64,000 nucleotides of DNA, taken from positions 124,001 through 188,000 of the forward strand of contig JAPSLM010000004.1 in NCBI GenBank assembly GCA_031180825.1, given 5' to 3'. The position numbers and the translations under genes were made by a program. Of the stretch, positions 1 through 64,000 are shown piece by piece; the first letter of the stretch is position 1, and the number at the start of each line of letters is the position of its first letter. This stretch comes from Paenibacillus sp. Its GTDB lineage: Bacteria > Bacillota > Bacilli > Paenibacillales > NBRC-103111. A model generated the notes under the pieces. The model did not search any database, had not been told where the DNA came from, and was given only the letters and a program-made list of their open reading frames with translations.

Positions 1-1218
1 TCCCGGATACGAGGCGCCGTTTTGCTCTTGGAGCTGGCCTGTAACCAGATTGACGATGCGTTCCGCCATTTTGCGGTAGCCGGTCAGCTTGCCGCCGGCG
101 ATGGTAATGAGACCCGAAGGGGCGATGAATATTTCATCCTTCCGCGACAGCTCGGACGGCGACTTGCCGTCTTCGTGGATGAGCGGACGCAGCCCGGACC
201 AGCTGGACTCGACATCGGCCGCCGTCAGCTTGAGGCTCGGGAACATGAAGTTGGCCGCCGTCAAAATATAATCACGGTCGGCCGTCGTCATCCGCGGATG
301 AACGAGATCGCCGCTGTAATTCGTATCGGTGGTGCCGATATACGTTTTGCCGTCGCGCGGAATCGCGAAGACCATGCGGCCGTCCGGCGTATCGAAGTAG
401 ATCGCCTGCTTGAGCGGGAACCGCCCGCCGTCGATGACAAGGTGCACGCCTTTGGTCAAGTGCAGCCGCTTGCCCTGCTTCGAGCCGTCTTTTTCCCGGA
501 TCGTGTCGACCCAAGGTCCGGCGGCATTGACGATTTTGCGGGCGAAGATGTCATACGTTTCGCCGTCCAGCATATCGACGACGCGGACGCCCTTCAGCTT
601 CCCGCCCTCGTAAAGCAGCTCTTCCACCTTCGCATAGTTGACCGCCAGAGCGCCGCGATCCGCAGCGGCTTTCATCGTTTCGATCGTCAGCCGGGCGTCG
701 TCCGTCCGGTATTCGACGTAGTACCCGCCGCCCTTCAGCTTGTCTTCGCGGAGCAGAGGCTCGCGGCGCAGCGTCTCGGCTTTGGACAGCATGACCCGGC
801 GCTCGCTCCGCTTGACGCCCGCCAGCGAGTCGTACATCATCAGTCCGACGGAGGTTGCCAGCTTGCCGTAGGTGCCGCCTTCGATAATCGGCAGCAGCAT
901 CCACTCCGGCGTCGTCACGTGCGGCGCGTTCTCATAGACGATCGCCCGCTCTTTGCCGACCTCGGCCACCAGTTTGAATTCGAGCTGCTTCAAGTAACGC
1001 AAGCCGCCGTGAATCAGCTTCGTGGAACGGCTCGATGTACCCGCGCCGAAGTCCTGCATTTCGACCAATCCGGTTTTCAGACCGCGGGTTTGCGCGTCAA
1101 GCGCGATGCCCGCCCCGGTGATGCCTCCGCCGATGACCAGCAGATCGAGCGGGGCTCCGGCCATTTCCCGCAGCCGTTCTTGTCGGTGTTCCCCTGAAAA
1201 TTGCGCCTGTTTTGTCAT
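1..1218 (-). CDS. glpD: Aerobic glycerol-3-phosphate dehydrogenase, 3' end cut by window edge
   Basis: FAD-dependent oxidation of glycerol 3-phosphate to dihydroxyacetone phosphate at the membrane, feeding electrons to quinone. The reverse-strand frame starts [15 protein letters not shown], carries the FAD Rossmann motif [10 protein letters not shown] at residues 28-37, and shows family segments such as [17 protein letters not shown] and [11 protein letters not shown]. It stays open to base 1, so 406 residues are visible out of the roughly 550 usual for the family; the C-terminal part lies outside the window. The start at 1218 follows a purine-rich GAAAGGGG. A long leader with a terminator-like hairpin lies upstream, as in GlpP-controlled glycerol genes of Bacillus. 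Family identity is secure from the motifs. Confidence 0.95.
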
Positions 1219-1274
1219 GTGTATCGATCCCCTTTCGAAATATGCGGCCGCCCGGTTCCGGGTAAAAGCAAAAA

Positions 1275-1355
1275 AGAGAAGACGTGAAACAACTCTACGT
1301 CGGCACGTCGCTTATCGCATACGCGCTCCTGAAGAGCTTGCTCACGGTCTTCTCT
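1275..1355 (-). promoter_or_regulatory. glpD leader with terminator-like hairpin (candidate GlpP antitermination site)
   Basis: Read on the minus strand, AGAGAAGACCGTGA (1355-1342) can pair with TCACGTCTTCTCT (1287-1275) with one bulged base, and the second arm runs straight into TTTTTT. An internal GACGTG can pair with the CACGTC inside the second arm, so two exclusive folds are possible. In B. subtilis the glpD leader contains a terminator relieved by the antiterminator GlpP with glycerol 3-phosphate. Assignment to GlpP is inference from gene and layout; glpP is not in the window. Confidence 0.55.
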
Positions 1356-1388
1356 TGATCTCTGACCTGAGATTAACTTGTTAACTTT

Positions 1389-1417
1389 ATCATAGCACGA
1401 CACCGGCTTTGGATCAA
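1389..1417 (-). promoter_or_regulatory. SigA-type promoter for glpD
   Basis: Minus strand TTGATC (1417-1412), 17-bp spacer, TATGAT (1394-1389). This places the transcript start near 1382, about 165 nt before the glpD start codon, leaving room for the leader hairpin. Confidence 0.7.
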
Positions 1418-1419
1418 CC

Positions 1420-1449
1420 TTGACAGCGAAATCAGGCTTATGTTAGAGT
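1420..1449 (+). promoter_or_regulatory. Possible promoter, divergent from glpD
   Basis: TTGACA at 1420-1425, 18-bp spacer, extended -10 TG-T-TAGAGT ending at 1449. It lies back to back with the glpD promoter and would serve the short ORF at 1504 and the DUF2071 gene at 1742. Confidence 0.45.
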
Positions 1450-1503
1450 GCCTTTGCAACCATTTTCCTAAATTTGGAGAAATATCCTTGGAGAGGAATC
1501 AAT

Positions 1504-1626
1504 ATGGCGAAGACAGGCTGTTTTAGCGTTGGACCATTTTTGGGATTGGACCAAGGAACGCGAGCTGCGGATTCGAAGCCGGGGGGCAGCGGGAAGCGGG
1601 GCATAATCCCGGCGGGCGGCATGTGA
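1504..1626 (+). CDS. Possible 40-residue peptide or leader ORF
   Basis: ATG at 1504 sits 7-8 nt after GGAGAGG and opens a 40-codon frame ending TGA at 1626. The peptide begins MAKTGCFSVGPF and ends in a glycine and basic-rich stretch with no recognisable domain. It lies between the candidate promoter at 1420-1449 and the DUF2071 gene. The good ribosome binding site is the only real support, and the rest of the 1627-1741 interval is GC-rich with no gene seen. It could be a chance ORF. Confidence 0.25.
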   Translation: MAKTGCFSVGPFLGLDQGTRAADSKPGGSGKRGIIPAGGM

Positions 1627-1741
1627 CGGCGTCCGGGCCGCGCTGCCGGACCCGCAGCCAGCGCGGGGGTAAGTCTCTGGCCGGCCCCGGCCATTGGCGG
1701 AGCTGCGCCCGTTCATAACAATGAGTCTGGGAGGACCGAAC

Positions 1742-2524
1742 ATGGAGCCTGAACGTTTCGATACCGCACACCGCCTGTGGCCGCTGCCCGGGCTGCCGTG
1801 GATCATGAAGCAGACTTGGCGCAATCTGTTGTTTGCCCATTGGCCCGTTTCGGCGGATGAGCTTCGCGCTTACGTGCCGAAGGAGCTGCCCCTGGATACC
1901 TACGAAGGCAGCGCGTGGCTGGCTGTCGTTCCCTTCCGGATGACGGGGATCCGGCTGCGCGGCTTGCCGCCGATTCCGGGGACAAGCCGTTTTCCGGAGC
2001 TTAACGTCAGAACTTACGTTACGCTTCAGGACAAGCCCGGCGTCTACTTTTTCAGCCTTGATGCGGCTCATACGCTCGCCGTCATGCTGGCCAAACGGCT
2101 GTACCATCTTCCGTACTACCGGGCCGATATGGGCGTGACCGTGCAGAACGAGACCGTTTTTTACCGGAGCGCACGCCGGCAGGCCGGCCCCGTCTTCACT
2201 GCTCGGTACCGGCCCGTCTCGGCGCCATATACGGCCAAGCCCGGATCGTTGGAGCATTGGTTGACCGAACGCTACTGCTTATATACCTTGAACGGCCACC
2301 GGGACGTCATGCGCTGCGACATCCATCATCGGCCCTGGCCGCTGCAGAAGGCGGAAGCCGAGCTTTACGAGAATAAGATGCTGACGGGCAACGGCCTTCC
2401 GTTCGAGCCCGACGTTCCCCCGCTGCTTCATTATGCGGAAGCTTTGGAAGTGCGCATATGGCCGCTGCTTAAGGCCGCCGGCCGCGAGTCCCGGCCGGCA
2501 TCCGTTCGACACGAATCCTCCTAG
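1742..2524 (+). CDS. YqjF-type DUF2071 protein
   Basis: A 260-residue member of the DUF2071 (YqjF) family; biochemical role unknown, probably cytosolic. The family is recognised from the N-terminal MKQTWRNLLFAHWPV block, followed by a segment that turns a small molecule-binding-like beta fold (WLAVVPFRMTGIRLRGLPP) and FPELNVRTYV. An in-frame ATG lies 21 nt upstream, but the start at 1742 is preferred because GGGAGG lies 7-8 nt before it. The last 60 codons carry LTGNGLPFEPDVPPLLHY, typical of the C-terminal part of these proteins. It is monocistronic, with a possible promoter at 1420-1449. No clear terminator follows. Confidence 0.8.
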   Translation: MEPERFDTAHRLWPLPGLPWIMKQTWRNLLFAHWPVSADELRAYVPKELPLDTYEGSAWLAVVPFRMTGIRLRGLPPIPGTSRFPELNVRTYVTLQDKPGVYFFSLDAAHTLAVMLAKRLYHLPYYRADMGVTVQNETVFYRSARRQAGPVFTARYRPVSAPYTAKPGSLEHWLTERYCLYTLNGHRDVMRCDIHHRPWPLQKAEAELYENKMLTGNGLPFEPDVPPLLHYAEALEVRIWPLLKAAGRESRPASVRHESS

Positions 2525-2663
2525 CCTTTCGAGCGCCCGGATACTTTCCCGAAACGCCGCTTTTTCTTTCTGTTTTTTGCCTTTTTCAAAAAAGCAAGCC
2601 CGGAAAATGAAAAAAAAGACGCATATTTTGCCAATATCCTGAATGTTTCGTGTCTTTTCGGTG

Positions 2664-2710
2664 TATAATGGAATTATATGAACCTATTATAGTAAACTAT
2701 ATGCATATAG
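2664..2710 (+). promoter_or_regulatory. Promoter -10 plus two operator-like palindromes before the DGQHR operon
   Basis: TATAAT occupies 2664-2669; no good -35 hexamer is visible at 17 bp. Just downstream are two adjacent palindromes: CTAT-T-ATAG at 2684-2692 and the perfect 14-bp CTATATGCATATAG at 2697-2710, separated by TAAA. They share the CTAT/ATAG half-site and lie where a repressor would block initiation or early elongation. The ribosome binding site AAGGAGG of the first gene follows at about 2729. Confidence 0.6.
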
Positions 2711-2744
2711 CTTTACGCGAGGTAAGCCAAGGAGGAAAACGGTA

Positions 2745-3920
2745 ATGGATCAAATTTCATCTCTGTCGGAGCTGCTGGCGGAGCAGAAAGCGTCATCGTA
2801 TATCGAAATCCCCGGGGCCATGTCCCGGACGTTCGGACAGACTACGCTTTCCACCACGCTTCCGATGAGCAAGCTGTTCGCCATCTACGAAGTGGACCTG
2901 GAGGTTCAGCGCTCCATCGTTCCGCAAAACTTGTCCAGGATGATGGACTATATCATGCTCTACCTGGATCACGGACAGGGCATTTATTTTCCGGGCATTA
3001 TCCTCTCGGCCCGTGGAGCGGGAGATTACGATGCGCAGGCGCAGGTTTACCGTTTGCAGGCGATCGAGAAGCTGTACGTCGTGGACGGCCAGCACCGGCT
3101 TGCCGCTTTCCGCCGCCTGATGGAAACGCTGCAAGGCGCGATGGCCCGGGCGAAGGACCGCCGGGAGTACGAACGCATGGAGGAAATCAGCGCGAAGCTG
3201 AGCAAGCTGTACGCCTTCCCTATGTCTACGATGATCTATCTGGACATCAATGCGCGTCAAGAGCGGCAGCTGTTCTCCGACATCAACAAGCTCCCGCGCA
3301 AAATCGGCGGAAATCTGGCGGTTCTCCGCGAGCAGCGCCGGTTCTATCACGTGCTCGCCTCCAGGCTGGTGGAAGAAGCGCCCGTGATGAAGCATCTGCC
3401 TGTCGACATGTTTACGGAGCGGGGCAAAGGGCCGGAATATTTGTTCTCCTACCATTTGCTGATCGAAATTTTGATCGGCTTGTTCGAAGGACGGCTCAAG
3501 TCGGCGGCGCGCAACAACGGGTACTATTTCGAGGAAAAAGAGATCGAAGACCACTTGAAGCTGGCGTCGCTCTATTTCCAAAGCCTGCTCAAGTACTTGC
3601 CGGAGCCGGAAAAGGGCGAGCTGTGCTGGACGGAAAACCTGCAGATCGCGCTGGCGATGTTCTTCCATGACGAAGTGACGAAAACCGGCACGTTCAACAA
3701 ATACGCGCTCGATTATGCGCTCAAAATTTTGCCCCATATCGACTGGAGCGCCATTTACACCGGGGATGAAAAAGACCGCTTGCCAAGACGCTCGCGCATC
3801 GTGAAAGCGTATCAGTTCATCAAAGATTTTTACGTGGAGCACCATATGTTCCTGATCCGCGACGATTCGCCGGGGCAGCAAGCTTTTTCGGAAGAAAGCT
3901 CTAAGGAGGACGTCGGTTAA
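2745..3920 (+). CDS. DGQHR-domain protein A (DndB-like)
   Basis: A 391-residue protein with the hallmark DGQHR at residues 114-118, preceded by hydrophobic IEKLYVV, and the second family motif FSDIN at 177-181. Between them lies a charged helical stretch of about 45 residues (MARAKDRREYERMEEI). The DGQHR/DndB fold is related to the ParB/sulfiredoxin superfamily. In Dnd phosphorothioation systems DndB controls modification frequency and acts as a repressor. Here no dndA, C, D, E, F, G or H gene is near, so that role cannot be assumed. The ATG follows AAGGAGGAAAACGGTA. The next gene starts in the overlapping TAATG, so the two proteins are translationally coupled and probably made in fixed ratio. 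Confidence 0.8.
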   Translation: MDQISSLSELLAEQKASSYIEIPGAMSRTFGQTTLSTTLPMSKLFAIYEVDLEVQRSIVPQNLSRMMDYIMLYLDHGQGIYFPGIILSARGAGDYDAQAQVYRLQAIEKLYVVDGQHRLAAFRRLMETLQGAMARAKDRREYERMEEISAKLSKLYAFPMSTMIYLDINARQERQLFSDINKLPRKIGGNLAVLREQRRFYHVLASRLVEEAPVMKHLPVDMFTERGKGPEYLFSYHLLIEILIGLFEGRLKSAARNNGYYFEEKEIEDHLKLASLYFQSLLKYLPEPEKGELCWTENLQIALAMFFHDEVTKTGTFNKYALDYALKILPHIDWSAIYTGDEKDRLPRRSRIVKAYQFIKDFYVEHHMFLIRDDSPGQQAFSEESSKEDVG

Positions 3921-5092
3921 TGGACGGTTTAAATTTGCAAATGACCATACATCCGTTTTGCGATCGCTTTGGACTCGCAACGGTAGCGATACAAGTGCAG
4001 GATCTGCTTAACTACACCACGATCGATCCGATGGTGCAGCGGAAGCTGAGTGCGGGACAACGCCGCAAAATTTCTAATTACTTGCAGGAGCGCGAGCTCG
4101 ACCGCGTCTTTTTCGGCCCGGTCACCTTAAGCTTGCGCGACGTAAGCAGCCTGGCCAAGGTGCAGAACGGCCTGTACCTGCGTCCCGGCTCGAAGCTGAG
4201 CATTCTGGACGGGCAGCACCGCATTCTCGCTCTCGGTTACGTGAACGAGCAAATGCTCAAAGAAGCGCGCAGCCTGGACAAGAAAGTGGCCGCCATGAAA
4301 ATCAAGCACCGGAAAGCGCCGGACAACGCGGAGATCGCAAGCGAGCTGGAGCAGCTGGAAGGCCAGGTCGAACAGCTGGAACGCCGCCGTCTGGAGCTGA
4401 TGGAAAGCGAGCTGGCGGTGCAAATCTACATCGGGCTCAGCGAGGAAGAAGAGAAGCAGCTGTTCGGGGATATTAACTCCAAGGTTCAGCTCGTCAGCAA
4501 AGAGCTCGGCCATTCGTTCGACTCGATCGATCCGCTCAACGTCGTCATTCAGCAGGTGGTAGACCATAACGTCTTCTTGAAATCGGCGGGCGTGGAGCGC
4601 CGGGCCAACCTGACCGCTTACAATAAAAACTTCACGTCGTTCAGCTGGATGTACTCGACCGCGACGATGCTGTTTACCGGCAAAATGCAGCCGTCCTACG
4701 AGCTGGCGCGACGGATCAAGCAGGACCCGTCCACGTACATCGAAATTTTGCACCAGTTCTACAGCACGCTGATTCCTCTCATGCCGGAGCAGCCGGGGCT
4801 GCCGCAGTACACCTCGTCGTCCCGCGCCATGCAGGAGAGCGTCGCGCTGTATGCGCACCGTCATTTGTTCACGGACGGCAAGTATACGAAAAACTGGACC
4901 AACTGTCTGAACATTTTCGAAGGTTTCGATTGGACGCACGAGAACGAGCAGTTGATCGAGCGCTTCGGAGTGCTGGACAACGGCAAGCTGAACCTGATTC
5001 ACGAAAAATCGCTGCGCAAGCACGCCAAGCTCGTTCAGCTCTTCCAGGAGCTGCATGGCGATCCGGTCGAAGAAGGCGAAGCGTCGGCTTAA
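3920..5092 (+). CDS. DGQHR-domain protein B (DndB-like)
   Basis: A 390-residue paralogue of the preceding protein: DGQHR at residues 97-101, then a predicted coiled coil of about 50 residues (LEQLEGQVEQLERRRLEL), then the FGDIN motif in EEEEKQLFGDINSK. Overall similarity to protein A outside the motifs is low, which suggests an old duplication with separate roles, for example a heteromer. The start overlaps the upstream stop (TAATG) and has AAGGAGG 12-13 nt before it. A rho-independent terminator follows at 5133. The function is unknown; a DNA-binding or nucleotide-dependent regulatory role is inferred only from the family. Confidence 0.8.
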   Translation: MDGLNLQMTIHPFCDRFGLATVAIQVQDLLNYTTIDPMVQRKLSAGQRRKISNYLQERELDRVFFGPVTLSLRDVSSLAKVQNGLYLRPGSKLSILDGQHRILALGYVNEQMLKEARSLDKKVAAMKIKHRKAPDNAEIASELEQLEGQVEQLERRRLELMESELAVQIYIGLSEEEEKQLFGDINSKVQLVSKELGHSFDSIDPLNVVIQQVVDHNVFLKSAGVERRANLTAYNKNFTSFSWMYSTATMLFTGKMQPSYELARRIKQDPSTYIEILHQFYSTLIPLMPEQPGLPQYTSSSRAMQESVALYAHRHLFTDGKYTKNWTNCLNIFEGFDWTHENEQLIERFGVLDNGKLNLIHEKSLRKHAKLVQLFQELHGDPVEEGEASA

Positions 5093-5132
5093 GGCTTAAA
5101 GAAGCTGTGGCCGGAGGCAATATATAAAGTAG

Positions 5133-5165
5133 GCGTTCCTGCATAGCATGCGGGGGCGCTTTTTT
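5133..5165 (+). terminator. Terminator of the DGQHR operon
   Basis: Hairpin GCGTTCCTGCAT / ATGCGGGGGCGC with an AGC loop, followed by TTTTTT. Confidence 0.85.
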
Positions 5166-5185
5166 GATGTGTAAGGAGGGACAGG

Positions 5186-5377
5186 ATAGAGGAACACATA
5201 ACGATTCCCGAAGGTCTTAATATGGTTGATGCAAGGCGGCGGTTCAAGGAAAATATTGGGAGCGTGCTCGTGTCAAATGAACGGATAAGGTGTGTTAAAC
5301 GGGGATTTGCAGCGTTGTATCGGAATAGCGGAACCGGAGATACCTTAATCGTGTCGAAAAAAGTTCATATCCCCTAA
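5186..5377 (+). CDS. Small ORF with no standard start at its ribosome binding site
   Basis: An open frame of 63 codons ends TAA at 5375-5377. The strong Shine-Dalgarno AAGGAGGG (5174-5180) is followed after 5 nt by ATA at 5186, not ATG. The first in-frame ATG is at 5222, 41 nt from the Shine-Dalgarno, giving 51 residues (MVDARRRFKENIG...KKVHIP). The peptide is basic and hydrophilic, without a recognised domain. It could use a rare ATA start, start at 5222, or be a gene inactivated by an ATG-to-ATA change. It begins directly after the terminator of the DGQHR operon, and no promoter of its own is clear. Confidence 0.35.
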   Translation: MEEHITIPEGLNMVDARRRFKENIGSVLVSNERIRCVKRGFAALYRNSGTGDTLIVSKKVHIP

Positions 5378-5711
5378 AATGAGACGATTAACGCACCACA
5401 GATTCTCTATGCTGTAATGCCGGGCCGATTTTGATGATATAGAGTACGTGAGTTCCGCTAATTTTTTGTAAGCTTCATCTTGCCTCGCCGGATGCCGGAT
5501 GCCGGATGCCGGATGGCCGCACGCAATCCGCACCAACCCCGCGCCATCGCTCTTGCGATCCGGAGCCTGGAGCTTCGCCGCTCCGTCGCACCCGCCCCCC
5601 GCCCTTCGGCCATTCTCCACGAACCCTGATCGCCAATTTCCTGTTCCCGGCTCCTCCCGACACTTCGCCATCCGTTTTCGATATAGCTTGGACGCCCCGG
5701 CTCCGCCCCGA
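5378..5711. other. Gap without a convincing gene
   Basis: The stretch is AT-rich at first, then proline-codon-like and C-rich. The open frames on both strands here overlap one another and lack ribosome binding sites. The only ordered element is the heptamer repeat at 5487-5514. No terminator for the ROK gene ending at 5712 was found. Confidence 0.6.
5487..5514. repeat. Four tandem copies of GCCGGAT
   Basis: Perfect 7-bp unit repeated four times, followed by GGCC. It is short enough to be slippage-prone and could vary between strains. Confidence 0.9.
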
Positions 5712-6920
5712 TTAAACCGCGCCCAGCTTGTTCACGATCAGCAGCGCCGCCCCGGTGGCGAGCGCCTCTTCGCCGAGCGCGCCTTGGCTGAACACGACCT
5801 GGTATTTGGGATAATAGTACGTTCTTTGAATCGCGACGCGCGTCGCGGTATGGAAGAAGCCGGGGTGGCCGCCGATCAAGGCGCCGCCCAAAATGACCTT
5901 CTCCGGGTGCAGTATGTTAAGCAGGTTGGACAACCCGATGCCGAAATAAGTGGCTGCCTGCGCAAACAGCTCGACCGTCAGCGGATCCCCGGCCTGCAGC
6001 GCCTGCTGGAGATGGGCGAAACCGATTTTCTCCGGGTCGGGTTCCAGCCGGAGAAGCAGGCTGTCGCGGCCTTGCTTGAGCCGGGCTTGCGCTTGCTGCT
6101 CCAGCGCATGAATGGAAGCGTACGATTCGAGCGCGCCGAAATTGCCTTGATTCCATAGGCGGGGGCCGTCCGTTTGGATAATCATTTGGCCGATCGATCC
6201 TTCCATATCGACCGCCCCGTAGACGACCTGCCCGTTCGTCATCATGGCCGAACGCAAGCCGACGCCGACGTGAACATACAGCAAATGACGGTAGTCGCGC
6301 TCGCGGTCCGACCACGATTCGCCGATGAGCGCCGTATTTGCTCCGTTATCGAGCAGAACCGGGAAGCCGAGGCGGCTCTCGAGGAAGCCGGTGACGCTGA
6401 CATTTTTCCAGCCGGAAGCGGCGAAATGAAGCGGCTCCAGCAGTATGCCGGACGCCCGGTCCAGCGGTCCGACAGCCCCGATGCCCATCCCGAGCACCTT
6501 GTCGGCGGGAAGAGAGCGGCGATCCAGCATGGCGCGGGCTTCGGTCACGATCTCTTCCAGCAGCACCCCGGGGGTGACGTTCTCCGTCATGACCCAGCGC
6601 TTGCTGTCCAGCTTGTTCAGCTGCAGGTCGAACAAAATGAGCTTGGAATACATCCGCGATATATCCAGCCCGAACACATAGGCATAATCGGGATTGACCG
6701 TATACAAAATCGGCCTGCGCCCTCCGGTCGATTCGCCGAAGCCGGCCTCCGCAATAACCCCTTGGGCCGTTAATTCCTCCAGCGTCCGGGTCAAGGTGCT
6801 GCCCGTCAGCCCGCTTTTCTCCAGCAGATCGATCTTGGAGACCGTCCCCTGCTTGCGGATCTGCTCGAAAATTTCTTTATGCTTGCGCCCGGCGATGCGG
6901 TGCTCAATGGAGTTTTTCAT
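5712..6920 (-). CDS. ROK-family transcriptional regulator without the usual zinc ligands
   Basis: A 402-residue protein with an N-terminal winged helix (about residues 15-70; VSKIDLLEKSGLTGSTLTR is the recognition region, GGRRPILY the wing) joined to a ROK sugar-kinase-like domain (GIGAVGPLDRASG, VLLDNGANTALIGE). This is the NagC/XylR layout, normally a sugar-responsive repressor. The family usually has E-x-G-H and a C-x-C-G-x-x-G-C zinc site. Here the matching stretch reads MEGSIGQMI and LWNQGNFGALES, with no cysteines and no histidine, so zinc-linked coupling is probably lost. It stands alone on the minus strand with no sugar genes beside it, so its target cannot be named. Confidence 0.88.
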   Translation of the reverse strand: MKNSIEHRIAGRKHKEIFEQIRKQGTVSKIDLLEKSGLTGSTLTRTLEELTAQGVIAEAGFGESTGGRRPILYTVNPDYAYVFGLDISRMYSKLILFDLQLNKLDSKRWVMTENVTPGVLLEEIVTEARAMLDRRSLPADKVLGMGIGAVGPLDRASGILLEPLHFAASGWKNVSVTGFLESRLGFPVLLDNGANTALIGESWSDRERDYRHLLYVHVGVGLRSAMMTNGQVVYGAVDMEGSIGQMIIQTDGPRLWNQGNFGALESYASIHALEQQAQARLKQGRDSLLLRLEPDPEKIGFAHLQQALQAGDPLTVELFAQAATYFGIGLSNLLNILHPEKVILGGALIGGHPGFFHTATRVAIQRTYYYPKYQVVFSQGALGEEALATGAALLIVNKLGAV

Positions 6921-7132
6921 ATTTTTCCTCCGTTGCCAGAAGGGTTTCTTTGGTTTTTCAACCGTTAATTATACTACAGTCCCGGGCGCCCCGCTATCCT
7001 TCCTTGGGGAAAACGAAGTCCGGCCTTAGCGCCGACGGCGTCTTCGAACAAATGCGTGCGTTCCGGCGTGACCTTCTGGTAAAATAGGGCTTAGTTTGTC
7101 CAGCAAGCTGGGATAGAAGGGACGAAAGCGAA

Positions 7133-7870
7133 ATGACCGAATGGTTCGAAAAAAGCTTCGGACGGGATTACCTCCTGGTCTATAAGCATCGCGATATGCA
7201 GGGCGCTTATGAGGAAGTACGCCGGATGATGGAATGGCTGGAGCTGCCCGAGGGAGCCGAGGTGCTCGACTTGTGCTGCGGTATGGGGCGGCATTCTATG
7301 GCGCTGAATGGATTCGGTTTCCGGGTCACCGGAGTCGACTTGTCGGAGGTGCTGCTTGCGGAAGCGAGAAGGCTGGATACCGCGGGCGAAGTGCGCTGGA
7401 TTCACGGGGATATGCGCAGCGTGCCGTTAACCGGTCAGTTCGATGCGATCGTCAATTTGTTCACGTCGTTCGGCTATTTTTCCGGTGATCGGGACAACGA
7501 GCAGGTGCTGCGGGAAATGTACCGTCTGCTCGCGCCGGGCGGTCGGTTCATTATCGATTATTTGAATCCCGCGTATGTGGCGGCGCACCTGGTGCCGCAT
7601 TCGGTGAGAACCGTCGAAGGAATCCATATCGACGAGAAACGCCGGATCGAGGATGGATTCGTGCGCAAAACGATCGTACTGCAGGACGGGGTGGGATCGG
7701 ACGAACGGATCTACGAGGAGCAGGTGAAGCTGATCGGACGGGAGCGTTTCCTGGAAATGCTCGAGCTGGCAGGGCTGAAAATCGATGCCGTTTACGGCGA
7801 TTACGACGCTTCCGCCTACGAGCCTGAGGCATCGAAGCGAATGATCTTTGTCGGCAGGAGGGACGCGTAA
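7133..7870 (+). CDS. Class I SAM-dependent methyltransferase
   Basis: 245 residues with motif I VLDLCCGMGRH at residues 44-54, the acidic end of motif II near VTGVDLS, a GDMRSVPL segment around residue 95, and FDAIVNLFTSFGYF as motif IV. This is the Rossmann-type methyltransferase fold; the CCGMGRHS variant is common in small-molecule methyltransferases. The substrate cannot be read from the sequence. A weak -10 TAAAAT lies at 7080-7085. The stop at 7870 is one base before the next ATG, so it is cotranscribed with the MBL-fold gene. Confidence 0.85.
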   Translation: MTEWFEKSFGRDYLLVYKHRDMQGAYEEVRRMMEWLELPEGAEVLDLCCGMGRHSMALNGFGFRVTGVDLSEVLLAEARRLDTAGEVRWIHGDMRSVPLTGQFDAIVNLFTSFGYFSGDRDNEQVLREMYRLLAPGGRFIIDYLNPAYVAAHLVPHSVRTVEGIHIDEKRRIEDGFVRKTIVLQDGVGSDERIYEEQVKLIGRERFLEMLELAGLKIDAVYGDYDASAYEPEASKRMIFVGRRDA

Positions 7871-7871
7871 T

Positions 7872-8870
7872 ATGGACGGAGCGCCATCAAGCCGCCACGG
7901 GAACGTGACGAAACACGGCGACGTGCTGCAGATCAAGGTGCCTCTGCCGTTTCCGCTGCGCTGGGTGAACAGCTATTTGCTGCCGGGGGAGCACGGCTGG
8001 ACGCTGATCGATCCGGGCCTGCGGACGGAGGCGGCCGAAGCCGTCTGGTCGTTGGCGCTAGCGGAGCTTGGGCTCGGCTATTCGGACATCGACCGAATCG
8101 TGCTGACGCATCATCATCCGGACCATTACGGGCTGGCCGGGTGGTTTCAAGAGCGTACCGGCGCGCCCGTGCTGATGTCGCGGAGCGGGCTTGAGCAGAC
8201 GCGCTTGCTCTGGGGAGACGGCCAGCCGATGACCCAGCGGATGATCGGACTTTTCCGGCGGGAAGGGCTGCCGGAGGAGCTGGCGAAGCCGCTGGAAGAG
8301 CATATGGAAAGCTTTGTCGCGTCCGTTTCGCCGCAGCCGGAGGTCACCGTCGTGGAAGCCGGGGAGCGCGTAAGACTCGGCCGCGAGGAATACGAAGCGA
8401 TTGAGACGCCGGGACATGCCGCAGGGCATTTGTGCTTCTACCGCGAGGAGACGGGCGTCATGTTCTGCGGGGATCACGTGCTTCCGCAAATATCCCCGAA
8501 CGTCAGCTACTTGCCCGGAGGGATCGACGAGAACCCGCTTGCCAGCTATTTGGCCAGCTTGAAAGCGATTCGACGCTACGAGGTGCGGCTCGCATTTCCC
8601 GGTCACCGGGAGCCCTTCGGCGGCCTTCAGCAGCGGGCCGACGAGCTGCTCGCCCATCATGCGGAGCGTCTGGAGGCGATGCGGTCGAAGCTTGCGGAGC
8701 CGGCAACGGCGTATCACGTATGCCGGGCGACCTTCGGGGAGCGGCTTAGCCTGCATCAGCTGCGCTTTGCGCTCTCGGAAACGCTCGCGCACCTGATCTG
8801 GCTGCGCGAAGCCGGCAAGCTGACCGAAAGCGTGCGCGAGGGGCTCGTATTGTACCGGCAAGCGCAGTAG
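7872..8870 (+). CDS. MBL-fold metallo-hydrolase
   Basis: 332 residues of the metallo-beta-lactamase fold. The zinc motif THHHPDHYG is at about residues 79-87, a later histidine in ETPGHAAGHL and an aspartate in MFCGDHVL complete the two-metal site, and FPGHREPF supplies the last histidine. The C-terminal 90 residues form a helical extension seen in YflN-like and glyoxalase-like relatives. An in-frame TTG exists at 7848, but ATG 7872 has AGGAGGG upstream at the right distance. The substrate is unknown; probably a thioester or phosphodiester hydrolase of the cytosol. Confidence 0.85.
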   Translation: MDGAPSSRHGNVTKHGDVLQIKVPLPFPLRWVNSYLLPGEHGWTLIDPGLRTEAAEAVWSLALAELGLGYSDIDRIVLTHHHPDHYGLAGWFQERTGAPVLMSRSGLEQTRLLWGDGQPMTQRMIGLFRREGLPEELAKPLEEHMESFVASVSPQPEVTVVEAGERVRLGREEYEAIETPGHAAGHLCFYREETGVMFCGDHVLPQISPNVSYLPGGIDENPLASYLASLKAIRRYEVRLAFPGHREPFGGLQQRADELLAHHAERLEAMRSKLAEPATAYHVCRATFGERLSLHQLRFALSETLAHLIWLREAGKLTESVREGLVLYRQAQ

Positions 8871-8912
8871 AGATGCAATTGCCGGTTTCGGCCAGCCGCC
8901 GCCGTGCGTCAT

Positions 8913-8934
8913 GGCTCCGTTTTCGAACGGAGCC
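8913..8934 (+). terminator. Hairpin with UUCG tetraloop after the MBL gene
   Basis: GGCTCCGTT-TTCG-AACGGAGCC, nine perfect pairs with a stable tetraloop. The downstream T-run is poor (TGTTGCGTTTTGG), so it may end transcription inefficiently or protect the 3' end. Confidence 0.6.
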
Positions 8935-9071
8935 TGTTGCGTTTTGGACATGGCAGATATCAGGGGGTAAGTTTTGGAATAAAAAGGGAGTCATTGGGAA
9001 ATAGTAGATGATCTGCAACGTTTTTTTGTTCACGGTTATCGGACTATTTTTTCAACTGGAGGCGGCTTCCT

Positions 9072-10148
9072 TTGAACATAAAACGAAGCTTGGCGAACCG
9101 GGCCGTATCGCTGTCGCTTGCTGCGGCTTGCCTGCTGCCCGTGGCGGGGTGCGTCCGCTTGACGGATGCGGAGCCCCGTGCATTGCAAACGGAGGAAGCG
9201 CGGCTCGTTGCCGCGGGCATTGACGAAGGCCGCGGCGGCCTTCGCGTAACGACAGGCTACGGCCCGCCTGGGTCCGGCCGCCCGCTGCGGCCTTACTCGA
9301 ACGACGGTCCGCGGACGCAATCGTTCGTTTCGTTCCAGGCAGCGGCTTATCGTTGGGAGCGGCAGCGGCCGCCGGAGCTTGTGGCGATTGGCGAAGCTTG
9401 GGCGCGTTCGCACGGTTTTCCCGCCTCGTGGACGAGGCAGATCCGGATGCTCGGCGTGAAGCAGGGCCGCAGACCGCTTGTGGCGGTGGTGGAAGGGACG
9501 GCCGAGCGGTTCGTCGGCAGCCCGGACGCAATGACCGGCGGCATTGCGCGGCTCCGGGAAGGGGGCTGGACTGCGGACCCGCTGCGCTTCGCGGGAAGCG
9601 CGTACGAGGACGATGTAGTCCTGCCCTATTTGCCGGCAAGCTCGGCCGAGGCGGATAATCTTACCAACGGATCAGGTGTTTCAATCCGGGCGCTTGTGTT
9701 TAAGAAGCAGGAGCTTGCCGCCGAGCTGACCGCGGCCCAAAGCAATCTTCTTGCCTGCATGATGGGCGGGTACGGTCTGCCGAAGCTCGAATGGTCTTCG
9801 TCGGAGACGACGTTTGCTACCGATTCGCCGCTGCTGCGCAATATTACTTGCCGGGCCGAAATTGCGAGCAACGGCGATTTGAAGCAGCCCCGGCTGAACC
9901 TTGTGATGCGGGTGGCGGCTTCGCCCGGCGGACCACCCGTTTCCGCCGATAGCTGGGCATCGAACCTGCGGCGGCAGGGAACGGAATTGATCCGGTTGTT
10001 TCAAGGCCTGCGCTCCGATCCGCTGCGCTTGGGGGAGTCCGTACGGCAGCAATATCCTGGCGTGTGGAACCAGGACCGCTGGCGCGACGCTCTCACCCGC
10101 GCCCGAATCGATCTGCAGGTCAGGGTTACATTCGACGGAGGTGCTTGA
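9072..10148 (+). CDS. Divergent Ger(x)C-like lipoprotein, orphan
   Basis: 358 residues starting at TTG 9072 after CTGGAGGCGG. The N-terminus is a lipoprotein signal with lipobox PVAG-C near residue 27. Three places fit the Ger(x)C (GerAC) germinant-receptor subunit family: AAGIDEGRGG shortly after the lipobox, LVAIGEAWARSHGF in the position of the conserved IGE-x-x-A-x-x-G segment, and a C-terminal ELIRLFQGLRSDPLRLGES followed by QQYPGVWNQDRW, matching the family's sDifgfG...kyPk.Wk ending. Typical members are 370-400 residues. No A or B subunit gene is adjacent. It probably sits on the outer face of the spore inner membrane if functional. The assignment rests on pattern similarity only. Confidence 0.6.
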   Translation: MNIKRSLANRAVSLSLAAACLLPVAGCVRLTDAEPRALQTEEARLVAAGIDEGRGGLRVTTGYGPPGSGRPLRPYSNDGPRTQSFVSFQAAAYRWERQRPPELVAIGEAWARSHGFPASWTRQIRMLGVKQGRRPLVAVVEGTAERFVGSPDAMTGGIARLREGGWTADPLRFAGSAYEDDVVLPYLPASSAEADNLTNGSGVSIRALVFKKQELAAELTAAQSNLLACMMGGYGLPKLEWSSSETTFATDSPLLRNITCRAEIASNGDLKQPRLNLVMRVAASPGGPPVSADSWASNLRRQGTELIRLFQGLRSDPLRLGESVRQQYPGVWNQDRWRDALTRARIDLQVRVTFDGGA

Positions 10149-10228
10149 ACACTTGAAGCCGGAGAACACCTATATTGCTCGAAATAAACGGCAAAGCCTT
10201 AAGGCTCGAACAGACTCCCAATAAAAAG

Positions 10229-10258
10229 CGGCGCTCTCTCCTGAACGGAGAAGCGCCG
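10229..10258. terminator. Bidirectional terminator
   Basis: CGGCGCTCTCTCC-TGAAC-GGAGAAGCGCCG hairpin between convergent genes, with AAAAA on one side and TTTT on the other. Confidence 0.8.
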
Positions 10259-10265
10259 TTTTCCA

Positions 10266-10781
10266 TTACGCCCGTGTTTCTTCCTTTTCTTTTTGCTTGC
10301 GGTGGGCGATGCGGCTGCTGGCGGACGCCGCAATGGCGCCGACGATATCGTCGAGGAACGTGTGCTTGTGCTCGCCGCTTTTGTCGTTCAGCCGCCCGAC
10401 CAGCCCAGGCTTGAGTTTGTCGATATATCCAAAGTTGGTGAGCCCGATGCTGCCGTACACATTGACGATGGACAGAGCCAAAATTTCGTCGCAGCCGTAC
10501 AGCCCCTCGTCGTTTACAATCATCTCCTGAAGCGGCGACAGCAGCTTGCCTTCCTCGGCCAGCACGTCGAGCTGAATCCCCGTCAGAATGGCATTCTGCA
10601 CTTCCCGCTTGCCGAGGACCTGCTCCACGCTTTCCCGGCATTCGTCCATTGTCAAGCTGGAGTAGTAGTCTTTTTGCAGAAAATACGTAAGCTCCGCTAT
10701 ATCTTCCATCGTCACGCCGCGCTTTGTCAGCCAAAAGGCCGAAGCTTCGGCAACCTGCTTGCTGTTCAAGCTATAGCTCAT
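10266..10781 (-). CDS. Phosphatidylglycerophosphatase A-related protein (YutG-type)
   Basis: 171 residues. The C-terminal half carries the PgpA family pattern: YGSIGLTNFGYIDKLKPGLV, then HTFLDDIVGAIAASASSRIAH, where the paired aspartates of the LDD motif are the likely metal ligands. The N-terminal half is helical. PgpA removes phosphate from phosphatidylglycerol phosphate, but the YutG-like Bacillus forms are short, soluble-looking and of unproven activity, so the true substrate is uncertain. It is preceded on the same strand by the diguanylate cyclase gene with 10 bp between them, so the two are likely cotranscribed. Confidence 0.75.
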   Translation of the reverse strand: MSYSLNSKQVAEASAFWLTKRGVTMEDIAELTYFLQKDYYSSLTMDECRESVEQVLGKREVQNAILTGIQLDVLAEEGKLLSPLQEMIVNDEGLYGCDEILALSIVNVYGSIGLTNFGYIDKLKPGLVGRLNDKSGEHKHTFLDDIVGAIAASASSRIAHRKQKEKEETRA

Positions 10782-10791
10782 AGAGGCCTCC

Positions 10792-11664
10792 TTAAAAATC
10801 CGAGAAAAACCGGAAATGGTTTTTGCCTTGCTGCTTCGATGCGTACATCGCCGTATCGGCGCGCTGCAGCAGCGTTTCGATATCGTGCCCGTCCTCGGGA
10901 TAGCACGAGACGCCGATGCTGCCCGTAATGCTCATGGTCTGGCCGTTCAGCTCGAAAGGCTGGTTCAGCGTCTGCGCGATTCTGCCGACGACCTTGGCAA
11001 TATCTTCCCGATGCTCGAACTGCTGCAGCAGCACGACGAACTCGTCGCCGCCCATCCGGCAGACCGTATCCGGTTCCCGGATGGAATACGAGAGGCGGGA
11101 AGCGGCCATGGTCAAGAGCTCGTCGCCGGTGGCATGGCCGTATGTATCGTTAATCCGTTTAAAATCATCGAGGTCCAAGTAAATGACGGCCAGCTTATGG
11201 CGGTAACGCTTCGCTATCTGCAGCGATTGCGTAAAGCGGTCTTGAAACAGCCTGCGGTTCGGGAGCTGGGTCAACGGATCATAGTAAGCGAGACGGGTCA
11301 GCCGCTCTTCCTGCCGCTTGAACGCCGTGATGTCTTTGGCGGCCAGGGCGGCCTGCCATCCCGAGGACTTGCAAGCTAACGGATATCCCCGACCTTCCAG
11401 CCATACGAGAGCTCCGTCCGGCAGCACGGCCCGGAACGTCATGGCGAACGGTTCGCGTTCTTGAACCAGTCGGAGGCAGGCCTGCTGCAGCGGAAGGAGA
11501 TCGGTTTCGTATATCCAGCGGTACAATGCCGAACCGTAGTTGGACTTTGGGGATAAGCCGACCGGCGAACCGGTTTCGTCGAATACCCAAAGCCAATCCG
11601 GCGATTGAAGCACAACGGCCCGGTATAGGTCGTCAGGCGCGAAATCTTGAAGACGGTTTTCCAT
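10792..11664 (-). CDS. PAS-GGDEF diguanylate cyclase
   Basis: 290 residues: a PAS-like sensor (about residues 12-120; DWLWVFDETG, FRAVLPDGALVWLEGRG) followed by a GGDEF domain (about 125-288). The intact GGDEF at residues 205-209 predicts synthesis of cyclic di-GMP from two GTP. The inhibitory site R-E-P-D lies at 196-199, five residues before GGDEF, so product inhibition is expected. No transmembrane segment is seen, hence a cytosolic sensor. The ribosome binding site AAGAGGTGA precedes the ATG, and a promoter lies at 11699-11728. Confidence 0.93.
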   Translation of the reverse strand: MENRLQDFAPDDLYRAVVLQSPDWLWVFDETGSPVGLSPKSNYGSALYRWIYETDLLPLQQACLRLVQEREPFAMTFRAVLPDGALVWLEGRGYPLACKSSGWQAALAAKDITAFKRQEERLTRLAYYDPLTQLPNRRLFQDRFTQSLQIAKRYRHKLAVIYLDLDDFKRINDTYGHATGDELLTMAASRLSYSIREPDTVCRMGGDEFVVLLQQFEHREDIAKVVGRIAQTLNQPFELNGQTMSITGSIGVSCYPEDGHDIETLLQRADTAMYASKQQGKNHFRFFSDF

Positions 11665-11698
11665 GGAAAATCACCTCTTTTTGGAAAAACACACCTCT

Positions 11699-11728
11699 AT
11701 TATAGGCTTTTAGTACTGTATAAATCAA
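11699..11728 (-). promoter_or_regulatory. SigA-type promoter of the GGDEF gene
   Basis: Minus strand TTGATT (11728-11723), 18-bp spacer, perfect TATAAT (11704-11699), 35 bp upstream of the start codon. Confidence 0.65.
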
Positions 11729-11861
11729 GGAGATATCGGTCCAAAGTACCATTATTTTAATCTTCCTCCGAATCGGACAAATGGGTGTCATAAACTTGTC
11801 TGCCGCCCGTATACATAAAAGTAAAAACGGACAACACCCCAATATCAAGGAGGAAACATGC

Positions 11862-12902
11862 ATGAAACAATACAAATGGATACGATGGGCCGCCGCTGCC
11901 GGAATGGTCGTTCTGCTTGCCTCCGGCTGCTCGCTACCGGGAAAGAAGGAACAGTCTCAGCAAATCGATCCTCCGCCGGCCGGAGCGGACGCCATGGCCA
12001 CAAGCGGCAAAGTGTCCCAGACGGTTGCAAACCCGATGCAGGTGACGATTTACGCCAAGGACGAGAAAGGGTTCGTCGCTCCGATTGCCGTTCAAGTCGA
12101 AAAGACGCAGGGCGCCGCCCGCAAGGCGCTTGAATACATGGTGGACGGCGGTCCGGTACAAGGACGTCTGCCGGCCGGATTCACAAGCCTGCTTCCCAAA
12201 GGTACCGAAATCAAAGGCATTAATATCGTGGAGGATCAAAAGCTGGCTATCGTTGATTTTTCCAAAATGTTTGCGGATTATAACCTGCAGGACGAAAGAA
12301 AAATTATGGAAGCCGTCACCTGGACCTTGACGGGCTTTCCTTCGGTGGAGAAAGTGCAGCTTCGGGTCGAGGGCAAGCCTTTGAAAGAGATGCCGGTCGG
12401 CGGCACGCCGCTTGACGAACCGCTGACCCGTGCGGTCGGCATCAATGTGGAGAAGCCGGAAAGCGTGGAATACGGACAATCGACGCCGGTCACACTGTAC
12501 TTTTTAAACCAGAATCAGGAAAATTACAGCTATTATGTGCCTGTCACCCGGCTTGTCCCAAGGACGGACAACGTCGCGGAAGCGGTGGTCCGGCAGCTCA
12601 TTGCGGGACCGGATCAGAAGAAGGGGCTGGTTGCCGTTATGGCACCGGGAGCCGAGCTCCTGAAAGTGGAAAAAACAGACGAGTTGATTACGGTCAATTT
12701 CTCGGACAAAATGCTCGGCCCGGATAAAAAAGCGCCTGCCGAAGCGCTGAAAGCGGTCGTTTTATCGCTCACGGAAAATACGAACGCGGCCGCCAAGGTG
12801 CAAATTCTCGTAAACGGCGACGCCAAAGTAAGCGCGACCGACAATCAGAGCTACGCGAAGCCCGTATCCCGGCCCCAGACCGTGAATCAGCTTAAGCTGT
12901 AG
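11862..12902 (+). CDS. gerM: Sporulation/germination lipoprotein GerM
   Basis: 346 residues. It starts at ATG 11862 after AAGGAGGAAACATGC rather than at the earlier in-frame ATG 11781. The signal peptide MKQYKWIRWAAAAGM ends in lipobox LASG-C. Two GerMN domains follow, recognised from the repeated pattern LLPKGTEIKGINIVEDQK...VDFS and APGAELLKVEKTDELITVNFS. GerM is needed for proper septal peptidoglycan and engulfment in sporulation and for germination in Bacillus. It precedes rph and rdgB as in B. subtilis. A terminator follows it, so rph has its own promoter. Confidence 0.92.
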   Translation: MKQYKWIRWAAAAGMVVLLASGCSLPGKKEQSQQIDPPPAGADAMATSGKVSQTVANPMQVTIYAKDEKGFVAPIAVQVEKTQGAARKALEYMVDGGPVQGRLPAGFTSLLPKGTEIKGINIVEDQKLAIVDFSKMFADYNLQDERKIMEAVTWTLTGFPSVEKVQLRVEGKPLKEMPVGGTPLDEPLTRAVGINVEKPESVEYGQSTPVTLYFLNQNQENYSYYVPVTRLVPRTDNVAEAVVRQLIAGPDQKKGLVAVMAPGAELLKVEKTDELITVNFSDKMLGPDKKAPAEALKAVVLSLTENTNAAAKVQILVNGDAKVSATDNQSYAKPVSRPQTVNQLKL

Positions 12903-12921
12903 AACACGCCTTATAAACGAA

Positions 12922-12962
12922 CGCTCCTTCCTGTGCAGTCCGCTTCCGGAAGGAGCGATTTT
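12922..12962 (+). terminator. Terminator after gerM
   Basis: CGCTCCTTCC / GGAAGGAGCG stem with a 16-nt loop, followed by ATTTTT. Confidence 0.8.
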
Positions 12963-12981
12963 TCGTTTCCCGCAGGGCCGT

Positions 12982-13010
12982 TTGGTTTTCCCAAGGCGCT
13001 CTGGTACAAT
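12982..13010 (+). promoter_or_regulatory. Promoter of rph-rdgB
   Basis: TTGGTT at 12982-12987, 17-bp spacer, TACAAT at 13005-13010. Confidence 0.6.
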
Positions 13011-13047
13011 GGGAACGTGAAAGCCAAAAGGAGGAAATGAGACTTAG

Positions 13048-13806
13048 ATGAGAAGCGACGGGAGAAGGGTCGATCAGGCGCGTCCTGTAAAAATTACGAC
13101 CAATTACAATAAACATGCCGAAGGCTCGGTGCTGATCGAAGTGGGAGATACGCGGGTCATCTGCACGGCGACGGTGGAGGAGCGGGTTCCTCCGTTTATG
13201 AAAGGACAGGGCAAAGGATGGGTGACGGCCGAATACTCGATGCTGCCCCGGGCGACTTCGGTCCGCAATCAGCGCGAAGCGGCCAAAGGGAAGGTGGGCG
13301 GACGCACCATGGAAATTCAGCGGCTGATCGGACGGGCGCTTCGCTCCGTCGTCGATCTGGAGGCGCTGGGCGAACGTTCCATTACGCTGGACTGCGACGT
13401 GATTCAGGCGGACGGAGGCACCCGGACGACGTCGATCACCGGCGCGTTCGTCGCCATGGCGATTGCAATGGATAAAATTGCGCGGGAGCGGAATTTGAAC
13501 CGGTTCCCGATCACCGATTTTCTCGGTTCCGTAAGCGTGGGCATCATTCAGGAGCAGCCGTGCCTGGACCTGAACTACGAGGAGGATTCCAAAGCGAAGG
13601 TCGATATGAACGTGGTGATGACCGGCCAAGGCAAATTCGTCGAGGTGCAAGGCACCGGAGAAGAAGCCCCGTTCTCCCGGCAAGAGCTTGACGCGCTGCT
13701 GGCGCTGGCCGAATCGGGCATTCAGGAGATGATTCGGGAACAAGCGCTGGCGCTCGGACCGATTGCCGAACGCATTAGGGGGACATCCCATGCGGCTCGG
13801 ACGTGA
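13048..13806 (+). CDS. rph: Ribonuclease PH
   Basis: A 252-residue phosphorolytic 3'-5' exoribonuclease that trims tRNA 3' ends, normally a hexameric ring. Family blocks are [11 protein letters not shown] at the N-terminus, [28 protein letters not shown] and [22 protein letters not shown], the last holding the phosphate and metal site. Length is typical. The AAAGGAGGAAATGAG ribosome binding region is slightly far from the ATG at 13048, but no better start exists. It overlaps rdgB by 17 bases, so the two are coupled. Confidence 0.96.
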
Positions 13807-14419
13807 GGTTGTTATCGCGACGACAAACGCAGGTAAGCTCAAGGAGTTCGAGAAGATGTTCCGGGAGAAAGGCATCGCGGTCAAAAGCCTGCTCGATTAC
13901 CCGGAAATCCCGGATATCGTCGAGGACGGGGACACCTTTGCGGCGAACGCCTTGATCAAAGCCAGGGCGGTGGCCAGGCGGCTCGGCGTTGCTGCGGTGG
14001 CGGACGATTCCGGGTTGTGCGTGGACCGATTGAACGGCGCGCCGGGGGTGTACTCCGCCCGATACGCGGGCGAGCCGAAGGACGACGCGGCCAATAACCG
14101 CAAGCTCCTCAGCGAGCTGGACAAGCTGGGGCCGCTCCCCCGGCAGGACCATGCGGCTCATCCCGAAGCGCTCAGCTCCGCCCGTTTTGTGAGCGCCATT
14201 GCGCTCGTGGATGCGGAAGGAACGCCGCTTGCCGAAGTCGAAGGGACGTGCGAGGGCGTCATTATTCGCGAGCCGCGGGGCGGCGGGGGTTTCGGATATG
14301 ATCCGTTGTTTTACGTCCCGCAGCTCGGCCGGACGTTGGCGGAGCTGACGCTCGAAGAGAAAAATGCGCTCAGCCATCGCGGCCAGGCCATCGGGAAATT
14401 GTGGGGCTTTTTGGAATAA
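13790..14419 (+). CDS. rdgB: XTP/dITP diphosphatase (HAM1/RdgB)
   Basis: 209 residues that hydrolyse non-canonical purine triphosphates to monophosphates to keep inosine and xanthosine out of DNA and RNA. The N-terminal [14 protein letters not shown] and the central [22 protein letters not shown] and [11 protein letters not shown] blocks are diagnostic. ATG 13790, inside the end of rph, is chosen over the in-frame start at 13763 because AGGGGGA precedes it at the right distance and the family begins just before the ATTN motif. A 15-residue insertion ([13 protein letters not shown]) sits in the middle. The gene converges on asnB with only 13 bp between. Confidence 0.95.
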
Positions 14420-14432
14420 AGAAGTGCCGCTA

Positions 14433-16283
14433 TTACCGGATCGATACTTTGTAATGGCGCAGCCACATGTCGACTTGAGCCAAATAGGCGAACAGCTGAG
14501 GCCCGGTCATCAGCTGGCCGAACCAAGGCAGCTGGAAGCGGCCTTGGTCGTCCTCGGCAAGGGCGCGGATTTTGGCCGTATCGATGAACGGAAGGAGAGG
14601 CGACGCGGGATCGCTTAATATTTCCAGGACCCGGGTGCGGACGGCGGACAAATAGTTCGGGTTGTGCGTTTTCGGATACGGGCTTTTTTTGCGGGCCAGC
14701 ACATCGTCGGGAAGGATGCCGCGGAGCGCTTTGCGCAAAATGCCTTTTTCCCGGTCGCCTGAGGCTTTGACCTCCCACGGGATGTTCCATACGTATTCGA
14801 CCAGCCGGTGATCGCAGAACGGCACGCGCACTTCGAGACCGACCGCCATGCTCATCCGGTCTTTGCGGTCGAGCAGCGTCGGCATAAAGCGGGTGATGTT
14901 CAAATAGGACATTTCCCGCATCCGGTTCTGCTGTCCGTTCTCGCCGGCCAGACGGGGTACTTCGGAGAGAGCTTGGCGGTAACGGTCCTGCACGTATTGG
15001 GCGGGCTTTACCCAATCGACGAATTCCGGCGAGAGCAGGGCGATGCGTTCGGGGGTCGCCAGCGACCAGGGGAACGTTCCGGCATTCAGTGCCTCCTCCC
15101 GGTGAAACCAAGGGTATCCGCCGAAAATTTCGTCGGCCGCTTCGCCGGATAACGCCACCGTGGCGCCTTTTTTAATTTCCCGGCAAAATAAATAAAGCGA
15201 ACCGTCCACATCGGCCATGCCGGGCAAGTCCCTGGCCAGCACGACGGTTCGGAGCGCCTCGACGAGCTCCGGCGTATCGAATTCGATCGCATGATGCACG
15301 GTTCCGAGGTATTCCGTCATCCGCTTGATCCAAGGCGCGTCCGCATTCGGCTGAAAGGCGCTGGCTTGGAAATGCTTGTCGTTATCGACGTAATCGACCG
15401 AATAGGTGTGCAGGGCTCCAAGCCCTTGCTGCGCATAGTATTGTGCGGCAAACGTGGTTAGGGCGCTGGAATCGAGCCCTCCGGACAGCAGCGTGCAGAT
15501 CGGCACATCCGAAGCGAGCTGCCGGATTACCGTATCCTGCAGCAGCTCGCGCACTTTGGCGGCCGTCGTCTCCGCGTCGTCCTCGTGCGGCTTGCTTTCC
15601 AGCTTCCAGTAGGCGCGGACGCTCAGGCCGCGCGCATCCATAACCATGCAGTGGCCGGGCTTCAGCTCCTGCATATTTTTGTATACGCCGTGGCCGGGCG
15701 TACGCGCCGGCCCGACGGCGAAAATTTCCGCCAGCCCTTCGCCGCTGATCTGAACCGTAAAATCCGGATGCGCGAGAATCGCCTTCGGCTCCGAACCGAA
15801 CAGCAGCCGGCCTTCCGAGTAGGAGTAGAAAAGAGGCTTGACGCCCAACCGGTCGCGTACGAGGAACAGCGACTGTTCTTCGTCGTCCCAGATGGCAAAG
15901 GCAAAAATGCCGTTGAGCCGGTCTACGCAGGCTCGGCCCCATTCGACGAACGAAACGAGCAGCACCTCGGTGTCGCAGGTGGTGGCGAACCGGTGGCCGC
16001 GCTGCTCCAGCTCTTTTTTTAGTTCGGGCGCATTGTATAGCTCGCCGTTATAGACGATGGTCATTGTATTATCCCCGACTTTTCGGGTCATGGGCTGGGC
16101 TCCGCCGGCCGGATCCATTACGCTCAGACGGCGGTGGCCGAGCGCGCACCGGGGCGTGATCCGGCTGCCGGAGGCATCCGGGCCGCGCGAGGCGAGCGTA
16201 TCCGTCATCGTTTCGAGAACGGACGGATACGGATACTGGGTCAAATCTTTGTTCCAATCAATCCATCCCGTGATTCCACACAT
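14433..16283 (-). CDS. asnB: Glutamine-hydrolysing asparagine synthase
   Basis: 616 residues. The start at 16283 puts cysteine directly after Met (MCGITGWI), the N-terminal nucleophile of the glutaminase domain, and GGAGAGG lies upstream; a longer frame to 16346 would bury that cysteine. Residues 1-200 are the glutaminase (HRRLSVMDP, VYNGELYN). From about 230 the AMP-forming synthetase follows with the pyrophosphate loop LLSGGLDSSAL and SGEAADEIFGGY. It makes asparagine from aspartate, glutamine and ATP. The size matches the AsnB/AsnO class of Bacillus. Several paralogues exist in such genomes, so which physiological role this copy has is open. Confidence 0.93.
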   Translation of the reverse strand: MCGITGWIDWNKDLTQYPYPSVLETMTDTLASRGPDASGSRITPRCALGHRRLSVMDPAGGAQPMTRKVGDNTMTIVYNGELYNAPELKKELEQRGHRFATTCDTEVLLVSFVEWGRACVDRLNGIFAFAIWDDEEQSLFLVRDRLGVKPLFYSYSEGRLLFGSEPKAILAHPDFTVQISGEGLAEIFAVGPARTPGHGVYKNMQELKPGHCMVMDARGLSVRAYWKLESKPHEDDAETTAAKVRELLQDTVIRQLASDVPICTLLSGGLDSSALTTFAAQYYAQQGLGALHTYSVDYVDNDKHFQASAFQPNADAPWIKRMTEYLGTVHHAIEFDTPELVEALRTVVLARDLPGMADVDGSLYLFCREIKKGATVALSGEAADEIFGGYPWFHREEALNAGTFPWSLATPERIALLSPEFVDWVKPAQYVQDRYRQALSEVPRLAGENGQQNRMREMSYLNITRFMPTLLDRKDRMSMAVGLEVRVPFCDHRLVEYVWNIPWEVKASGDREKGILRKALRGILPDDVLARKKSPYPKTHNPNYLSAVRTRVLEILSDPASPLLPFIDTAKIRALAEDDQGRFQLPWFGQLMTGPQLFAYLAQVDMWLRHYKVSIR

Positions 16284-16447
16284 AGCTTTCATCCTCTCCG
16301 GTCTCCAGAATCTGTCGTTCCCACGAGGGTCCAAAGATGACAGCAAGATGTTAAAGGTTATGCTTGGCGGGAGCGGATGATGTCTGTCCGGGCAAGCCGC
16401 GCCGCGGAAAACTTGATGAAAAAATGGACAAATGGCCGAAGAAAAGT

Positions 16448-16468
16448 TACACTTAGCGTATAGGTGTA
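16448..16468. promoter_or_regulatory. Operator-like inverted repeat
   Basis: TACACTTA-GCGTA-TAGGTGTA, arms matching at 7 of 8 positions, lying between divergent asnB and the gene at 16592. A downstream AT-rich TTTTTTATAAC could be part of a promoter, but no convincing hexamer pair was found. Confidence 0.4.
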
Positions 16469-16591
16469 TTTTTTATAACGGCCTGCGTTTAGGAAACCGA
16501 GTGTATAGAAAGCGCCGGTTTAGTCCCACGCTATAGCTGGAGGAACGTTAGGCAAGACAATTGATCAACAGGTAAAGGTGGTTCATCGTTA

Positions 16592-16933
16592 ATGAAAAGA
16601 ACGTTCTCAGAACAGCAGAGAGAATACAAGGAAGCCAAAGAAAACTTCGAGAAGGCGAATAAAGAGTTCGAGCAAAAGCTCGCTACGACAAAAAAGCTCG
16701 GCAACGTGACTCCGGAAGTGATGGAGCAGCTCGTCGGCGATACGGGACTTCATACGGCATTGAACCGGCTCGGTGCGGCGGAAGCCGCGCTTTTGAAATG
16801 GTCGCACGAAATGATTCAGAACGAACGCGATTATTTGCAAAACAAAGAGCAGGTCGACCGCATGTACAGTTTCATCGATCAAAATCCGCATATTAAAGCG
16901 CAGCTCATCCAAGCCGCGATGAAAATGGAATAG
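16592..16933 (+). CDS. Small coiled-coil protein of unknown function
   Basis: 113 residues, rich in Glu, Lys, Gln and Asn and almost wholly helical by composition. The first 35 residues (EYKEAKENFEKANKEF) look like a coiled coil, followed by a hydrophobic helix LGAAEAALLKWSHEMI. No signal peptide or membrane segment. It does not match a family I recognise. It stands alone with its own terminator, between asnB and the gene preceding tig. Confidence 0.75.
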   Translation: MKRTFSEQQREYKEAKENFEKANKEFEQKLATTKKLGNVTPEVMEQLVGDTGLHTALNRLGAAEAALLKWSHEMIQNERDYLQNKEQVDRMYSFIDQNPHIKAQLIQAAMKME

Positions 16934-16974
16934 ATTTTCGGGAAATGGAACGCTTGCACAGCGTCTGCATAACG

Positions 16975-17019
16975 GCAGCCCGGATGACGTGACGATCACG
17001 CATCCGCGGCTGCTTTTTT
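16975..17019 (+). terminator. Terminator
   Basis: GCAGCCCGGATG / CATCCGCGGCTGC with a 14-nt loop, followed by TTTTTT. Confidence 0.85.
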
Positions 17020-17173
17020 ATGTCTGCATAACGCGCGTCCGGATACGGCATTCTAAATTAAGGGATCGAAGGAACGGACAGGCAAGCGGATGGCGGCGCG
17101 AGATTTTGCTTTCGCTTCTTTTTTGGGGTACACTGGCATTCATAAAGAAGCTCAGCAAGAAAGGCGGTGTTTC

Positions 17174-18082
17174 ATGAGCGGGCAGACCAATGACAATGTG
17201 ATTCTTTTCCCGAAAACCGTCGAATTTTATCAATTCGAACTGACCCGGCTCCTTGAAGCGGAACGCTACGGAGAAGCGATGAAGCTCCTCCGCTTTTTGC
17301 TTGCCTGCCAATCGGACGACGACCGGGCGCGGGAAGAATGGCGGTCCTTGCTCGACTGGCTGCAGGTCATGTTCCCGGATCTGGCGATGGGGCGGGAGGA
17401 CGAAAGCGAAGAGCTCAGCGAAGCGGACCTGCTCCGGCAGCATATGCACGCCAAGGGCGAGTATAAAGGCGACTATGCGAAGCGGCTGCTGGCCGGCCTG
17501 CGGGAGCAGCGGGCCGTGGACAAGCAGTTGCTGGCTTTGGATCAGCTCGCGTTTTTGGAAGACGAGGGAATCGACGAAGAGCTGATCGGCTGGTTGAAGG
17601 AGGACACCGGGCGGCATCCGCTGATTCAGTTTAAGGCGCTGCAGACGCTCAAAAAGCGGGGCGCGACCGGCAGCGTCACGCTGCACAAGAACGGTGAAGC
17701 GGCGGTCGTCGAGATCGAGGATACGCCGGCAGCCTTCGATCAGTTTCCTTCGCAGGTTCAGGAGATTATCAATCGCGTGCAGGAGATCAGCGAGACGCAG
17801 CATCCGGCGCTCTCGTATTTTGCATCGGAGACGTGGAACGAATTTTTGGCGTTTATTTACGGAACTTCCGCTTACCGGCAAATGCTGCGCCAGGACCCGG
17901 CCTGTGTGGACGTATGGGCGGCTGCGCTGCATTTGACTTTGCTCGAACAAGTGTTTGAAGGCGGGGACAAAGCGGAGTTGTTCGAATTGTACGGGATTAC
18001 GTCGGAGCTGGCATTTCAGTGGGAGCAGGCTTACCGGATGATGCAGCAGTTCGCCGCAAACGTATTCACCCGGAAATTATAA
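17174..18082 (+). CDS. Uncharacterised helical-repeat protein upstream of tig
   Basis: 302 residues starting at ATG 17174 after AAAGGCGG; the upstream in-frame extension lacks a ribosome binding site. The sequence is helical and leucine-rich, with TPR-like stretches (FELTRLLEAERYGEAMKLLR, PLIQFKALQTLKKRG). No catalytic motif, signal or membrane segment. It occupies the place that ysoA, a TPR-type gene, has before tig in B. subtilis. Equivalence is inferred from position, not shown by sequence. The tig promoter lies after it. Confidence 0.8.
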   Translation: MSGQTNDNVILFPKTVEFYQFELTRLLEAERYGEAMKLLRFLLACQSDDDRAREEWRSLLDWLQVMFPDLAMGREDESEELSEADLLRQHMHAKGEYKGDYAKRLLAGLREQRAVDKQLLALDQLAFLEDEGIDEELIGWLKEDTGRHPLIQFKALQTLKKRGATGSVTLHKNGEAAVVEIEDTPAAFDQFPSQVQEIINRVQEISETQHPALSYFASETWNEFLAFIYGTSAYRQMLRQDPACVDVWAAALHLTLLEQVFEGGDKAELFELYGITSELAFQWEQAYRMMQQFAANVFTRKL

Positions 18083-18127
18083 AATGGCGCCGCGGGACGA
18101 TTTCCCGACGTTTCCGCGTTAGAAGCC

Positions 18128-18156
18128 TTGAAAACCGCATTTATTACGGTTATAAT
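18128..18156 (+). promoter_or_regulatory. SigA-type promoter of tig
   Basis: TTGAAA at 18128-18133, 17-bp spacer, perfect TATAAT at 18151-18156. Confidence 0.8.
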
Positions 18157-18253
18157 ATAGTGGTTATATTGGCGGGCTTGTCCGTGTTGTACCGCGGCTC
18201 CGCCAGGACGTGACAAAATTGCGATGGATAATTTTTGGAGGGGAAAGCATAAA

Positions 18254-19543
18254 ATGAAAGCAAGCTGGGAAAAGATAGAGAAGAACGTAGCCGTTCTTGA
18301 TATTGAAGTGGACGCGGACCAAGTAGCCGCCGCTCTGGACAAGGCATTCAAAAAAGTTGTGAACAAGGTGAACGTTCCGGGCTTCCGCAAGGGCAAAGTG
18401 CCTCGCGCTATTTTCGAAGCGAAATTCGGCGTGGAAAGCTTGTATCAAGACGCTCTCGATATCATTGTGCCTGACGCTTACATTGCAGCCGTTCAAGAAA
18501 CGGGCATTCAGCCGGTGGACCGTCCGGAAGTGGACGTCGAGCAATTCGGCAAAGGCCAAGTTTTGAAATTCAAAGCGAAGGTTACCGTGAAGCCTGAAGT
18601 GGAGCTTGGCGAGTACAAAGGCATCACGATCGAAGCTCCTTCCGTCGAAGTAACGGCCGAAGAAGTGAACGAAGAGCTGGAAAAGCTGCAAAAGCGCCAC
18701 GCGGAGCTCGTGCCGGTGGAAGAAGGCGCAGCTCAGAACGGCGACATCGTCGTCATCGACTTCGAAGGCTTCGTAGACAGCGTTCCTTTCGAGGGCGGCA
18801 AAGCGGAGCGCTATTCGCTCGAGCTTGGCTCCGGCAGCTTTATCCCGGGCTTCGAGGAGCAAGTCGTCGGCCTGGAGAAAGACGGCGAGAAGGACATTAC
18901 CGTAACCTTCCCGGAAAACTACCATGCGGAAGAGCTGAAAGGCAAGGAAGCCGTTTTCAAAATCAAGCTGCATGACATCAAACGCAAAAACTTGCCTGCG
19001 CTTGACGACGAGTTCGCCAAAGACGTGAGCGAGTTCGAGACGCTCGACGAGTATAAAGCGGATCTGGAGAAGAAGCTGAAAGAGCGCAAGCAAAACGAAG
19101 CCGACCGCAAGAAAGAAAACGATCTGGTGGAAAAAGCTTCCGAAGCTGCGCAAGTGGAAATTCCGGAAGTCATGATTAACGACGAAGCGGAGCAAATGGT
19201 CAAAGAATTCGAAAACCGTCTGCGCACGCAAGGCATGAACATCGACATGTACTACCAGTTCACCGGTCAAAATGCCGAAGATCTCAAAGGTCAAATGCGC
19301 GCCGACGCCGAGAAGCGCGTACGCAACAACCTCGTGCTTGAAGCGATCGCGAAAGCGGAAAACCTTGAGCCGACGGAAGAAGAGATCAACGCCGAGCTGG
19401 AAAACCTGGCCCAAATGTACGGCCGTTCCGCTGACGAAATCCGCAGCATTTTTGCTTCCAACGGCAACTTGCCGTCGCTGCTGCAAGATATCGTCAACCG
19501 CAAAACCGTCAAATTCCTGGTTGACAACAGCAAAACGGCTTAA
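18254..19543 (+). CDS. tig: Trigger factor
   Basis: A 429-residue ribosome-associated chaperone and peptidyl-prolyl isomerase. The ribosome-docking signature GFRKGK is at residues 43-48. A FKBP-type PPIase domain lies at about 155-245 (VVIDFEGFVDSVPFEGG, SGSFIPGFEEQVVG), then the long helical chaperone arms. ATG 18254 is preceded by TTGGAGGGGAAAGC. Length is normal. A terminator separates it from clpP, so it is a single-gene unit, yet tig-clpP-clpX stand side by side. Confidence 0.97.
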   Translation: MKASWEKIEKNVAVLDIEVDADQVAAALDKAFKKVVNKVNVPGFRKGKVPRAIFEAKFGVESLYQDALDIIVPDAYIAAVQETGIQPVDRPEVDVEQFGKGQVLKFKAKVTVKPEVELGEYKGITIEAPSVEVTAEEVNEELEKLQKRHAELVPVEEGAAQNGDIVVIDFEGFVDSVPFEGGKAERYSLELGSGSFIPGFEEQVVGLEKDGEKDITVTFPENYHAEELKGKEAVFKIKLHDIKRKNLPALDDEFAKDVSEFETLDEYKADLEKKLKERKQNEADRKKENDLVEKASEAAQVEIPEVMINDEAEQMVKEFENRLRTQGMNIDMYYQFTGQNAEDLKGQMRADAEKRVRNNLVLEAIAKAENLEPTEEEINAELENLAQMYGRSADEIRSIFASNGNLPSLLQDIVNRKTVKFLVDNSKTA

Positions 19544-19574
19544 TTCGGAGTTTGTATAAAAGCGAACATACATG

Positions 19575-19610
19575 CAAAGGCACGTGTACTTCCATGCGTG
19601 CCTTTGTTTT
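19575..19610 (+). terminator. Terminator after tig
   Basis: CAAAGGCACG / CGTGCCTTTG, ten perfect pairs with a 12-nt loop, followed by TTTT. Confidence 0.85.
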
Positions 19611-19647
19611 ACCCCAAACCGCGTTTGAAGCTTTCCCCGGAACAGGC

Positions 19648-19734
19648 ACATAAGAAGTACATAAGCATAACATAATAAGCGTTACATATGAAGCAAACGA
19701 ACCATAACATATGCGGTACATAATGAAATACATA
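19648..19734 (+). repeat. Phased array of seven ACATA repeats upstream of clpP
   Basis: ACATA starts at 19648, 19659, 19670, 19684, 19707, 19718 and 19730: spacings of 11, 11, 14, 23, 11 and 12 bp, close to the DNA helical repeat. Flanking bases are partly repeated too (ACATAAG, ACATATG, ACATAAT), giving a degenerate 11-bp unit. The array ends about 75 bp before the clpP -35 region. It could be an upstream binding or bending array, or a decayed tandem duplication. Confidence 0.7.
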
Positions 19735-19808
19735 GGCGGCGGCAAAGTACTCCTGTCCGGCATGAGTTGCGTTCGCGGTCCGCAGCGTATGTTCGTATCG
19801 GGCAGGAA

Positions 19809-19837
19809 ATGACTTTAGCCTTTAAACGTGCTACAAT
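19809..19837 (+). promoter_or_regulatory. Promoter of clpP-clpX
   Basis: ATGACT at 19809-19814, 17-bp spacer, TACAAT at 19832-19837. No CtsR-type GGTCAAA repeat is visible beside it. Confidence 0.55.
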
Positions 19838-19891
19838 GTTTTGAGTAAGGCTGAAATTGTTTTGCATTTATGAAGTAAAGGGGTTGGGACG

Positions 19892-20482
19892 ATGACTCTG
19901 GTACCTATGGTTGTGGAACAGGAAGGCCGCGGCGAACGCTCTTACGATATTTACTCGCGTTTGCTCAAGGATCGTATCATTTTTTTGGGCAGCGCGATCG
20001 ACGACGACGTCGCCAACCTGGTTATTGCCCAGTTGCTTTTCTTGTCGGCGGTAGATCCCGAGAAAGATATTCATTTGTACATTAACTCCCCCGGCGGTTC
20101 GGTGACGGCCGGCATGGGTATATATGATACAATGCAATTCATCAAACCGGACGTTTCGACGATTTGCGTCGGCATGGCTGCCAGTATGGGCTCCCTGCTG
20201 CTCACGGCGGGCGCCAAGGGCAAACGTTATGCGCTTCCGAACAGCGAAGTGATGATCCATCAGCCGCTGGGCGGCGTCCGCGGGCAGGCATCGGATATTA
20301 AAATTCATGCCGACTGGATTATCAAAACGAAGCAAAAGCTAAACCAAATCTATGTGGAGCGTACGGGGCAGCCTTACGAAAGAATCGAACGCGACACGGA
20401 CCGTGACAATTTCATGAGCGCCGAGGAAGCCAAAGCGTACGGCCTCATTGATGCGGTTATCACTCGCAGTGACTTGACTTAG
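19892..20482 (+). CDS. clpP: ATP-dependent Clp protease proteolytic subunit
   Basis: 196-residue serine peptidase that forms the double heptameric chamber. The catalytic triad is in the standard places: Ser98 in GMAASMG, His123 in MIHQPLGG and Asp172 in DTDRDNFMS. The oxyanion loop SPGGSVTAG is at about 66-74. Start follows AAAGGGGTTGGGACG. The gene stands between tig and clpX and would feed ClpX directly. This is the E. coli order; in B. subtilis clpP is elsewhere. Confidence 0.98.
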
Positions 20483-20497
20483 AAAAGGAGTGATCCC

Positions 20498-21763
20498 ATG
20501 TTTAAATTTAACGATGAAAAAGGCCAGCTCAAATGCTCGTTCTGCGGCAAATCCCAAGAGCAGGTGCGCAAGCTGGTTGCCGGGCCCGGCGTTTATATAT
20601 GCGACGAGTGCATCGAGCTTTGCACGGAAATCGTTGAGGAAGAATTGGGTCACGAGGAAGAGCTCGACCTGAAAGACATACCCAAGCCGAAGGAAATTCG
20701 TGCGATTCTGGATTCCTACGTCATCGGGCAGGAACAGGCCAAAAAATCGCTGTCGGTTGCCGTATACAACCATTACAAGCGGATCAATTCGCAGCAAAGC
20801 AAGCTCGAAGATGTCGAACTGCAAAAGTCGAACATCGTCCTTGTCGGTCCGACAGGCAGCGGTAAAACGCTGCTGGCCCAAACGCTGGCCAAAATTTTGA
20901 ACGTCCCGTTTGCGATCGCCGATGCAACGTCTTTGACGGAAGCCGGCTACGTAGGGGAAGACGTCGAAAACATTTTGCTGAAGCTCATTCAAGCGGCCGA
21001 TTACGATGTGGAAAAAGCCGAGCGCGGCATTATTTATATCGATGAAATCGATAAAGTGGCCCGCAAATCGGAAAATCCTTCAATCACTCGCGACGTTTCG
21101 GGCGAAGGCGTGCAGCAAGCGCTTCTGAAAATTTTGGAAGGCACGGTTGCATCCGTACCGCCTCAAGGCGGACGCAAGCATCCTCATCAGGAATTCATCC
21201 AAATCGATACCACCAACATCCTGTTTATTTGCGGCGGTGCGTTCGACGGGCTTGAGCAGATCATTAAGCGCCGGATCGGCAAAAAAGTGATCGGCTTCGG
21301 CACGGACGGTCATAAAGCCGATCTGAAGCCGGGCGAGTATTTGTCTCTCGTGCTTCCGGAAGACCTGCTGAAATTCGGTTTGATTCCGGAATTCGTAGGC
21401 CGTCTGCCGGTTATCTCGACGCTGGAGCCGCTGGACGAAGCAGCACTCGTCCGCATTTTGACCGAGCCTAAAAATGCTCTTGTCAAGCAGTATCAGAAAA
21501 TGCTGGAGATGGATAACGTAACCCTCGAATTCGAACCGGAGGCGCTGGAGGAAATTGCAAAAGAAGCGATTAAGCGCAATACCGGAGCGAGGGGGCTGCG
21601 CGCCATTATCGAAGGCATCATGCTGGAAGTGATGTACGAGGCGCCATCCCGCACGGAAAGCTCCAAGTGCGTCGTGAACAAGGAAGCCGTACAAGCGAAG
21701 ATCGCACCTCAGATCACCGCAGCGGACGGCCAATCCATTAAGAAAAAAGAAGAAAGCGCGTAA
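20498..21763 (+). CDS. clpX: ClpX ATPase, unfoldase subunit of ClpXP
   Basis: 421 residues. The N-terminal zinc-binding domain has Cys13, Cys16, Cys35 and Cys38 (CSFCGK, CDEC). The AAA+ domain has Walker [13 protein letters not shown], Walker [10 protein letters not shown], a pore loop GYVGEDV and the ClpP-docking IGF loop in [12 protein letters not shown]. The 15-bp gap from clpP and the ribosome binding site AAAAGGAGTG mark cotranscription with clpP. It recognises, unfolds and passes substrates to ClpP. Confidence 0.98.
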
Positions 21764-21786
21764 GCGCCGGATATACAAAAAAACTG

Positions 21787-21839
21787 AACACCTCCAATCC
21801 GCAGGGACCGAAGACTCGTCCCCCGGAGCGGAGGATGTT
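21787..21839 (+). other. Compound hairpin between clpX and ispG
   Basis: Interrupted stem: CCTCC (21791-21795), CCG and GGGAC pair with GTCCC, CGG and GGAGG (21830-21834). It lacks a T-run, so it may attenuate or process the message rather than end it. Confidence 0.4.
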
Positions 21840-21865
21840 TGGCATCATGGGAGAGAAGAAAACAC

Positions 21866-22975
21866 ATGTTCCATAGAACGGAAACGGTTCCGGTTAAAGT
21901 CGGCAATCTAACCATCGGCGGCAGCAATGACGTGATCATCCAGAGCATGTGTACGACCAAAACGGCGGATGTAAAGGCAACGGTGGCCGAGATTCATCGG
22001 CTGGAAGAAGCGGGATGCCAGATCGTCCGTGTGACGGTCAATAATAAGGAAGCGGCGGAAGCGGTCAAAGAGATCAAGAAGCAGATCTCTATCCCGCTTG
22101 TCGCCGATATTCACTTTGACTACCGGCTCGCTCTGCAGGCCATCGAGAACGGGATTGACAAAGTAAGAATCAATCCGGGAAACATCGGCCGCCGCGAGAA
22201 GGTGGAAGCCGTCGTCAAGGCCTGCAAGGAGCGGGGGATTCCGATCAGGATCGGCGTGAACGCCGGTTCGCTTGAGAACCACTTGCTCGAGAAGTACGGT
22301 TACCCGACGCCGGAAGCGATGGTCGAAAGCGCTCTGTATCATATCCGCATTCTTGAAGAGCTCGATTTTCGCGACATCATCGTTTCGCTGAAAGCGTCCG
22401 ATGTCCCGATGGCGATTGCCGCTTATACCAAAGCGGCCGCAGCCTTCCGCTACCCGCTGCATCTTGGCATTACGGAGGCCGGGACGCTGTTCTCCGGTAC
22501 CGTGAAGAGCGCAGCCGGCTTGGGCGCGCTGCTCAGCATGGGGCTCGGATCGACGATCCGGATTTCACTCAGTGCGGATCCGGTTGAGGAAGTCAAGGTA
22601 TGCCGCGAGCTGCTGAAATCGTTCGGGTTGATCACAAATGCCGCCACCTTGGTTTCTTGCCCGACCTGCGGCCGATTGGATATCGATCTGTTTTCTATCG
22701 CGAATGAGGTGGAAGAGTATATCTCCAAGCTGAAGGTGCCGATTAAAGTATCCGTTCTGGGCTGTGCGGTGAACGGCCCGGGTGAAGCGAGGGAAGCCGA
22801 TATCGGCATTGCCGGCGCCCGCGGCGAAGGCTTGTTGTTCCGTTATGGCGAGATGATCCGCAAAGTACCGGAAGCCGAGCTGCTGTCCGAGCTGAAGAAG
22901 GAAATCGATCATATCGTCGAGCACTTCGAGCGGACGGGCGAAATACCCGGCCGAAAGCATCATACGGCGATTTAA
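21866..22975 (+). CDS. ispG: 4-hydroxy-3-methylbut-2-enyl diphosphate synthase (IspG/GcpE)
   Basis: 369 residues. Penultimate-type step of the MEP isoprenoid pathway: reduction of methylerythritol cyclodiphosphate to HMBPP using a 4Fe-4S cluster. Cluster cysteines are in [12 protein letters not shown] and [15 protein letters not shown]. The TIM-barrel part shows [23 protein letters not shown] and [13 protein letters not shown] 21866 is used because GGGAGAG precedes it. The upstream TTG at 21839 has no support. It has its own terminator and no other MEP gene nearby. Confidence 0.97.
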
Positions 22976-22988
22976 TAATGCATATAAG

Positions 22989-23062
22989 AAATACACCCGA
23001 CGGTGCGAACAGACGGAAGCGAGATTAGGCTTTCCGCCCTGCATCGGCGGGTGTATTTTTTG
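22989..23062. terminator. Terminator after ispG
   Basis: AAATACACCCG (22989-22999) pairs perfectly with CGGGTGTATTT (23048-23058), followed by TTTTTG. The 48-nt loop is unusually long. On the minus strand it may also end the P450 transcript. Confidence 0.7.
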
Positions 23063-23094
23063 TTACTATCAGCGGTGGAATCTATATTGCAAGC

Positions 23095-24306
23095 TCAAAG
23101 CTTGGCGTCGAAAAGGATCGGGAGTTCCTCCACGCCGTAGACAAAAGGGCTTCGGATCGGTTTAAATTCGAAACGATCCGCAAAGCGGATGTTCGTTATC
23201 CGATTCATGATGATACGAAGCGCTATTTTGGCTTCCAATCGGGCCAAAGGAGCTCCCAAGCAAAAATGATTGCCGAAACCGAAAGTCATGTGCGGATTGG
23301 GCGTCCGGTCCTCGATAAATTGATCCGCACGGTCAAATTTGTCTTCGTCCCGATTGGCCGATCCGATCCATGGAATGATGAGTTCTCCCTTCCGGATATC
23401 GGCGTGTCCGATTCGGATGTCTTTGGTCGCATAACGGCTTAAGGAAAGGACCGGCGGATAATACCGCAGAACTTCTTCAACGAAGCTCTCGATCAAAGCG
23501 GGATCATCTTGAAGTCTTCTCTGCATTACCGGATCCTCGGCCAGTCTCCGTACGGCATTCGTGATAAGATTGGTCGTCGTTTCGTTTCCGGCGGCAAGCA
23601 GCAAGATGCAAAATTCCACTATTTCCATGTCGTTTAACCGCTCGCCGTTCACTTCAGCTTGCACTAATTTCGTGACCAGATCATTCTCCGGACGATTTCG
23701 GCGCTCAGCAATGACTTTTAGAAAATAGTCGTCCAATTCGCGGCGGGTCTTCTCCCTTTCCAGATACAGCTGGTGCATATGTTCTTTGTCGCCGGATTCC
23801 GGCCCTTTGACGATTGAATCCGACCATTCTTTAAAAAGCCGGCGGTCTTCCGCCGGAATTCCCAGCAGCTCGGCGATGACGATGACCGGCAGGGGAACGG
23901 CCAGATCGTGAACCAAATCCATCGTGCGGTCATTCGCAACCGTATTCAATAATTGTTCGGTAATGGATGCAATGCGCGGACCTAACTCCTCGATCGATTT
24001 CGGAGTAAACGCTTTGCTGACGATGTTGCGCATCTGCATATGCTTGGGCGGATCCATACCTATGATGCTCCCGAGCAGAACAGGGCCTTTAACCGGTCTT
24101 ACCGAAGAGAAGGCAGTGTGATCTTTAAGCACGTTGTATACATCTTCGTAACGAAAAATATCCCAGCATTCTCTTAAGGGATCATAACGTACGGGAGTGG
24201 ACTCGCGGCACTGGCGAAAAAACGGAAACGGATCGATTTTCATTTCTTTTGCAGACAATTCTTTCATCGGCGCTATGGCTTTAGGCAACTCTTTGGCAGA
24301 CTCCAT
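23095..24306 (-). CDS. Cytochrome P450
   Basis: 403 residues with the full set of P450 marks: heme loop FGFGNHFCLGAPLAR with the thiolate cysteine, K-helix E-x-x-R in EEVLRYYPPV, and I-helix LLLAAGNETT, where Glu-Thr replace the usual acid-alcohol pair as in many bacterial class I enzymes. Soluble, no membrane anchor, so a class I three-component monooxygenase is expected. No ferredoxin or ferredoxin reductase is adjacent, so redox partners must come from elsewhere. ATG 24306 (MESAKEL) is preferred to 24315 because GGAAGGA would be too close to the latter. Its substrate is unknown. A palindrome overlaps its promoter region. Confidence 0.93.
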   Translation of the reverse strand: MESAKELPKAIAPMKELSAKEMKIDPFPFFRQCRESTPVRYDPLRECWDIFRYEDVYNVLKDHTAFSSVRPVKGPVLLGSIIGMDPPKHMQMRNIVSKAFTPKSIEELGPRIASITEQLLNTVANDRTMDLVHDLAVPLPVIVIAELLGIPAEDRRLFKEWSDSIVKGPESGDKEHMHQLYLEREKTRRELDDYFLKVIAERRNRPENDLVTKLVQAEVNGERLNDMEIVEFCILLLAAGNETTTNLITNAVRRLAEDPVMQRRLQDDPALIESFVEEVLRYYPPVLSLSRYATKDIRIGHADIRKGELIIPWIGSANRDEDKFDRADQFIEDRTPNPHMTFGFGNHFCLGAPLARLEAKIALRIIMNRITNIRFADRFEFKPIRSPFVYGVEELPILFDAKL

Positions 24307-24334
24307 CCGTGTCATTCCTTCCCATCCTAGACTC

Positions 24335-24366
24335 TATCAACATTTTTGGTTGATATTACTATTGTA
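24335..24366 (-). promoter_or_regulatory. P450 promoter -10 and operator-like palindrome
   Basis: Minus strand TACAAT at 24366-24361, followed at the expected start point by TATCAAC-N7-GTTGATA (24335-24355), seven-base perfect arms. Its position suits a repressor; no regulator gene is adjacent. Confidence 0.5.
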
Positions 24367-24433
24367 GTTCATAAATAATCAAAATAGAATAATTTGCTAT
24401 ATTTATTTTAGGAATGGACATAATTTAAACACA

Positions 24434-24547
24434 GCGAGCCTGCCAGCAGCCTGGATAGCAACCCGTGCTCTTCTAACCGTTGTTCCATATGTAAATATTC
24501 CACTGCTATTGGCGTTCACGATTGCATTTTCCCTGCAAATCGGATGA
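24434..24547 (+). pseudogene. Possible remnant of a membrane-protein C-terminus
   Basis: An in-frame stretch of 37 codons before TGA at 24545 reads ASLPAAWIATRALLTVV, then PYVNIPLLLAFTIAFSLQIG, which looks like two hydrophobic helices joined by a proline turn. There is no start codon or ribosome binding site and the region upstream is AT-rich. It may be the tail of a deleted transporter gene, or chance. The rest of the 24367-24647 gap holds no gene. Confidence 0.25.
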
Positions 24548-24647
24548 GGTTTCTGGACTCCGAAGCCAAAAAAGGAAAACATTTGTATAGGTTTTCAACG
24601 AGCTGCAAACAATGAGGTTAGGAAATCACGGATAAAGAGGTGTGTTT

Positions 24648-25424
24648 ATGAGAGGGAAGTGGCGGGCATTCTTCGCAGGATGGCTTTGTCTATTCGTCAT
24701 CATTCCGGCTACCGCATCCGGGCAGCACATTGCCGGCGATCCGGCGGCAGGAACGAAGAAAATCGCCGTCGTGGTCGACGATTTCGGCAACGGTCAAGCG
24801 GGCACCGAGCTAATGATGGAGCTGCCGATTCCATTTGTCGCGGCGGTCATGCCTTTTTTGCCGACAACGAAACGCGATGCGGAATGGGCCCACCGGCTCG
24901 GCAAAGAAGTCATCGTGCACCTGCCGATGGAGCCCAAAAACGGGAAGACGAGCTGGCTTGGTCCGGGAGCGATTTCGACGAGGCTGCCAGACGATGAAAT
25001 CCGGCGAAGGGTCATTGCCGCCGTTGAGGATGTTCCTCATGCCGTTGGAATCAACAACCATATGGGATCGAAGGCGACGACCGATGAACGGGTGATGCGC
25101 GTCGTGCTGAACGTATGCAAAGAACGCAGCTTGTATTTTTTGGACAGCCGGACGGCCTACAGGAGCATTGTCGGCAAACTGGCAAAAGAAATCGGCGTGC
25201 CCACGGCGGAAAACCATTTGTTCATGGACGATATTTATACGCGAAGCCATATTCTCAAGCAGGCGTTAAAGCTGCAAAAGCATGTCCGCGAGCATGATAG
25301 CACGATCGTCATCGGTCACGTCGGACCGCCGGGAAAGCATACCTCCGAAATATTAAAGCAAACGATTCCGACCCTGCAGCAGCTTGGAGGACATTTCGTA
25401 CCGGCATCGCAATTAATGAAATAA
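24648..25424 (+). CDS. Divergent polysaccharide deacetylase family protein
   Basis: 258 residues beginning with a signal peptide (WRAFFAGWLCLFVIIPATAS, cleavage near residue 27). The YibQ/DUF610 fold is recognised from KIAVVVDDFGNG, where Asp-Asp would bind metal, PFVAAVMPFLPTTKRDAEWA, EVIVHLPMEP, GINNHMGSKAT and FLDSRTAYRS. These proteins resemble polysaccharide deacetylases but their substrates are mostly unknown; an exported envelope enzyme is likely. ATG 24648 has AAAGAGGTG upstream; the GTG 6 bases before it is too close to that site. It converges with cwlD. Confidence 0.85.
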   Translation: MRGKWRAFFAGWLCLFVIIPATASGQHIAGDPAAGTKKIAVVVDDFGNGQAGTELMMELPIPFVAAVMPFLPTTKRDAEWAHRLGKEVIVHLPMEPKNGKTSWLGPGAISTRLPDDEIRRRVIAAVEDVPHAVGINNHMGSKATTDERVMRVVLNVCKERSLYFLDSRTAYRSIVGKLAKEIGVPTAENHLFMDDIYTRSHILKQALKLQKHVREHDSTIVIGHVGPPGKHTSEILKQTIPTLQQLGGHFVPASQLMK

Positions 25425-25440
25425 CGATTCCACTGCAAAA

Positions 25441-25492
25441 AAGACCGCACACCAAGTTTTGAAGTCGGCTTATCCATGCGGTCTTACTTTTT
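25441..25492. terminator. Bidirectional terminator between the deacetylase gene and cwlD
   Basis: AAGACCGCA (25441-25449) pairs with TGCGGTCTT (25477-25485), followed by ACTTTTTT. AAAAAA lies on the other side for the minus strand. Confidence 0.75.
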
Positions 25493-26224
25493 TGACTGCT
25501 GCAAGTACTGCTCGACGCCTGCTGCGATTGCTTCCGCGATGAGCTGCCGGGACCGGTCTTCGGTAAGCATTCGCCGGTCTTCGGCATTTGTGATGAAGCC
25601 CATTTCAACGATAACCGACGGCGCTTTGGCATGCTTCAGCAAATAAAAGGTGCGGCCAGGCACAGGCTTGTCTCTCGTGCCGTACAGCTCGTTCAGCGCT
25701 TGTTGTACAGCTGTTGCGAGCTGTTGGCTTTCCGGTATTTTTTGATGGATGACCACGGCGCCCCGTTTTGACGCTCGCCGGGCAGAGTTCACGTGCAGAC
25801 TGATCATGAGTTTGGGCTTGATCTCGTTGCACAGATGGCTGCGCTGGGCTAAGTCCTTGATATGTCTCGAACGGCTTTTCAACCACAAGTTTTCTCCGCT
25901 TAACGCGTAATCGTTCATCCGGTTCATTAAGACGCTGTACCCTTTTTGGCGCAATACCGCGTACGTCTTTTTGGCGATCGCCAGGTTAATATCTTTTTCC
26001 AGCAAATTGCCGTGCGAAGTGCCTCCGTCAATTCCGCCGTGACCGACGTCGATCAAGACGTCGACGTTCGATATTGCGGGATTAGCCGAGCCCGGCTCCG
26101 TCAAAAGCCACAGCTTGCCCATCGCCGCCCCCGCATGCCCGGCCGGGAAAGTCAGGACGGTCAGCGCCAGTATTGCGGATACGGAAAATTTAATCGCACG
26201 GCCCCATGGATTCGGCCATAACAT
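25484..26224 (-). CDS. cwlD: N-acetylmuramoyl-L-alanine amidase CwlD
   Basis: 246 residues. A signal-anchor (IKFSVSAILALTVLTFPAG) precedes an Amidase_3 domain: VDVLIDVGHGGIDGG (first zinc histidine), a glutamate in LLEKDINLAIAKK, ISLHVNS (second histidine) and VIVEMGFITNAEDRR (catalytic glutamate). CwlD cleaves the peptide from muramic acid so that muramic lactam forms in the spore cortex, a mark needed for germination. ATG 26224 directly follows AAAGGAGGAGAACGG; the longer frame to 26269 lacks a site. It is divergent from lonB, which has a forespore promoter. Confidence 0.9.
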   Translation of the reverse strand: MLWPNPWGRAIKFSVSAILALTVLTFPAGHAGAAMGKLWLLTEPGSANPAISNVDVLIDVGHGGIDGGTSHGNLLEKDINLAIAKKTYAVLRQKGYSVLMNRMNDYALSGENLWLKSRSRHIKDLAQRSHLCNEIKPKLMISLHVNSARRASKRGAVVIHQKIPESQQLATAVQQALNELYGTRDKPVPGRTFYLLKHAKAPSVIVEMGFITNAEDRRMLTEDRSRQLIAEAIAAGVEQYLQQSKK

Positions 26225-26306
26225 CCGTTCTCCTCCTTTCGTCCAAAAATCGCCCGAAACGGGTCCCATGGTTTTAGCATCCCCAAAAAGTTTCTTAAAG
26301 CGCAGC

Positions 26307-26336
26307 GATTAATGCAACCATGACAGGGCAATACTA
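26307..26336 (+). promoter_or_regulatory. SigF/SigG-type (forespore) promoter of lonB
   Basis: GATTA at 26307-26311, 15-bp spacer, GGCAATACTA at 26327-26336. The -10 fits the forespore consensus GGnRAnAMTW at every position; the -35 differs at one place from GYWTA. B. subtilis lonB is known to be forespore-expressed, which supports it. Confidence 0.65.
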
Positions 26337-26395
26337 CCAATTATATGAATGCCGGAGCGGCCTTCAGGCGGCCGTCAGCAACAGGAGGGATTAGA

Positions 26396-28102
26396 TTGAA
26401 TATCAGCGTGGTTTTGATGGTTATCCAGTTGTTTTTTGCCATCGTTATCGGTATGTATTTTTGGAATTTGCTGCGCAACCAGCAGACGAACCGTTCCGCC
26501 GTCGACAAGGAATCGAGGAAAGAGCTGGAGAAGCTGCGCAGGTTGCGATCCGTCTCATTAAATAAACCGTTGGCCGAAAAAACAAGACCGGCTTCCATGG
26601 AGGACATCGTCGGGCAAAAGGAAGGGCTGCGTGCCCTGAAAGCGGCGCTGTGCGGCGCCAATCCGCAGCATGTGATCATTTACGGTCCGCCCGGCGTGGG
26701 CAAAACGGCCGCCGCCCGCGTCGTATTGGAGGAAGCGAAGAAAAATCCGGAATCGCCGTTCCGCCCGGACGCCAAATTTACCGAGATCGATGCGACGACG
26801 GCGCGTTTTGACGAGCGGGGCATTGCCGACCCGTTAATCGGCTCGGTACACGATCCGATTTATCAAGGGGCGGGTGCGATGGGAGTGGCCGGCATTCCGC
26901 AGCCGAAACCAGGGGCGGTGACGAAGGCGCACGGCGGGATTTTGTTTATTGATGAGATCGGCGAATTGCATCCGCATCAGATGAATAAATTATTAAAGGT
27001 GCTTGAAGACCGCAAAGTATTTTTGGAAAGCGCGTATTACAATTCCGAAGATACGAATGTGCCGAGCTATATTCACGATGTATTCCAGAACGGTTTGCCT
27101 GCGGATTTCCGGCTTGTAGGGGCAACGACGCGCAACCCGCAGGAGCTTCCCCCGGCCATCCGCTCGCGCTGCATGGAAATTTATTTCCGTCCGCTGCTGC
27201 CGGAAGAGATCGGCTCGATTGCCTCCAAAGCGCTGAAAAAAATCGGGTTTCCCGACTGTCCTTCCGCCATTGAGGTTGTGAAGAAATATGCGACCAACGG
27301 CCGCGAAGCGGTGAACATTATTCAGCTTGCGGCAGGGATGGCGTTGACCGATCAGCGCAGAGAGCTGTCGGCAGCCGATATCGAATGGGTCGTCAACAGC
27401 TCGCATATTCCGCCGAGGCCGGAGAAAAAAGTTCACCCGCGTCCGGAAATCGGGCTGGTTAACGGTTTGGCGGTATACGGACCGAATCTGGGAATGCTGC
27501 TTGACATCGAAGTAACGGCGATTCAGGCGGCGCAGCCGGGAACGGGCCAATTTACGATTACCGGTGTCGTGGACGAGGAAGAGATGGGCGGCGGCTCGCG
27601 GACGCTGCGGCGCAAAAGCATGGCGCGCGGCTCCGTCGAGAACGTGCTTACCGTTCTGCGGCGGCTCGGCTTGCAGCCCTATGACTACGACATGCATATC
27701 AATTTTCCGGGCGGCATTCCGATTGACGGACCTTCGGCCGGGGTATCGATGGCCGTAGCAATCGCTTCCGCCATCAAACGGATTCCGGTCGACAACCATC
27801 TGGCGATGACGGGCGAAATCAGCATCCATGGCAAAGTCAAGCCGGTAGGAGGCGTTATTGCCAAGGTCGAAGCGGCTTTTCAGGCCGGAGCGACCAGAGT
27901 CATTATTCCGAAGGAAAACTGGCAGGAAGTGTTTGCAGGGCTTAACGGATTGGAGGTCATTCCGGTCGACTCGGTGGAGGAGCTGCTTTATCACGCCCTG
28001 GGTATTGAAAGCGCCCATCTGGCTGCCGAGCCTCATTCCATGCCTCAGGAGACGGTCAGCGGCGCTTCCGTTACGATTCTGCACGCCGATGCGCTCGAAT
28101 AG
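26396..28102 (+). CDS. lonB: ATP-dependent protease LonB
   Basis: 568 residues starting at TTG 26396, nine bases after AGGAGGG; the translated start MNISVVLMVIQLFFAIVIG is a membrane anchor, as in Bacillus LonB. AAA+ module: Walker [12 protein letters not shown], Walker B ILFIDEIGE. C-terminal Lon protease domain with catalytic Ser in DGPSAGVSMAV and Lys in PVGGVIAKVEAA. Unlike LonA it lacks the long N-terminal substrate domain. Forespore-specific protease in B. subtilis. It ends 120 bp before lon. Confidence 0.93.
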   Translation: MNISVVLMVIQLFFAIVIGMYFWNLLRNQQTNRSAVDKESRKELEKLRRLRSVSLNKPLAEKTRPASMEDIVGQKEGLRALKAALCGANPQHVIIYGPPGVGKTAAARVVLEEAKKNPESPFRPDAKFTEIDATTARFDERGIADPLIGSVHDPIYQGAGAMGVAGIPQPKPGAVTKAHGGILFIDEIGELHPHQMNKLLKVLEDRKVFLESAYYNSEDTNVPSYIHDVFQNGLPADFRLVGATTRNPQELPPAIRSRCMEIYFRPLLPEEIGSIASKALKKIGFPDCPSAIEVVKKYATNGREAVNIIQLAAGMALTDQRRELSAADIEWVVNSSHIPPRPEKKVHPRPEIGLVNGLAVYGPNLGMLLDIEVTAIQAAQPGTGQFTITGVVDEEEMGGGSRTLRRKSMARGSVENVLTVLRRLGLQPYDYDMHINFPGGIPIDGPSAGVSMAVAIASAIKRIPVDNHLAMTGEISIHGKVKPVGGVIAKVEAAFQAGATRVIIPKENWQEVFAGLNGLEVIPVDSVEELLYHALGIESAHLAAEPHSMPQETVSGASVTILHADALE

Positions 28103-28151
28103 AGCGGTTGGCGTCTCTTTGTTCGCAAGAGCGGAAGCCGGCGGCCCCCGA

Positions 28152-28181
28152 TTGGTGTTTTAAAATCAATTTTGTTAAAAT
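28152..28181 (+). promoter_or_regulatory. Promoter of lon
   Basis: TTGGTG at 28152-28157, 18-bp spacer, TAAAAT at 28176-28181. No HrcA CIRCE element or CtsR heptads are seen. Confidence 0.5.
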
Positions 28182-28222
28182 GTAAATCACAGCATGTAAG
28201 TATAGTCTGGAGGTGCTCGCGG

Positions 28223-30553
28223 ATGGGAACGAGCAAACAGAAATTGCGCCGCTTGCCGCTGCTTCCGCTCCGGGGGCTGCTGGTGTATCCGAGCATGGTT
28301 CTGCATTTGGATGTGGGCAGGGAAAAGTCGGTACGGGCCCTGGAGAAGGCTATGGTCGAAGACAGCATGATCCTGCTGTGCTCGCAATCCGAGGTGAACA
28401 TCGAGGAGCCGAAAACCGAGGATATTTACCGGATCGGCACGATATCGAAAGTGAGGCAAATGCTCAAGCTGCCGAACGGAACGATCCGCGTGCTTGTGGA
28501 AGGCGTCGTTCGCGCCGAAATTTCGGAGTTTCTGGTGAACGACGAGTATTATGAAGTTCATGTCAGGGAGCTTCCTGAGCAGGAAACGTCCGATCCCGAA
28601 ATCGACGCGCTGATGCGCACGGTGCTAAACCAATTCGAGCATTATATCAACCTCTCGAAAAAAGTGACCCCGGAAACGTTGGCCGCCGTATCCGATATTG
28701 ACGAACCGGGGCGGCTCGCGGACGTGATTTGCAGTCATTTATCATTAAAGATTAAAGATAAGCAGGAAATTTTGGAGACGGTCGATGTCCGGCTGCGGCT
28801 TGAGAAGCTGCTCGGCATCCTGAACAACGAGCGCGAAGTGCTCGAGCTTGAGCGCAAGATCAGCCAGCGCGTCAAGAAGCAGATGGAAAAGACGCAGAAG
28901 GAATATTACTTGCGCGAGCAAATGAAGGCGATTCAGAAGGAGCTCGGGGATAAAGAAGGACGGGCCGGAGAGGTCGAGGATCTGCGCAACCAGCTCGCGC
29001 AAAGCGACGTGCCCGAGAAGGTGAAGGAAAAGATCGAGAAGGAAATCGACCGGCTGGAAAAGATGCCGGCGACTTCCGCCGAAGGCTCGGTCATCCGCAA
29101 CTATATCGACTGGCTGCTCGGCTTGCCTTGGGCCCAGGCGACCGAAGACGATCTCGATATCCGCAAAGCCGAGGAAATCCTGAATCAGGATCATTATGGC
29201 TTGGAGAAGCCGAAGGAGCGCGTCCTTGAATATTTGGCCGTGCAGAAGCTGGTCAAGAAGCTCAAAGGACCGATTCTTTGTCTTGTCGGGCCTCCAGGGG
29301 TCGGGAAGACGTCAATCGCCCGTTCGATTGCCAGGTCGCTCGGCCGGCAATTCGTGCGCATCTCCCTGGGCGGCGTGCGCGACGAAGCGGAAATTCGCGG
29401 ACACCGCCGCACGTACGTGGGCGCCATGCCGGGACGGATCATTCAAGGGATGAAAAGCGCGGGAACGAACAACCCGGTCTTCCTGCTGGACGAAATCGAT
29501 AAAATGGCGATGGACTTTCGCGGCGACCCGGCTTCCGCTCTTCTGGAAGTATTGGACCCGGAACAAAACAGCACGTTCAGCGACCACTTCGTCGAAGTGC
29601 CGTTCGATCTGTCCAACGTCATGTTCGTGACGACGGCCAACGCCATACACAACATCCCGCGGCCGCTGCTGGACCGGATGGAAGTGCTGTACATTCCGGG
29701 ATATACGGAAATCGAGAAGCTGCATATCGCGCGCAACTACTTGCTGCCGAAGCAGCAGGAAAACCACGGGCTGCAGGACGGCCAGCTTATCGTAGACGAG
29801 GACGCGCTTATGAGCACGGTGCGCGAATATACGCGCGAGGCCGGCGTCCGCAACCTGGAGCAGCAAATTTCGTCCATCTGCCGGAAGGCCGCCAAGGAGA
29901 TCGTCGGCGGAGCGCCAGCCGTGCATCTGAAGGCCGAAAACCTGAAAGAATACCTTGGCCAGCCGAAATATCGCTATGGCATGGCGGAGGAGCGCGATCA
30001 GGTCGGCGCGGTGACCGGGCTGGCCTGGACGGAGGTCGGCGGCGATACGCTTGTGATCGAAGTGACGGTCATGCCGGGGAGCGGCAAGCTGACGCTTACC
30101 GGGAAGCTCGGGGACGTCATGAAGGAATCCGCTCAAGCGGCTTTCAGCTACACCCGTTCCCGGGTCGAACAATTCGGAATTCAGCCGGATTTTCATGAAA
30201 AATATGATATCCACGTGCACATTCCGGAAGGCGCCATTCCGAAGGACGGCCCGTCCGCGGGCATTACGATGGGTACGGCGCTCATCTCGGCCTTGACCAA
30301 TATCCCGGTCTCGCGCCACGTCGCGATGACGGGCGAGATCACGCTTCGCGGCCGCGTGCTCCCGATCGGCGGCCTGAAGGAAAAAGCTCTGGCCGCTCAC
30401 CGCGCCGGCATCCGCAAGGTTCTGCTACCGAAGGATAATGCCAAAGACATCGAAGAAATACCCGAGAGCGTGCGCTCCGAGCTGACGCTCATCCCGGTTT
30501 CGCATATGGATGAGGTGCTCGAACACGCTCTGGTCAAGCCTGTAGGCGTATAA
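28223..30553 (+). CDS. lon: ATP-dependent protease LonA
   Basis: 776 residues, normal for LonA. The N-terminal substrate domain ([17 protein letters not shown] to about 210), a coiled-coil linker, the AAA+ module (Walker [13 protein letters not shown], Walker [13 protein letters not shown]) and the protease domain with Ser in [10 protein letters not shown] and Lys in [14 protein letters not shown] are all complete. ATG 28223 follows GGAGGTG at 8 nt; the earlier in-frame start does not. Lon degrades damaged and regulatory proteins in the cytosol. The lonB-lon-ysxC order is as in Bacillus. Confidence 0.98.
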
Positions 30554-30644
30554 TAACAGGCGTTGGGGTGGAGGGGGTTTCGTCATTATCATTATTTCAG
30601 GCGACGTTAGGAAAAGTATTTTCGCGGAAAGTTTACGGCCGCCT

Positions 30645-30696
30645 TTGAAATCAAGTTGTATCCGCTAAGGATCATAATAGACAACTTGAATTTCAA
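30645..30696. repeat. Long inverted repeat between lon and ysxC
   Basis: TTGAAATCAAGTTGT (30645-30659) is the reverse complement of ACAACTTGAATTTCAA (30681-30696) apart from one extra A. The 21-nt loop holds a nested ATCC-GCTAA-GGAT hairpin. There is no T-run, so it is not a standard terminator. It may be a processing site, a regulatory stem before ysxC or a small mobile remnant. Confidence 0.75.
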
Positions 30697-30793
30697 CAGC
30701 GGTGGAGCGGAAATATTTTTCCGGCCGGGCAGATAAGAATGATTTTTACGAGCTCCATCATCCCAACGCTCCATCGAGAAATGAGTGAAACGC

Positions 30794-31444
30794 ATGAAGG
30801 TCAATCAAGCTGAATTTATCATCAGCGCGGTTGGGCCGAGCCAGTACCCTGCCGATGCCTTGCCGGAGATTGCTCTGGCAGGGCGTTCCAATGTAGGGAA
30901 GTCTTCGTTGATCAACCGAATGATCAACCGCAAGAACTTGGCCCGTACCAGCTCCAAGCCCGGCAAAACACAGCAATTGAATTATTACAAAATTAATTCC
31001 GATTTGTTCTTCGTCGATTTGCCGGGGTATGGGTATGCGCAGGTGTCCAAAAGCGAACGTGAAAAATGGGGCAAATTTATCGAAAATTATTTGCTTCACC
31101 GGGAATTTTTGAAGCTGGTGCTGCTCGTGATCGATCTTCGCCACCCGCCTTCCAAGGACGATCAGGCTATGTATTCGTGGCTGAAGCATCACGGTACGCC
31201 GCTCTGTATCGTAGCGACGAAAGCGGATAAAATTCCGCGCAGCAAGTGGCAGCAGCATCTCAAGATTGTCAAGGAAACGCTGGAAGCGGACAAGTCGGAT
31301 CCGGTCGTGCTCTTTTCGTCCGAATTGGGACTCGGAAAAGACGAGCTGTGGCAGATCATCGAACAGAAGATCGGCTATGGCGCCGATACGGAAGCGGAGG
31401 AGGAGCCCCGGACGCAGCCGGAATCCGCCCGTCAAGAACAATAA
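30794..31444 (+). CDS. ysxC: Ribosome-biogenesis GTPase YsxC/EngB
   Basis: 216-residue essential GTPase for late 50S assembly. G1 GRSNVGKSS at residues 30-38, switch region [12 protein letters not shown]3 [10 protein letters not shown] and G4 CIVATKADK are all present. The start [19 protein letters not shown] aligns with family members; ATG 30794 is used although its Shine-Dalgarno is weak (GAGTG), and a GTG at 30785 is possible. The C-terminal 20 residues ([16 protein letters not shown]) form a charged tail not typical of the family. Confidence 0.96.
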
Positions 31445-31473
31445 TACTCCCCTTTTTCAAGGCGGAAACCGAT

Positions 31474-31529
31474 AAAGGCTATTTCCCGATCCGGTCTGGT
31501 GCCGGTAAAACGGGAAATAGCCTTTTTAA
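31474..31529. terminator. Bidirectional terminator
   Basis: AAAGGCTATTTCCCG and CGGGAAATAGCCTTT, 15 perfect pairs around a 22-nt loop, with T-runs in both directions; it separates convergent genes. Confidence 0.9.
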
Positions 31530-31537
31530 GGTTGAGA

Positions 31538-33007
31538 TTACGGTTTAAGCTCATAATCCCACCACATCCGGCTTTGGCCGGAGGTCAGGTCGGAAATTCG
31601 GTTCACCTGACGGTCCACGACGTAAATATGCCCCTTGCCGTCCACGTAGCCTCTGCCCGATCCTTCGTATAAATACAAGCGCGTTTCTTTCCCCCGCAGG
31701 TCCAAGTAATAATACGTCTCCCGTTCCTTCGCATTAAGCGGAATGAAGCTGTCATGATAAGCCTTAAAACGATCGCTGTAGGCTTTGATCGTCAAGCCTT
31801 CGGCGGTGGTGGCCAGCAGATCGATGTCTTTTTCCCCAAGTTTCGTATTCATGCCGTGGAGCTGTCCCGAGGAGTCCAGCAGCGCGAGCTGACCGTATAC
31901 GTTCGGTGTCCGGCTTGTCATCCGGTCCGCCGCTTCGCTGGCAATCCAGAACGAACCGTCCGGGTTGCGGACGACCCGGGTAGGCACCTGCGTCAAATCC
32001 GGTACGGACGAAGCTTTCCCGTCCCGTATGATGAAGGTCTCGTGCGTATAAGGTGTGTAAGGAGCCGGAATATGCAAAAAGCTTGAGACCGATATGACGG
32101 CAAGCACCGTCCGGTCGTCGAGCTTCATAATTTTGGATTGCACGTCCAGTCCTTTATTCTCATATTCCGTTTGCGATTCGTAGAAGGCCGACGCTTTTTC
32201 CAAAACGGGCTTGAGCGACATCAATTCGGTGTTGCCGTAATAAACCGAATCCGCCAGGCGAACGGAGGCTTGCTTCGGATCCCCGGCAAAAGGCACGCCG
32301 GGCTTACGCTGTTCCGCTAATTGATTCGCGCGGGCCTTCAGTTTGTCGTCTGCCGGGGAAGGATCGCCTTTCAAATCTTTGTTCACCTTCAGCATCCGAT
32401 CCGGCTCGGCTTCCACATAGAGCGCTTCCGCATCCTCGGCGATAATGCGGTGCAGCACCTTTTGCTGCTCCGTTATTAGCCGAAATCCTTCCTGCGCATC
32501 CCAATCTGTCCGCCAACTGAACTCGTTATGGGTAAAACGCCAGGTCATCGGCAAATAGGAAACGTTGTCCACCAGCAGCAGCGGATACGGCTCGCCGGCA
32601 TTGTTGACCGATTTTCCGTTCACTTGAATGGGGAACCCGGGCAGTACGGCTTCATAACGCCTGTTTACGGATGATTTGTCCTTCCACTCGGCCGCCGGCC
32701 TTTTTCCCGAAGGGCGCTCACGGAGGTTTATCTTAAGCCCGCGGGCAGCGTCCCAAGCCACTTCCAATCCGAGGGTTTCCGCAAAGTGCTTCACCGGAAG
32801 ATATACCATATTGTTATACGTCAATGCGGGATAAGGGCTTCGCTCATTATCGATCTTTAGGCCGTTCACTTGAACCGGAAACGAAGGGAGCTGAAGCGGG
32901 ACAGCCGGTTCTTCGGCGTGTGCGGGAGCGGCGGCGGCAAGACCGAGCAAGATTCCGGCAACCAGTCCGCCGGCCGTATGTCGTAAGCGAATGCGATGAT
33001 TTTTCAT
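31538..33007 (-). CDS. Exported stalk-domain (copper amine oxidase N-terminal-like) protein
   Basis: 489 residues. A signal peptide (GLVAGILLGLAAAAPAHA, cut near residue 31) is followed by two stalk domains of about 60 residues each: FPVQVNGLKIDNE...YLPVKHFAETLGLEV and FPIQVNGKSVNNA...YLPMTW. The C-terminal 250 residues contain repeated strand-turn units (NPDGSFWIASEA, DSSGQLHGM, DGKGHIYVVDRQV) suggesting a beta-propeller. Such stalk domains are common on Paenibacillus surface proteins, where the copper amine oxidase name is only a domain label. Role unknown. It is divergent from the RND gene with 60 bp between. Confidence 0.8.
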   Translation of the reverse strand: MKNHRIRLRHTAGGLVAGILLGLAAAAPAHAEEPAVPLQLPSFPVQVNGLKIDNERSPYPALTYNNMVYLPVKHFAETLGLEVAWDAARGLKINLRERPSGKRPAAEWKDKSSVNRRYEAVLPGFPIQVNGKSVNNAGEPYPLLLVDNVSYLPMTWRFTHNEFSWRTDWDAQEGFRLITEQQKVLHRIIAEDAEALYVEAEPDRMLKVNKDLKGDPSPADDKLKARANQLAEQRKPGVPFAGDPKQASVRLADSVYYGNTELMSLKPVLEKASAFYESQTEYENKGLDVQSKIMKLDDRTVLAVISVSSFLHIPAPYTPYTHETFIIRDGKASSVPDLTQVPTRVVRNPDGSFWIASEAADRMTSRTPNVYGQLALLDSSGQLHGMNTKLGEKDIDLLATTAEGLTIKAYSDRFKAYHDSFIPLNAKERETYYYLDLRGKETRLYLYEGSGRGYVDGKGHIYVVDRQVNRISDLTSGQSRMWWDYELKP

Positions 33008-33067
33008 CCAGCGAATTCCTCCTTCGTATAATCTGCCGTCTTTTACCCCAAACTTGGAGCAGTAGAC

Positions 33068-36000
33068 TTGTTTTCCATTCTGAACGAGGAGCGTCAGAGC
33101 GAATTGATTCCATTAACCCGTTTCAGCTTAAAAAATGCGGCTGCCATCCTGCTGGGCTCCATCCTGCTTATAATCGGGGGGATATACGCTTTCACCTCCC
33201 TGAAGGTGGACTTGCTGCCGGATGTGGAGCTGCCTGCTCTAACGGTGCAGGCCGTGTATCCCGGAGCCACTCCGGCCGATGTGGAGGAACGGGTGACGCG
33301 CGAGCTGGAACGAAGCTTGAAAGCGCTCAGCGGCCTCGAATCGTTGACGAGCCAATCGATGGAAAGCTTCGCCGTGGTGCAAATGAAGTACCCGGTCGGG
33401 ACGGATATGCAACTGGCTTCTCGTCAGGCGGAGGACGCTTTTAAGGGACTAAAGCTCCCCGAAGGCGTGACGCCTAAAGTGACGCGATTGAATTTCGGCG
33501 CGCTGCCAATTCTGAATCTGGCCGTGTTCTCGAAGCAGAGCGATTCCATTGAAGAGCTTATCGTGCAAGATATTCAACCCGAATTGGAAAAAATCCCGGG
33601 CGTCAGCAGGGTGGCGGCGGGCGGCTTAAAGGAAAGCTATATCCGAATTTCCGTCGATCCCGCCAAAGCCAAAGCGTATAATCTAACCTTAACCCAAATT
33701 CAACAAAAAGTGCAGGGGCTTTTTTTGTCCTTCCCGGCCGGCTCCGTTGTGGAGAACGATCTGATCGTTCCGGTCCGGGTCGAGCAGCGAGCCGCGGGCC
33801 TCCAGGAATTGAAGCGGCTTGCGATGGATGTCCAAACGGGGTTCCCGCCTGTCCCTGCGGAGATCGCTCTGGAAGATATCGCCGTTGTGCAGCCGGTAGA
33901 GGAAGCGTCCGAGCTTGTCCGGTACAACGGCAAAAGCGCACTGGCTTTATCCATTTCCAAAAGACAGGGCGCCAATACGGTCCAAATCGCCGATCAGGCA
34001 TTGGCCGTGCTGAACAATCACCGGGACCGAATCGATTACGCGCTCGCTTTCGATCAGTCGGAAGGGATCAAGCAGTCGGTCCAAAGCCTGCAAAGAGAAG
34101 GGCTATACGGAGCGCTGTTTGCTTCTTTGGCGGTGCTTCTTTTTCTGAGAAATCTAAGAGCGACGCTTATCGCCGTATTGTCCATTCCTTTGTCTTTATT
34201 GATCGCTTCGATCGCGCTGCACCGCATGAACATCACCCTGAACATCATGACGCTGGGCGGCATGGCCGTGGCCGTAGGGCGGGTTGTCGACGACAGCATC
34301 GTGGTGATCGAAAATATTTACCGGCGCATGAGGCAAAGAAAGCCCGGCGAAGACCGGACGCAAATGACGCTTGAAGCGACCAAAGAGATTATGGGCGCGA
34401 TTACATCGTCCACCCTGACGACCATCGTCGTCTTTTTGCCGCTCGGCTTCGTGGGGGGCATTACCGGGACCGTGTTTAAGCCGTTTGCGCTGACCGTCGT
34501 CTTTGCGATCGTCGCTTCGCTGCTTGTCTCCGTTACGCTTGTCCCTATTTTGGCAAAAGCTTCGTTTGGCCGTATTCGAGAAACGGAGGAGCGGGAAAGC
34601 GCGCTGCAGCGAGGGTATGCGGCAGTGCTCGTCTCGGCGCTGCGGCATAAATGGTCCGTGATCGCCGTTTCCCTGGCGGTGCTTGCCGGGTCGATTTTGC
34701 TGGCGCCGAAGCTCGGGTTTATTTTTTTGCCGAACGAAAAGCAGCGGATCGTCGCAGCCGCCGTACAACTGCCCCCGGCTTCCCGGCTGCAGAGAACGGA
34801 CGAGCTTTCCAAACAGATCGAACAGATGCTCCGCGAACAGCCGGACGTCTTAGAATACGTATTTACAACCATCGGCGGGCTTGATTACCGTTCCGGTCTC
34901 AAGCAGGAGAATCAGGCGCAGTACATGATGAGCGTGAGCCGTTCGGCCGATATGGAAGCCGTCGTGAAGACGCTCGCGGCCAAGATGGATGCGACCGTGA
35001 AAAAAAGCTCGCCGGAAGGAACCGTAACGGTACAGGAAATGGGCTTCGGCGGACCGATGACCGGGACAACCGTCGAAGTCCGGCTGTTCGGCGGCCAGCC
35101 GGACCGGCTGGGAGAAGCCGCCAAGCGGATGGAGGACCGGCTGAAGCAGATGCCTGCTTTGCGCTCGGTCAAAAACAATTTTCGCGAAAAGCAGCGCCAG
35201 TGGACGGTCCGGATCGATCCGGGGAAAGCCGCCGCGGCAGGAGTCGATCCCCAACTGGTGCTCGGGCTCGTTGCGGACCGGACCAGGCCGGTCGAGATCG
35301 GCACGTATAAGCTGGACGGCAAGCCGCAAAAGCTGGAGGCAGCGTATACGGCGGGCCCGGCCAATGCCGCCGAACTGGAGCAACTGCCGCTGTTCGGCAA
35401 ACAAGGCCCGGTGCTGCTTCGCGATATAGCGGCCGTCGAAGCGTCCGATATCGTATCCGCGATTCAGAAGCTGGACGGCAAGCCTTACGCCGCAGTCAGC
35501 GCGGAAATTACCGGAAACAACATCAGTCAAGCGACGCAGAAGGTTTGGGACGCGGCTTCCGCCGTTCCGCTGCCGGAAGGCGTGACGATCGGCTTCGGCG
35601 GCGGCAGCGGCGAGACGGAGAAGACGTTCAAGGATCTGGGCGTGGCGATTGCCGCGGCCGTCGGGCTGGTCTACTTGGTCATGCTCGTCACCTTCGGGCA
35701 AGCCCGCATTCCGTTCATCATCTTATCTTCGCTGCTGTTCGTGCCGGTCGGCGCGGCCTTCGGCCTATACTGGACCGGAGAGCCGCTGTCCGTCAGCGCC
35801 ATGATCGGGCTGCTGATGCTGGTAGGCATCGTCGTGACGAATGCGATAGTGCTGATCGACCGGGTGCGTCAAAACCGCGACAGCGGGTTAACCATACGTG
35901 AGGCGCTTATCGAAGCGGGCAAAACGCGGCTACGCCCTATTCTGATGACCGCATTCGCAACCGTTTGCGCATTGATTCCTTTGGCGCTGACCGAATCGGA

Positions 36001-36148
36001 GGGCAGCTTGATCTCCAAAGGTCTGGCCGTCGTCGTGATCGGAGGCTTGGTTACGTCGACGCTGCTGACGCTGGTCATCGTGCCGGTCATGTACGAATTG
36101 TTTTTTCATCGTCAGCGCCGCAGGGAACTGCGGAACAAAAGGAGGTAA
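33068..36148 (+). CDS. RND-family efflux transporter (AcrB/SwrC type)
   Basis: 1026 residues with the twelve-helix RND layout: an N-terminal helix (AAAILLGSILLIIGGIYAF), a large extracytoplasmic loop, six more helices, then the same again. The proton-relay motif GRVVDDSIVVIENIYRR is in helix 4, and AGKTRLRPILMTAFAT marks the second half. Proton-driven export of surfactants, drugs or lipids is expected; SwrC of B. subtilis is a model. No membrane-fusion or outer-channel gene is adjacent. The start is TTG 33068 with TTGGAG at 10 nt. No better start was found. Confidence 0.93.
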   Translation: MFSILNEERQSELIPLTRFSLKNAAAILLGSILLIIGGIYAFTSLKVDLLPDVELPALTVQAVYPGATPADVEERVTRELERSLKALSGLESLTSQSMESFAVVQMKYPVGTDMQLASRQAEDAFKGLKLPEGVTPKVTRLNFGALPILNLAVFSKQSDSIEELIVQDIQPELEKIPGVSRVAAGGLKESYIRISVDPAKAKAYNLTLTQIQQKVQGLFLSFPAGSVVENDLIVPVRVEQRAAGLQELKRLAMDVQTGFPPVPAEIALEDIAVVQPVEEASELVRYNGKSALALSISKRQGANTVQIADQALAVLNNHRDRIDYALAFDQSEGIKQSVQSLQREGLYGALFASLAVLLFLRNLRATLIAVLSIPLSLLIASIALHRMNITLNIMTLGGMAVAVGRVVDDSIVVIENIYRRMRQRKPGEDRTQMTLEATKEIMGAITSSTLTTIVVFLPLGFVGGITGTVFKPFALTVVFAIVASLLVSVTLVPILAKASFGRIRETEERESALQRGYAAVLVSALRHKWSVIAVSLAVLAGSILLAPKLGFIFLPNEKQRIVAAAVQLPPASRLQRTDELSKQIEQMLREQPDVLEYVFTTIGGLDYRSGLKQENQAQYMMSVSRSADMEAVVKTLAAKMDATVKKSSPEGTVTVQEMGFGGPMTGTTVEVRLFGGQPDRLGEAAKRMEDRLKQMPALRSVKNNFREKQRQWTVRIDPGKAAAAGVDPQLVLGLVADRTRPVEIGTYKLDGKPQKLEAAYTAGPANAAELEQLPLFGKQGPVLLRDIAAVEASDIVSAIQKLDGKPYAAVSAEITGNNISQATQKVWDAASAVPLPEGVTIGFGGGSGETEKTFKDLGVAIAAAVGLVYLVMLVTFGQARIPFIILSSLLFVPVGAAFGLYWTGEPLSVSAMIGLLMLVGIVVTNAIVLIDRVRQNRDSGLTIREALIEAGKTRLRPILMTAFATVCALIPLALTESEGSLISKGLAVVVIGGLVTSTLLTLVIVPVMYELFFHRQRRRELRNKRR

Positions 36149-36328
36149 AACGAGTTTTTAAGCTTTTATGCCGTCCTCCTGCGAGGAAAACGCGGAATTT
36201 TCTGATTTCCGGCGAAAATCAATGACTGCCTGGCAGGAATATTAAATAATTATGTAGTATAATGTATATAGACAATAGAATCAGGCTCACAGACACATGG
36301 TTTGAAAAAAATGAATCGAGGGATTTTT

Positions 36329-36916
36329 ATGGCAATTAGGTTAGCGACCGAATACGTCAAAACCTGCCTGCAGCTTACGGAAGCCGAGATGGCCAAGTTC
36401 ATTCGGATGTTTGTCGATCACGGAGCCTCTCTGCAAGTCAAAGTACTCGAAAACGGAAATCAAGAGGTGGTATTGCCGGACGACGCCGGCGAAGAAATCG
36501 TGCTGTCGTTCGAACGTGAAATGAACTTGTATGTATGCCGGGGAACATGCCGCATTCGCAACAAAAATTTGGTCAATCTGATGCGCAAAGCCGTAGCCGA
36601 ATTTAAAGGCGACGCTGTCGTGCATCGCATTTATGCAGCATACACGATGGTCTATACGTACAAGCAAGGTGCGGTTGTCCGAATTACCGAGAAAAAGGGC
36701 GCCGCGGAAAAAGTGATTTACGAATACCGGGACACCCTCGGACAACTGGAGCAGCTGTTCCACAAGAATGAGGTGGAGCAGGAGATCCAAATGCTCAAAG
36801 CCCAAGTGAATCATCTGCTCGATATGAGAAACGAGATGCAAGAAGCCGCCATCCGCGAGCATATCGACGGGCGTCTGCAGAAGCTTACCCATCGATTGTT
36901 TGTACTCGAAGCTTAA
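36329..36916 (+). CDS. Conserved-looking protein of unknown function, coiled coil at C-terminus
   Basis: 195 residues from ATG 36329, eight bases after GAGGGA. The N-terminal 120 residues look globular (ATEYVKTCLQLTEAEMAKF, AYTMVYTYKQGAVVRITEK) and the last 60 are helical with heptads (VEQEIQMLKAQVNHLLDM). No signal, membrane segment or catalytic motif. I do not recognise the family. A TATAAT at 36258-36263 is a likely -10. A terminator follows, so it is a single unit. Confidence 0.8.
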   Translation: MAIRLATEYVKTCLQLTEAEMAKFIRMFVDHGASLQVKVLENGNQEVVLPDDAGEEIVLSFEREMNLYVCRGTCRIRNKNLVNLMRKAVAEFKGDAVVHRIYAAYTMVYTYKQGAVVRITEKKGAAEKVIYEYRDTLGQLEQLFHKNEVEQEIQMLKAQVNHLLDMRNEMQEAAIREHIDGRLQKLTHRLFVLEA

Positions 36917-36955
36917 CATATATTCTTTTAGACTTCTCGATCATAGCTGAAAAAG

Positions 36956-36998
36956 CTCTTCCCGCTCGCCCATACAAAGGGCAGGGAAGAGTTTTTTT
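36956..36998 (+). terminator. Terminator
   Basis: CTCTTCCC / GGGAAGAG with inner GCCC-ATACAAA-GGGC, followed by TTTTTTT. Confidence 0.9.
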
Positions 36999-37341
36999 GT
37001 ATTTTTATGCACCGGAGGGTATTTTCACCTTGGCCTCAGAGGGGAAAAACGGCAAAGTTGGGCTTGTTCGGCCCTGCAAAGCTTACACCCCGGGCGGGCA
37101 TCGGGCATAATTTAATGTTGTGTGCCGCCCTGTGGCAGGTAAATATGGCCTGTGCAAAAAAAAGGGTTGCATTTCTGTTCAATAGATGTTATTTTTATCT
37201 TCGTTGAAAACAAAATAGGAACCAGGATTCACTCAGGACATGTAATGTTGCGAGAGATTATTCCCTCGGGAAGTGAATGACGTAGGTCCTAGCGGATGAA
37301 ATTTTCAAAACATTTTATTCCTAGGAAGGGGGAACCGGAAG
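36999..37341 (+). promoter_or_regulatory. Upstream region of speD
   Basis: No gene in this 340-bp stretch. A possible promoter is TTGCAT (37167-37172), 17-bp spacer, TATTTT (37190-37195), which would give a leader of about 140 nt. The leader holds the short hairpin TTCCC-TC-GGGAA (37261-37272) and the repeated CCTAG motifs near 37288 and 37320. No known riboswitch was recognised. Confidence 0.35.
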
Positions 37342-37743
37342 ATGGAATATTCAACTTTCGGAAGACACGTAGCTGTAGACACTTGGGGAGTAAATTTTGA
37401 TCTTCTCAACAATGCTGAATGGTTACAAGCGCAAATGGTAGAAGCTGCTGAGGTATGCGGAGCAACCGTTTTGTCGGTACAATCCAAACAATTTGAACCC
37501 CAAGGGGCAACCGTTCTGGTCATGTTGTCGGAAAGTCATCTCTCCATTCATACGTATCCTGAGAGAGGATTTGCTGCCCTTGACTGCTATACTTGCGGCG
37601 AGACGGTAGACCCTCAGCTCGCGATCGAGCACATGCTGTCCGTGCTGAAGCCGGAAGTGTCTCATGCGAAGAAACTGGTTCGCGGTATGGGTGAACTGCA
37701 AGTGGAAACGCCGGTATTGAAGCAAGCTGAATTGGTAAAATAA
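37342..37743 (+). CDS. speD: S-adenosylmethionine decarboxylase proenzyme
   Basis: 133 residues, the short prokaryotic class. It self-cleaves between Glu64 and Ser65 in SESHLSIHTYPE, making the pyruvoyl cofactor from Ser65; His70 and Cys85 (CYTCGE) are the other processing and catalytic residues. The product donates aminopropyl groups for spermidine. ATG follows AAGGGGGAACCGGAAG. The gene stands alone; speE is not in the window. Confidence 0.96.
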   Translation: MEYSTFGRHVAVDTWGVNFDLLNNAEWLQAQMVEAAEVCGATVLSVQSKQFEPQGATVLVMLSESHLSIHTYPERGFAALDCYTCGETVDPQLAIEHMLSVLKPEVSHAKKLVRGMGELQVETPVLKQAELVK

Positions 37744-37760
37744 TTACAAACGCATATACG

Positions 37761-37790
37761 ATAACCACGGATGATTCCGTGGTTATTTCT
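37761..37790 (+). terminator. Terminator after speD
   Basis: ATAACCACGG-ATGATT-CCGTGGTTAT, ten perfect pairs, then TTCTTTT. Confidence 0.8.
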
Positions 37791-37867
37791 TTTGCTCCGG
37801 GCCCATACACTCTCAAAGAGAGCTTGGTTCCTGCGGCGTCCGCCGCAGGCAGAGGAGGGGGACCCGG

Positions 37868-38398
37868 TTGAAAAGATTCAGAAAGAAGCTGTTTATGTAC
37901 CTGATCGTAGCCGTGCTGATCGTCTGGCCCGTAATGCAAATTGCAGAGCTGACCGGTCATAAGGCACCGCCCGAAAAAGCGGAAAAACTGCTGTATCAAG
38001 TATCCCTCTTTCAAATGGAGCTGCTCGGCAGCTACTTACAGGACACCGGCAAGCTTAAAGATACCGATTCGCTCAGCGCGCTCCGTCAAGCCGTTTACTC
38101 GGCTTCGTTCGCGCATGATCATCTGGCGCTCGCCTACGGCGAAGGCAGCTTGGCGAAGCTCGATTCGCTCGCCCAGCTCATGCAGTATTTGCTGCGCCTT
38201 CAGGTCGGCGGCTCCCGCCCTTTGCGCGCGGAGGAGGCCCAGACTCTCGGAGACGTTTCGAAGCTGTACGCCGACCTTTACGAGGCCTACGGCAAACTGA
38301 TGTCGAGCGGCGCCGACATTGTCGATTCGCAGAACGACCGTTTGATGAAATCCGACAAAGCGATTGCCGACCTCCTGCGCAAAAAGCTGCTGCAATAA
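37868..38398 (+). CDS. Membrane-anchored helical protein of unknown function
   Basis: 176 residues from TTG 37868 after GGAGGGGGACCC. The N-terminus is basic and then hydrophobic (KLFMYLIVAVLIVWPVMQIA, about residues 7-26): a single membrane anchor, with the rest probably outside. The remainder is helical, rich in Leu, Ala and Ser, without cysteine or catalytic motif. It lies between speD and the hemA region but is separated by terminator-like elements, so no functional link is implied. Family not recognised. Confidence 0.75.
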   Translation: MKRFRKKLFMYLIVAVLIVWPVMQIAELTGHKAPPEKAEKLLYQVSLFQMELLGSYLQDTGKLKDTDSLSALRQAVYSASFAHDHLALAYGEGSLAKLDSLAQLMQYLLRLQVGGSRPLRAEEAQTLGDVSKLYADLYEAYGKLMSSGADIVDSQNDRLMKSDKAIADLLRKKLLQ

Positions 38399-38739
38399 TC
38401 GTCCGTTCGTATAGGTCCGCCCGTTTCGGCGGAAACTAAAAATGGCAGCCTTAGGCAGTGAAAGGGCGGTAAAGTAGCAAGTTGGACGGTATATTGGCTA
38501 GGTTGGGGAAGGACTTTGCTGATAGGAGAAGGGTGCCGTGTTGGCACGCATATGGGAAAGCGAACGTGATTTCAGTCACAGCCTGCTTCAGCGAGGCGTG
38601 GTAGGATGTTGGGGGAAGAAGGGGAATTATCTAGTGGGACTATAGCGGTGCTGGCTTTTTGATGGAATGATCGAGTTTCATTGTACTTGGCTTGTTCCCG
38701 CCGATGAGTGTGGGAGCTAAGCCCGTCGCAGTGAAGCGT

Positions 38740-38785
38740 GTTCAGGAGATGGCCGCTTCCCTAGGGAAGCCGGCCTCCCCTGAAC
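38740..38785. repeat. 46-bp cruciform-like hairpin
   Basis: The perfect palindrome GCTTCCCTAGGGAAGC (38755-38770) sits inside GGCC...GGCC and then GTTCAGG...CCTGAAC, giving a nested stem over the whole interval with small bulges. Confidence 0.8.
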
Positions 38786-38873
38786 AGACCCGTTCCCTAT
38801 ACTACAGCAGCTCTCATGCGCGTCTCTGCGCCTCCTGCGTTCTTTACCCGTTCCCGCACGCCGTTAAGCGTAT

Positions 38874-38927
38874 CCTTGCGTTAACCGGCCTCCTCTCCAT
38901 AGGGAGAGAGGGGCGGTTAACGCAAGG
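38874..38927. repeat. 54-bp long hairpin
   Basis: CCTTGCGTTAACCG (38874-38887) pairs perfectly with CGGTTAACGCAAGG (38914-38927). The 26-nt interior CCTCCTCTCC-ATA-GGGAGAGAGG also pairs. No T-run follows, so it is not a normal terminator. Confidence 0.85.
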
Positions 38928-39055
38928 AGGAAAAGCGCTCACTCCACCAACAGTGCATCGAAGCTCGGGGGGTTCAGGGGCTTGGATCCCCCCTCTCCCT
39001 GTAATAAAACTTTCAAAATTATTGTCGCAAAAACTCGGACTTGTTCCGCATGGTG

Positions 39056-39064
39056 TGATATAAT
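39056..39064 (+). promoter_or_regulatory. Extended -10 promoter of hemA
   Basis: TG-A-TATAAT, a perfect extended -10; the -35 region is poor, which such promoters tolerate. The start codon lies about 35 bp downstream. Confidence 0.6.
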
Positions 39065-39099
39065 GAATTGACTTTACGAGGAGGAGGCAGGTGAACCAG

Positions 39100-40503
39100 A
39101 TGCATATCGTCGTGGCGGGTTTAAATTATCGCACAGCACCGGTGTCCATCAGAGAAAAATTTGCATTCGCCGAAGGGGATTTGCCGCTGGCGCTGAAGGA
39201 GCTCAAGGAAACGAAGAGCGTCATGGAGTGCGTCATCGTGGGCACCTGCAACCGGACGGAATTGTACGTAGCGGTCGACCGCCAGCCCTGTGCCCATTAT
39301 TTGCGGGGTTTTATCGAGAAGTGGTTCGGCGTGCCGAGGGACGAATATCAGCAGCATTTGTACGTTTACGAGAACGAGAAGGCGATCGAGCATTTATTCC
39401 GCGTCACAAGCGGTCTCGACTCCATGGTCATCGGCGAGACGCAAATTCTGGGACAAGTTCGGGACGCGTTCCTGCTGGCTCAGCGCGAGAAAACGACCGG
39501 CGTCTTGTTCAATACGCTGTTCAAACAAGCCGTAACGATGGCAAAACGGGCTCATTTCGAGACCGGCATCGGGGAAAATCCGGTGTCCGTCAGCTATGCG
39601 GCGGTCGAGCTGGGCAAGCGTATTTTCGGCAGCTACGCGAATAAGAAGGTTTTGATTATCGGCGCGGGGAAAATGAGCGAGCTGACCGTGAAGCATCTGT
39701 ACGCCAACGGCGCCGACAAGGTGACGGTCGTGAACCGGACGCTTAGCCGGGCGCAAGAGCTGGCGGACAAGTTCCGGGGCGTGGCGAGCACGATGGACCG
39801 GCTGCTGACGCACCTGGAAGAAGCCGACATTGTGATCAGTTCCACCGGAGCCGCAGGTTACGTGCTGACGGCCGAGCAAGTGTCCTGTATTTTGCAGCGG
39901 CGCCGCTCGCGACCGCTGTTCATGATCGACATCGCGGTTCCGAGAGACCTCGATCCGCGGCTCGGCGAGATGCCGAACGTCTTTTTGTACGATATTGACA
40001 ATCTTCAATCGCTCGTGAATTCCCATTTGGAAGAAAGGCGTAAAGCCGCGGTGCAGATTGAGAAAATGATCCGCGAGGAAATGGCGGCCTTCGAGCAGTG
40101 GACGAAAACGCTGGGCGTCAGCCCGGTCATTCAAGCGCTGCAGACCAAAGCGGCCACGATTCACGAGGAAACGATGGACAGCTTGATGAAGAAGCTGCCG
40201 GATTTGGATGAACACGAATTGAAGGTTATTCGCAAATTAACGAAAAGCATCGTCAATCAGATGCTGCGCGACCCTATTGTCCGCATTAAAGAAATGGCTG
40301 CCGAGCGTCATGGGGATGACGCGCTGGACATGTTCACGAAAATTTTTGCTTTGGAAGAGCCTTTGGCTGAGCAAAAACGGGTGGAGCAGGCGGTACGGAA
40401 GCAGGAAGCGGAGGCGGCGCAGGATCGGATCAAGGAAGAACTGCTGTCCAAAGTGCGGGCCGCGGCGCCTGCCGAAGCGCTTGATGTTCTGGCCAAAGCT
40501 TGA
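39100..40503 (+). CDS. hemA: Glutamyl-tRNA reductase
   Basis: 467 residues. First committed step of C5 tetrapyrrole synthesis: NADPH reduction of glutamyl-tRNA to glutamate semialdehyde. Catalytic Cys50 is in VIVGTCNRTELY, and the dimer and substrate blocks TSGLDSMVIGETQILGQV and FETGIGENPVSVSYAAVELG and the NADPH site VLIIGAGKMSELT are intact. The C-terminal helical dimerisation domain and a charged tail follow. ATG 39100 gives the family start MHIVVAGLNYRTAPVSIRE; GTG 39091, nearer the GAGGAGGAGG site, is a possible start 3 codons earlier. First gene of the tetrapyrrole cluster. Confidence 0.96.
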   Translation: MHIVVAGLNYRTAPVSIREKFAFAEGDLPLALKELKETKSVMECVIVGTCNRTELYVAVDRQPCAHYLRGFIEKWFGVPRDEYQQHLYVYENEKAIEHLFRVTSGLDSMVIGETQILGQVRDAFLLAQREKTTGVLFNTLFKQAVTMAKRAHFETGIGENPVSVSYAAVELGKRIFGSYANKKVLIIGAGKMSELTVKHLYANGADKVTVVNRTLSRAQELADKFRGVASTMDRLLTHLEEADIVISSTGAAGYVLTAEQVSCILQRRRSRPLFMIDIAVPRDLDPRLGEMPNVFLYDIDNLQSLVNSHLEERRKAAVQIEKMIREEMAAFEQWTKTLGVSPVIQALQTKAATIHEETMDSLMKKLPDLDEHELKVIRKLTKSIVNQMLRDPIVRIKEMAAERHGDDALDMFTKIFALEEPLAEQKRVEQAVRKQEAEAAQDRIKEELLSKVRAAAPAEALDVLAKA

Positions 40504-40518
40504 CCGGAAAGGAACAGC

Positions 40519-41343
40519 ATGGTCACTCAAACCTGGTTGTACGATGTCATTTTATATATTTATGCCCTGAGCCTCCTGTTTTACTTCTCGGACTTTGTCG
40601 GTCCGAACCGAAGTGCAAAGCGGATGGGGACAGGGTTGCTTTCTTTTGTATGGGTGCTGCAAACCGCCTATTTAATCTATAGCCTGGTCACGCACGGCAA
40701 GCTGTCGGCGTTTTCCATGTTCGAAACGCTTTTTATTTTATCCTGGCTGCTTGTGACCGTCTCGCTGATCGTGAACCGCTTTTTCAGAATCGAGCTGTTC
40801 GTGTTCTTGGTCAACGTGTTCGGATTCGCGACGTTCGCGCTTAATGTCTTCAGCCGGCCGGGACTGGCGCCGACCTTGTCGCATTGGAATATTAACGACG
40901 AGCTGCTGTTCATTCATATCACGCTGGCGATTTCCGGCTATGCGGCCTTTGTCGTATCCGCCATCTTTTCGGGCATGTACTTGTTCCTGCACCGCAAGCT
41001 GAAGGAAAAGCGGTGGTCGCAGCAAATGCTGCGGCTGCCGAGTTTGGAGAATACGGACCGTTACGCGTTTATTTCCGTAGTGATCGGAGCTCCGCTTCTG
41101 CTGCTTACGCTGTCGCTGGGGATCGTCTGGATCGCGCTGGAGGGCGATTTCATGCTCTTCTTCGATCCGAAGGTGCTGAATTCGTGGTTCGTGCTGCTGG
41201 CTTATATTTTTTATTTGTTTCAACGGTTGGTGATGAAAGCGGCGGGCAACCGGCTGGCGTTGTGGAACTTGGCCGCGTTTGTCATCACGCTGCTCAACTT
41301 TTTGTTGGCCAACCAATATTCGAACTTCCATCAATGGTATTGA
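40519..41343 (+). CDS. hemX: HemX, CcsA-like membrane protein
   Basis: 274 residues with eight hydrophobic helices (for example LYDVILYIYALSLLFYFSDF, FETLFILSWLLVTVSLIVN, FVITLLNFLLANQY). It belongs to the cytochrome c assembly/CcsA fold. In B. subtilis hemX is the second gene of the hem operon and lowers the amount of HemA. A role in regulated proteolysis or heme sensing of HemA is known only in outline. Start ATG 40519, after GGAAAGGAAC, 15 bp behind hemA: same operon. Confidence 0.9.
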   Translation: MVTQTWLYDVILYIYALSLLFYFSDFVGPNRSAKRMGTGLLSFVWVLQTAYLIYSLVTHGKLSAFSMFETLFILSWLLVTVSLIVNRFFRIELFVFLVNVFGFATFALNVFSRPGLAPTLSHWNINDELLFIHITLAISGYAAFVVSAIFSGMYLFLHRKLKEKRWSQQMLRLPSLENTDRYAFISVVIGAPLLLLTLSLGIVWIALEGDFMLFFDPKVLNSWFVLLAYIFYLFQRLVMKAAGNRLALWNLAAFVITLLNFLLANQYSNFHQWY

Positions 41344-41356
41344 GGGGGCGCAGGAA

Positions 41357-42118
41357 ATGACGAAAGCTGGCGAAGGAAGGCTCCCGGGGCCATCCCCCGG
41401 CGTCAAATCCTACTATCCCGCTATGCTCGATCTTGAAGGGCGGCCTTGCGCCATTGTCGGCGGAGGCCGGGTGTCGGAGCGCAAGGCACGCGCGCTCCTG
41501 GAGGCGGGGGCTCGCGTCACCGTCGTGAGCCCGGTGTTTACGCCGCAGCTGGAAGCGTGGGCGGCCTCGGGCGCCGTGCGCGCGCTGCGCGAGCGGTACG
41601 CGCCCGGGCTGCCCGCGCTGGCCGAGGCGCGGCTGGTGTTCGCGGCCACCGACGATGCGTCGGTGAACGCGCAGGTCTGCGCCGAGGCCGAGGCGCTCGG
41701 CAAGTTCGCGAACGCCGCCGACGACGGGGCCGGCGGCGGTTTTCTCGTCCCGGCCGCGGTGCGGCGGGGACGGTTGACGCTCGCGGTGTCCACCGCGGGC
41801 GCAAGCCCCGGCCTGGCCGCGGCGCTGCGCCGCAGGCTGGAGGAAGCGTTCGGCGAAGAGTACGCGCCGTACGTGGAGCTGCTCCACGAGCTGCGCGGCA
41901 TCATCCAGCAAGCCGTCCCGGAAACGGGTGAACGGCAGGAGCTGTTCCGCGGCATGCTGGAGTGGCAATTGCTGCCGCTGCTGCGAAGCGGCCGGACGGA
42001 CCCGGCAGGGCTGTGCGCCGAGCTGGCGCGCCGGGTGCTGGAAGATCCGACGCCGGGAGGCGTGGAGGCGATTGGCGACTGGCTGCGTGTATATGCGCGG
42101 CAATTGGGATATGAATAG
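41357..42118 (+). CDS. sirC: Precorrin-2 dehydrogenase (possible sirohydrochlorin ferrochelatase)
   Basis: 253 residues. NAD-binding Rossmann motif in [24 protein letters not shown], followed by the Met8p/CysG core KFANAADDG, with the conserved Asp that both reactions need, and [18 protein letters not shown]. It oxidises precorrin-2 to sirohydrochlorin; the Bacillus YlnF type is shorter (about 160 residues) and only a dehydrogenase, while Met8p (about 274) also inserts iron, so this length leaves the ferrochelatase activity open. The middle third is extremely GC-rich (about 41540-41870). ATG 41357 follows CGCAGGA; 13 bp after hemX. Confidence 0.85.
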
Positions 42119-42185
42119 TACAGCGTTACATAGAAATAAAGCACTTCCGATTTTACAGGGAGAAGATAAGGGGTTGACTTCACGC

Positions 42186-43121
42186 ATGCGTACCATCGTA
42201 GTAGGCACCAGACAAAGCGCGCTTGCTTTGACGCAAACCGGACAGGTGATCGATCACCTGCGCGAGCTTTGCAAACGGCACGGCATCGAAGCCGAATTCG
42301 AGCTGAAAAAAATCGTCACCAAAGGCGACCGGATTCTGGACGTCACCCTTTCGAAAGTCGGCGGCAAGGGGTTGTTCGTAAAAGAAATCGAACAGGCGCT
42401 GCTCGACGGCGAAGTGGATCTAGCGGTACACAGCATGAAGGATATGCCCTTTGAGCTGCCCGAGGGCCTTGTGGTCGGCGCCGTTCCTCTGCGGGAAGAT
42501 CCGCGCGACTGCTTGATCACGCGGGACGGCCGCGGGCTGGACGACTTGCCTCAGGGCGCCAAGGTCGGCACAAGCAGTCTGCGCCGTGCTTCCCAGCTGC
42601 AGCATTACCGCCCCGACTTGCAGATCGAATCGATCCGCGGCAACATCGACTCGCGGCTGCGCAAGCTGGAAACGGAAGGCTTCGACGCCATCCTGCTGGC
42701 CGCCGCGGGACTGCACCGGATCGGCTGGCAGGACCGCATCAGCGCCTATCTGCCGCCGGAGCTGTGCTTACCGGCCGTCGGACAAGGCGCATTGTGCATC
42801 GAATGCCGCGGCGATAACGAGTTCGTGCTTGATCTGCTGTCCAAATACAAACACGAGCCGACAGCCGTCGCCGTTGCCGCAGAGCGCAGCTTTCTGGGGC
42901 GTCTGAACGGCGGGTGCCAAGTGCCGATCGGCGCTCACGCGCATTTGACGGAAGGAAGCGGCACGTCGATTGTGCTGACCGGGATGGTCGGATCGCCGGA
43001 CGGCAAACGGGTGCTGAAAGAGACGATGACCGGGGACGATCCGCAGCAATTGGGTCTGCGGCTGGCGGAAGCGTTGATTGCGAAAGGTGCTGCCGAACTG
43101 CTTGCATTAGCTGAAGAATAG
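42186..43121 (+). CDS. hemC: Hydroxymethylbilane synthase
   Basis: 311 residues that join four porphobilinogen units. Family blocks: [62 protein letters not shown]. The cysteine that carries the dipyrromethane cofactor is in [20 protein letters not shown] 42186 gives the family-typical start; a TTG 12 bases earlier is an alternative. A 67-bp gap with a GGGAGAAG site separates it from the sirC-like gene. Confidence 0.96.
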
Positions 43122-43134
43122 GGGAGAAGCGGTT

Positions 43135-44670
43135 GTGAACAAGGGTGTCGTTTATCTTGTCGGTGCGGGACCGGGAGATCCGAAGCTGATTACGCTGAGA
43201 GGTCTGGAAGCGATCCAGCGGGCCGATGTGGTTGTCTATGACCGGCTGGCCAGCCCCCGTCTGCTCAAACACATGAAGGCCGGGGCAGAAAAAATTTTTG
43301 TCGGCAAACTGCCGGACAAACATATGATGAAGCAGGAAGAGATCAGCCGGCTGCTCGTCGAGCTGGCGCTGCAAGGAAAAACGGTGACCCGGCTTAAGGG
43401 CGGTGATCCGAGCGTATTCGGGCGCGTAGGCGAAGAAGCGGAACTGCTCGCAGAGCATGGAATCCGCTTCGAGATCGTGCCTGGCATTACGTCGGCGATC
43501 GCTGTTCCCGCTTATGCAGGGATTCCGGTGACGCACCGCGATTTTACTTCGTCCTTTTCGATCGTAACCGGTCATGAATATAAGAATAAAACCTACTCCA
43601 AAGTAAATTGGGATAATTTGGCACAAGCTTCCGGCACGCTGATCTTTTTGATGGGCGTCGCCAATCTGGAGCAGATCTGCACGGAGCTGATCCGCGGGGG
43701 AAAATCGCCGCAAACGCCGGTCGCCCTGATCCGGTGGGGGACTTGGATGGAGCAGGAGACGCTAACGGGCACGTTAACCGATGTTGCCGAGAAAGTAAGA
43801 GCGGCAGGCTTCCAGTCCCCGGCCGTCACCATCGTCGGCGAAGTGGTCAAGCTGCGCGACAAGCTGGCCTGGTTCGAAACGAAGCCGTTGTTCGGCCGTC
43901 GTATTCTCGTGACCCGCGCACGAAGTCAGGCGAGCGAGTTGTCTTCGCAAATCGACGAGCTTGGCGGGGAAGCGGTGGAGTTCCCGGTGATCCGCACCCG
44001 GCCGCCTTCCCGTCCGGAAGCGCAGGCGGCGCGGGATGAAGCGCTCCAACGCCTTTCCGCCTTTGATTGGGTCCTGTTCACGAGCGCGAACGGCGTCGAA
44101 TATTTTATGGAGCGGCTGCGGGAGCTGCGGCTCGACATTCGGGCATTAGGGAATGCCCGTCTGGCGGCGGTCGGTCCGAAAACGGAGGCGGCCTTGGCGA
44201 AGTACGGACTTCTGGCAGAGGTCGTTCCTTCGGAGTTCGACGGGGACGCTTTACTGGACGCCATCGCCCCCGAGCTGCGTCCAGGACAAAATGTGCTGCT
44301 GGCGACAGCGGATATCGCCAGAGCGTACGTGCCCGAACAATTGCGGGAGCGCGGCTTGAACGTAACCAAAATCGATATCTACGAAACGGTGTTGGACACC
44401 GAGGGCGGCTCCGAGATCGTCGGGCTGCTGAAGCAAAACATGCTGCACATCGTTACGTTTACCAGTTCCTCGACCGTTACGAATCTGCTGCGGGCGCTGC
44501 GGGAGCTTGGCGAGACGGAACCGCTCAAGCTGCTGCAAGGATGCAGGATCGCTTGTATCGGGCCGAGAACGGCGGCTACCGCGCAGGAAGCGGGACTTCA
44601 GGTCGATTATTTGGCCAACGAAGCGACCGTGGCTTCCCTGGTTCGGTGCTTATACGAGAAGGAGGAGTAA
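43135..44670 (+). CDS. cobA-hemD: Fused uroporphyrinogen-III methyltransferase and uroporphyrinogen-III synthase
   Basis: 511 residues. Residues 1-245 are the SAM-dependent uroporphyrinogen-III C-methyltransferase: YLVGAGPGDPKLITLRG, VYDRLASP, RLKGGDPSVFGRVGEE, YAGIPVTHRD. Residues about 258-505 are the HemD synthase: RRILVTRARSQASELSS, WVLFTSANGVEYF, and CRIACIGPRTAATAQEAG near the end. One polypeptide thus makes uroporphyrinogen III and methylates it to precorrin-2, the siroheme entry point. GTG start after GGGGAGAAGCG. The fusion is known in some Bacillota and replaces separate hemD and cobA/ylnD genes. Confidence 0.94.
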   Translation: MNKGVVYLVGAGPGDPKLITLRGLEAIQRADVVVYDRLASPRLLKHMKAGAEKIFVGKLPDKHMMKQEEISRLLVELALQGKTVTRLKGGDPSVFGRVGEEAELLAEHGIRFEIVPGITSAIAVPAYAGIPVTHRDFTSSFSIVTGHEYKNKTYSKVNWDNLAQASGTLIFLMGVANLEQICTELIRGGKSPQTPVALIRWGTWMEQETLTGTLTDVAEKVRAAGFQSPAVTIVGEVVKLRDKLAWFETKPLFGRRILVTRARSQASELSSQIDELGGEAVEFPVIRTRPPSRPEAQAARDEALQRLSAFDWVLFTSANGVEYFMERLRELRLDIRALGNARLAAVGPKTEAALAKYGLLAEVVPSEFDGDALLDAIAPELRPGQNVLLATADIARAYVPEQLRERGLNVTKIDIYETVLDTEGGSEIVGLLKQNMLHIVTFTSSSTVTNLLRALRELGETEPLKLLQGCRIACIGPRTAATAQEAGLQVDYLANEATVASLVRCLYEKEE

Positions 44671-44673
44671 ACC

Positions 44674-45666
44674 ATGAGTTTTCCGCTTGTACGAAACCGG
44701 CGTTTGCGCAGCTCGGCTGCGCTTCGGAATTTGGTTCGGGAGCATACCGTTACGCTGCACGACTTGATCTATCCGATTTTTGTCACGCACGGTACGAACG
44801 TTAAGGAAGAAATCAGCTCGATGCCGGGCGTCTGCCATTTCTCGCTTGACCGGCTTGAAGAGGAAATCCGCGAAATTGTCGAGTTGGGCATACCGGCCAT
44901 TGTGGTCTTCGGCGTACCGCACGAGAAAGACGCGCATGCCAGCTCGGCCTATGATCCGAACGGCATCGTTCAACAAGCGTCGCGCTTAATCAAAACATGG
45001 GCGCCGGAGCTGCTCATTGTCGCCGACACCTGCCTATGCCAGTTTACGGATCACGGCCACTGCGGCGTCGTCCATTACGATGAGGCGAAAGGCTGTGCCG
45101 AGGTGCTGAACGACGAGTCGCTTGAGCTGCTGGTCAAAACGGCGGTCTCGCAGGCCGAAGCCGGCGCGGACATTATCGCGCCGTCGAACATGATGGACGG
45201 CTTCGTCTACGCGATCCGTCAAGGGCTTGACGAAGCCGGCTATGAGCAGGTGCCGATCATGTCGTACTCCGTGAAATACGCTTCGTCGTTCTACGGTCCG
45301 TTCCGCGAAGCGGCGCATTCCACGCCGCAGTTCGGCGACCGCAAAACGTACCAAATGGACCCGGCCAACGTGCGGGAAGCGCTGCGCGAAGCGCAATCCG
45401 ACGCAGCCGAGGGCGCGGACATGCTGATGGTCAAACCGGCTCTTGCGTATATGGACGTCATTCGCGCGCTGCGCGACAATTTCAACCTGCCGCTCGTGGC
45501 GTATAATGTGAGCGGGGAATATTCCTTGGTGAAGGCTGCCGCCCAGCAGGGCTGGGTCGACGAGAAGTCGATCGTTCTGGAGACGATGACCGGATTTAAG
45601 CGGGCCGGCGCCGACATGATCATTACTTATTTTGCCAAAGATATCGCTCGCTGGCTCCGGAACTAA
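44674..45666 (+). CDS. hemB: Delta-aminolevulinic acid dehydratase (porphobilinogen synthase)
   Basis: 330 residues that condense two aminolevulinates to porphobilinogen. The zinc cysteines Cys120, Cys122 and Cys130 are present in [13 protein letters not shown], so it is the zinc-dependent type. Schiff-base lysines are in [18 protein letters not shown] and [17 protein letters not shown] 44674 is preceded by AAGGAGGAG inside the end of the CobA-HemD gene. Last gene of the first hem transcription unit, followed by a terminator. Confidence 0.97.
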
Positions 45667-45695
45667 CAGCCAAACCACGATACGCGATGATGATG

Positions 45696-45743
45696 AAGAC
45701 CGTTCCCTTATCCGGCATTTCTCCCGGAGCGGAGCGGTCTTTT
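45696..45743 (+). terminator. Terminator after hemB
   Basis: AAGACCGTTCC / GGAGCGGTCTT with one mismatch and an inner CCGG/CCGG pair, followed by TTTT. Confidence 0.65.
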
Positions 45744-45792
45744 GCATAGCGGCACTGTCAAACTTTTGTCGGAAACTGCAGCCTGACACACG

Positions 45793-45821
45793 TTGTTACC
45801 TCGTTTCAAATAGGGCATAAT
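45793..45821 (+). promoter_or_regulatory. Promoter of hemE-hemH-hemY-hemL
   Basis: TTGTTA at 45793-45798, 17-bp spacer, CATAAT at 45816-45821. Confidence 0.65.
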
Positions 45822-45862
45822 GGGAAGTAGACTATGGGAGTTTACGGAAAAGAGGATGCACC

Positions 45863-46936
45863 ATGAGTTATAACGATACGTTTATTCGAGCCTGTCGCAA
45901 AGAGCCTGTCGATACGCTGCCCGTATGGTATATGCGTCAAGCCGGCCGTTACGACCCCGAATACCGGAAAATCAAAGAGAAATACAGCTTGCTGGAAATT
46001 TGCCAGCAGCCGGAGCTGGCGGCCGAGGTCACCTTAATGCCGGTCAAAAAGCTGGGCGTGGATGCGGCGATTTTATATTCGGACATTATGAATCCGGTCG
46101 CTTCCATCGGCATCGATTTTGATATCGTCAAAAATGTCGGTCCGGTCATCGACAATCCGATTCGCTCGGCGGCGGACGTAAACAAGCTGAGGCCGATCCA
46201 GGTGGAGCAGGATTTGCCGCATATTTTGCGGACGATCGAGATTTTGGCTGCCGAGCTGAAGGTGCCGCTGATTACGTTCGCCGGCGCGCCGTTTACGATC
46301 GCAAGCTACCTGATCGAAGGCAGGCCGTCCAAAAGCTATATCCGAACGAAAGGCTTGATGTACGGGGAACCGGAGGTATGGTTTAAGCTGATGGAGAAGC
46401 TTGGCGATATGGTGATCGCTTATCTGAAAGCGCAAATCGCCTCGGGAGCGAAAGCGGTGCAGCTTTTCGACAGCTGGGTCGGCGCACTGTCCCCCGTTGA
46501 TTTCAAAACGTACGTTCTGCCGACGATCCGCCGTATTTTCGCGGAGCTGAAGCATTTGGAGCAGCCGAAAATTTATTTCCCGGGCGTCAGCTCCGGCGAA
46601 TTGCTGCCTTATCTGCAGGGCATCGATGCCGATGTCATCGGTCTGGATTGGCGTGTGCCGATTTCGGAAGGGCGCAGGAGAGTAGGCTCGTTCTATGCGG
46701 TGCAGGGCAATCTCGACCCGTACGTATTGACCGCTCCGATGTCCGTCATTCAGGCGCAAACCAAAGCGATTATCGACGAAGGCATTCAGGAGCCCGGCTA
46801 TATTTTCAACCTGGGTCACGGACTGTTCCCGGAAGCGTCGCTGGAGAAGCTGAAAGAACTGACGGATTTCATTCACGACTATTCTCGTCAAGCTCTGAAA
46901 GCGCAAGGCTCGACGAAACAGGAAAGCGGTGTATAG
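45863..46936 (+). CDS. hemE: Uroporphyrinogen decarboxylase
   Basis: 357 residues; removes four carboxyls from uroporphyrinogen III to give coproporphyrinogen III. Signature PVWYMRQAGRYDPEYR near the N-terminus, DAAILYSDIMNP with the substrate aspartate, and QLFDSWVGALSP. Length is typical. ATG follows AAGAGGATGCACC. First gene of the second hem unit. Confidence 0.97.
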   Translation: MSYNDTFIRACRKEPVDTLPVWYMRQAGRYDPEYRKIKEKYSLLEICQQPELAAEVTLMPVKKLGVDAAILYSDIMNPVASIGIDFDIVKNVGPVIDNPIRSAADVNKLRPIQVEQDLPHILRTIEILAAELKVPLITFAGAPFTIASYLIEGRPSKSYIRTKGLMYGEPEVWFKLMEKLGDMVIAYLKAQIASGAKAVQLFDSWVGALSPVDFKTYVLPTIRRIFAELKHLEQPKIYFPGVSSGELLPYLQGIDADVIGLDWRVPISEGRRRVGSFYAVQGNLDPYVLTAPMSVIQAQTKAIIDEGIQEPGYIFNLGHGLFPEASLEKLKELTDFIHDYSRQALKAQGSTKQESGV

Positions 46937-46937
46937 C

Positions 46938-47882
46938 ATGAGCGTCGCACAGCAAAAACGGATCGGTGTTCTGGTGATGTCTTACGGAACGCCGGAAAGC
47001 CTCGATCAAGTGGAAGCTTATTATACGCATATTCGTCGCGGGAATCCCCCGACCCCGGAGCAGCTCAAGGATTTGACCGATCGCTACGAAGCGATTGTCG
47101 GAGGATTTTTCCCGCTTCGGGAAAATACGGATAAGCAGGTGCAGGCGCTGGAAGCCCGGCTGAACGAGAAATACCCGGATACGACGTTCGTATGCTATCA
47201 GGGACTAAAGCATGCGTACCCGTTCATTGAGGACGGCGTGGAGCAGATGGTGCGCGACGGGATAACGGAAGCCGTCGGCGTCGTGCTGGCGCCGCATTAT
47301 TCGGTCATGAGCGTGGGCGGATACATCAAGCGAGCGCAAGAGAAGGCGGATTCGCTGGGGCTTTCGATGCGTTTTGTGAAAAGCTACCATCTTCATCCGG
47401 CTCTGATCGAAGCGCTTGTGCAGCGGGTGGAGGAAGGCTTGAGCCGGTTCGAGGGCGTGGCGAAGGATGCAGTGAAAGTGATTTTTACGGCGCACAGCTT
47501 GCCCGAGAAAATTATTGAAATGAAAGACCCCTATCCCGATCAGCTGCTGGAAACGTCCAAAGCGATTGCCGAGAGATGCGGCATCACCCATTGGCAGTTC
47601 GGGTGGCAGAGCGCCGGACAGACCGGCGTGCCTTGGCTTGGGCCCGATATTCTCGACGTCCTGCATACGGTGAAGAAAGAGAAGCAGGCGGAGCATGTGC
47701 TCATTTGTCCGATCGGCTTTGTATCCGATCATCTGGAAGTGCTGTACGATCTCGATATTGAAGCGCAGAAGACGGCACGGGAGCTCGGACTGCGGCTGGA
47801 ACGCACCCGCTCGCTCAACACCGATCCGCTGTATATGGAAACGCTAAGCGATGTCGTTTACGCGCAGACCGAGAGGGATTGA
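46938..47882 (+). CDS. hemH: Coproporphyrin/protoporphyrin ferrochelatase
   Basis: 314-residue soluble ferrochelatase of the Bacillus type. Iron-site residues sit in FTAHSLPEKI (His) and the conserved glutamate in PIGFVSDHLEVLYDLD; VLVMSYGTPESLDQVEAYYTHIRRG is the family start. In Gram-positives this enzyme puts iron into coproporphyrin III. ATG 46938 gives the usual N-terminus; GTG 46929, overlapping the hemE stop, is possible because AGGAAAG is closer to it. No C-terminal 2Fe-2S cysteines. Confidence 0.95.
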   Translation: MSVAQQKRIGVLVMSYGTPESLDQVEAYYTHIRRGNPPTPEQLKDLTDRYEAIVGGFFPLRENTDKQVQALEARLNEKYPDTTFVCYQGLKHAYPFIEDGVEQMVRDGITEAVGVVLAPHYSVMSVGGYIKRAQEKADSLGLSMRFVKSYHLHPALIEALVQRVEEGLSRFEGVAKDAVKVIFTAHSLPEKIIEMKDPYPDQLLETSKAIAERCGITHWQFGWQSAGQTGVPWLGPDILDVLHTVKKEKQAEHVLICPIGFVSDHLEVLYDLDIEAQKTARELGLRLERTRSLNTDPLYMETLSDVVYAQTERD

Positions 47883-47886
47883 TACG

Positions 47887-49332
47887 ATGGAGGAGAACCG
47901 AAGTCCGAAGCACGTGGTGATTATTGGCGGCGGGATTACGGGCTTGAGCGCCGCTTTTTATTTAAAGCAAAGCATCGGTCCGTCCGCCGCACCCGTGAAG
48001 ATGACCATCATGGAAAAGAGCGATTCGTTCGGCGGCAAAATTCAAACGCTGAAGCGCGATGGGTTCGTCATTGAGAAGGGGCCGGATTCGTTTCTGGCCC
48101 GCAAGCTTCCGATGGTCGAGCTGACCCGTGAATTAGGACTTGAGGACCAATTGACCGGCATGAACCCGGACTCCCGAAAAACGTATATTTTGTCCGGTGG
48201 CAAGCTGCACCGGATGCCTCCCGGTCTGATGCTCGGCATACCGACCCAAATGGGGCCGTTCATGCGTACGGGGCTGCTTTCGTTCGCCGGCAAGCTCAGG
48301 GCGGCCATGGATTTGGTGCTGCCGAAGCGGACGTCGCCCGAAGACGAATCGCTCGGGCATTTCCTGGAGCGCCGGCTGGGAGCGGAAGTGCTCGGTCAGA
48401 TCGCCGAACCGCTGCTTGCGGGCATTTATGCCGGCAATACGTACAATTTGAGCCTGCGGGCGACCTTTCCGCAATTTCATGCGATTGAGCAGAAGCATCG
48501 CAGCTTGATCCTCGGGATGATGAAGAACCGCAAGACCGGCGGTGAAGAAAGCCGTACGCTTCCCGAGGTGGCGCGCAATACGATGTTTCTTTCCTATAAG
48601 GAAGGGCTGGAAACGATCGTCCATGGCTTAATCGATGCGCTTGACGACGTACGGTTCGTCAAACAGCGCGGAGTGGCCCGGGTCGAGCAGGCCGGCGGCG
48701 GATACCGCGTCATTCGCGAAGACGGTGTGGTTGAGGAAGCGGACGGGGTTATCGTGGCGCTGCCGGCTTACGGCATTTCCAAGCTGCTCGGTTCGTCCGT
48801 CCCGGAGGTCAAGGAGCTGGACCGGATCGAATACGTGTCGGTCGCCAACGTGATTCTCGCCTTTGACGAGAAGGAGCTTGGCCGCGAGCTCGATGGCTCG
48901 GGCTTCCTTGTGCCGCGACGCGAAGGGCGTTTCATTACAGCGTGTACGTGGACGTCTCAAAAGTGGCTGCACACCGCGCCGAGCGGCAAAGTGCTGCTGC
49001 GCTGCTATATCGGACGTTCCGGCGACGAACGCTGGCAGCACATGTCGGAGGACGAGATCATCCGTTCGGTACGGCGCGATTTGAAGGAAGTTATGGGGAT
49101 TACGGCAGAGCCCTTATTTACGGAAATGACGAAGCTGATCCGTTCCATGCCTCAATATCCGGTAGGTCATCTGGACCTGGTTCGCGGGGTTCGGCAGAGC
49201 CTGGCGGACAAAATGCCGGGAGTGCTGGTTACCGGAGGCGCGTTTCACGGTGTCGGACTGCCGGATTGTATCCGCCAAGGCAAGGAAGCGGCCATAGAAA
49301 TGGTGGAGCGGCTGCAGTTATCCTCAAAATAG
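47887..49332 (+). CDS. hemY: Coproporphyrinogen/protoporphyrinogen III oxidase, FAD type
   Basis: 481 residues. FAD motif VVIIGGGITGLSAAFYL near the N-terminus, GFVIEKGPDSFLARK, and the family's C-terminal GAFHGVGLPDCIRQGKEA. In Bacillota HemY (CgoX) oxidises coproporphyrinogen III to coproporphyrin III and is insensitive to diphenyl-ether inhibitors. ATG 47887 follows GAGAGGGATTG; 4 bp separate it from the hemH stop, so it is cotranscribed. Confidence 0.95.
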   Translation: MEENRSPKHVVIIGGGITGLSAAFYLKQSIGPSAAPVKMTIMEKSDSFGGKIQTLKRDGFVIEKGPDSFLARKLPMVELTRELGLEDQLTGMNPDSRKTYILSGGKLHRMPPGLMLGIPTQMGPFMRTGLLSFAGKLRAAMDLVLPKRTSPEDESLGHFLERRLGAEVLGQIAEPLLAGIYAGNTYNLSLRATFPQFHAIEQKHRSLILGMMKNRKTGGEESRTLPEVARNTMFLSYKEGLETIVHGLIDALDDVRFVKQRGVARVEQAGGGYRVIREDGVVEEADGVIVALPAYGISKLLGSSVPEVKELDRIEYVSVANVILAFDEKELGRELDGSGFLVPRREGRFITACTWTSQKWLHTAPSGKVLLRCYIGRSGDERWQHMSEDEIIRSVRRDLKEVMGITAEPLFTEMTKLIRSMPQYPVGHLDLVRGVRQSLADKMPGVLVTGGAFHGVGLPDCIRQGKEAAIEMVERLQLSSK

Positions 49333-49348
49333 GTAAGGAGTGACATGG

Positions 49349-50650
49349 ATGAACGATCAGCAAAAACGTTCCGATGCGCGTTCGGCGCGGGCGTTTGAGG
49401 AAGCGAAGCAAGTCATTCCGGGCGGAGTCAACAGTCCCGTTCGGGCGTTTAAATCGGTTGGACTGACTCCTTTGTATATGCATAAAGGGAGCGGCTCGCA
49501 CGTCTTCGATATCGACGGCAATGAATTCATCGATTATATCGGCTCATGGGGCCCGCTCATTATGGGACATGCCCACCCGGAGGTCGTAGAGGCGATAAAA
49601 CGGACGGCCGAGCTCGGTACGAGCTTCGGCGCGCCGACAGAGCTGGAGACCGAGATGGCGAAGCTGGTTATCGAGAGAATGCCTTCCATCGAGCTCGTAC
49701 GGATGGTCAGCTCCGGAACGGAAGCGACGATGAGCGCTCTCAGACTTGCCCGCGGCTATACGGGAAGAAGTAAAATTCTGAAGTTCGAAGGATGCTACCA
49801 CGGACATGCGGACTCGCTGCTGATCAAAGCGGGTTCCGGAGTTGCCACCCTCGGCTTGCCCGATAGCCCCGGCGTACCCGAAAGCGTAGCGGTCAACACG
49901 ATTACGGTGCCGTACAACGATCTGGATTCTGTACGTACGGCTTTCGCGCATTTCGGCGAAGACATCGCCGCCGTGATTGTCGAGCCGGTGGCCGGAAATA
50001 TGGGCGTCGTGCTGCCGCTTCCCGGCTTCTTGGAAGGCTTGCGGGAGATCACGGCTTCCTACGGCAGTCTGCTGATTTTTGACGAGGTCATGACCGGCTT
50101 CCGCGTAGGCTTGAACAGCGCGCAAGGACGGTTTGGCATTACGCCGGATCTTACCTGCTTGGGTAAAGTTATCGGCGGAGGGCTGCCGGTAGGGGCATAC
50201 GGAGGCAAACGGGAGATTATGGAGCGAATTGCCCCGTCAGGCCCGATTTATCAGGCCGGAACATTATCCGGGAACCCATTGGCGATGGCTGCGGGATATG
50301 CGACGCTTAAGCTGCTGGGAGCACCCGGCGTTTATGAAGAGCTGGAACGCAAGTCTGCCCGTCTGGAGGAAGGATTCCTCCAAAATGCCCGCAAGCTGGG
50401 CGTTCCAATGACGATCAACCGGATTGCCTCGATGGTTTGCCCGTTCTTTACCGACCAACAGGTGAGCAATTACGAAATGGCAAAACAATCGGACTTGAAC
50501 AAGTTCAACCGCTATTTTGGATTGCTGCTCGACTACGGCGTCAGCATTCCTCCTTCCCAATTCGAAGGCATGTTCGTTTCGGCGGCGCACTCTGACGACG
50601 ATATCGAAGCGACGATCGAAGCGCATGACAAAGCGCTCAAGCAGCTATAA
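49349..50650 (+). CDS. hemL: Glutamate-1-semialdehyde 2,1-aminomutase
   Basis: 433 residues; a class III PLP aminotransferase that turns glutamate semialdehyde, the HemA product, into aminolevulinate. PLP lysine is in [30 protein letters not shown] and [18 protein letters not shown] are family blocks. ATG 49349 follows AAGGAGTGACATGG; a GTG three codons earlier would be too near that site. End of the cluster, followed by a strong terminator. Confidence 0.97.
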
Positions 50651-50657
50651 TGCAAAC

Positions 50658-50707
50658 ACGACGGCACGTCTGCTCCCGAAAGAGGAGAGACGTGCCGTCG
50701 TTTGTTT
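50658..50707. terminator. Terminator after hemL
   Basis: ACGACGGCACGTCT / AGACGTGCCGTCGT, 14 perfect pairs, followed by TTGTTT. Confidence 0.85.
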
Positions 50708-50740
50708 AGGCTATGACGCTGCGGATTTATGTAAAAACGT

Positions 50741-52477
50741 TCATGGTGTTTTGGCCGGCGGTACAGTCGTACCGGAAGACGATTGTCCGGGAGCTTCCGT
50801 TTGATTTGGCTGGGGTGTCGGCGTTGCAGCCGGTGCGTTCGTTTCCGCCGATTTGTCGGCCGTCTTGGGCGGTGTGCCGCTTCCGGTTCCCGGGGCCGAA
50901 GTTTCGGCAGGGGAGTTCGGGACGGTTCCCGTTGAACCTTTCCCGCTTCCTCCTGCCGTACCGCTGCCTTCCGAAGAATCGGAGCCGGTTGTTCCGTTTC
51001 CGTGCCCGGTTCCGGTTTCGGTTCCGCCTTGGCCGGAGGCGCCGCCATTCGGCGTTAGCGCCCCGCTGCCCGGGCTCGTGCCCGTCGGCGGCTTATTGTC
51101 CTGTCCGCCGGTCGGCTTCCCGGGTTCTGCCGTTCCTGTACCTGAACCGGTGCTTCCTGTGCCGGAAGCCGGAGGCTTCTCGGTCATCGGCTCTTTGGTT
51201 CCGCTGCCGCCGGGCTTCACGCTTTCGCCCTTCCCGGTACCCGTCTTGCCCGTTTCTTTCGTTTCCGGCTTAGTTGCCGCCGGCTTGGTTGTTTCCGGCT
51301 TGGTTTCGGTCTTCGTCTTTGTCTTATCCGTTTCCGCCTTTGGAGGCGGCGTCGGATTTTGCTGCTGCTTCGCCCGTTTTTCGGCTTGTTCGCGCAGGAA
51401 GTCGGGGTGGTCGTAGGAGCCGCCCGCATCGATTTTTTCGATGCCGTCCCAGACGCGATCCGCTTTAACCGATGTCGGGTCGTCGTAAACCAGAAATGCG
51501 TTAGGCAGTCTGCGTTCGCCATAACGGCTCGATGGCTTGGTAAGCAGCTCCCCGTCGACAACGAGCTCGGACGAAGCGCCTCCGTCCAAGTTGCCGGCGT
51601 TAACGCAGCCCTCTTCCAGCAGAAGATCCTGCACTTCCCTGAGCGTAGCGCCTACGCTGTGAGCCTGCCGTCCGTCGATGACGATGAAGATGACGGTGCC
51701 GTCCGCTTTTTGGCCGACAGCCGTACGCGGCCCGCGGCCCCAGCCGCCGTCGCCGCTTGTGATCAGCGGCTTGCCGTTGGCGATCAGACGCGGATGGAAA
51801 GAGACGGCCTCCGAGATCCCCATATCGCGAAGCTCGAAAATATTGTATTTTCCGACGACGAGTATCCCTTCCTTCGTAAAGCCGACGATGTGCTGCGGGA
51901 TGCTGCCGTCCTGATCCGTATAAATGACCTCGCCGCCGGAGATGATGGCGCCGAACGCCGCAAATCCGTTTCCGAGACCTTCCGGATCGTCGAAACCGCC
52001 GCCATTGACGCCGGCCACGGCCCCCGTCCGCTTGACCATCGAGGTGATTCTTTCGCCTTCCCCAGGCTTAGGGGGGGTCATGACACGGATCGTCTTGGGG
52101 TCAAAGACGTACATCTTTTTGCCTTTCCAAAATTTCCCTGAAATATCTTCAACCTTAATCAACTCATCGATGGAACGGGCCTTCGCCTGACGATCGCGAA
52201 TTTTGATCAAGCTGCTGTCCTGCTTTTCCCGTGCGGCTTCCTCGTTGAAATCCTGCAATCGTTTGACCATCAAATCCCGCTGCTCCGCGCCGACGAAAAT
52301 CCATGCCCAGCTCCGGTGCTGCGTCGTGATGACCGTTTCTGCGAGCCATTCCCTGATCTTGCCTCCAGGGGAGGTCAGAAATAAAAAGCTGGACGTTAAA
52401 AAAGTCAGCACCGTAAAGTAAAACAGCGCCTTTTTCCAACTACTCCATTGTCGTATCGTTCGCAGAGTACTGCTCAA
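50741..52477 (-). CDS. Phosphodiester glycosidase (NAGPA-domain) protein with long disordered tail
   Basis: 578 residues from TTG 52477, nine bases after GGGAGAGG; the upstream ATG 52495 has no binding site. A signal-anchor (WKKALFYFTVLTFLTSSFLFL) is followed by a domain with AVAGVNGGGFDDPEG, GRGPRTAVGQKADGTVIFIVIDGR and VNAGNLDGGASSELVVDGE, the pattern of phosphodiester glycosidase/NAGPA proteins, which act on envelope glycans. From about residue 375 the chain becomes a low-complexity tail of Lys, Thr, Pro, Glu, Gly and Ser (about 200 residues), probably wall-spanning. Substrate unknown. It converges on hemL. Confidence 0.88.
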   Translation of the reverse strand: MSSTLRTIRQWSSWKKALFYFTVLTFLTSSFLFLTSPGGKIREWLAETVITTQHRSWAWIFVGAEQRDLMVKRLQDFNEEAAREKQDSSLIKIRDRQAKARSIDELIKVEDISGKFWKGKKMYVFDPKTIRVMTPPKPGEGERITSMVKRTGAVAGVNGGGFDDPEGLGNGFAAFGAIISGGEVIYTDQDGSIPQHIVGFTKEGILVVGKYNIFELRDMGISEAVSFHPRLIANGKPLITSGDGGWGRGPRTAVGQKADGTVIFIVIDGRQAHSVGATLREVQDLLLEEGCVNAGNLDGGASSELVVDGELLTKPSSRYGERRLPNAFLVYDDPTSVKADRVWDGIEKIDAGGSYDHPDFLREQAEKRAKQQQNPTPPPKAETDKTKTKTETKPETTKPAATKPETKETGKTGTGKGESVKPGGSGTKEPMTEKPPASGTGSTGSGTGTAEPGKPTGGQDNKPPTGTSPGSGALTPNGGASGQGGTETGTGHGNGTTGSDSSEGSGTAGGSGKGSTGTVPNSPAETSAPGTGSGTPPKTADKSAETNAPAATPTPQPNQTEAPGQSSSGTTVPPAKTP

Positions 52478-52658
52478 TGTTTTAACCTCTCCCATGCATA
52501 AATTAAGGCATTTCTTGTCGAATTTTTTTTGCTTTTTTCCTATGCTATTCTATCATACGAAAAGAAGATTTAACAACTTCCGCTAGTTTGCAAGATCCGG
52601 CGGAATTGGCATTGTAACCGTTTTGCGTTCGCCGCGAAGGATTGATAGAATGACCATA

Positions 52659-52686
52659 AGCCATACATTGGAAGCCATACATTGGA
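52659..52686 (+). repeat. Perfect 14-bp tandem duplication
   Basis: AGCCATACATTGGA occurs twice head to tail. The second copy plus the next bases makes the TTGGAGG ribosome binding site of the small ORF at 52697. Confidence 0.9.
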
Positions 52687-52696
52687 GGAAGCGCTC

Positions 52697-52864
52697 ATGT
52701 TAAACCGGTACAGCCTGTTCGGTACCACGCTCGAATTAATCGTTGTGGCGGGCGTGTTTTTCATTTTGTTTGCGGGAATCGTTCTGACGGCATGGCTGCA
52801 ATGGGGCCGCCGGAAAAAACGGTCGGCATCCGAAGCCGGCCGGCCCAAGAGGCGGCTGTCATGA
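52697..52864 (+). CDS. Small single-helix membrane protein
   Basis: 55 residues: a short polar start, one membrane helix (LELIVVAGVFFILFAGIVLTA), then a strongly basic tail (WGRRKKRSASEAGRPKRR). TTGGAGG lies 8-9 nt before ATG 52697. Its stop overlaps the start of the pseudouridine synthase gene in ATGA, so the pair is translationally coupled. The upstream sequence has a tandem duplication that supplies the binding site. Function unknown. Confidence 0.7.
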   Translation: MLNRYSLFGTTLELIVVAGVFFILFAGIVLTAWLQWGRRKKRSASEAGRPKRRLS

Positions 52865-53733
52865 CCGCATGGCGCCGCAAAGGCCAATGGCTGGAATGGA
52901 CGGCGAGCGCCGAGCCTTCGAGTCTGGAAGAAGTGAAGGCGTTTCTGCCGAATGCGATTGACGAGCGAACGCTGAAGAAGCTTCGGAGCGTCTCGGGGAT
53001 CGAGATTCAGGGACGCCGTATTTTGCTGCGCCTGTTCCCCGAGGAATCGCTGCAATATATGCCGGAATGGGCGGGGATAGAAGTATTGTTCGAGGACGAC
53101 TTCTGCCTTGTGGCGGATAAGCCGGCCGGGATGAAGGTGCATCCGACCGGGGAGTCGGAGAGCGGAACGCTGCTTCATGCGGTCGGCTGGCATCTGGAGT
53201 CGACGGGACAGTCGTGCCGCCCCCGTCACATTCACCGGCTGGATGAAGACACGACCGGTCCGGTGCTGATGGCCAAATGTCCATGGGCGCAGGTCCGGTT
53301 GGACGAAGCGATGCGGGAAAAGAAGGTGGAGCGAACCTATGTGGCCCTGGTGCACGGGTCTCTATCAACGAACCGCGGCCGTGTGGATGCGCCGATCGGC
53401 CGGGACCGGCATCATGCGACACGCCGGCGCGTTTCCCCCGGGGGCGAGCGGGCCGTTACCCATTACGAAGCAGTGGAGTCATATCGTTCCGCAACGCTTG
53501 TACGGCTTCGGCTCGAAACCGGACGGACGCATCAAATCCGCGTTCACTTAAGCCATCTGGGTCATCCGTTGATCGGCGACACGCTCTACGGCGGGCGGAG
53601 CGAGGGCATGAAGAGACAGGCGCTGCACGGCGAGCGGCTGGCTTTTCTCCACCCGTGGAGCGGCGAAAGCATCGAAGTGCTTTCCCCCTGGCCCCCGGAC
53701 TTTGCTGCGCTGAACGAGCGATTGAAAAAATAG
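52861..53733 (+). CDS. RluA-family pseudouridine synthase
   Basis: 290 residues. The catalytic motif HRLDEDTTG is at 125-133 with Asp128 as nucleophile; KPAGMKVHP at 88-96 and LETGRTHQIRVHLSHLGHPLIGD are the other family blocks. The usual motif is HRLDxxTSG; Thr replaces Ser here. No S4 RNA-binding domain precedes the catalytic part. Converts uridine to pseudouridine in rRNA or tRNA; which site is unknown. ATG 52861 overlaps the upstream small ORF and is preceded by GAGGCGG. Confidence 0.9.
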   Translation: MTAWRRKGQWLEWTASAEPSSLEEVKAFLPNAIDERTLKKLRSVSGIEIQGRRILLRLFPEESLQYMPEWAGIEVLFEDDFCLVADKPAGMKVHPTGESESGTLLHAVGWHLESTGQSCRPRHIHRLDEDTTGPVLMAKCPWAQVRLDEAMREKKVERTYVALVHGSLSTNRGRVDAPIGRDRHHATRRRVSPGGERAVTHYEAVESYRSATLVRLRLETGRTHQIRVHLSHLGHPLIGDTLYGGRSEGMKRQALHGERLAFLHPWSGESIEVLSPWPPDFAALNERLKK

Positions 53734-53888
53734 TAGTCATGCTCCTTCCCCTGAAGCCATATAAATTGTAGAGACGAAGGCATAGGGCCATCTTTATTTT
53801 TATGGCAAAATCAGAATTTCGAGCTCGCCGGAGCCGATGATGCGGGATTCTGTGGAAAAGGCAGGAATTACGGAGGGAGGATTTTACA

Positions 53889-55241
53889 TTGACGACGCAG
53901 CATAACGGATTACGCTTCGACATTTACGAGCGCGTGCATTTGTCCGAAGGGGCGATCGGCATTCAAGACTTGGAGGGAGTGGAGCTTGTTCCCCACATTC
54001 AGGTGATTCCGCAAGGGGACCAAGCCCTGCTCCGCGGCAATCTGTTTTTGACCGGGACCTTTATCGACGAGCTGGGCCGCAGCGATCAGACGTTGGAGCA
54101 TCTGATACCGGTCGAGATTACGCTGCCGATAAACCGGGTTCAACGGATGGAGGATATTGCAGTCGAGATCGAAAATTTTGACATCGATCTGCTGTCGTCC
54201 CGCAGCTTGAACATTACGGGAGTGCTGTCGCTTGCCGGTCTGGAGCTTGTGTCGGATGCGGGTCAGGATGTTTGGCGGGAAATGGAAAACGAAGTTGTAT
54301 TCGTTCACGAAGCCCGCGATCCGGGAACGGTTACTCTTGCGGAAGCGCCGGATGAGGCGTTTGGTGACGTTTCCGGCTTGTTCGATCCGGCGGACCAAGC
54401 CACGGCTGAAACGGAAGCTTGGGAGCTGCGAAGCGAGAGGGTGGAGCCGACGAGCAAGTGGCCGGCAGGGCCGAAGGCGCAGAGCGGTACGCAGCCTGCG
54501 CCGAACACGTATCAAGCAGCCCAGCAGAACGAGCCGCAGCCTGCGCCGAATGTGTTTCAGGCTGCCCAGCAGAGCGAGCCGCAGCCTGCGCCGAATGTGT
54601 TTCAAGCGGCCCAGCAGAACGAGCCGCAGCCTGCGCCGAATGTGTTTCAAGCGGCCCAGCAGAACGAGCCGCAGCCTGTGCCGAATGTGTTTCAAGCGGC
54701 CCAGCAGAAGGAGCCGCAGCCTGCGCCGAATGTAAGTCCGGCTCCGCTGTCCGCCCAAGAGACGGGGAAAGGGGCGGAGGCTTTAAAGCCGCAGGAAGCG
54801 CAAAAAACGAAAGAAGCCCCGACGGCCCAACCCTTCGGCGATCTTAGCCCGACCGCAGCGCCGGATAAAGACCTGAAGGTAGGCGTCGGCAGCAAAAAAA
54901 CGCCCGAGCCGCCGACGGCGCCCGCACCGCTGTACAAATCGTTCGGGCTGTCCAACTTGTTTAACATCGGCCCTTCCAAAAAGGAAAAGCGCGATCCGGA
55001 AGAAACGTTTGGAGAAGAAGCGGCGCCCGTGACGGAGAAGGTGGAATGGAAAAACCTGCTGCTCACTTCCAAAGACGAGGAGCAGGGCTTCAAAAGGCTC
55101 CGGCTGTGCATCGTGCAAAAGGAAGAGACACTGGAGTCCATCGCGAAGCGTTATGATCTGAACCCTCGCGAAATCGCGCTCTACAACCGTCTCGGAGATA
55201 ATGAAGTTTCCGAAGGGCAAATCGTGTATATCCCGAAATGA
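53889..55241 (+). CDS. spoVID: Spore coat morphogenetic protein SpoVID
   Basis: 450 residues from TTG 53889 after GGAGGGAGG. The N-terminal domain of about 150 residues (LRFDIYERVHLSEGAIGIQDL, VEITLPINRV) and the C-terminal LysM (VQKEETLESIAKRYDLNPREI, about 400-450) fit SpoVID, which directs encasement of the forespore by coat layers through SpoIVA. Between them is a Gln, Pro, Ala-rich linker with five full and one partial copies of a 15-residue repeat. Gene order hemL...spoVID...valS agrees with Bacillus. A CATA box at 53781 could be a SigE -10, but this is weak. Confidence 0.88.
   Translation: MTTQHNGLRFDIYERVHLSEGAIGIQDLEGVELVPHIQVIPQGDQALLRGNLFLTGTFIDELGRSDQTLEHLIPVEITLPINRVQRMEDIAVEIENFDIDLLSSRSLNITGVLSLAGLELVSDAGQDVWREMENEVVFVHEARDPGTVTLAEAPDEAFGDVSGLFDPADQATAETEAWELRSERVEPTSKWPAGPKAQSGTQPAPNTYQAAQQNEPQPAPNVFQAAQQSEPQPAPNVFQAAQQNEPQPAPNVFQAAQQNEPQPVPNVFQAAQQKEPQPAPNVSPAPLSAQETGKGAEALKPQEAQKTKEAPTAQPFGDLSPTAAPDKDLKVGVGSKKTPEPPTAPAPLYKSFGLSNLFNIGPSKKEKRDPEETFGEEAAPVTEKVEWKNLLLTSKDEEQGFKRLRLCIVQKEETLESIAKRYDLNPREIALYNRLGDNEVSEGQIVYIPK
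54492..54731 (+). repeat. 45-bp minisatellite inside spoVID
   Basis: Five complete 45-bp units begin at 54492, 54537, 54582, 54627 and 54672, and a partial sixth begins at 54717. Each encodes QPAPNVFQAAQQNEP with small changes. Unit sequences are nearly identical at the DNA level, which points to recent expansion and probable strain-to-strain length variation. Confidence 0.95.
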
Positions 55242-55260
55242 AGCCGTTATTACAAAAATT

Positions 55261-55303
55261 CCCTCAGCCGAGCCAAAACAGGCTTGACCGGGGGCTTTTT
55301 TGG
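55261..55303 (+). terminator. Terminator after spoVID
   Basis: Interrupted stem with CCC, GCC and AGCC pairing AACAGGCT and GGGGG, followed by CTTTTTT. Confidence 0.6.
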
Positions 55304-55314
55304 TTATACTTGTA

Positions 55315-55343
55315 TTGACTCTGTCCTGACTATTGTTTATCAT
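55315..55343 (+). promoter_or_regulatory. Promoter of the valS T-box leader
   Basis: TTGACT at 55315-55320, 17-bp spacer, TATCAT at 55338-55343. Confidence 0.75.
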
Positions 55344-55349
55344 AGTACG

Positions 55350-55640
55350 CATAGATGCAAGCAAAAACGCGGAAAGGGAATAGTAGACAGCGAACCCTTC
55401 AGAGAGCGGAGCCGGCAAGAGCTGGAAGGTTCCGCAGGACGTACCTGTCGAAGTCGCCCCGGAGTTGTCGAATTGAAAGCGGAAGCTCTAGATTCGGCCG
55501 GTCACAGCCGTTATCTGTTCAAGTGCCGCTCGGATGAAAGGGAAGCCTCCGGCTTCTCGAAGCACGGGCGGAATAAAGGTGGTACCACGGAAGCGAGAGC
55601 CTTTCGTCCTTTGCGGCGGAAGGCTTTTATTTGTTTGTCG
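55350..55640 (+). promoter_or_regulatory. T-box riboswitch controlling valS
   Basis: The leader has GGGAATAGTAGACAGCG, the AGTAGA bulge of stem I, followed by further stem I sequence. The T-box AAAGGTGGTACCACGG is at 55575-55590 (consensus AAnGGTGGnACCGCG). A terminator AGCCTTTCGTCC / GGCGGAAGGCT follows at about 55598-55628 with a TTTTATTTGTTT tail. Two GTC valine triplets (55447-55449 and 55453-55455) lie where the specifier could be. Uncharged tRNA-Val would favour read-through into valS. Confidence 0.92.
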
Positions 55641-55798
55641 CCATTTCTCCGGCGCGGATCGCTTTCGTTGCGGCGACGGGCGGGGGAGACCGGAGTGAAA
55701 AAGGCAGCTGCGCTCCTGCAGATGAACTCTCTCCGATCGTATGGCAAAGCTGAAAACTCAAAACAAACCACAATTATGTACACTTGGAGGTTGCAGTG

Positions 55799-58468
55799 AT
55801 GGAAGAAACCAAACAAGCGGCGCCGGAAACGGTCATGCCGACAACCTACGATCCGAAGGAAGCCGAGAAAAAATGGTACGATTATTGGCTCAAAGGACAA
55901 TATTTTAAAGCGGGGCAGCGTCAGGATGCGAAGCCGTATACGATGGTAATTCCGCCTCCGAATGTCACCGGGATGCTGCATATCGGGCATGCGCTCGATT
56001 TTACGCTGCAGGATATCATGGCCCGAACCAAACGGATGCAGGGCTACGATACCTTGTGGCTGCCCGGCTCCGACCATGCGGGTATTGCGACGCAAACGAA
56101 GGTGGAGCAGAAGCTTCGCGAGGAAGGAATCACACGGTACGACCTTGGCCGCGAGAAGTTTCTGGAAAAGGTTTGGGAATGGAAGGAGCATTACGCCGAA
56201 ACGATTCGCGAGCAATGGGCCAAAATGGGCTTTTCGCTCGACTATTCCCGCGAACGGTTCACGCTGGACGAAGGGCTGTCCAAGGCGGTGCGCGAAGTAT
56301 TCGTCCGCTTATACGAAAAAGGGCTGATCTACCGGGGCAAATATATCATCAACTGGGACCCGGCCGCCCGCACGGCCCTTTCCGACATCGAAGTCGAATA
56401 CAAAGAGGTTCAGGGCGCGCTGTATCATTTGAAATATCCGGTGAAGGACAGCGATGAATTCATCATCGTGGCGACCACCCGTCCGGAAACGATGCTCGGA
56501 GATACGGCCGTCGCGGTACATCCGGAGGATGAGCGATACAAGCACCTGATCGGCAAAACGCTTGTGCTTCCGATTATCGGCCGCGAAATTCCGATCGTCG
56601 GCGACGACTACGTCGAGAAGGAATTCGGCAGCGGCGCGGTGAAAATTACGCCGGCGCACGACCCGAACGATTTCGAGGTAGGCAGACGCCACAACCTTCC
56701 GCAGGTGCTCGTGATGGACGAATCCGGCAAAATGAACGAAAATGCCGGCAAGTATCAGGGCATGGACCGCTTCGAGTGCCGCAAGCAGATCGTAGCGGAT
56801 ATGAAAGAGCTTGGCGTGCTGATCAAAATCGAGGACCACGTGCACCAGGTCGGGCACAGCGAGCGCAGCGGCGCCGTCGTGGAGCCGTATTTGTCCACGC
56901 AGTGGTTCGTTAAAATGAAGCCGCTCGCCGAGCGCGCCATCGAATCGCAGAAATCGGGCCAGGGCGCAAACTTCGTACCGGACCGGTTCGAAAAAATATA
57001 TTTGCACTGGATCGAAAACATTCGCGACTGGTGCATTTCCCGCCAGCTGTGGTGGGGACACCGCATTCCGGCATGGTACTGCGGCGATTGCGGCGAAATG
57101 ACCGTCTCCCGCGAGGACGCTGCCGTATGTTCGCATTGCGGCGGCAAGCATCTGACCCAGGACAACGATGTGCTGGATACCTGGTTCAGCTCCGCGCTGT
57201 GGCCGTTCTCCACGCTTGGCTGGCCGGAGCAGACGGAAGATCTGAAGCGTTATTACCCGACCGATCTGCTTGTGACGGGCTACGATATCATTTATTTCTG
57301 GGTGGCGCGGATGATTTTCAGCGGGCTCGAATACACGGGCCAAATTCCGTTCAAAGACGTGCTGATTCACGGGCTCGTCCGGGACGCGGAAGGCCGCAAA
57401 ATGTCCAAGTCGCTCGGCAACGGCGTCGATCCGCTTGAGGTGATCGAGAAGTACGGTGCCGACGCCATGCGCTTTATGATTTCCACCGGCTCCACGCCGG
57501 GACAAGATCTCCGCTTCCGCTGGGAGAAGGTGGAGCAGGCGCGCAACTTTGCCAACAAAATTTGGAACGCTTCGCGCTTCGTTCTGATGAACCTGGGCGA
57601 TTTCAAAGCGTCGGATATCGACCTGAGCGGCGAGCTCGGTACGGCCGACCGCTGGATTTTGCACCGTTTGAACGAAACCGTCCGCGAAGTGACCCGGCTG
57701 ATCGATTCCTACGAATTCGGCGAAACCGGACGTCTGCTTTATAACTTCATCTGGGACGATCTGTGCGACTGGTATATCGAATTCAGCAAACTGTCCTTGT
57801 ACGGCAGCGACGAAGCGGCGAAGAAAACGACGAAATCCGTGCTGGCTTATGTTCTGGACCGCACGATGCGGTTGATTCATCCGTTCATGCCGTTTATCAG
57901 CGAGGAAATTTGGCAGCATCTGCCGCATGAAGGCGAGACGATCACGCTTGCTGCTTGGCCGACGGTCGAGTCGCGCTTTGAAGCGGCCGAAGCGGTGCGC
58001 GAGATGGAGCTGCTGATGGACATCATCCGGACGGTGCGCAATATTCGTGCGGAAGTGAACGTGCCGATGAGCAAAAAGGTCGAACTGCTCGTGAAGCCTG
58101 CGGGCGAAGAGGCGCTGGCGATTCTGAAGCGCAACGAGGAATACGTACGGCGTTTCTGCAACACGTCCGCGCTTTCCATCGAGCTTGGGCTGGCTACGCC
58201 GGAAAAAGCGATGACAGGCATCGTGACCGGGGCGGAGCTGTTCTTGCCGCTTGCGGGGCTGATCGACATTGCCCAGGAAATAGCGCGTTTGGAAAAAGAG
58301 CTTGCGACGCTGCATGGCGAGGTTGACCGGATCGAGAAAAAGCTGGCTAACCCAGGCTTCGTTGCCAAAGCGCCGGCCAAAGTCATCGACGAGGAGAAAG
58401 CCAAGCTCGCCGATTATGCGGATAAACGGGACAAAGTGTCGGCCCGGCTGGCCGAACTGAGAGGATGA
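55799..58468 (+). CDS. valS: Valyl-tRNA synthetase
   Basis: 889 residues, class Ia. HIGH motif in [15 protein letters not shown] (about residue 60), KMSKS in [17 protein letters not shown] (about 534), an editing domain in between ([14 protein letters not shown]), zinc-type cysteines in WYCGDCGE and CSHCGG, and the C-terminal coiled coil typical of ValRS ([22 protein letters not shown]). ATG 55799 follows TTGGAGG. It ends by overlapping folC by four bases (ATGA), so folC is cotranscribed. Under T-box control. Confidence 0.98.
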
Positions 58469-58473
58469 GCATC

Positions 58474-59853
58474 ATGAGCGAAACACAGCTAAGCGTTAAC
58501 GAAAGGCCGTTTCGGACGGCGCGGGAAGCGATCGACTGGGTTGTCCGGTTTATTCCTCTGGCGGGAATCAAGCCGGGACTGGAACGGATGGAGCGGCTCA
58601 TGGAGCTGCTCGACCATCCTCACCGGCGCCTCAAGTTTATTCATGTCGCCGGCACGAACGGCAAGGGATCGGTTTGCGCCTATTTGACCGAAGCGATCCG
58701 CGCATGCGGCTACGATGTCGGGACGTTCACCTCTCCTTACATTCAAAGCTACAACGAGCGCATTCGGCTCAACGGGGTCAATATCCCGGACGAAGACCTG
58801 CTGAAGGTGGTCAATAAAATCAAGCCGCTCGTCGATCGGGTGGCAGAGGAGTTCGGGCAGCCGTCGATGTTCGAGATTTCGACCGTGGTCGCGATCGAAT
58901 ATTTTGCCCGCACCGCTTATCCCGATTTCGTCGTCTGGGAAACGGGGCTCGGCGGCCGTTTGGATTCGACGAATATCGTGACGCCGCTCGTCTCCGTCAT
59001 TACGAATATCGGCCACGACCATATGGATTTTCTCGGCGATACGCTGGAGAAAATCGCGGCCGAGAAAGCGGGCATTATCAAAGCCGGCGTCCCGGTCGTA
59101 AGCGCCGTGGAGCAGCCGGAGGTCATGCGGGTCGTCGAAGAAGCGGCCAAAGCGAAGAACAGCACGCTGTATTTGCTGGGCCGGGAATTCCGCTATGAAA
59201 CGATCTCGACCAAGGAAAACGAGCAGACGTTTCGGTTTACCGGCACGTTCCGGGACATTCCGGACGCAGCCATTTCCATGAACGGCCCGCATCAGTTGAA
59301 AAACGCGGCGGTGGCGCTAATGACGCTTGAGGTGCTGCGGCAATATTATGCGCTGATCGTGGAAGACGAGGATCTGCTTCGCGCCATGAAATCGGCGCAG
59401 TGGCCGGGGCGTTTGGAGATGGTGTCGCAGGAGCCGCGCATTTTGATCGACGGCGCGCACAACCCCGAGGGAGCGGAGTCTCTTGCCGCCGCGCTGAAGG
59501 AAACGTATTCGTACAATAGGCTCCATTTTATGATGGGAATGCTGACGAACAAGAATCATACGGGCTATTTGAGGCATATACTACCAATAGTGGATACGCT
59601 TATCCTAACCGAGCCGAATTGGCTGAAAAAGGCCGCTGCCGAAGATCTGGCCGGACTGGCCAAATCGCTTCTGGCGGAGTGCGGGAGGCACGACGTGGAA
59701 GTGATCGTGGAACCCGATTGGAAGACGGGGCTGGAGCGGCTTAAACGCTTGACGGCACAGGACGACCTGGCTGTCGTCTCCGGCACGTTATATTTGATAG
59801 GGGACGTCCGTTCCTGGATCAAGCATCAATCCGATTCTGAAAAAGGCTGGTGA
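58474..59853 (+). CDS. folC: Folylpolyglutamate/dihydrofolate synthase
   Basis: 459 residues of the Mur ligase fold. P-loop HVAGTNGKGSVCAYL near residue 55, TSPYIQSYNERIRL, the metal-binding loop VVWETGLGGRLDSTN and VITNIGHDHMDFLG. Adds glutamate to folates in the cytosol. ATG 58474 is chosen since GAGAGG is 10 nt upstream; ATG 58465, which overlaps the valS stop as ATGA, has the site too close. The stop at 59853 overlaps the murC GTG. Confidence 0.95.
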   Translation: MSETQLSVNERPFRTAREAIDWVVRFIPLAGIKPGLERMERLMELLDHPHRRLKFIHVAGTNGKGSVCAYLTEAIRACGYDVGTFTSPYIQSYNERIRLNGVNIPDEDLLKVVNKIKPLVDRVAEEFGQPSMFEISTVVAIEYFARTAYPDFVVWETGLGGRLDSTNIVTPLVSVITNIGHDHMDFLGDTLEKIAAEKAGIIKAGVPVVSAVEQPEVMRVVEEAAKAKNSTLYLLGREFRYETISTKENEQTFRFTGTFRDIPDAAISMNGPHQLKNAAVALMTLEVLRQYYALIVEDEDLLRAMKSAQWPGRLEMVSQEPRILIDGAHNPEGAESLAAALKETYSYNRLHFMMGMLTNKNHTGYLRHILPIVDTLILTEPNWLKKAAAEDLAGLAKSLLAECGRHDVEVIVEPDWKTGLERLKRLTAQDDLAVVSGTLYLIGDVRSWIKHQSDSEKGW

Positions 59854-61241
59854 ACGCAGGCGTGAATACATCGGAGCATATCCATTTTATCGGCATCGGC
59901 GGGTACGGCATGAGTGCCATTGCCAAGGTGATGCTGGAAATGGGCTACCAAGTTTCGGGATCCGATTTGGCGCAACAGGAGCTGACGGAGAAGCTTGCGG
60001 CCAAAGGGGCGCAAGTGTTCATCGGGCACGAGGCGCAAAATGTGAAAGGCGCGGACGTTGTCGTATATTCCACGGCTTTGGCCAAGGATAATGTCGAAAT
60101 GGCGGCGGCGGAGGAACTGAACATTCCGATTCTGCACCGTTCGCAAATGCTGGCGAGACTGATGAACGCCAAAAAAGGCATCGCGGTTGCGGGCGCGCAC
60201 GGAAAGACGACCACGTCGTCGATGATTGCGCTCGTCCTCGAGCGCTGCGGCTTGGACCCGACCTTCATCATCGGCGGGGAAATCATGAACGTGGGAAGCA
60301 ATGCCAAGGCGGGGAAAGGCGATTGGGTCGTCGCGGAAGCGGACGAGAGCGACGGTTCGTTTTTGCAGTACCAGCCTGCCATCGCCTTGGTCAATAATAT
60401 TGAAGCGGATCATCTGGAAAACTACGACGGCAATTTTGAGAATTTGAAAAAAGCCTATGCGCAGTTTTTAAGCCAGGTGAAAGAGGACGGCAAGGCTGTC
60501 GTCTGTTTGGACGACCAATACTTGAGAGAGATGATCTCCAGCGTGAATAGCGAGGTCATTACGTATGCGATCGAGGCGCAAGCGGACTTTACGGCACGGA
60601 ACATCGTGCTTGGCGACCGTAAAGTATCCTTCGATGTCATACGCGGCGCCGAGGCGCTCGGAACGATTCATCTGTCCGTACCGGGCAAGCACAACGTCTA
60701 CAATGCGCTCGCTACGCTGATTACTTGCATGGAAGCGGGGCTGTCCTTCGGCCGGATTGCGGAAGCGATTACCGAGTTTCGGGGAGCCAAGCGGCGTTTT
60801 CAGGTGCTCGGAGAAGTGGACGATATTCTGGTGATCGACGATTACGCGCACCATCCGACTGAAATCGAAGCGACGATTCAGGCGGCCAAAGCGACCGGCA
60901 AACGGATTGTCGCCGTCTTTCAGCCTCAGCGTTACACGCGGACGTACTTTTTGTTCGAGCAGTTCAGCCGCGCGTTTCCCGAGGCGGATGAAGTGATTAT
61001 TACCGATATCTACTCGCCGGCGGGCGAGAAGCAGATCGAAGGCATCGATTCGGCGAAGCTCGTAGAGCTGATTCGTCAGAACAGCAATGCTAACGTGCGC
61101 TATGTCCCGACGAAAGAGCAGGTGCAGGCGTATTTGCTGAATTCCGTGCGTCCCGGCGATTTGGTGATTACGATGGGCGCGGGAGACATATGGAAGGCGG
61201 CGGCCGGTCTGGCCGAAGCATTGACGGACCGCTTGGCTTAG
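59850..61241 (+). CDS. murC: UDP-N-acetylmuramate-L-alanine ligase
   Basis: 463 residues; first amino-acid addition of the peptidoglycan precursor. N-terminal Rossmann IHFIGIGGYGMSAIA, ATP loop VAGAHGKTTTSSMIA, VAEADESDGSFL, and the C-terminal YAHHPTEIEATI and FQPQRYTRT blocks. GTG 59850 overlaps the folC stop (GTGA); GTG 59862 is a possible alternative start, both with weak binding sites. The folC-murC coupling is not the B. subtilis order. A terminator follows. Confidence 0.96.
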   Translation: MNAGVNTSEHIHFIGIGGYGMSAIAKVMLEMGYQVSGSDLAQQELTEKLAAKGAQVFIGHEAQNVKGADVVVYSTALAKDNVEMAAAEELNIPILHRSQMLARLMNAKKGIAVAGAHGKTTTSSMIALVLERCGLDPTFIIGGEIMNVGSNAKAGKGDWVVAEADESDGSFLQYQPAIALVNNIEADHLENYDGNFENLKKAYAQFLSQVKEDGKAVVCLDDQYLREMISSVNSEVITYAIEAQADFTARNIVLGDRKVSFDVIRGAEALGTIHLSVPGKHNVYNALATLITCMEAGLSFGRIAEAITEFRGAKRRFQVLGEVDDILVIDDYAHHPTEIEATIQAAKATGKRIVAVFQPQRYTRTYFLFEQFSRAFPEADEVIITDIYSPAGEKQIEGIDSAKLVELIRQNSNANVRYVPTKEQVQAYLLNSVRPGDLVITMGAGDIWKAAAGLAEALTDRLA

Positions 61242-61257
61242 CAGATATAAAACGATA

Positions 61258-61304
61258 ACCTCCGGAAAGCCGTTCTTGTTGACGGCGAAGCCGGGGGTTT
61301 TTTG
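61258..61304 (+). terminator. Terminator after murC
   Basis: AACCTCCGG...GCCG / CGGC...CCGGGGGTT, followed by TTTTTT. Confidence 0.85.
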
Positions 61305-61436
61305 TATGGAACGGCGTTTTATCCTACGGGTGGAAGGGACCGGAAGAGGAGGCTTGGTCTGCGTTGACCGGTTCTATTTGCGGGCCGACTCTCATAGTCT
61401 AGTAATACGAATATGGGACAAGGGAGAGTTGACGCA

Positions 61437-62762
61437 ATGAACAAGACCAAGATGACGTTTCGTTTCCACAAGGACGGGCAGCGGCAATTACGGCAGGAGA
61501 CGGACAGCAGGCCGCAGGTTATCCCGCTTCGCCCGGAAGAATATACCGTAGTGGAGCCCCGGGCTGACGAGAGCCGTGGGGAGCCGGACAAGCCGCCGGT
61601 GGAGACCGGAAAAATAAAAGGATCGACGTGGACCGGACCTGCGCTTAACGAATACACGACCGATTTCGGCGATTGGCAGAGCTCCTTCGAGTCGGAGACG
61701 CACCGTGTCGAGCAATTGATTCGCGAATCGGGCGGCGGCCGGCCGTTCGATCCGGAAACGGGTTACGTCGAGCGGCAGAATCCGACCGGCGGCATGGAGC
61801 GGACGCACCGGCCTTACGCTCGGGAGGAATCGGCCTATTTCAGGCGAACGCCGGGCGGCGGCTCTTGGCTCCGAATCGCCGCTTCCGTCGCCGGAGCGGT
61901 GGTCACGGGCGTCGCGTTCGGTTTTTTGGTCTTGTCGATGTTTTCGGGCGGCACGGACTCCGGTAAAATAACGTCGCCTGGCGGCACGGCGACCGCCCAG
62001 CAAGGGAACAAGGGAGCAGGGGCCGGAGGGACGGCTTCCGCAGGAGAGACGTCCGGTAAAACGGGCGACGCGGCAGCCAAGCCCGGCGGTGCGGATTCGG
62101 CGGCTCCGGCGAGCAGCTCGGCGGTCGGAGTGACGGTGCAGATCCCGGCGAAATCGTATGCCGTATTGCAAGGCGGAGTATTCAGCAGCGCGCAGGGAGC
62201 CGAAGCCGCGGCTGCGGATTTTCGCAAGAAAGGGCTCGCGGGAGCGGTGGAAGCGGGGGAAAAGCACCCGGTTTATGTGGGAATGGCGGGAACCCGGGAT
62301 GAGGCTTTGGGGCTATCGCAAGCCTATCAGCACCAAAATATCGAGGTGATCGTCAAGACACTCGATGTACCTGCGGTCACGAAAGTCCAATGGAACGGGA
62401 AGCAGGTAGAGGTGTTTGCCAATTATATCGCGCAAGGAGACAAGCTTGTGAGGCTCATTACGGCGCAAACCGCTGCGCATGCGGCAGACGCCAAGCCGGA
62501 ACCGCTTGACGACAAAGCGCTGCAGTCGATCAAGACGACGCACCAAAGCTGGTCCCAGACGGTTACTGCCGTCAGCGACGGTCTGGGCGAAGCCGGGAAG
62601 AAGGCGCTGCCTAAACTGAACAATTCCTTGAATACGGCCGTGGCTTCGCTTGAGGAATACAAGAAGAATCCGTCTCCGGCATTTTTGTGGCAGGCGCAAA
62701 CGGCTGCGCTGCAGTATGTCGTGGCGGAGAAGGAATTGCTCAAAGCGGTTGCGCTGCCTTAA
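61437..62762 (+). CDS. spoIIB: SPOR-domain sporulation protein (SpoIIB-like)
   Basis: 441 residues. A long polar cytoplasmic part, one membrane helix at about 147-169 (IAASVAGAVVTGVAFGFLVL), a Gly, Ala, Thr-rich linker, then a SPOR domain at about 231-305 (YAVLQGGVFSSAQGAEAAAADFRKKG as its pattern) that binds denuded glycan, and a helical end. The layout and position after folC match SpoIIB, which helps localise engulfment proteins to the sporulation septum. ATG 61437 follows GGGAGAG. Sequence similarity beyond layout could not be tested, so it might be another SPOR protein. Confidence 0.75.
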   Translation: MNKTKMTFRFHKDGQRQLRQETDSRPQVIPLRPEEYTVVEPRADESRGEPDKPPVETGKIKGSTWTGPALNEYTTDFGDWQSSFESETHRVEQLIRESGGGRPFDPETGYVERQNPTGGMERTHRPYAREESAYFRRTPGGGSWLRIAASVAGAVVTGVAFGFLVLSMFSGGTDSGKITSPGGTATAQQGNKGAGAGGTASAGETSGKTGDAAAKPGGADSAAPASSSAVGVTVQIPAKSYAVLQGGVFSSAQGAEAAAADFRKKGLAGAVEAGEKHPVYVGMAGTRDEALGLSQAYQHQNIEVIVKTLDVPAVTKVQWNGKQVEVFANYIAQGDKLVRLITAQTAAHAADAKPEPLDDKALQSIKTTHQSWSQTVTAVSDGLGEAGKKALPKLNNSLNTAVASLEEYKKNPSPAFLWQAQTAALQYVVAEKELLKAVALP

Positions 62763-62793
62763 CCTTCTGACGGGCATACGCAGCGGGTGCGCA

Positions 62794-62826
62794 CGAAAAA
62801 GCCGTCCGATCCGGACGGCTTTTTCG
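62794..62826. terminator. Bidirectional terminator
   Basis: CGAAAAAGCCGTCCG-ATC-CGGACGGCTTTTTCG, 15 perfect pairs with a 3-nt loop, between convergent genes. Confidence 0.95.
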
Positions 62827-62844
62827 TTGGGTACTGCAACTTGC

Positions 62845-64000
62845 TTACTTGCCGGTTAAGGTCCGGCCGGGTGAAGCCGGCGTTTCAAGAGCAGCTTTCT
62901 TCGGCGTTGCGGCGTCCGCCATGTAGCGGTCAACCAGCGCGGCGGCTTCCGCACGGGTAATCCGCCTTTCCGGCTCGAATCGCTCTGCCGTCACGCCGTC
63001 GATCCAGCCGGCCCGCTTAAGGCCGGCGATGGCCTCCGCGGCCCAGAAGCCCGCCTTCACGTCCGGGAACGGCGGCTGCGCATCCGTGGCTTGCGGCGCC
63101 TTCGCCAGCCGCTGAAACATCGCCGCCGCCTCCGCCCGGGTCACGGGCCGGTCGGGCCGCAGCGTGCCGTCGGGGTAGCCCTCCAGCACGCCGGCCTTCA
63201 CCGCCCGGTCGAGGGCGGCGAAGGCCCAGTGCCTCGCGCTCGCGTCGCGGTACGCGCCCGCGCCGGCCCCGGCGGCTTCGCAGCTCCCGCTGCGTTCGCC
63301 GTAAACCCCGCCGGTGACCGTGCCGTCACCGGCGCAGGCGCTCCCTGCCGGCTTTGCCGCCGGCAGGTCGAACACCCGCCCGAGCAGCGTCGCCCACTCC
63401 GCTCTCGTCATCATCCGGCCGGGCTCGAACCGCCCGCCGGTGCCTTCAACCACGCCCTGCGCTTTCAGCCGCAGGACGGCGTCCCGGGCCCAGTGTCCCC
63501 GAAGATCGGGGAACACGCTGCCTTGCAGCGATATGTACGCTTCAATGCCGCGGGCAATGCCGAGCGCCATCGTCTGGCGCATTGACTCGCTGGCCAGCAG
63601 CTCCGCATCCGCGGCATTCGAAAGAAATGCCGTCTCTACGAGAATGCTCGGAATCGTTCCCATCCGTACCACATATACCGCACTGGGGACCAGCCCTTTG
63701 TTTTGCAGCCCCGTCGTTTGCACGAAGGCGTCCAGCACCTGCTGCGCGAGCTGGCGGCTCTCCGGAGTGAGCGCCTTCATTTCCTCGCTGGCGGGGTAGC
63801 TGCTCTGGGGGTAGGCGTCGTCATAATAGAGCACCATGGCCCCGCGCGTGTTTGTGTTAAAATACGAATTCGCGTGAACGGAAACAAACAGATCGGCCTG
63901 CTGGCCGTTGGCGAAGTCGACGCGTCCCTTGAGCGAAATATAATCGTCGGTATCCCGGGACATGACCACCTCATAGCCTTGTTGGACAAGCAGGTTCCGC
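62845..64000 (-). CDS. N-acetylmuramoyl-L-alanine amidase with SLH repeats, N-terminus beyond window
   Basis: The reverse frame is open to base 64000, so the start lies outside. Visible parts: the second half of an Amidase_3 domain (GYEVVMSRDTDDYISL, LFVSVHANSYFN with a zinc histidine, SILVETAFLSNAAD with the catalytic glutamate), then three S-layer-homology repeats (about 63530 to 62890) with FPDLRGHWARDAV, ASARHWAFAALDRAV and FPDVKAGFWAAEAI, each followed by the TRAE motif. The SLH repeats anchor it to wall polymer, so it is a surface peptidoglycan hydrolase. The linker between repeats one and two is unusually rich in Gly and Ala and very GC-rich. Confidence 0.92.
   Translation of the reverse strand, partial: RNLLVQQGYEVVMSRDTDDYISLKGRVDFANGQQADLFVSVHANSYFNTNTRGAMVLYYDDAYPQSSYPASEEMKALTPESRQLAQQVLDAFVQTTGLQNKGLVPSAVYVVRMGTIPSILVETAFLSNAADAELLASESMRQTMALGIARGIEAYISLQGSVFPDLRGHWARDAVLRLKAQGVVEGTGGRFEPGRMMTRAEWATLLGRVFDLPAAKPAGSACAGDGTVTGGVYGERSGSCEAAGAGAGAYRDASARHWAFAALDRAVKAGVLEGYPDGTLRPDRPVTRAEAAAMFQRLAKAPQATDAQPPFPDVKAGFWAAEAIAGLKRAGWIDGVTAERFEPERRITRAEAAALVDRYMADAATPKKAALETPASPGRTLTGK

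Follow-up and report, generated by a model that had tools for sequence, protein, structure and literature searches.

DndB is described as a regulator which binds the promoter of its own operon (PMC4507180). Proteins of this type are for the most part taken for regulators of DNA sulfur modification, which is also how their genes are annotated. The motifs given for the DGQHR domain are QR, DGQHR and FxxxN (PMC4619093), and a DndB-like protein has been described which binds ATP and GTP and loses this binding when the arginine of its GxxR motif is mutated (PMC12704722). A role as effectors, either nucleotide-degrading or nuclease, has also been proposed for DndB-type proteins (PMC10853773). DpdB of the 7-deazaguanine DNA modification has been described as a ParB-like ATPase used together with a DNA-modifying enzyme (PMC12839542). 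A DndB-fold system which works as a heteromer without DNA phosphorothioation was not found described in the literature searched; the gene pair presented here would, if our reading is true, be such a system.

The pair lies in a stretch of 64,000 nucleotides from Paenibacillus sp. (GCA_031180825.1, contig JAPSLM010000004.1, positions 124,001 to 188,000), here called the window. Both products, A and B, belong to the Pfam family DndB (PF14072) with 57.2 and 75.6 bits, respectively, which is above the cut-off of 29.1, and a chance occurrence of the motif was therefore rejected. The scores for the DGQHR domain of NCBIfam (TIGR03187) are just under the cut-off of 58.85 bits (56.4 and 58.6), and those for the DndB equivalog (TIGR03233) are 19.5 and 24.8 bits against a cut-off of 328. 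The complete motif set of the DGQHR domain is present in both proteins, as Q55-R56, D114-R118 and F177-N181 in A and as Q40-R41, D97-R101 and F182-N186 in B, and is invariant in 21 aligned family members. The first-pass annotation had read the two open reading frames, the DGQHR and F-[SG]-D-I-N motifs and the TAATG junction from the DNA, and each was found again where it had been placed (Table 1).

Table 1. Features of the A-B locus (positions in the window)
Feature	Position	Strand	Basis
Conserved promoter/operator-like block, CTGAATGTTT-N12-GTGTATAATGGAA..TATATGAACCTATTATAGTAA	2639..2696	+	Motif search, upstream alignment
Ribosome-binding site AGGAGG of gene A	2730..2735	+	Read from sequence; kept in upstream alignment
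Gene A, DGQHR/DndB-type protein, first of pair, 391 aa	2745..3920	+	ORF, PF14072
A motif DGQHR, residues 114-118	3084..3098	+	Invariant among the 40 A proteins aligned
Insertion in A, about 11 residues (130-140), compared with most divergent pairs	3132..3164	+	Alignment
A motif F-S-D-I-N, residues 177-181	3273..3287	+	F177, D179 and N181 invariant in 40
Ribosome-binding site AAGGAGG of gene B, within the end of A	3903..3909	+	Read from sequence
TAATG overlap, stop TAA of A (3918-3920) and start ATG of B (3920-3922) with one base in common	3918..3922	+	Read from sequence
Gene B, DGQHR/DndB-type protein, second of pair, 390 aa	3920..5092	+	ORF, PF14072
B motif DGQHR, residues 97-101	4208..4222	+	Invariant among the 40 B proteins aligned
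Charged insertion in B, 38 residues (106-143), possibly coiled coil	4235..4348	+	Alignment
B motif F-G-D-I-N, residues 182-186	4463..4477	+	F182 and N186 invariant in 40
Terminator-like hairpin after B, 14 pairs and a T tail	5131..5161	+	Hairpin scan

A ParB/sulfiredoxin-type fold is predicted for A and B from the papers on the family, which place it in the ParB/Srx superfamily (PMC4619093, PMC12704722). In our own reading the G-Q-H-R of A would fit the GxxR P motif of the ParB-CTPase fold. Pfam finds neither a helix-turn-helix nor a nuclease domain in the two proteins. No significant solved homologue was found; with the A5 and A6 profiles the matches, to coiled coils, to SspE (E 0.13) and to unrelated proteins, were all non-significant. 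PADLOC-DB 2.0.0 gives weak, partial matches to DndB, Orf5 and DpdE, the best being B to DndB at 1.2e-8, and does not recognize A and B together as one listed anti-phage system.

The charged helical insertion pointed out in the first-pass annotation is real when the pair is compared with its divergent relatives: the 38 columns of the B insertion are missing from all six divergent B proteins aligned, and the A insertion is absent or nearly so in five of six divergent A proteins and present in one, that of locus L098. The coiled coil is only hinted at, by the charged and repetitive look of the B insertion and by a leucine-zipper match in the PDB which is non-significant (E 0.04) and covers profile positions 79-135, only partly over the insertion. 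In the divergent B proteins aligned, Q40 of the QR motif is replaced by N, and the B protein of L098 is without DGQHR.

The order of the two genes is constant. In all of 81 loci selected by similarity to B, A precedes B, the upstream gene scoring better on the A profile and the downstream gene better on the B profile; further divergent pairs have the same order. The one-base overlap is found in 67 of 73 family loci versus none of eight divergent loci, where the junctions vary from five bases apart to overlaps, judged by the start of the longest frame. An alignment of A with B covers most of both proteins (hhalign probability 100), and by their sequences the two are full-length paralogues of the DGQHR/DndB family. 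In a tree the A proteins of both kinds, from the family and from divergent pairs, group together (support 93/82), as do the B proteins (91/94), and canonical DndB and its kin form a separate branch (99/96). The supports of the A and B groups are moderate and do not reach the value at which the tool itself counts a branch as firm; two proteins which had been assigned to A or B by score (L104 15976 and L100) lie outside their groups, and one very long branch (L019) falls inside the B group. The split between A and B seems to have taken place before the pair diversified. This split, together with the constant order and the overlapping frames, makes a two-subunit A:B complex plausible, though unproven. 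At one locus (L156) gene A was apparently fused into a frame of 2010 aa; the added portion consists of undetermined bases, so this clue was rejected, and the upstream set does not include the locus.

The pair has been followed in 99 sampled genomes of the family to which the window belongs, a family of soil bacteria and, judged by the named kin, Paenibacillaceae. Both genes are present in the same 84 genomes and missing from the same 15, with no single genes, and B is 66-100% identical where unbroken. The pair is usually single-copy. It is missing from 8 of 22 sampled genera and present in whole other genera, and thus it is not essential everywhere. The median dN/dS is 0.069 for A (one comparison with undefined dS left out) and 0.036 for B compared to 0.079-0.327 for seven neighbours, the two lowest values among the nine genes, with A higher than some of the neighbours in four close comparisons (L111, L116, L118, L119). 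A and B are old paralogues which stay together in the A-B order and are widespread and strongly constrained in the family. The DUF2071 and ROK genes reported earlier as neighbours are there in the window, as Pfam confirms; they are not constant, since they are found at 2 and 4, respectively, of 21 loci compared. No constant third gene was seen, and the neighbours differ between genus groups in these 21 loci and between divergent loci. The near-core status of the pair, the upstream block and the sporadic relatives are additions to the first-pass annotation.

The motif of the upstream block is found in 27 of 71 upstream regions, with flanks which are not conserved. In a second lineage the conserved element is a different one (24 of 71), and the remaining 20 regions have neither; three of the 73 named family loci, with no clear start of A, were omitted from this set. 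The block occurs once in the window, and its 31-bp core is found once per genome, 5' of gene A, in nine of nine same-genus genomes (reversed control 0). A search allowing up to two mismatches found the core only 5' of the pair in the nine genomes having it and in none of four other genomes searched, and a regulon of the block was rejected. A second pattern occurs once in the window's own genome. A scan for the sigma-70 consensus listed no site at the block. Hairpins like the one after B occur in the region at chance level (3 found, 3.1 expected), and this hairpin is therefore supportive only. No known RNA element was found by Rfam in positions 1-12000 of the window at the gathering threshold.

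Outside the family, divergent A-B pairs are sporadic: of 298 other genomes in the class, 5 have such a pair. They are known from Planococcus, Pseudalkalibacillus, Bacillus, Lentibacillus, Tumebacillus and the Priestia plasmid p6, where both genes are annotated as DndB, and the eight compared with the window pair are 23-27% identical to it. Several are in mobile settings, some with recombinase genes nearby. At least 4 of 12 lie near known defence genes, assigned by a family library among chosen neighbours from six of the 12 loci: Gabija at two loci, Septu with a Schlafen-type helicase at one, and an OLD/RT-Toprim-like ATPase at one. Among plasmid records 2 match B, 22 match the Priestia A protein and 12 the Priestia B protein; the region opened for the presence of the pair was that of Priestia p6. 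Partial matches in 19 phage records cover 12-29% of B, and of 22 loci on viral contigs one (L182) is a pair, nine match the A or the B profile once and weakly, and 12 do not match. In the wider phylum 6 of 397 other genomes have one match each at E 1e-10, and these six group with canonical DndB in the tree. Near the pair in 73 family loci, 11 defence or mobile protein queries had no homologue. They were taken from the divergent loci, which makes this a partial control, and their positive counts include self-matches. The idea of a defence function, raised in the first-pass annotation, suits the sporadic relatives near Gabija, Septu and recombinases; it fits less well in the window's clade, where whole genera have the pair under strong constraint and the tested defence and mobile families are not nearby.

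Membership of PF14072 could mean that A and B regulate a Dnd phosphorothioation system whose genes lie at another place in the genome, which would have spoken against the independence from Dnd claimed for them earlier. No match to dndC was found in the window's genome, which is 85% complete. Among 25 same-genus genomes dndC is over the cut-off in four and, besides the window's genome, not over it in 20 of the other 24; two of these 20 (G007 and G009) have weaker matches. The four dndC genomes all carry the pair and have elsewhere a separate full-length canonical DndB adjoining DndC. The DndB promoter pattern in Salmonella is a TACG-N10-CGTA palindrome; none is found near the pair, and the window has a single exact match (41062), which is chance level. 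Regulation of Dnd was rejected on these grounds and on the TIGR03233 scores, and we regard it as very improbable. The claim of a stable pair thus stands, and the pair is independent of Dnd as far as dndC, the gene by which this was judged, tells. Since it is present in most genomes of the family, and 21 of 25 same-genus genomes are without dndC over the cut-off, the annotation of such pairs as DndB regulators is probably misleading.

The pair is kept together and little changed across much of the family, and A and B are therefore probably one two-part nucleotide-driven switch. We propose, tentatively and with somewhat less than an even chance of being right, that they form an obligate heteromeric NTP-binding switch of the ParB/Srx type, an ancestral defence module which was domesticated in the family. 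A and B would be two subunits of one dedicated machine, expressed from a unit of two genes which has a promoter of its own. Each subunit would bind an NTP, probably ATP or GTP, via the GxxR of DGQHR, and the NTP state would open or close an A:B clamp on nucleic acid, with the charged inserts holding A and B together. Like DndB at the dnd promoter, the complex may adjust expression of its own genes by acting at the upstream block, which is present in single copy. Since the relatives in other Bacilli are found in mobile surroundings and in defence islands, the ancestral pair probably took part in conflicts with invading DNA; after domestication the pair would serve the family as a regular cellular switch responding to nucleic acid or nucleotide state. 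The fuller version, a near-core A:B switch of ParB/DndB fold with NTP-gated nucleic-acid binding, a mobile-defence origin and autoregulation via a single-copy operator, is doubtful. Several observations weigh against the proposal. Co-occurrence and overlap are equally expected for proteins of the same pathway which never touch each other, the A and B groups in the tree are below the firm mark and have misplaced members, and the divergent B proteins aligned have NR for QR and one divergent B is without DGQHR. Pfam recognizes no helix-turn-helix or nuclease domain in A or B. The absence from 8 of 22 sampled genera and the higher dN/dS of A in some comparisons also count against it. The upstream block, found in a minority of the regions and without a sigma-70 site, may be merely a promoter for another factor.

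A plain housekeeping role unrelated to invaders, for example as a dedicated pair of transcription regulators or as an enzyme of nucleotide metabolism, would agree with the wide, usually single-copy and strongly constrained occurrence in the family and with the conserved upstream block. The island copies would then be hitch-hikers only, and this is rather unlikely considering that pairs outside the family are sporadic and several of them mobile, that whole sampled genera lack the pair, and that A and B have no conserved partner gene beyond each other. A still-active two-gene defence against phages or plasmids, kept permanently by the window's clade, is what the divergent pairs near Gabija, Septu and the OLD/RT-Toprim-like ATPase and the plasmid-borne Priestia pair would suggest; the pair would sense invading DNA or modified nucleotides and act as a nucleotide-degrading or nicking effector, in line with the effector role proposed for DndB-type proteins (PMC10853773). 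Presence in the same 84 genomes at low dN/dS is unlike the usual turnover of defence genes, and with the negative, if partial, control by the 11 queries and the weak, partial PADLOC matches of A and B we find an active defence unlikely.

DndB shares its Pfam family and the DGQHR motif with A and B, which differ from it in being two distinct paralogues in one operon, in having no dndC in the genome, and in their position far under the equivalog cut-off and on a separate branch of the tree. GmrSD/DUF262 proteins (SspE, DndI) carry DGQQR in an N-terminal domain of related ParB/Srx type, and A and B give weak matches to PF03235 below the cut-off (E 4e-5 and 3e-3); in contrast to the GmrSD type IV restriction enzymes, neither has a C-terminal DUF1524/HNH nuclease in Pfam. 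DpdB is likened to the pair by description and differs in that no modification gene is found by Pfam among the identified immediate neighbours of A and B. The divergent pairs of Bacilli share the A-then-B order, and each of their proteins falls in the corresponding group, A or B, of the tree; unlike the window pair they are without the B insertion, sporadic and in several cases in mobile or defence settings, and the window pair looks like a mobile defence-island module which has been domesticated. The ParB CTPase of chromosome segregation is a nucleotide-gated clamp and a mechanistic analogue for the pair. It belongs to the same proposed superfamily (PMC12704722), whereas A and B have no ParB-type DNA-binding domain in Pfam and would act as two different subunits and not as a homodimer. 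The pair is a natural candidate for a ParB-type nucleotide switch that works as a heteromer, and the function of the DGQHR fold on its own can be tested cleanly with it.

The first-pass annotation described two coupled DGQHR (DndB-like) genes, called A and B here, and the reading frames, the Pfam scores and the gene junction all agree with this. The DndB model PF14072 gives 57.2 bits for A and 75.6 bits for B at a cut-off of 29.1, and the TAATG at the junction leaves one base common to both ORFs. A strong Shine-Dalgarno site precedes each gene, that of B sitting within the 3' end of A. DGQHR was found where it had been placed, at residues 114-118 of A and 97-101 of B, as was the F-[SG]-D-I-N motif C-terminal to it; both proteins have a QR pair on the N-terminal side. 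The general DGQHR model of NCBIfam scores A at 56.4 and B at 58.6 bits, just under the cut-off of 58.85, and its DndB equivalog model scores them at 19.5 and 24.8 bits, far under the cut-off of 328. Similarity to the GmrSD N-terminal domain (Pfam) is weaker and below cut-off, and PADLOC and PHROGs gave weak partial matches only. The DUF2071 and ROK neighbours were recovered with Pfam: DUF2071 lies upstream, and downstream are ROK on the opposite strand together with genes for a methyltransferase and for a protein of metallo-beta-lactamase fold.

Features of the A-B locus, with positions in the window
Feature	Position	Strand	Description
Upstream block	2639-2696		TGAATGTTT, 12 bases, GTGTATAATG, then TATATGAACCTA and TATAGTAA stretch
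Gene A	2745-3920	+	ORF, 391 aa
Gene B	3920-5092	+	ORF, 390 aa, head to tail with A
Hairpin with T tail	5131-5161		3' of B; from a hairpin scan whose total found was at chance level

That the two genes form a stable pair was checked by searching for each of them in 99 sampled genomes of the family, the window's own included. A is found in 84 of them and B in the same 84; the same 15 genomes have neither gene, and none has one alone. The pair occurs in 14 of the 22 genera sampled, and the named loci of the clade come from Paenibacillus, apart from one in Cohnella and one in an unclassified Paenibacillaceae record. Where unbroken, A and B are each 66-100% identical to the window's copy, and several genomes of the same genus have a B 98-99% identical to that of the window. 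Stop and start overlap by one base in 67 of the 73 named loci of the family and by four bases in 4 more. The neighbourhood, compared by eye at 21 loci except for the Pfam assignments in the window, varies by genus group, many loci having cobalamin genes and others ROK and a methyltransferase. No third gene constantly accompanies the pair among these loci, and since the surroundings differ between genus groups the two genes are retained together without one. In one genome (G070:C1:2919037-2921109) A and B are both in pieces, through decay or sequencing error; a genome of the family (G042) has its core pair elsewhere and carries at L101 9472-10557 a B of the divergent kind described below, with no intact A adjoining in the ORF list.

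The pair had also been said to stand without Dnd modification genes, and a check for dnd genes elsewhere in the genome, run for dndC, upheld this: the window's own genome (85% complete) gives no match to DndC (TIGR03183), and its two PF14072 matches are A and B. Because of this completeness the DndC status of other genomes matters, and 40 genomes (own and 39 relatives) were surveyed. DndC is over cut-off in five, of which four share the window's genus and the fifth comes from another family; two further same-genus genomes have below-cut-off matches. Canonical full-length DndB (416-432 bits) adjoins DndC in exactly those five, so the four same-genus genomes have a DndB separate from A and B. 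The pair is present in all 24 other same-genus genomes, DndC-positive ones included; pair and Dnd are thus separate and able to coexist, and as far as dndC tells the pair is independent of Dnd. The pattern described as the operator of Salmonella DndB (PMC4507180) does not occur near the pair in the window. The Bacillus subtilis control genome, too, has a PF14072 match above cut-off.

Of 71 upstream regions, 27 contain the upstream block in recognisable form, several of them near-copies (21 are left once those more than 90% alike are removed), at a distance of 79 to 228 bases from the start codon and with flanks unconserved throughout. Its 31-bp core has a single occurrence, ahead of A, in each of 9/9 same-genus genomes and is found in 0/4 genomes from other families, the reversed control also giving 0; a second pattern, covering its right half, has one match in the own genome. 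A second lineage of the family (24 of the 71 regions, e.g. loci L136, L142, L150) has at the same place upstream of A a different conserved sequence of 25 bases, TTGGTAAAAATAGGAGAATGAGAGA, which occurs once in each of 10/10 genomes searched, and the remaining 20 regions have neither element. A sigma-70 consensus scan listed no site at the block. An autoregulator would require such a site, present once and serving a single operon, and an unusual promoter would look similar. Between block and ribosome-binding site (2697-2710) there is a perfect 14-base palindrome, CTATATGCATATAG, common to the window's closest relatives and not to the wider group.

Selection was estimated by comparing the window with up to 13 related loci, together with seven neighbouring genes, one of which had two comparisons only. 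Median dN/dS is 0.036 for B and 0.069 for A, the neighbours lying at 0.079-0.327. B is below every neighbour in every comparison; A is not below some neighbours in four close comparisons (L111, L116, L118, L119). Such constraint is closer to that of a housekeeping part than to that of an arms-race gene.

Outside the family the B profile at E 1e-8 found 6 of 298 other genomes of the class, five with an adjoining A-type gene. Twelve distinct divergent pairs were examined, taken from class genomes, a named-genome scan, viral contigs and a plasmid collection: Planococcus, Pseudalkalibacillus, Bacillus sp. OV166, Lentibacillus, Bacillus haikouensis, Tumebacillus, Bacillus sp. HF117, Priestia megaterium plasmid p6, one viral contig and three further genomes. 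In all twelve the first gene matches the family's A profile better than its B profile and the second gene the reverse, the margin being narrow for the B of locus L099 (77.8 vs 82.6 bits). The proteins are 23-27% identical to the window's (8 compared). Of the divergent proteins aligned, 6/6 B proteins lack the B insertion and 5/6 A proteins lack, or almost lack, the short A insertion; the QR pair of divergent B proteins has N in place of Q. In the 8 divergent loci measured in the manner of the family loci, the two genes are at most 5 bases apart or overlap, and none shows the one-base overlap. The very divergent pair at L098 8494-10630, whose B lacks DGQHR, may be a version with one active subunit.

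Known defence genes were found close to at least four of the twelve, a minimum and no rate, since the search covered chosen neighbours from six loci: Gabija GajA and GajB near the pairs of the Priestia plasmid and L099, Septu PtuA and a Schlafen-type helicase near that of OV166, and an OLD/RT-Toprim-like ATPase near that of the viral contig. Other pairs lie, by eye, near recombinases or insertion sequences. In Planococcus some 5 kb separates the pair from rlmH (by eye), and a large serine recombinase lies in that interval, a setting which we take to resemble SCC-type islands. With 11 defence or mobile proteins as queries, 4/12 divergent loci had a defence match and 5/12 a mobile one, self-matches included; the same queries matched 0/73 family loci, a partial control since they were taken from the divergent loci. 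On the Priestia plasmid (L082 6869-14781) a 599-aa DUF4365 protein stands between the pair and GajB/GajA, in Planococcus halocryophilus (L102 1743-9065) a resolvase too lies near pair and recombinase, and in OV166 a third, distant DGQHR protein (L104 15976-16983) shares the locus with the pair, PtuA and the helicase. Partial matches to B occur in nineteen Pseudomonas phage records (H1-H19), some of them carrying an annotation for DNA sulfur modification.

In a tree of 74 proteins, the A proteins of family and divergent pairs form one group (93/82) and the B proteins another (91/94), supports which are moderate and fall short of what the tool counts as a firm branch; canonical DndB and its kin branch separately (99/96). 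The third protein of L104 and the single protein of L100 fall outside the group of their score-given label, and L019, on a very long branch, is placed within B. Aligned with each other, the A and B profiles match across 314-327 columns (probability 100). On this reading the A/B split would have preceded the spread of the pair, both genes being kept since, which is hard to explain unless they are needed together.

A mechanism can be proposed for this pair, whose A-B order, co-occurrence, constraint, upstream block and, as judged from dndC, independence from Dnd are shown by the analysis. A ParB/sulfiredoxin fold has been proposed for the DGQHR domain, with the signature QR, DGQHR, FxxxN (PMC4619093). 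According to PMC12704722, NTP binding by the wider ParB-CTPase fold needs the arginine of GxxR, and both ATP and GTP are ligands of a DndB-like protein. G-Q-H-R, invariant in the alignments of A and of B (40 proteins each; the known exception, the L098 B, lies outside them), fits GxxR in our reading, and we therefore propose that A and B form a heteromer which binds NTP. The nucleotide state would gate its contact with nucleic acid, autoregulation at the upstream block is probable, and the pair may have been domesticated in the family from a defence origin. A live rival, that DndB-type proteins degrade nucleotides or act as nucleases, is put forward in PMC10853773.

The first-pass annotation allowed that the pair might already be characterised, and no description of a paired, Dnd-free DGQHR module was found in the literature examined; this was mostly open-access and examined in part, so the absence falls short of proving novelty. 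A and B belong to a known protein family; as far as can be told, the two-gene, Dnd-independent, family-wide module is new.
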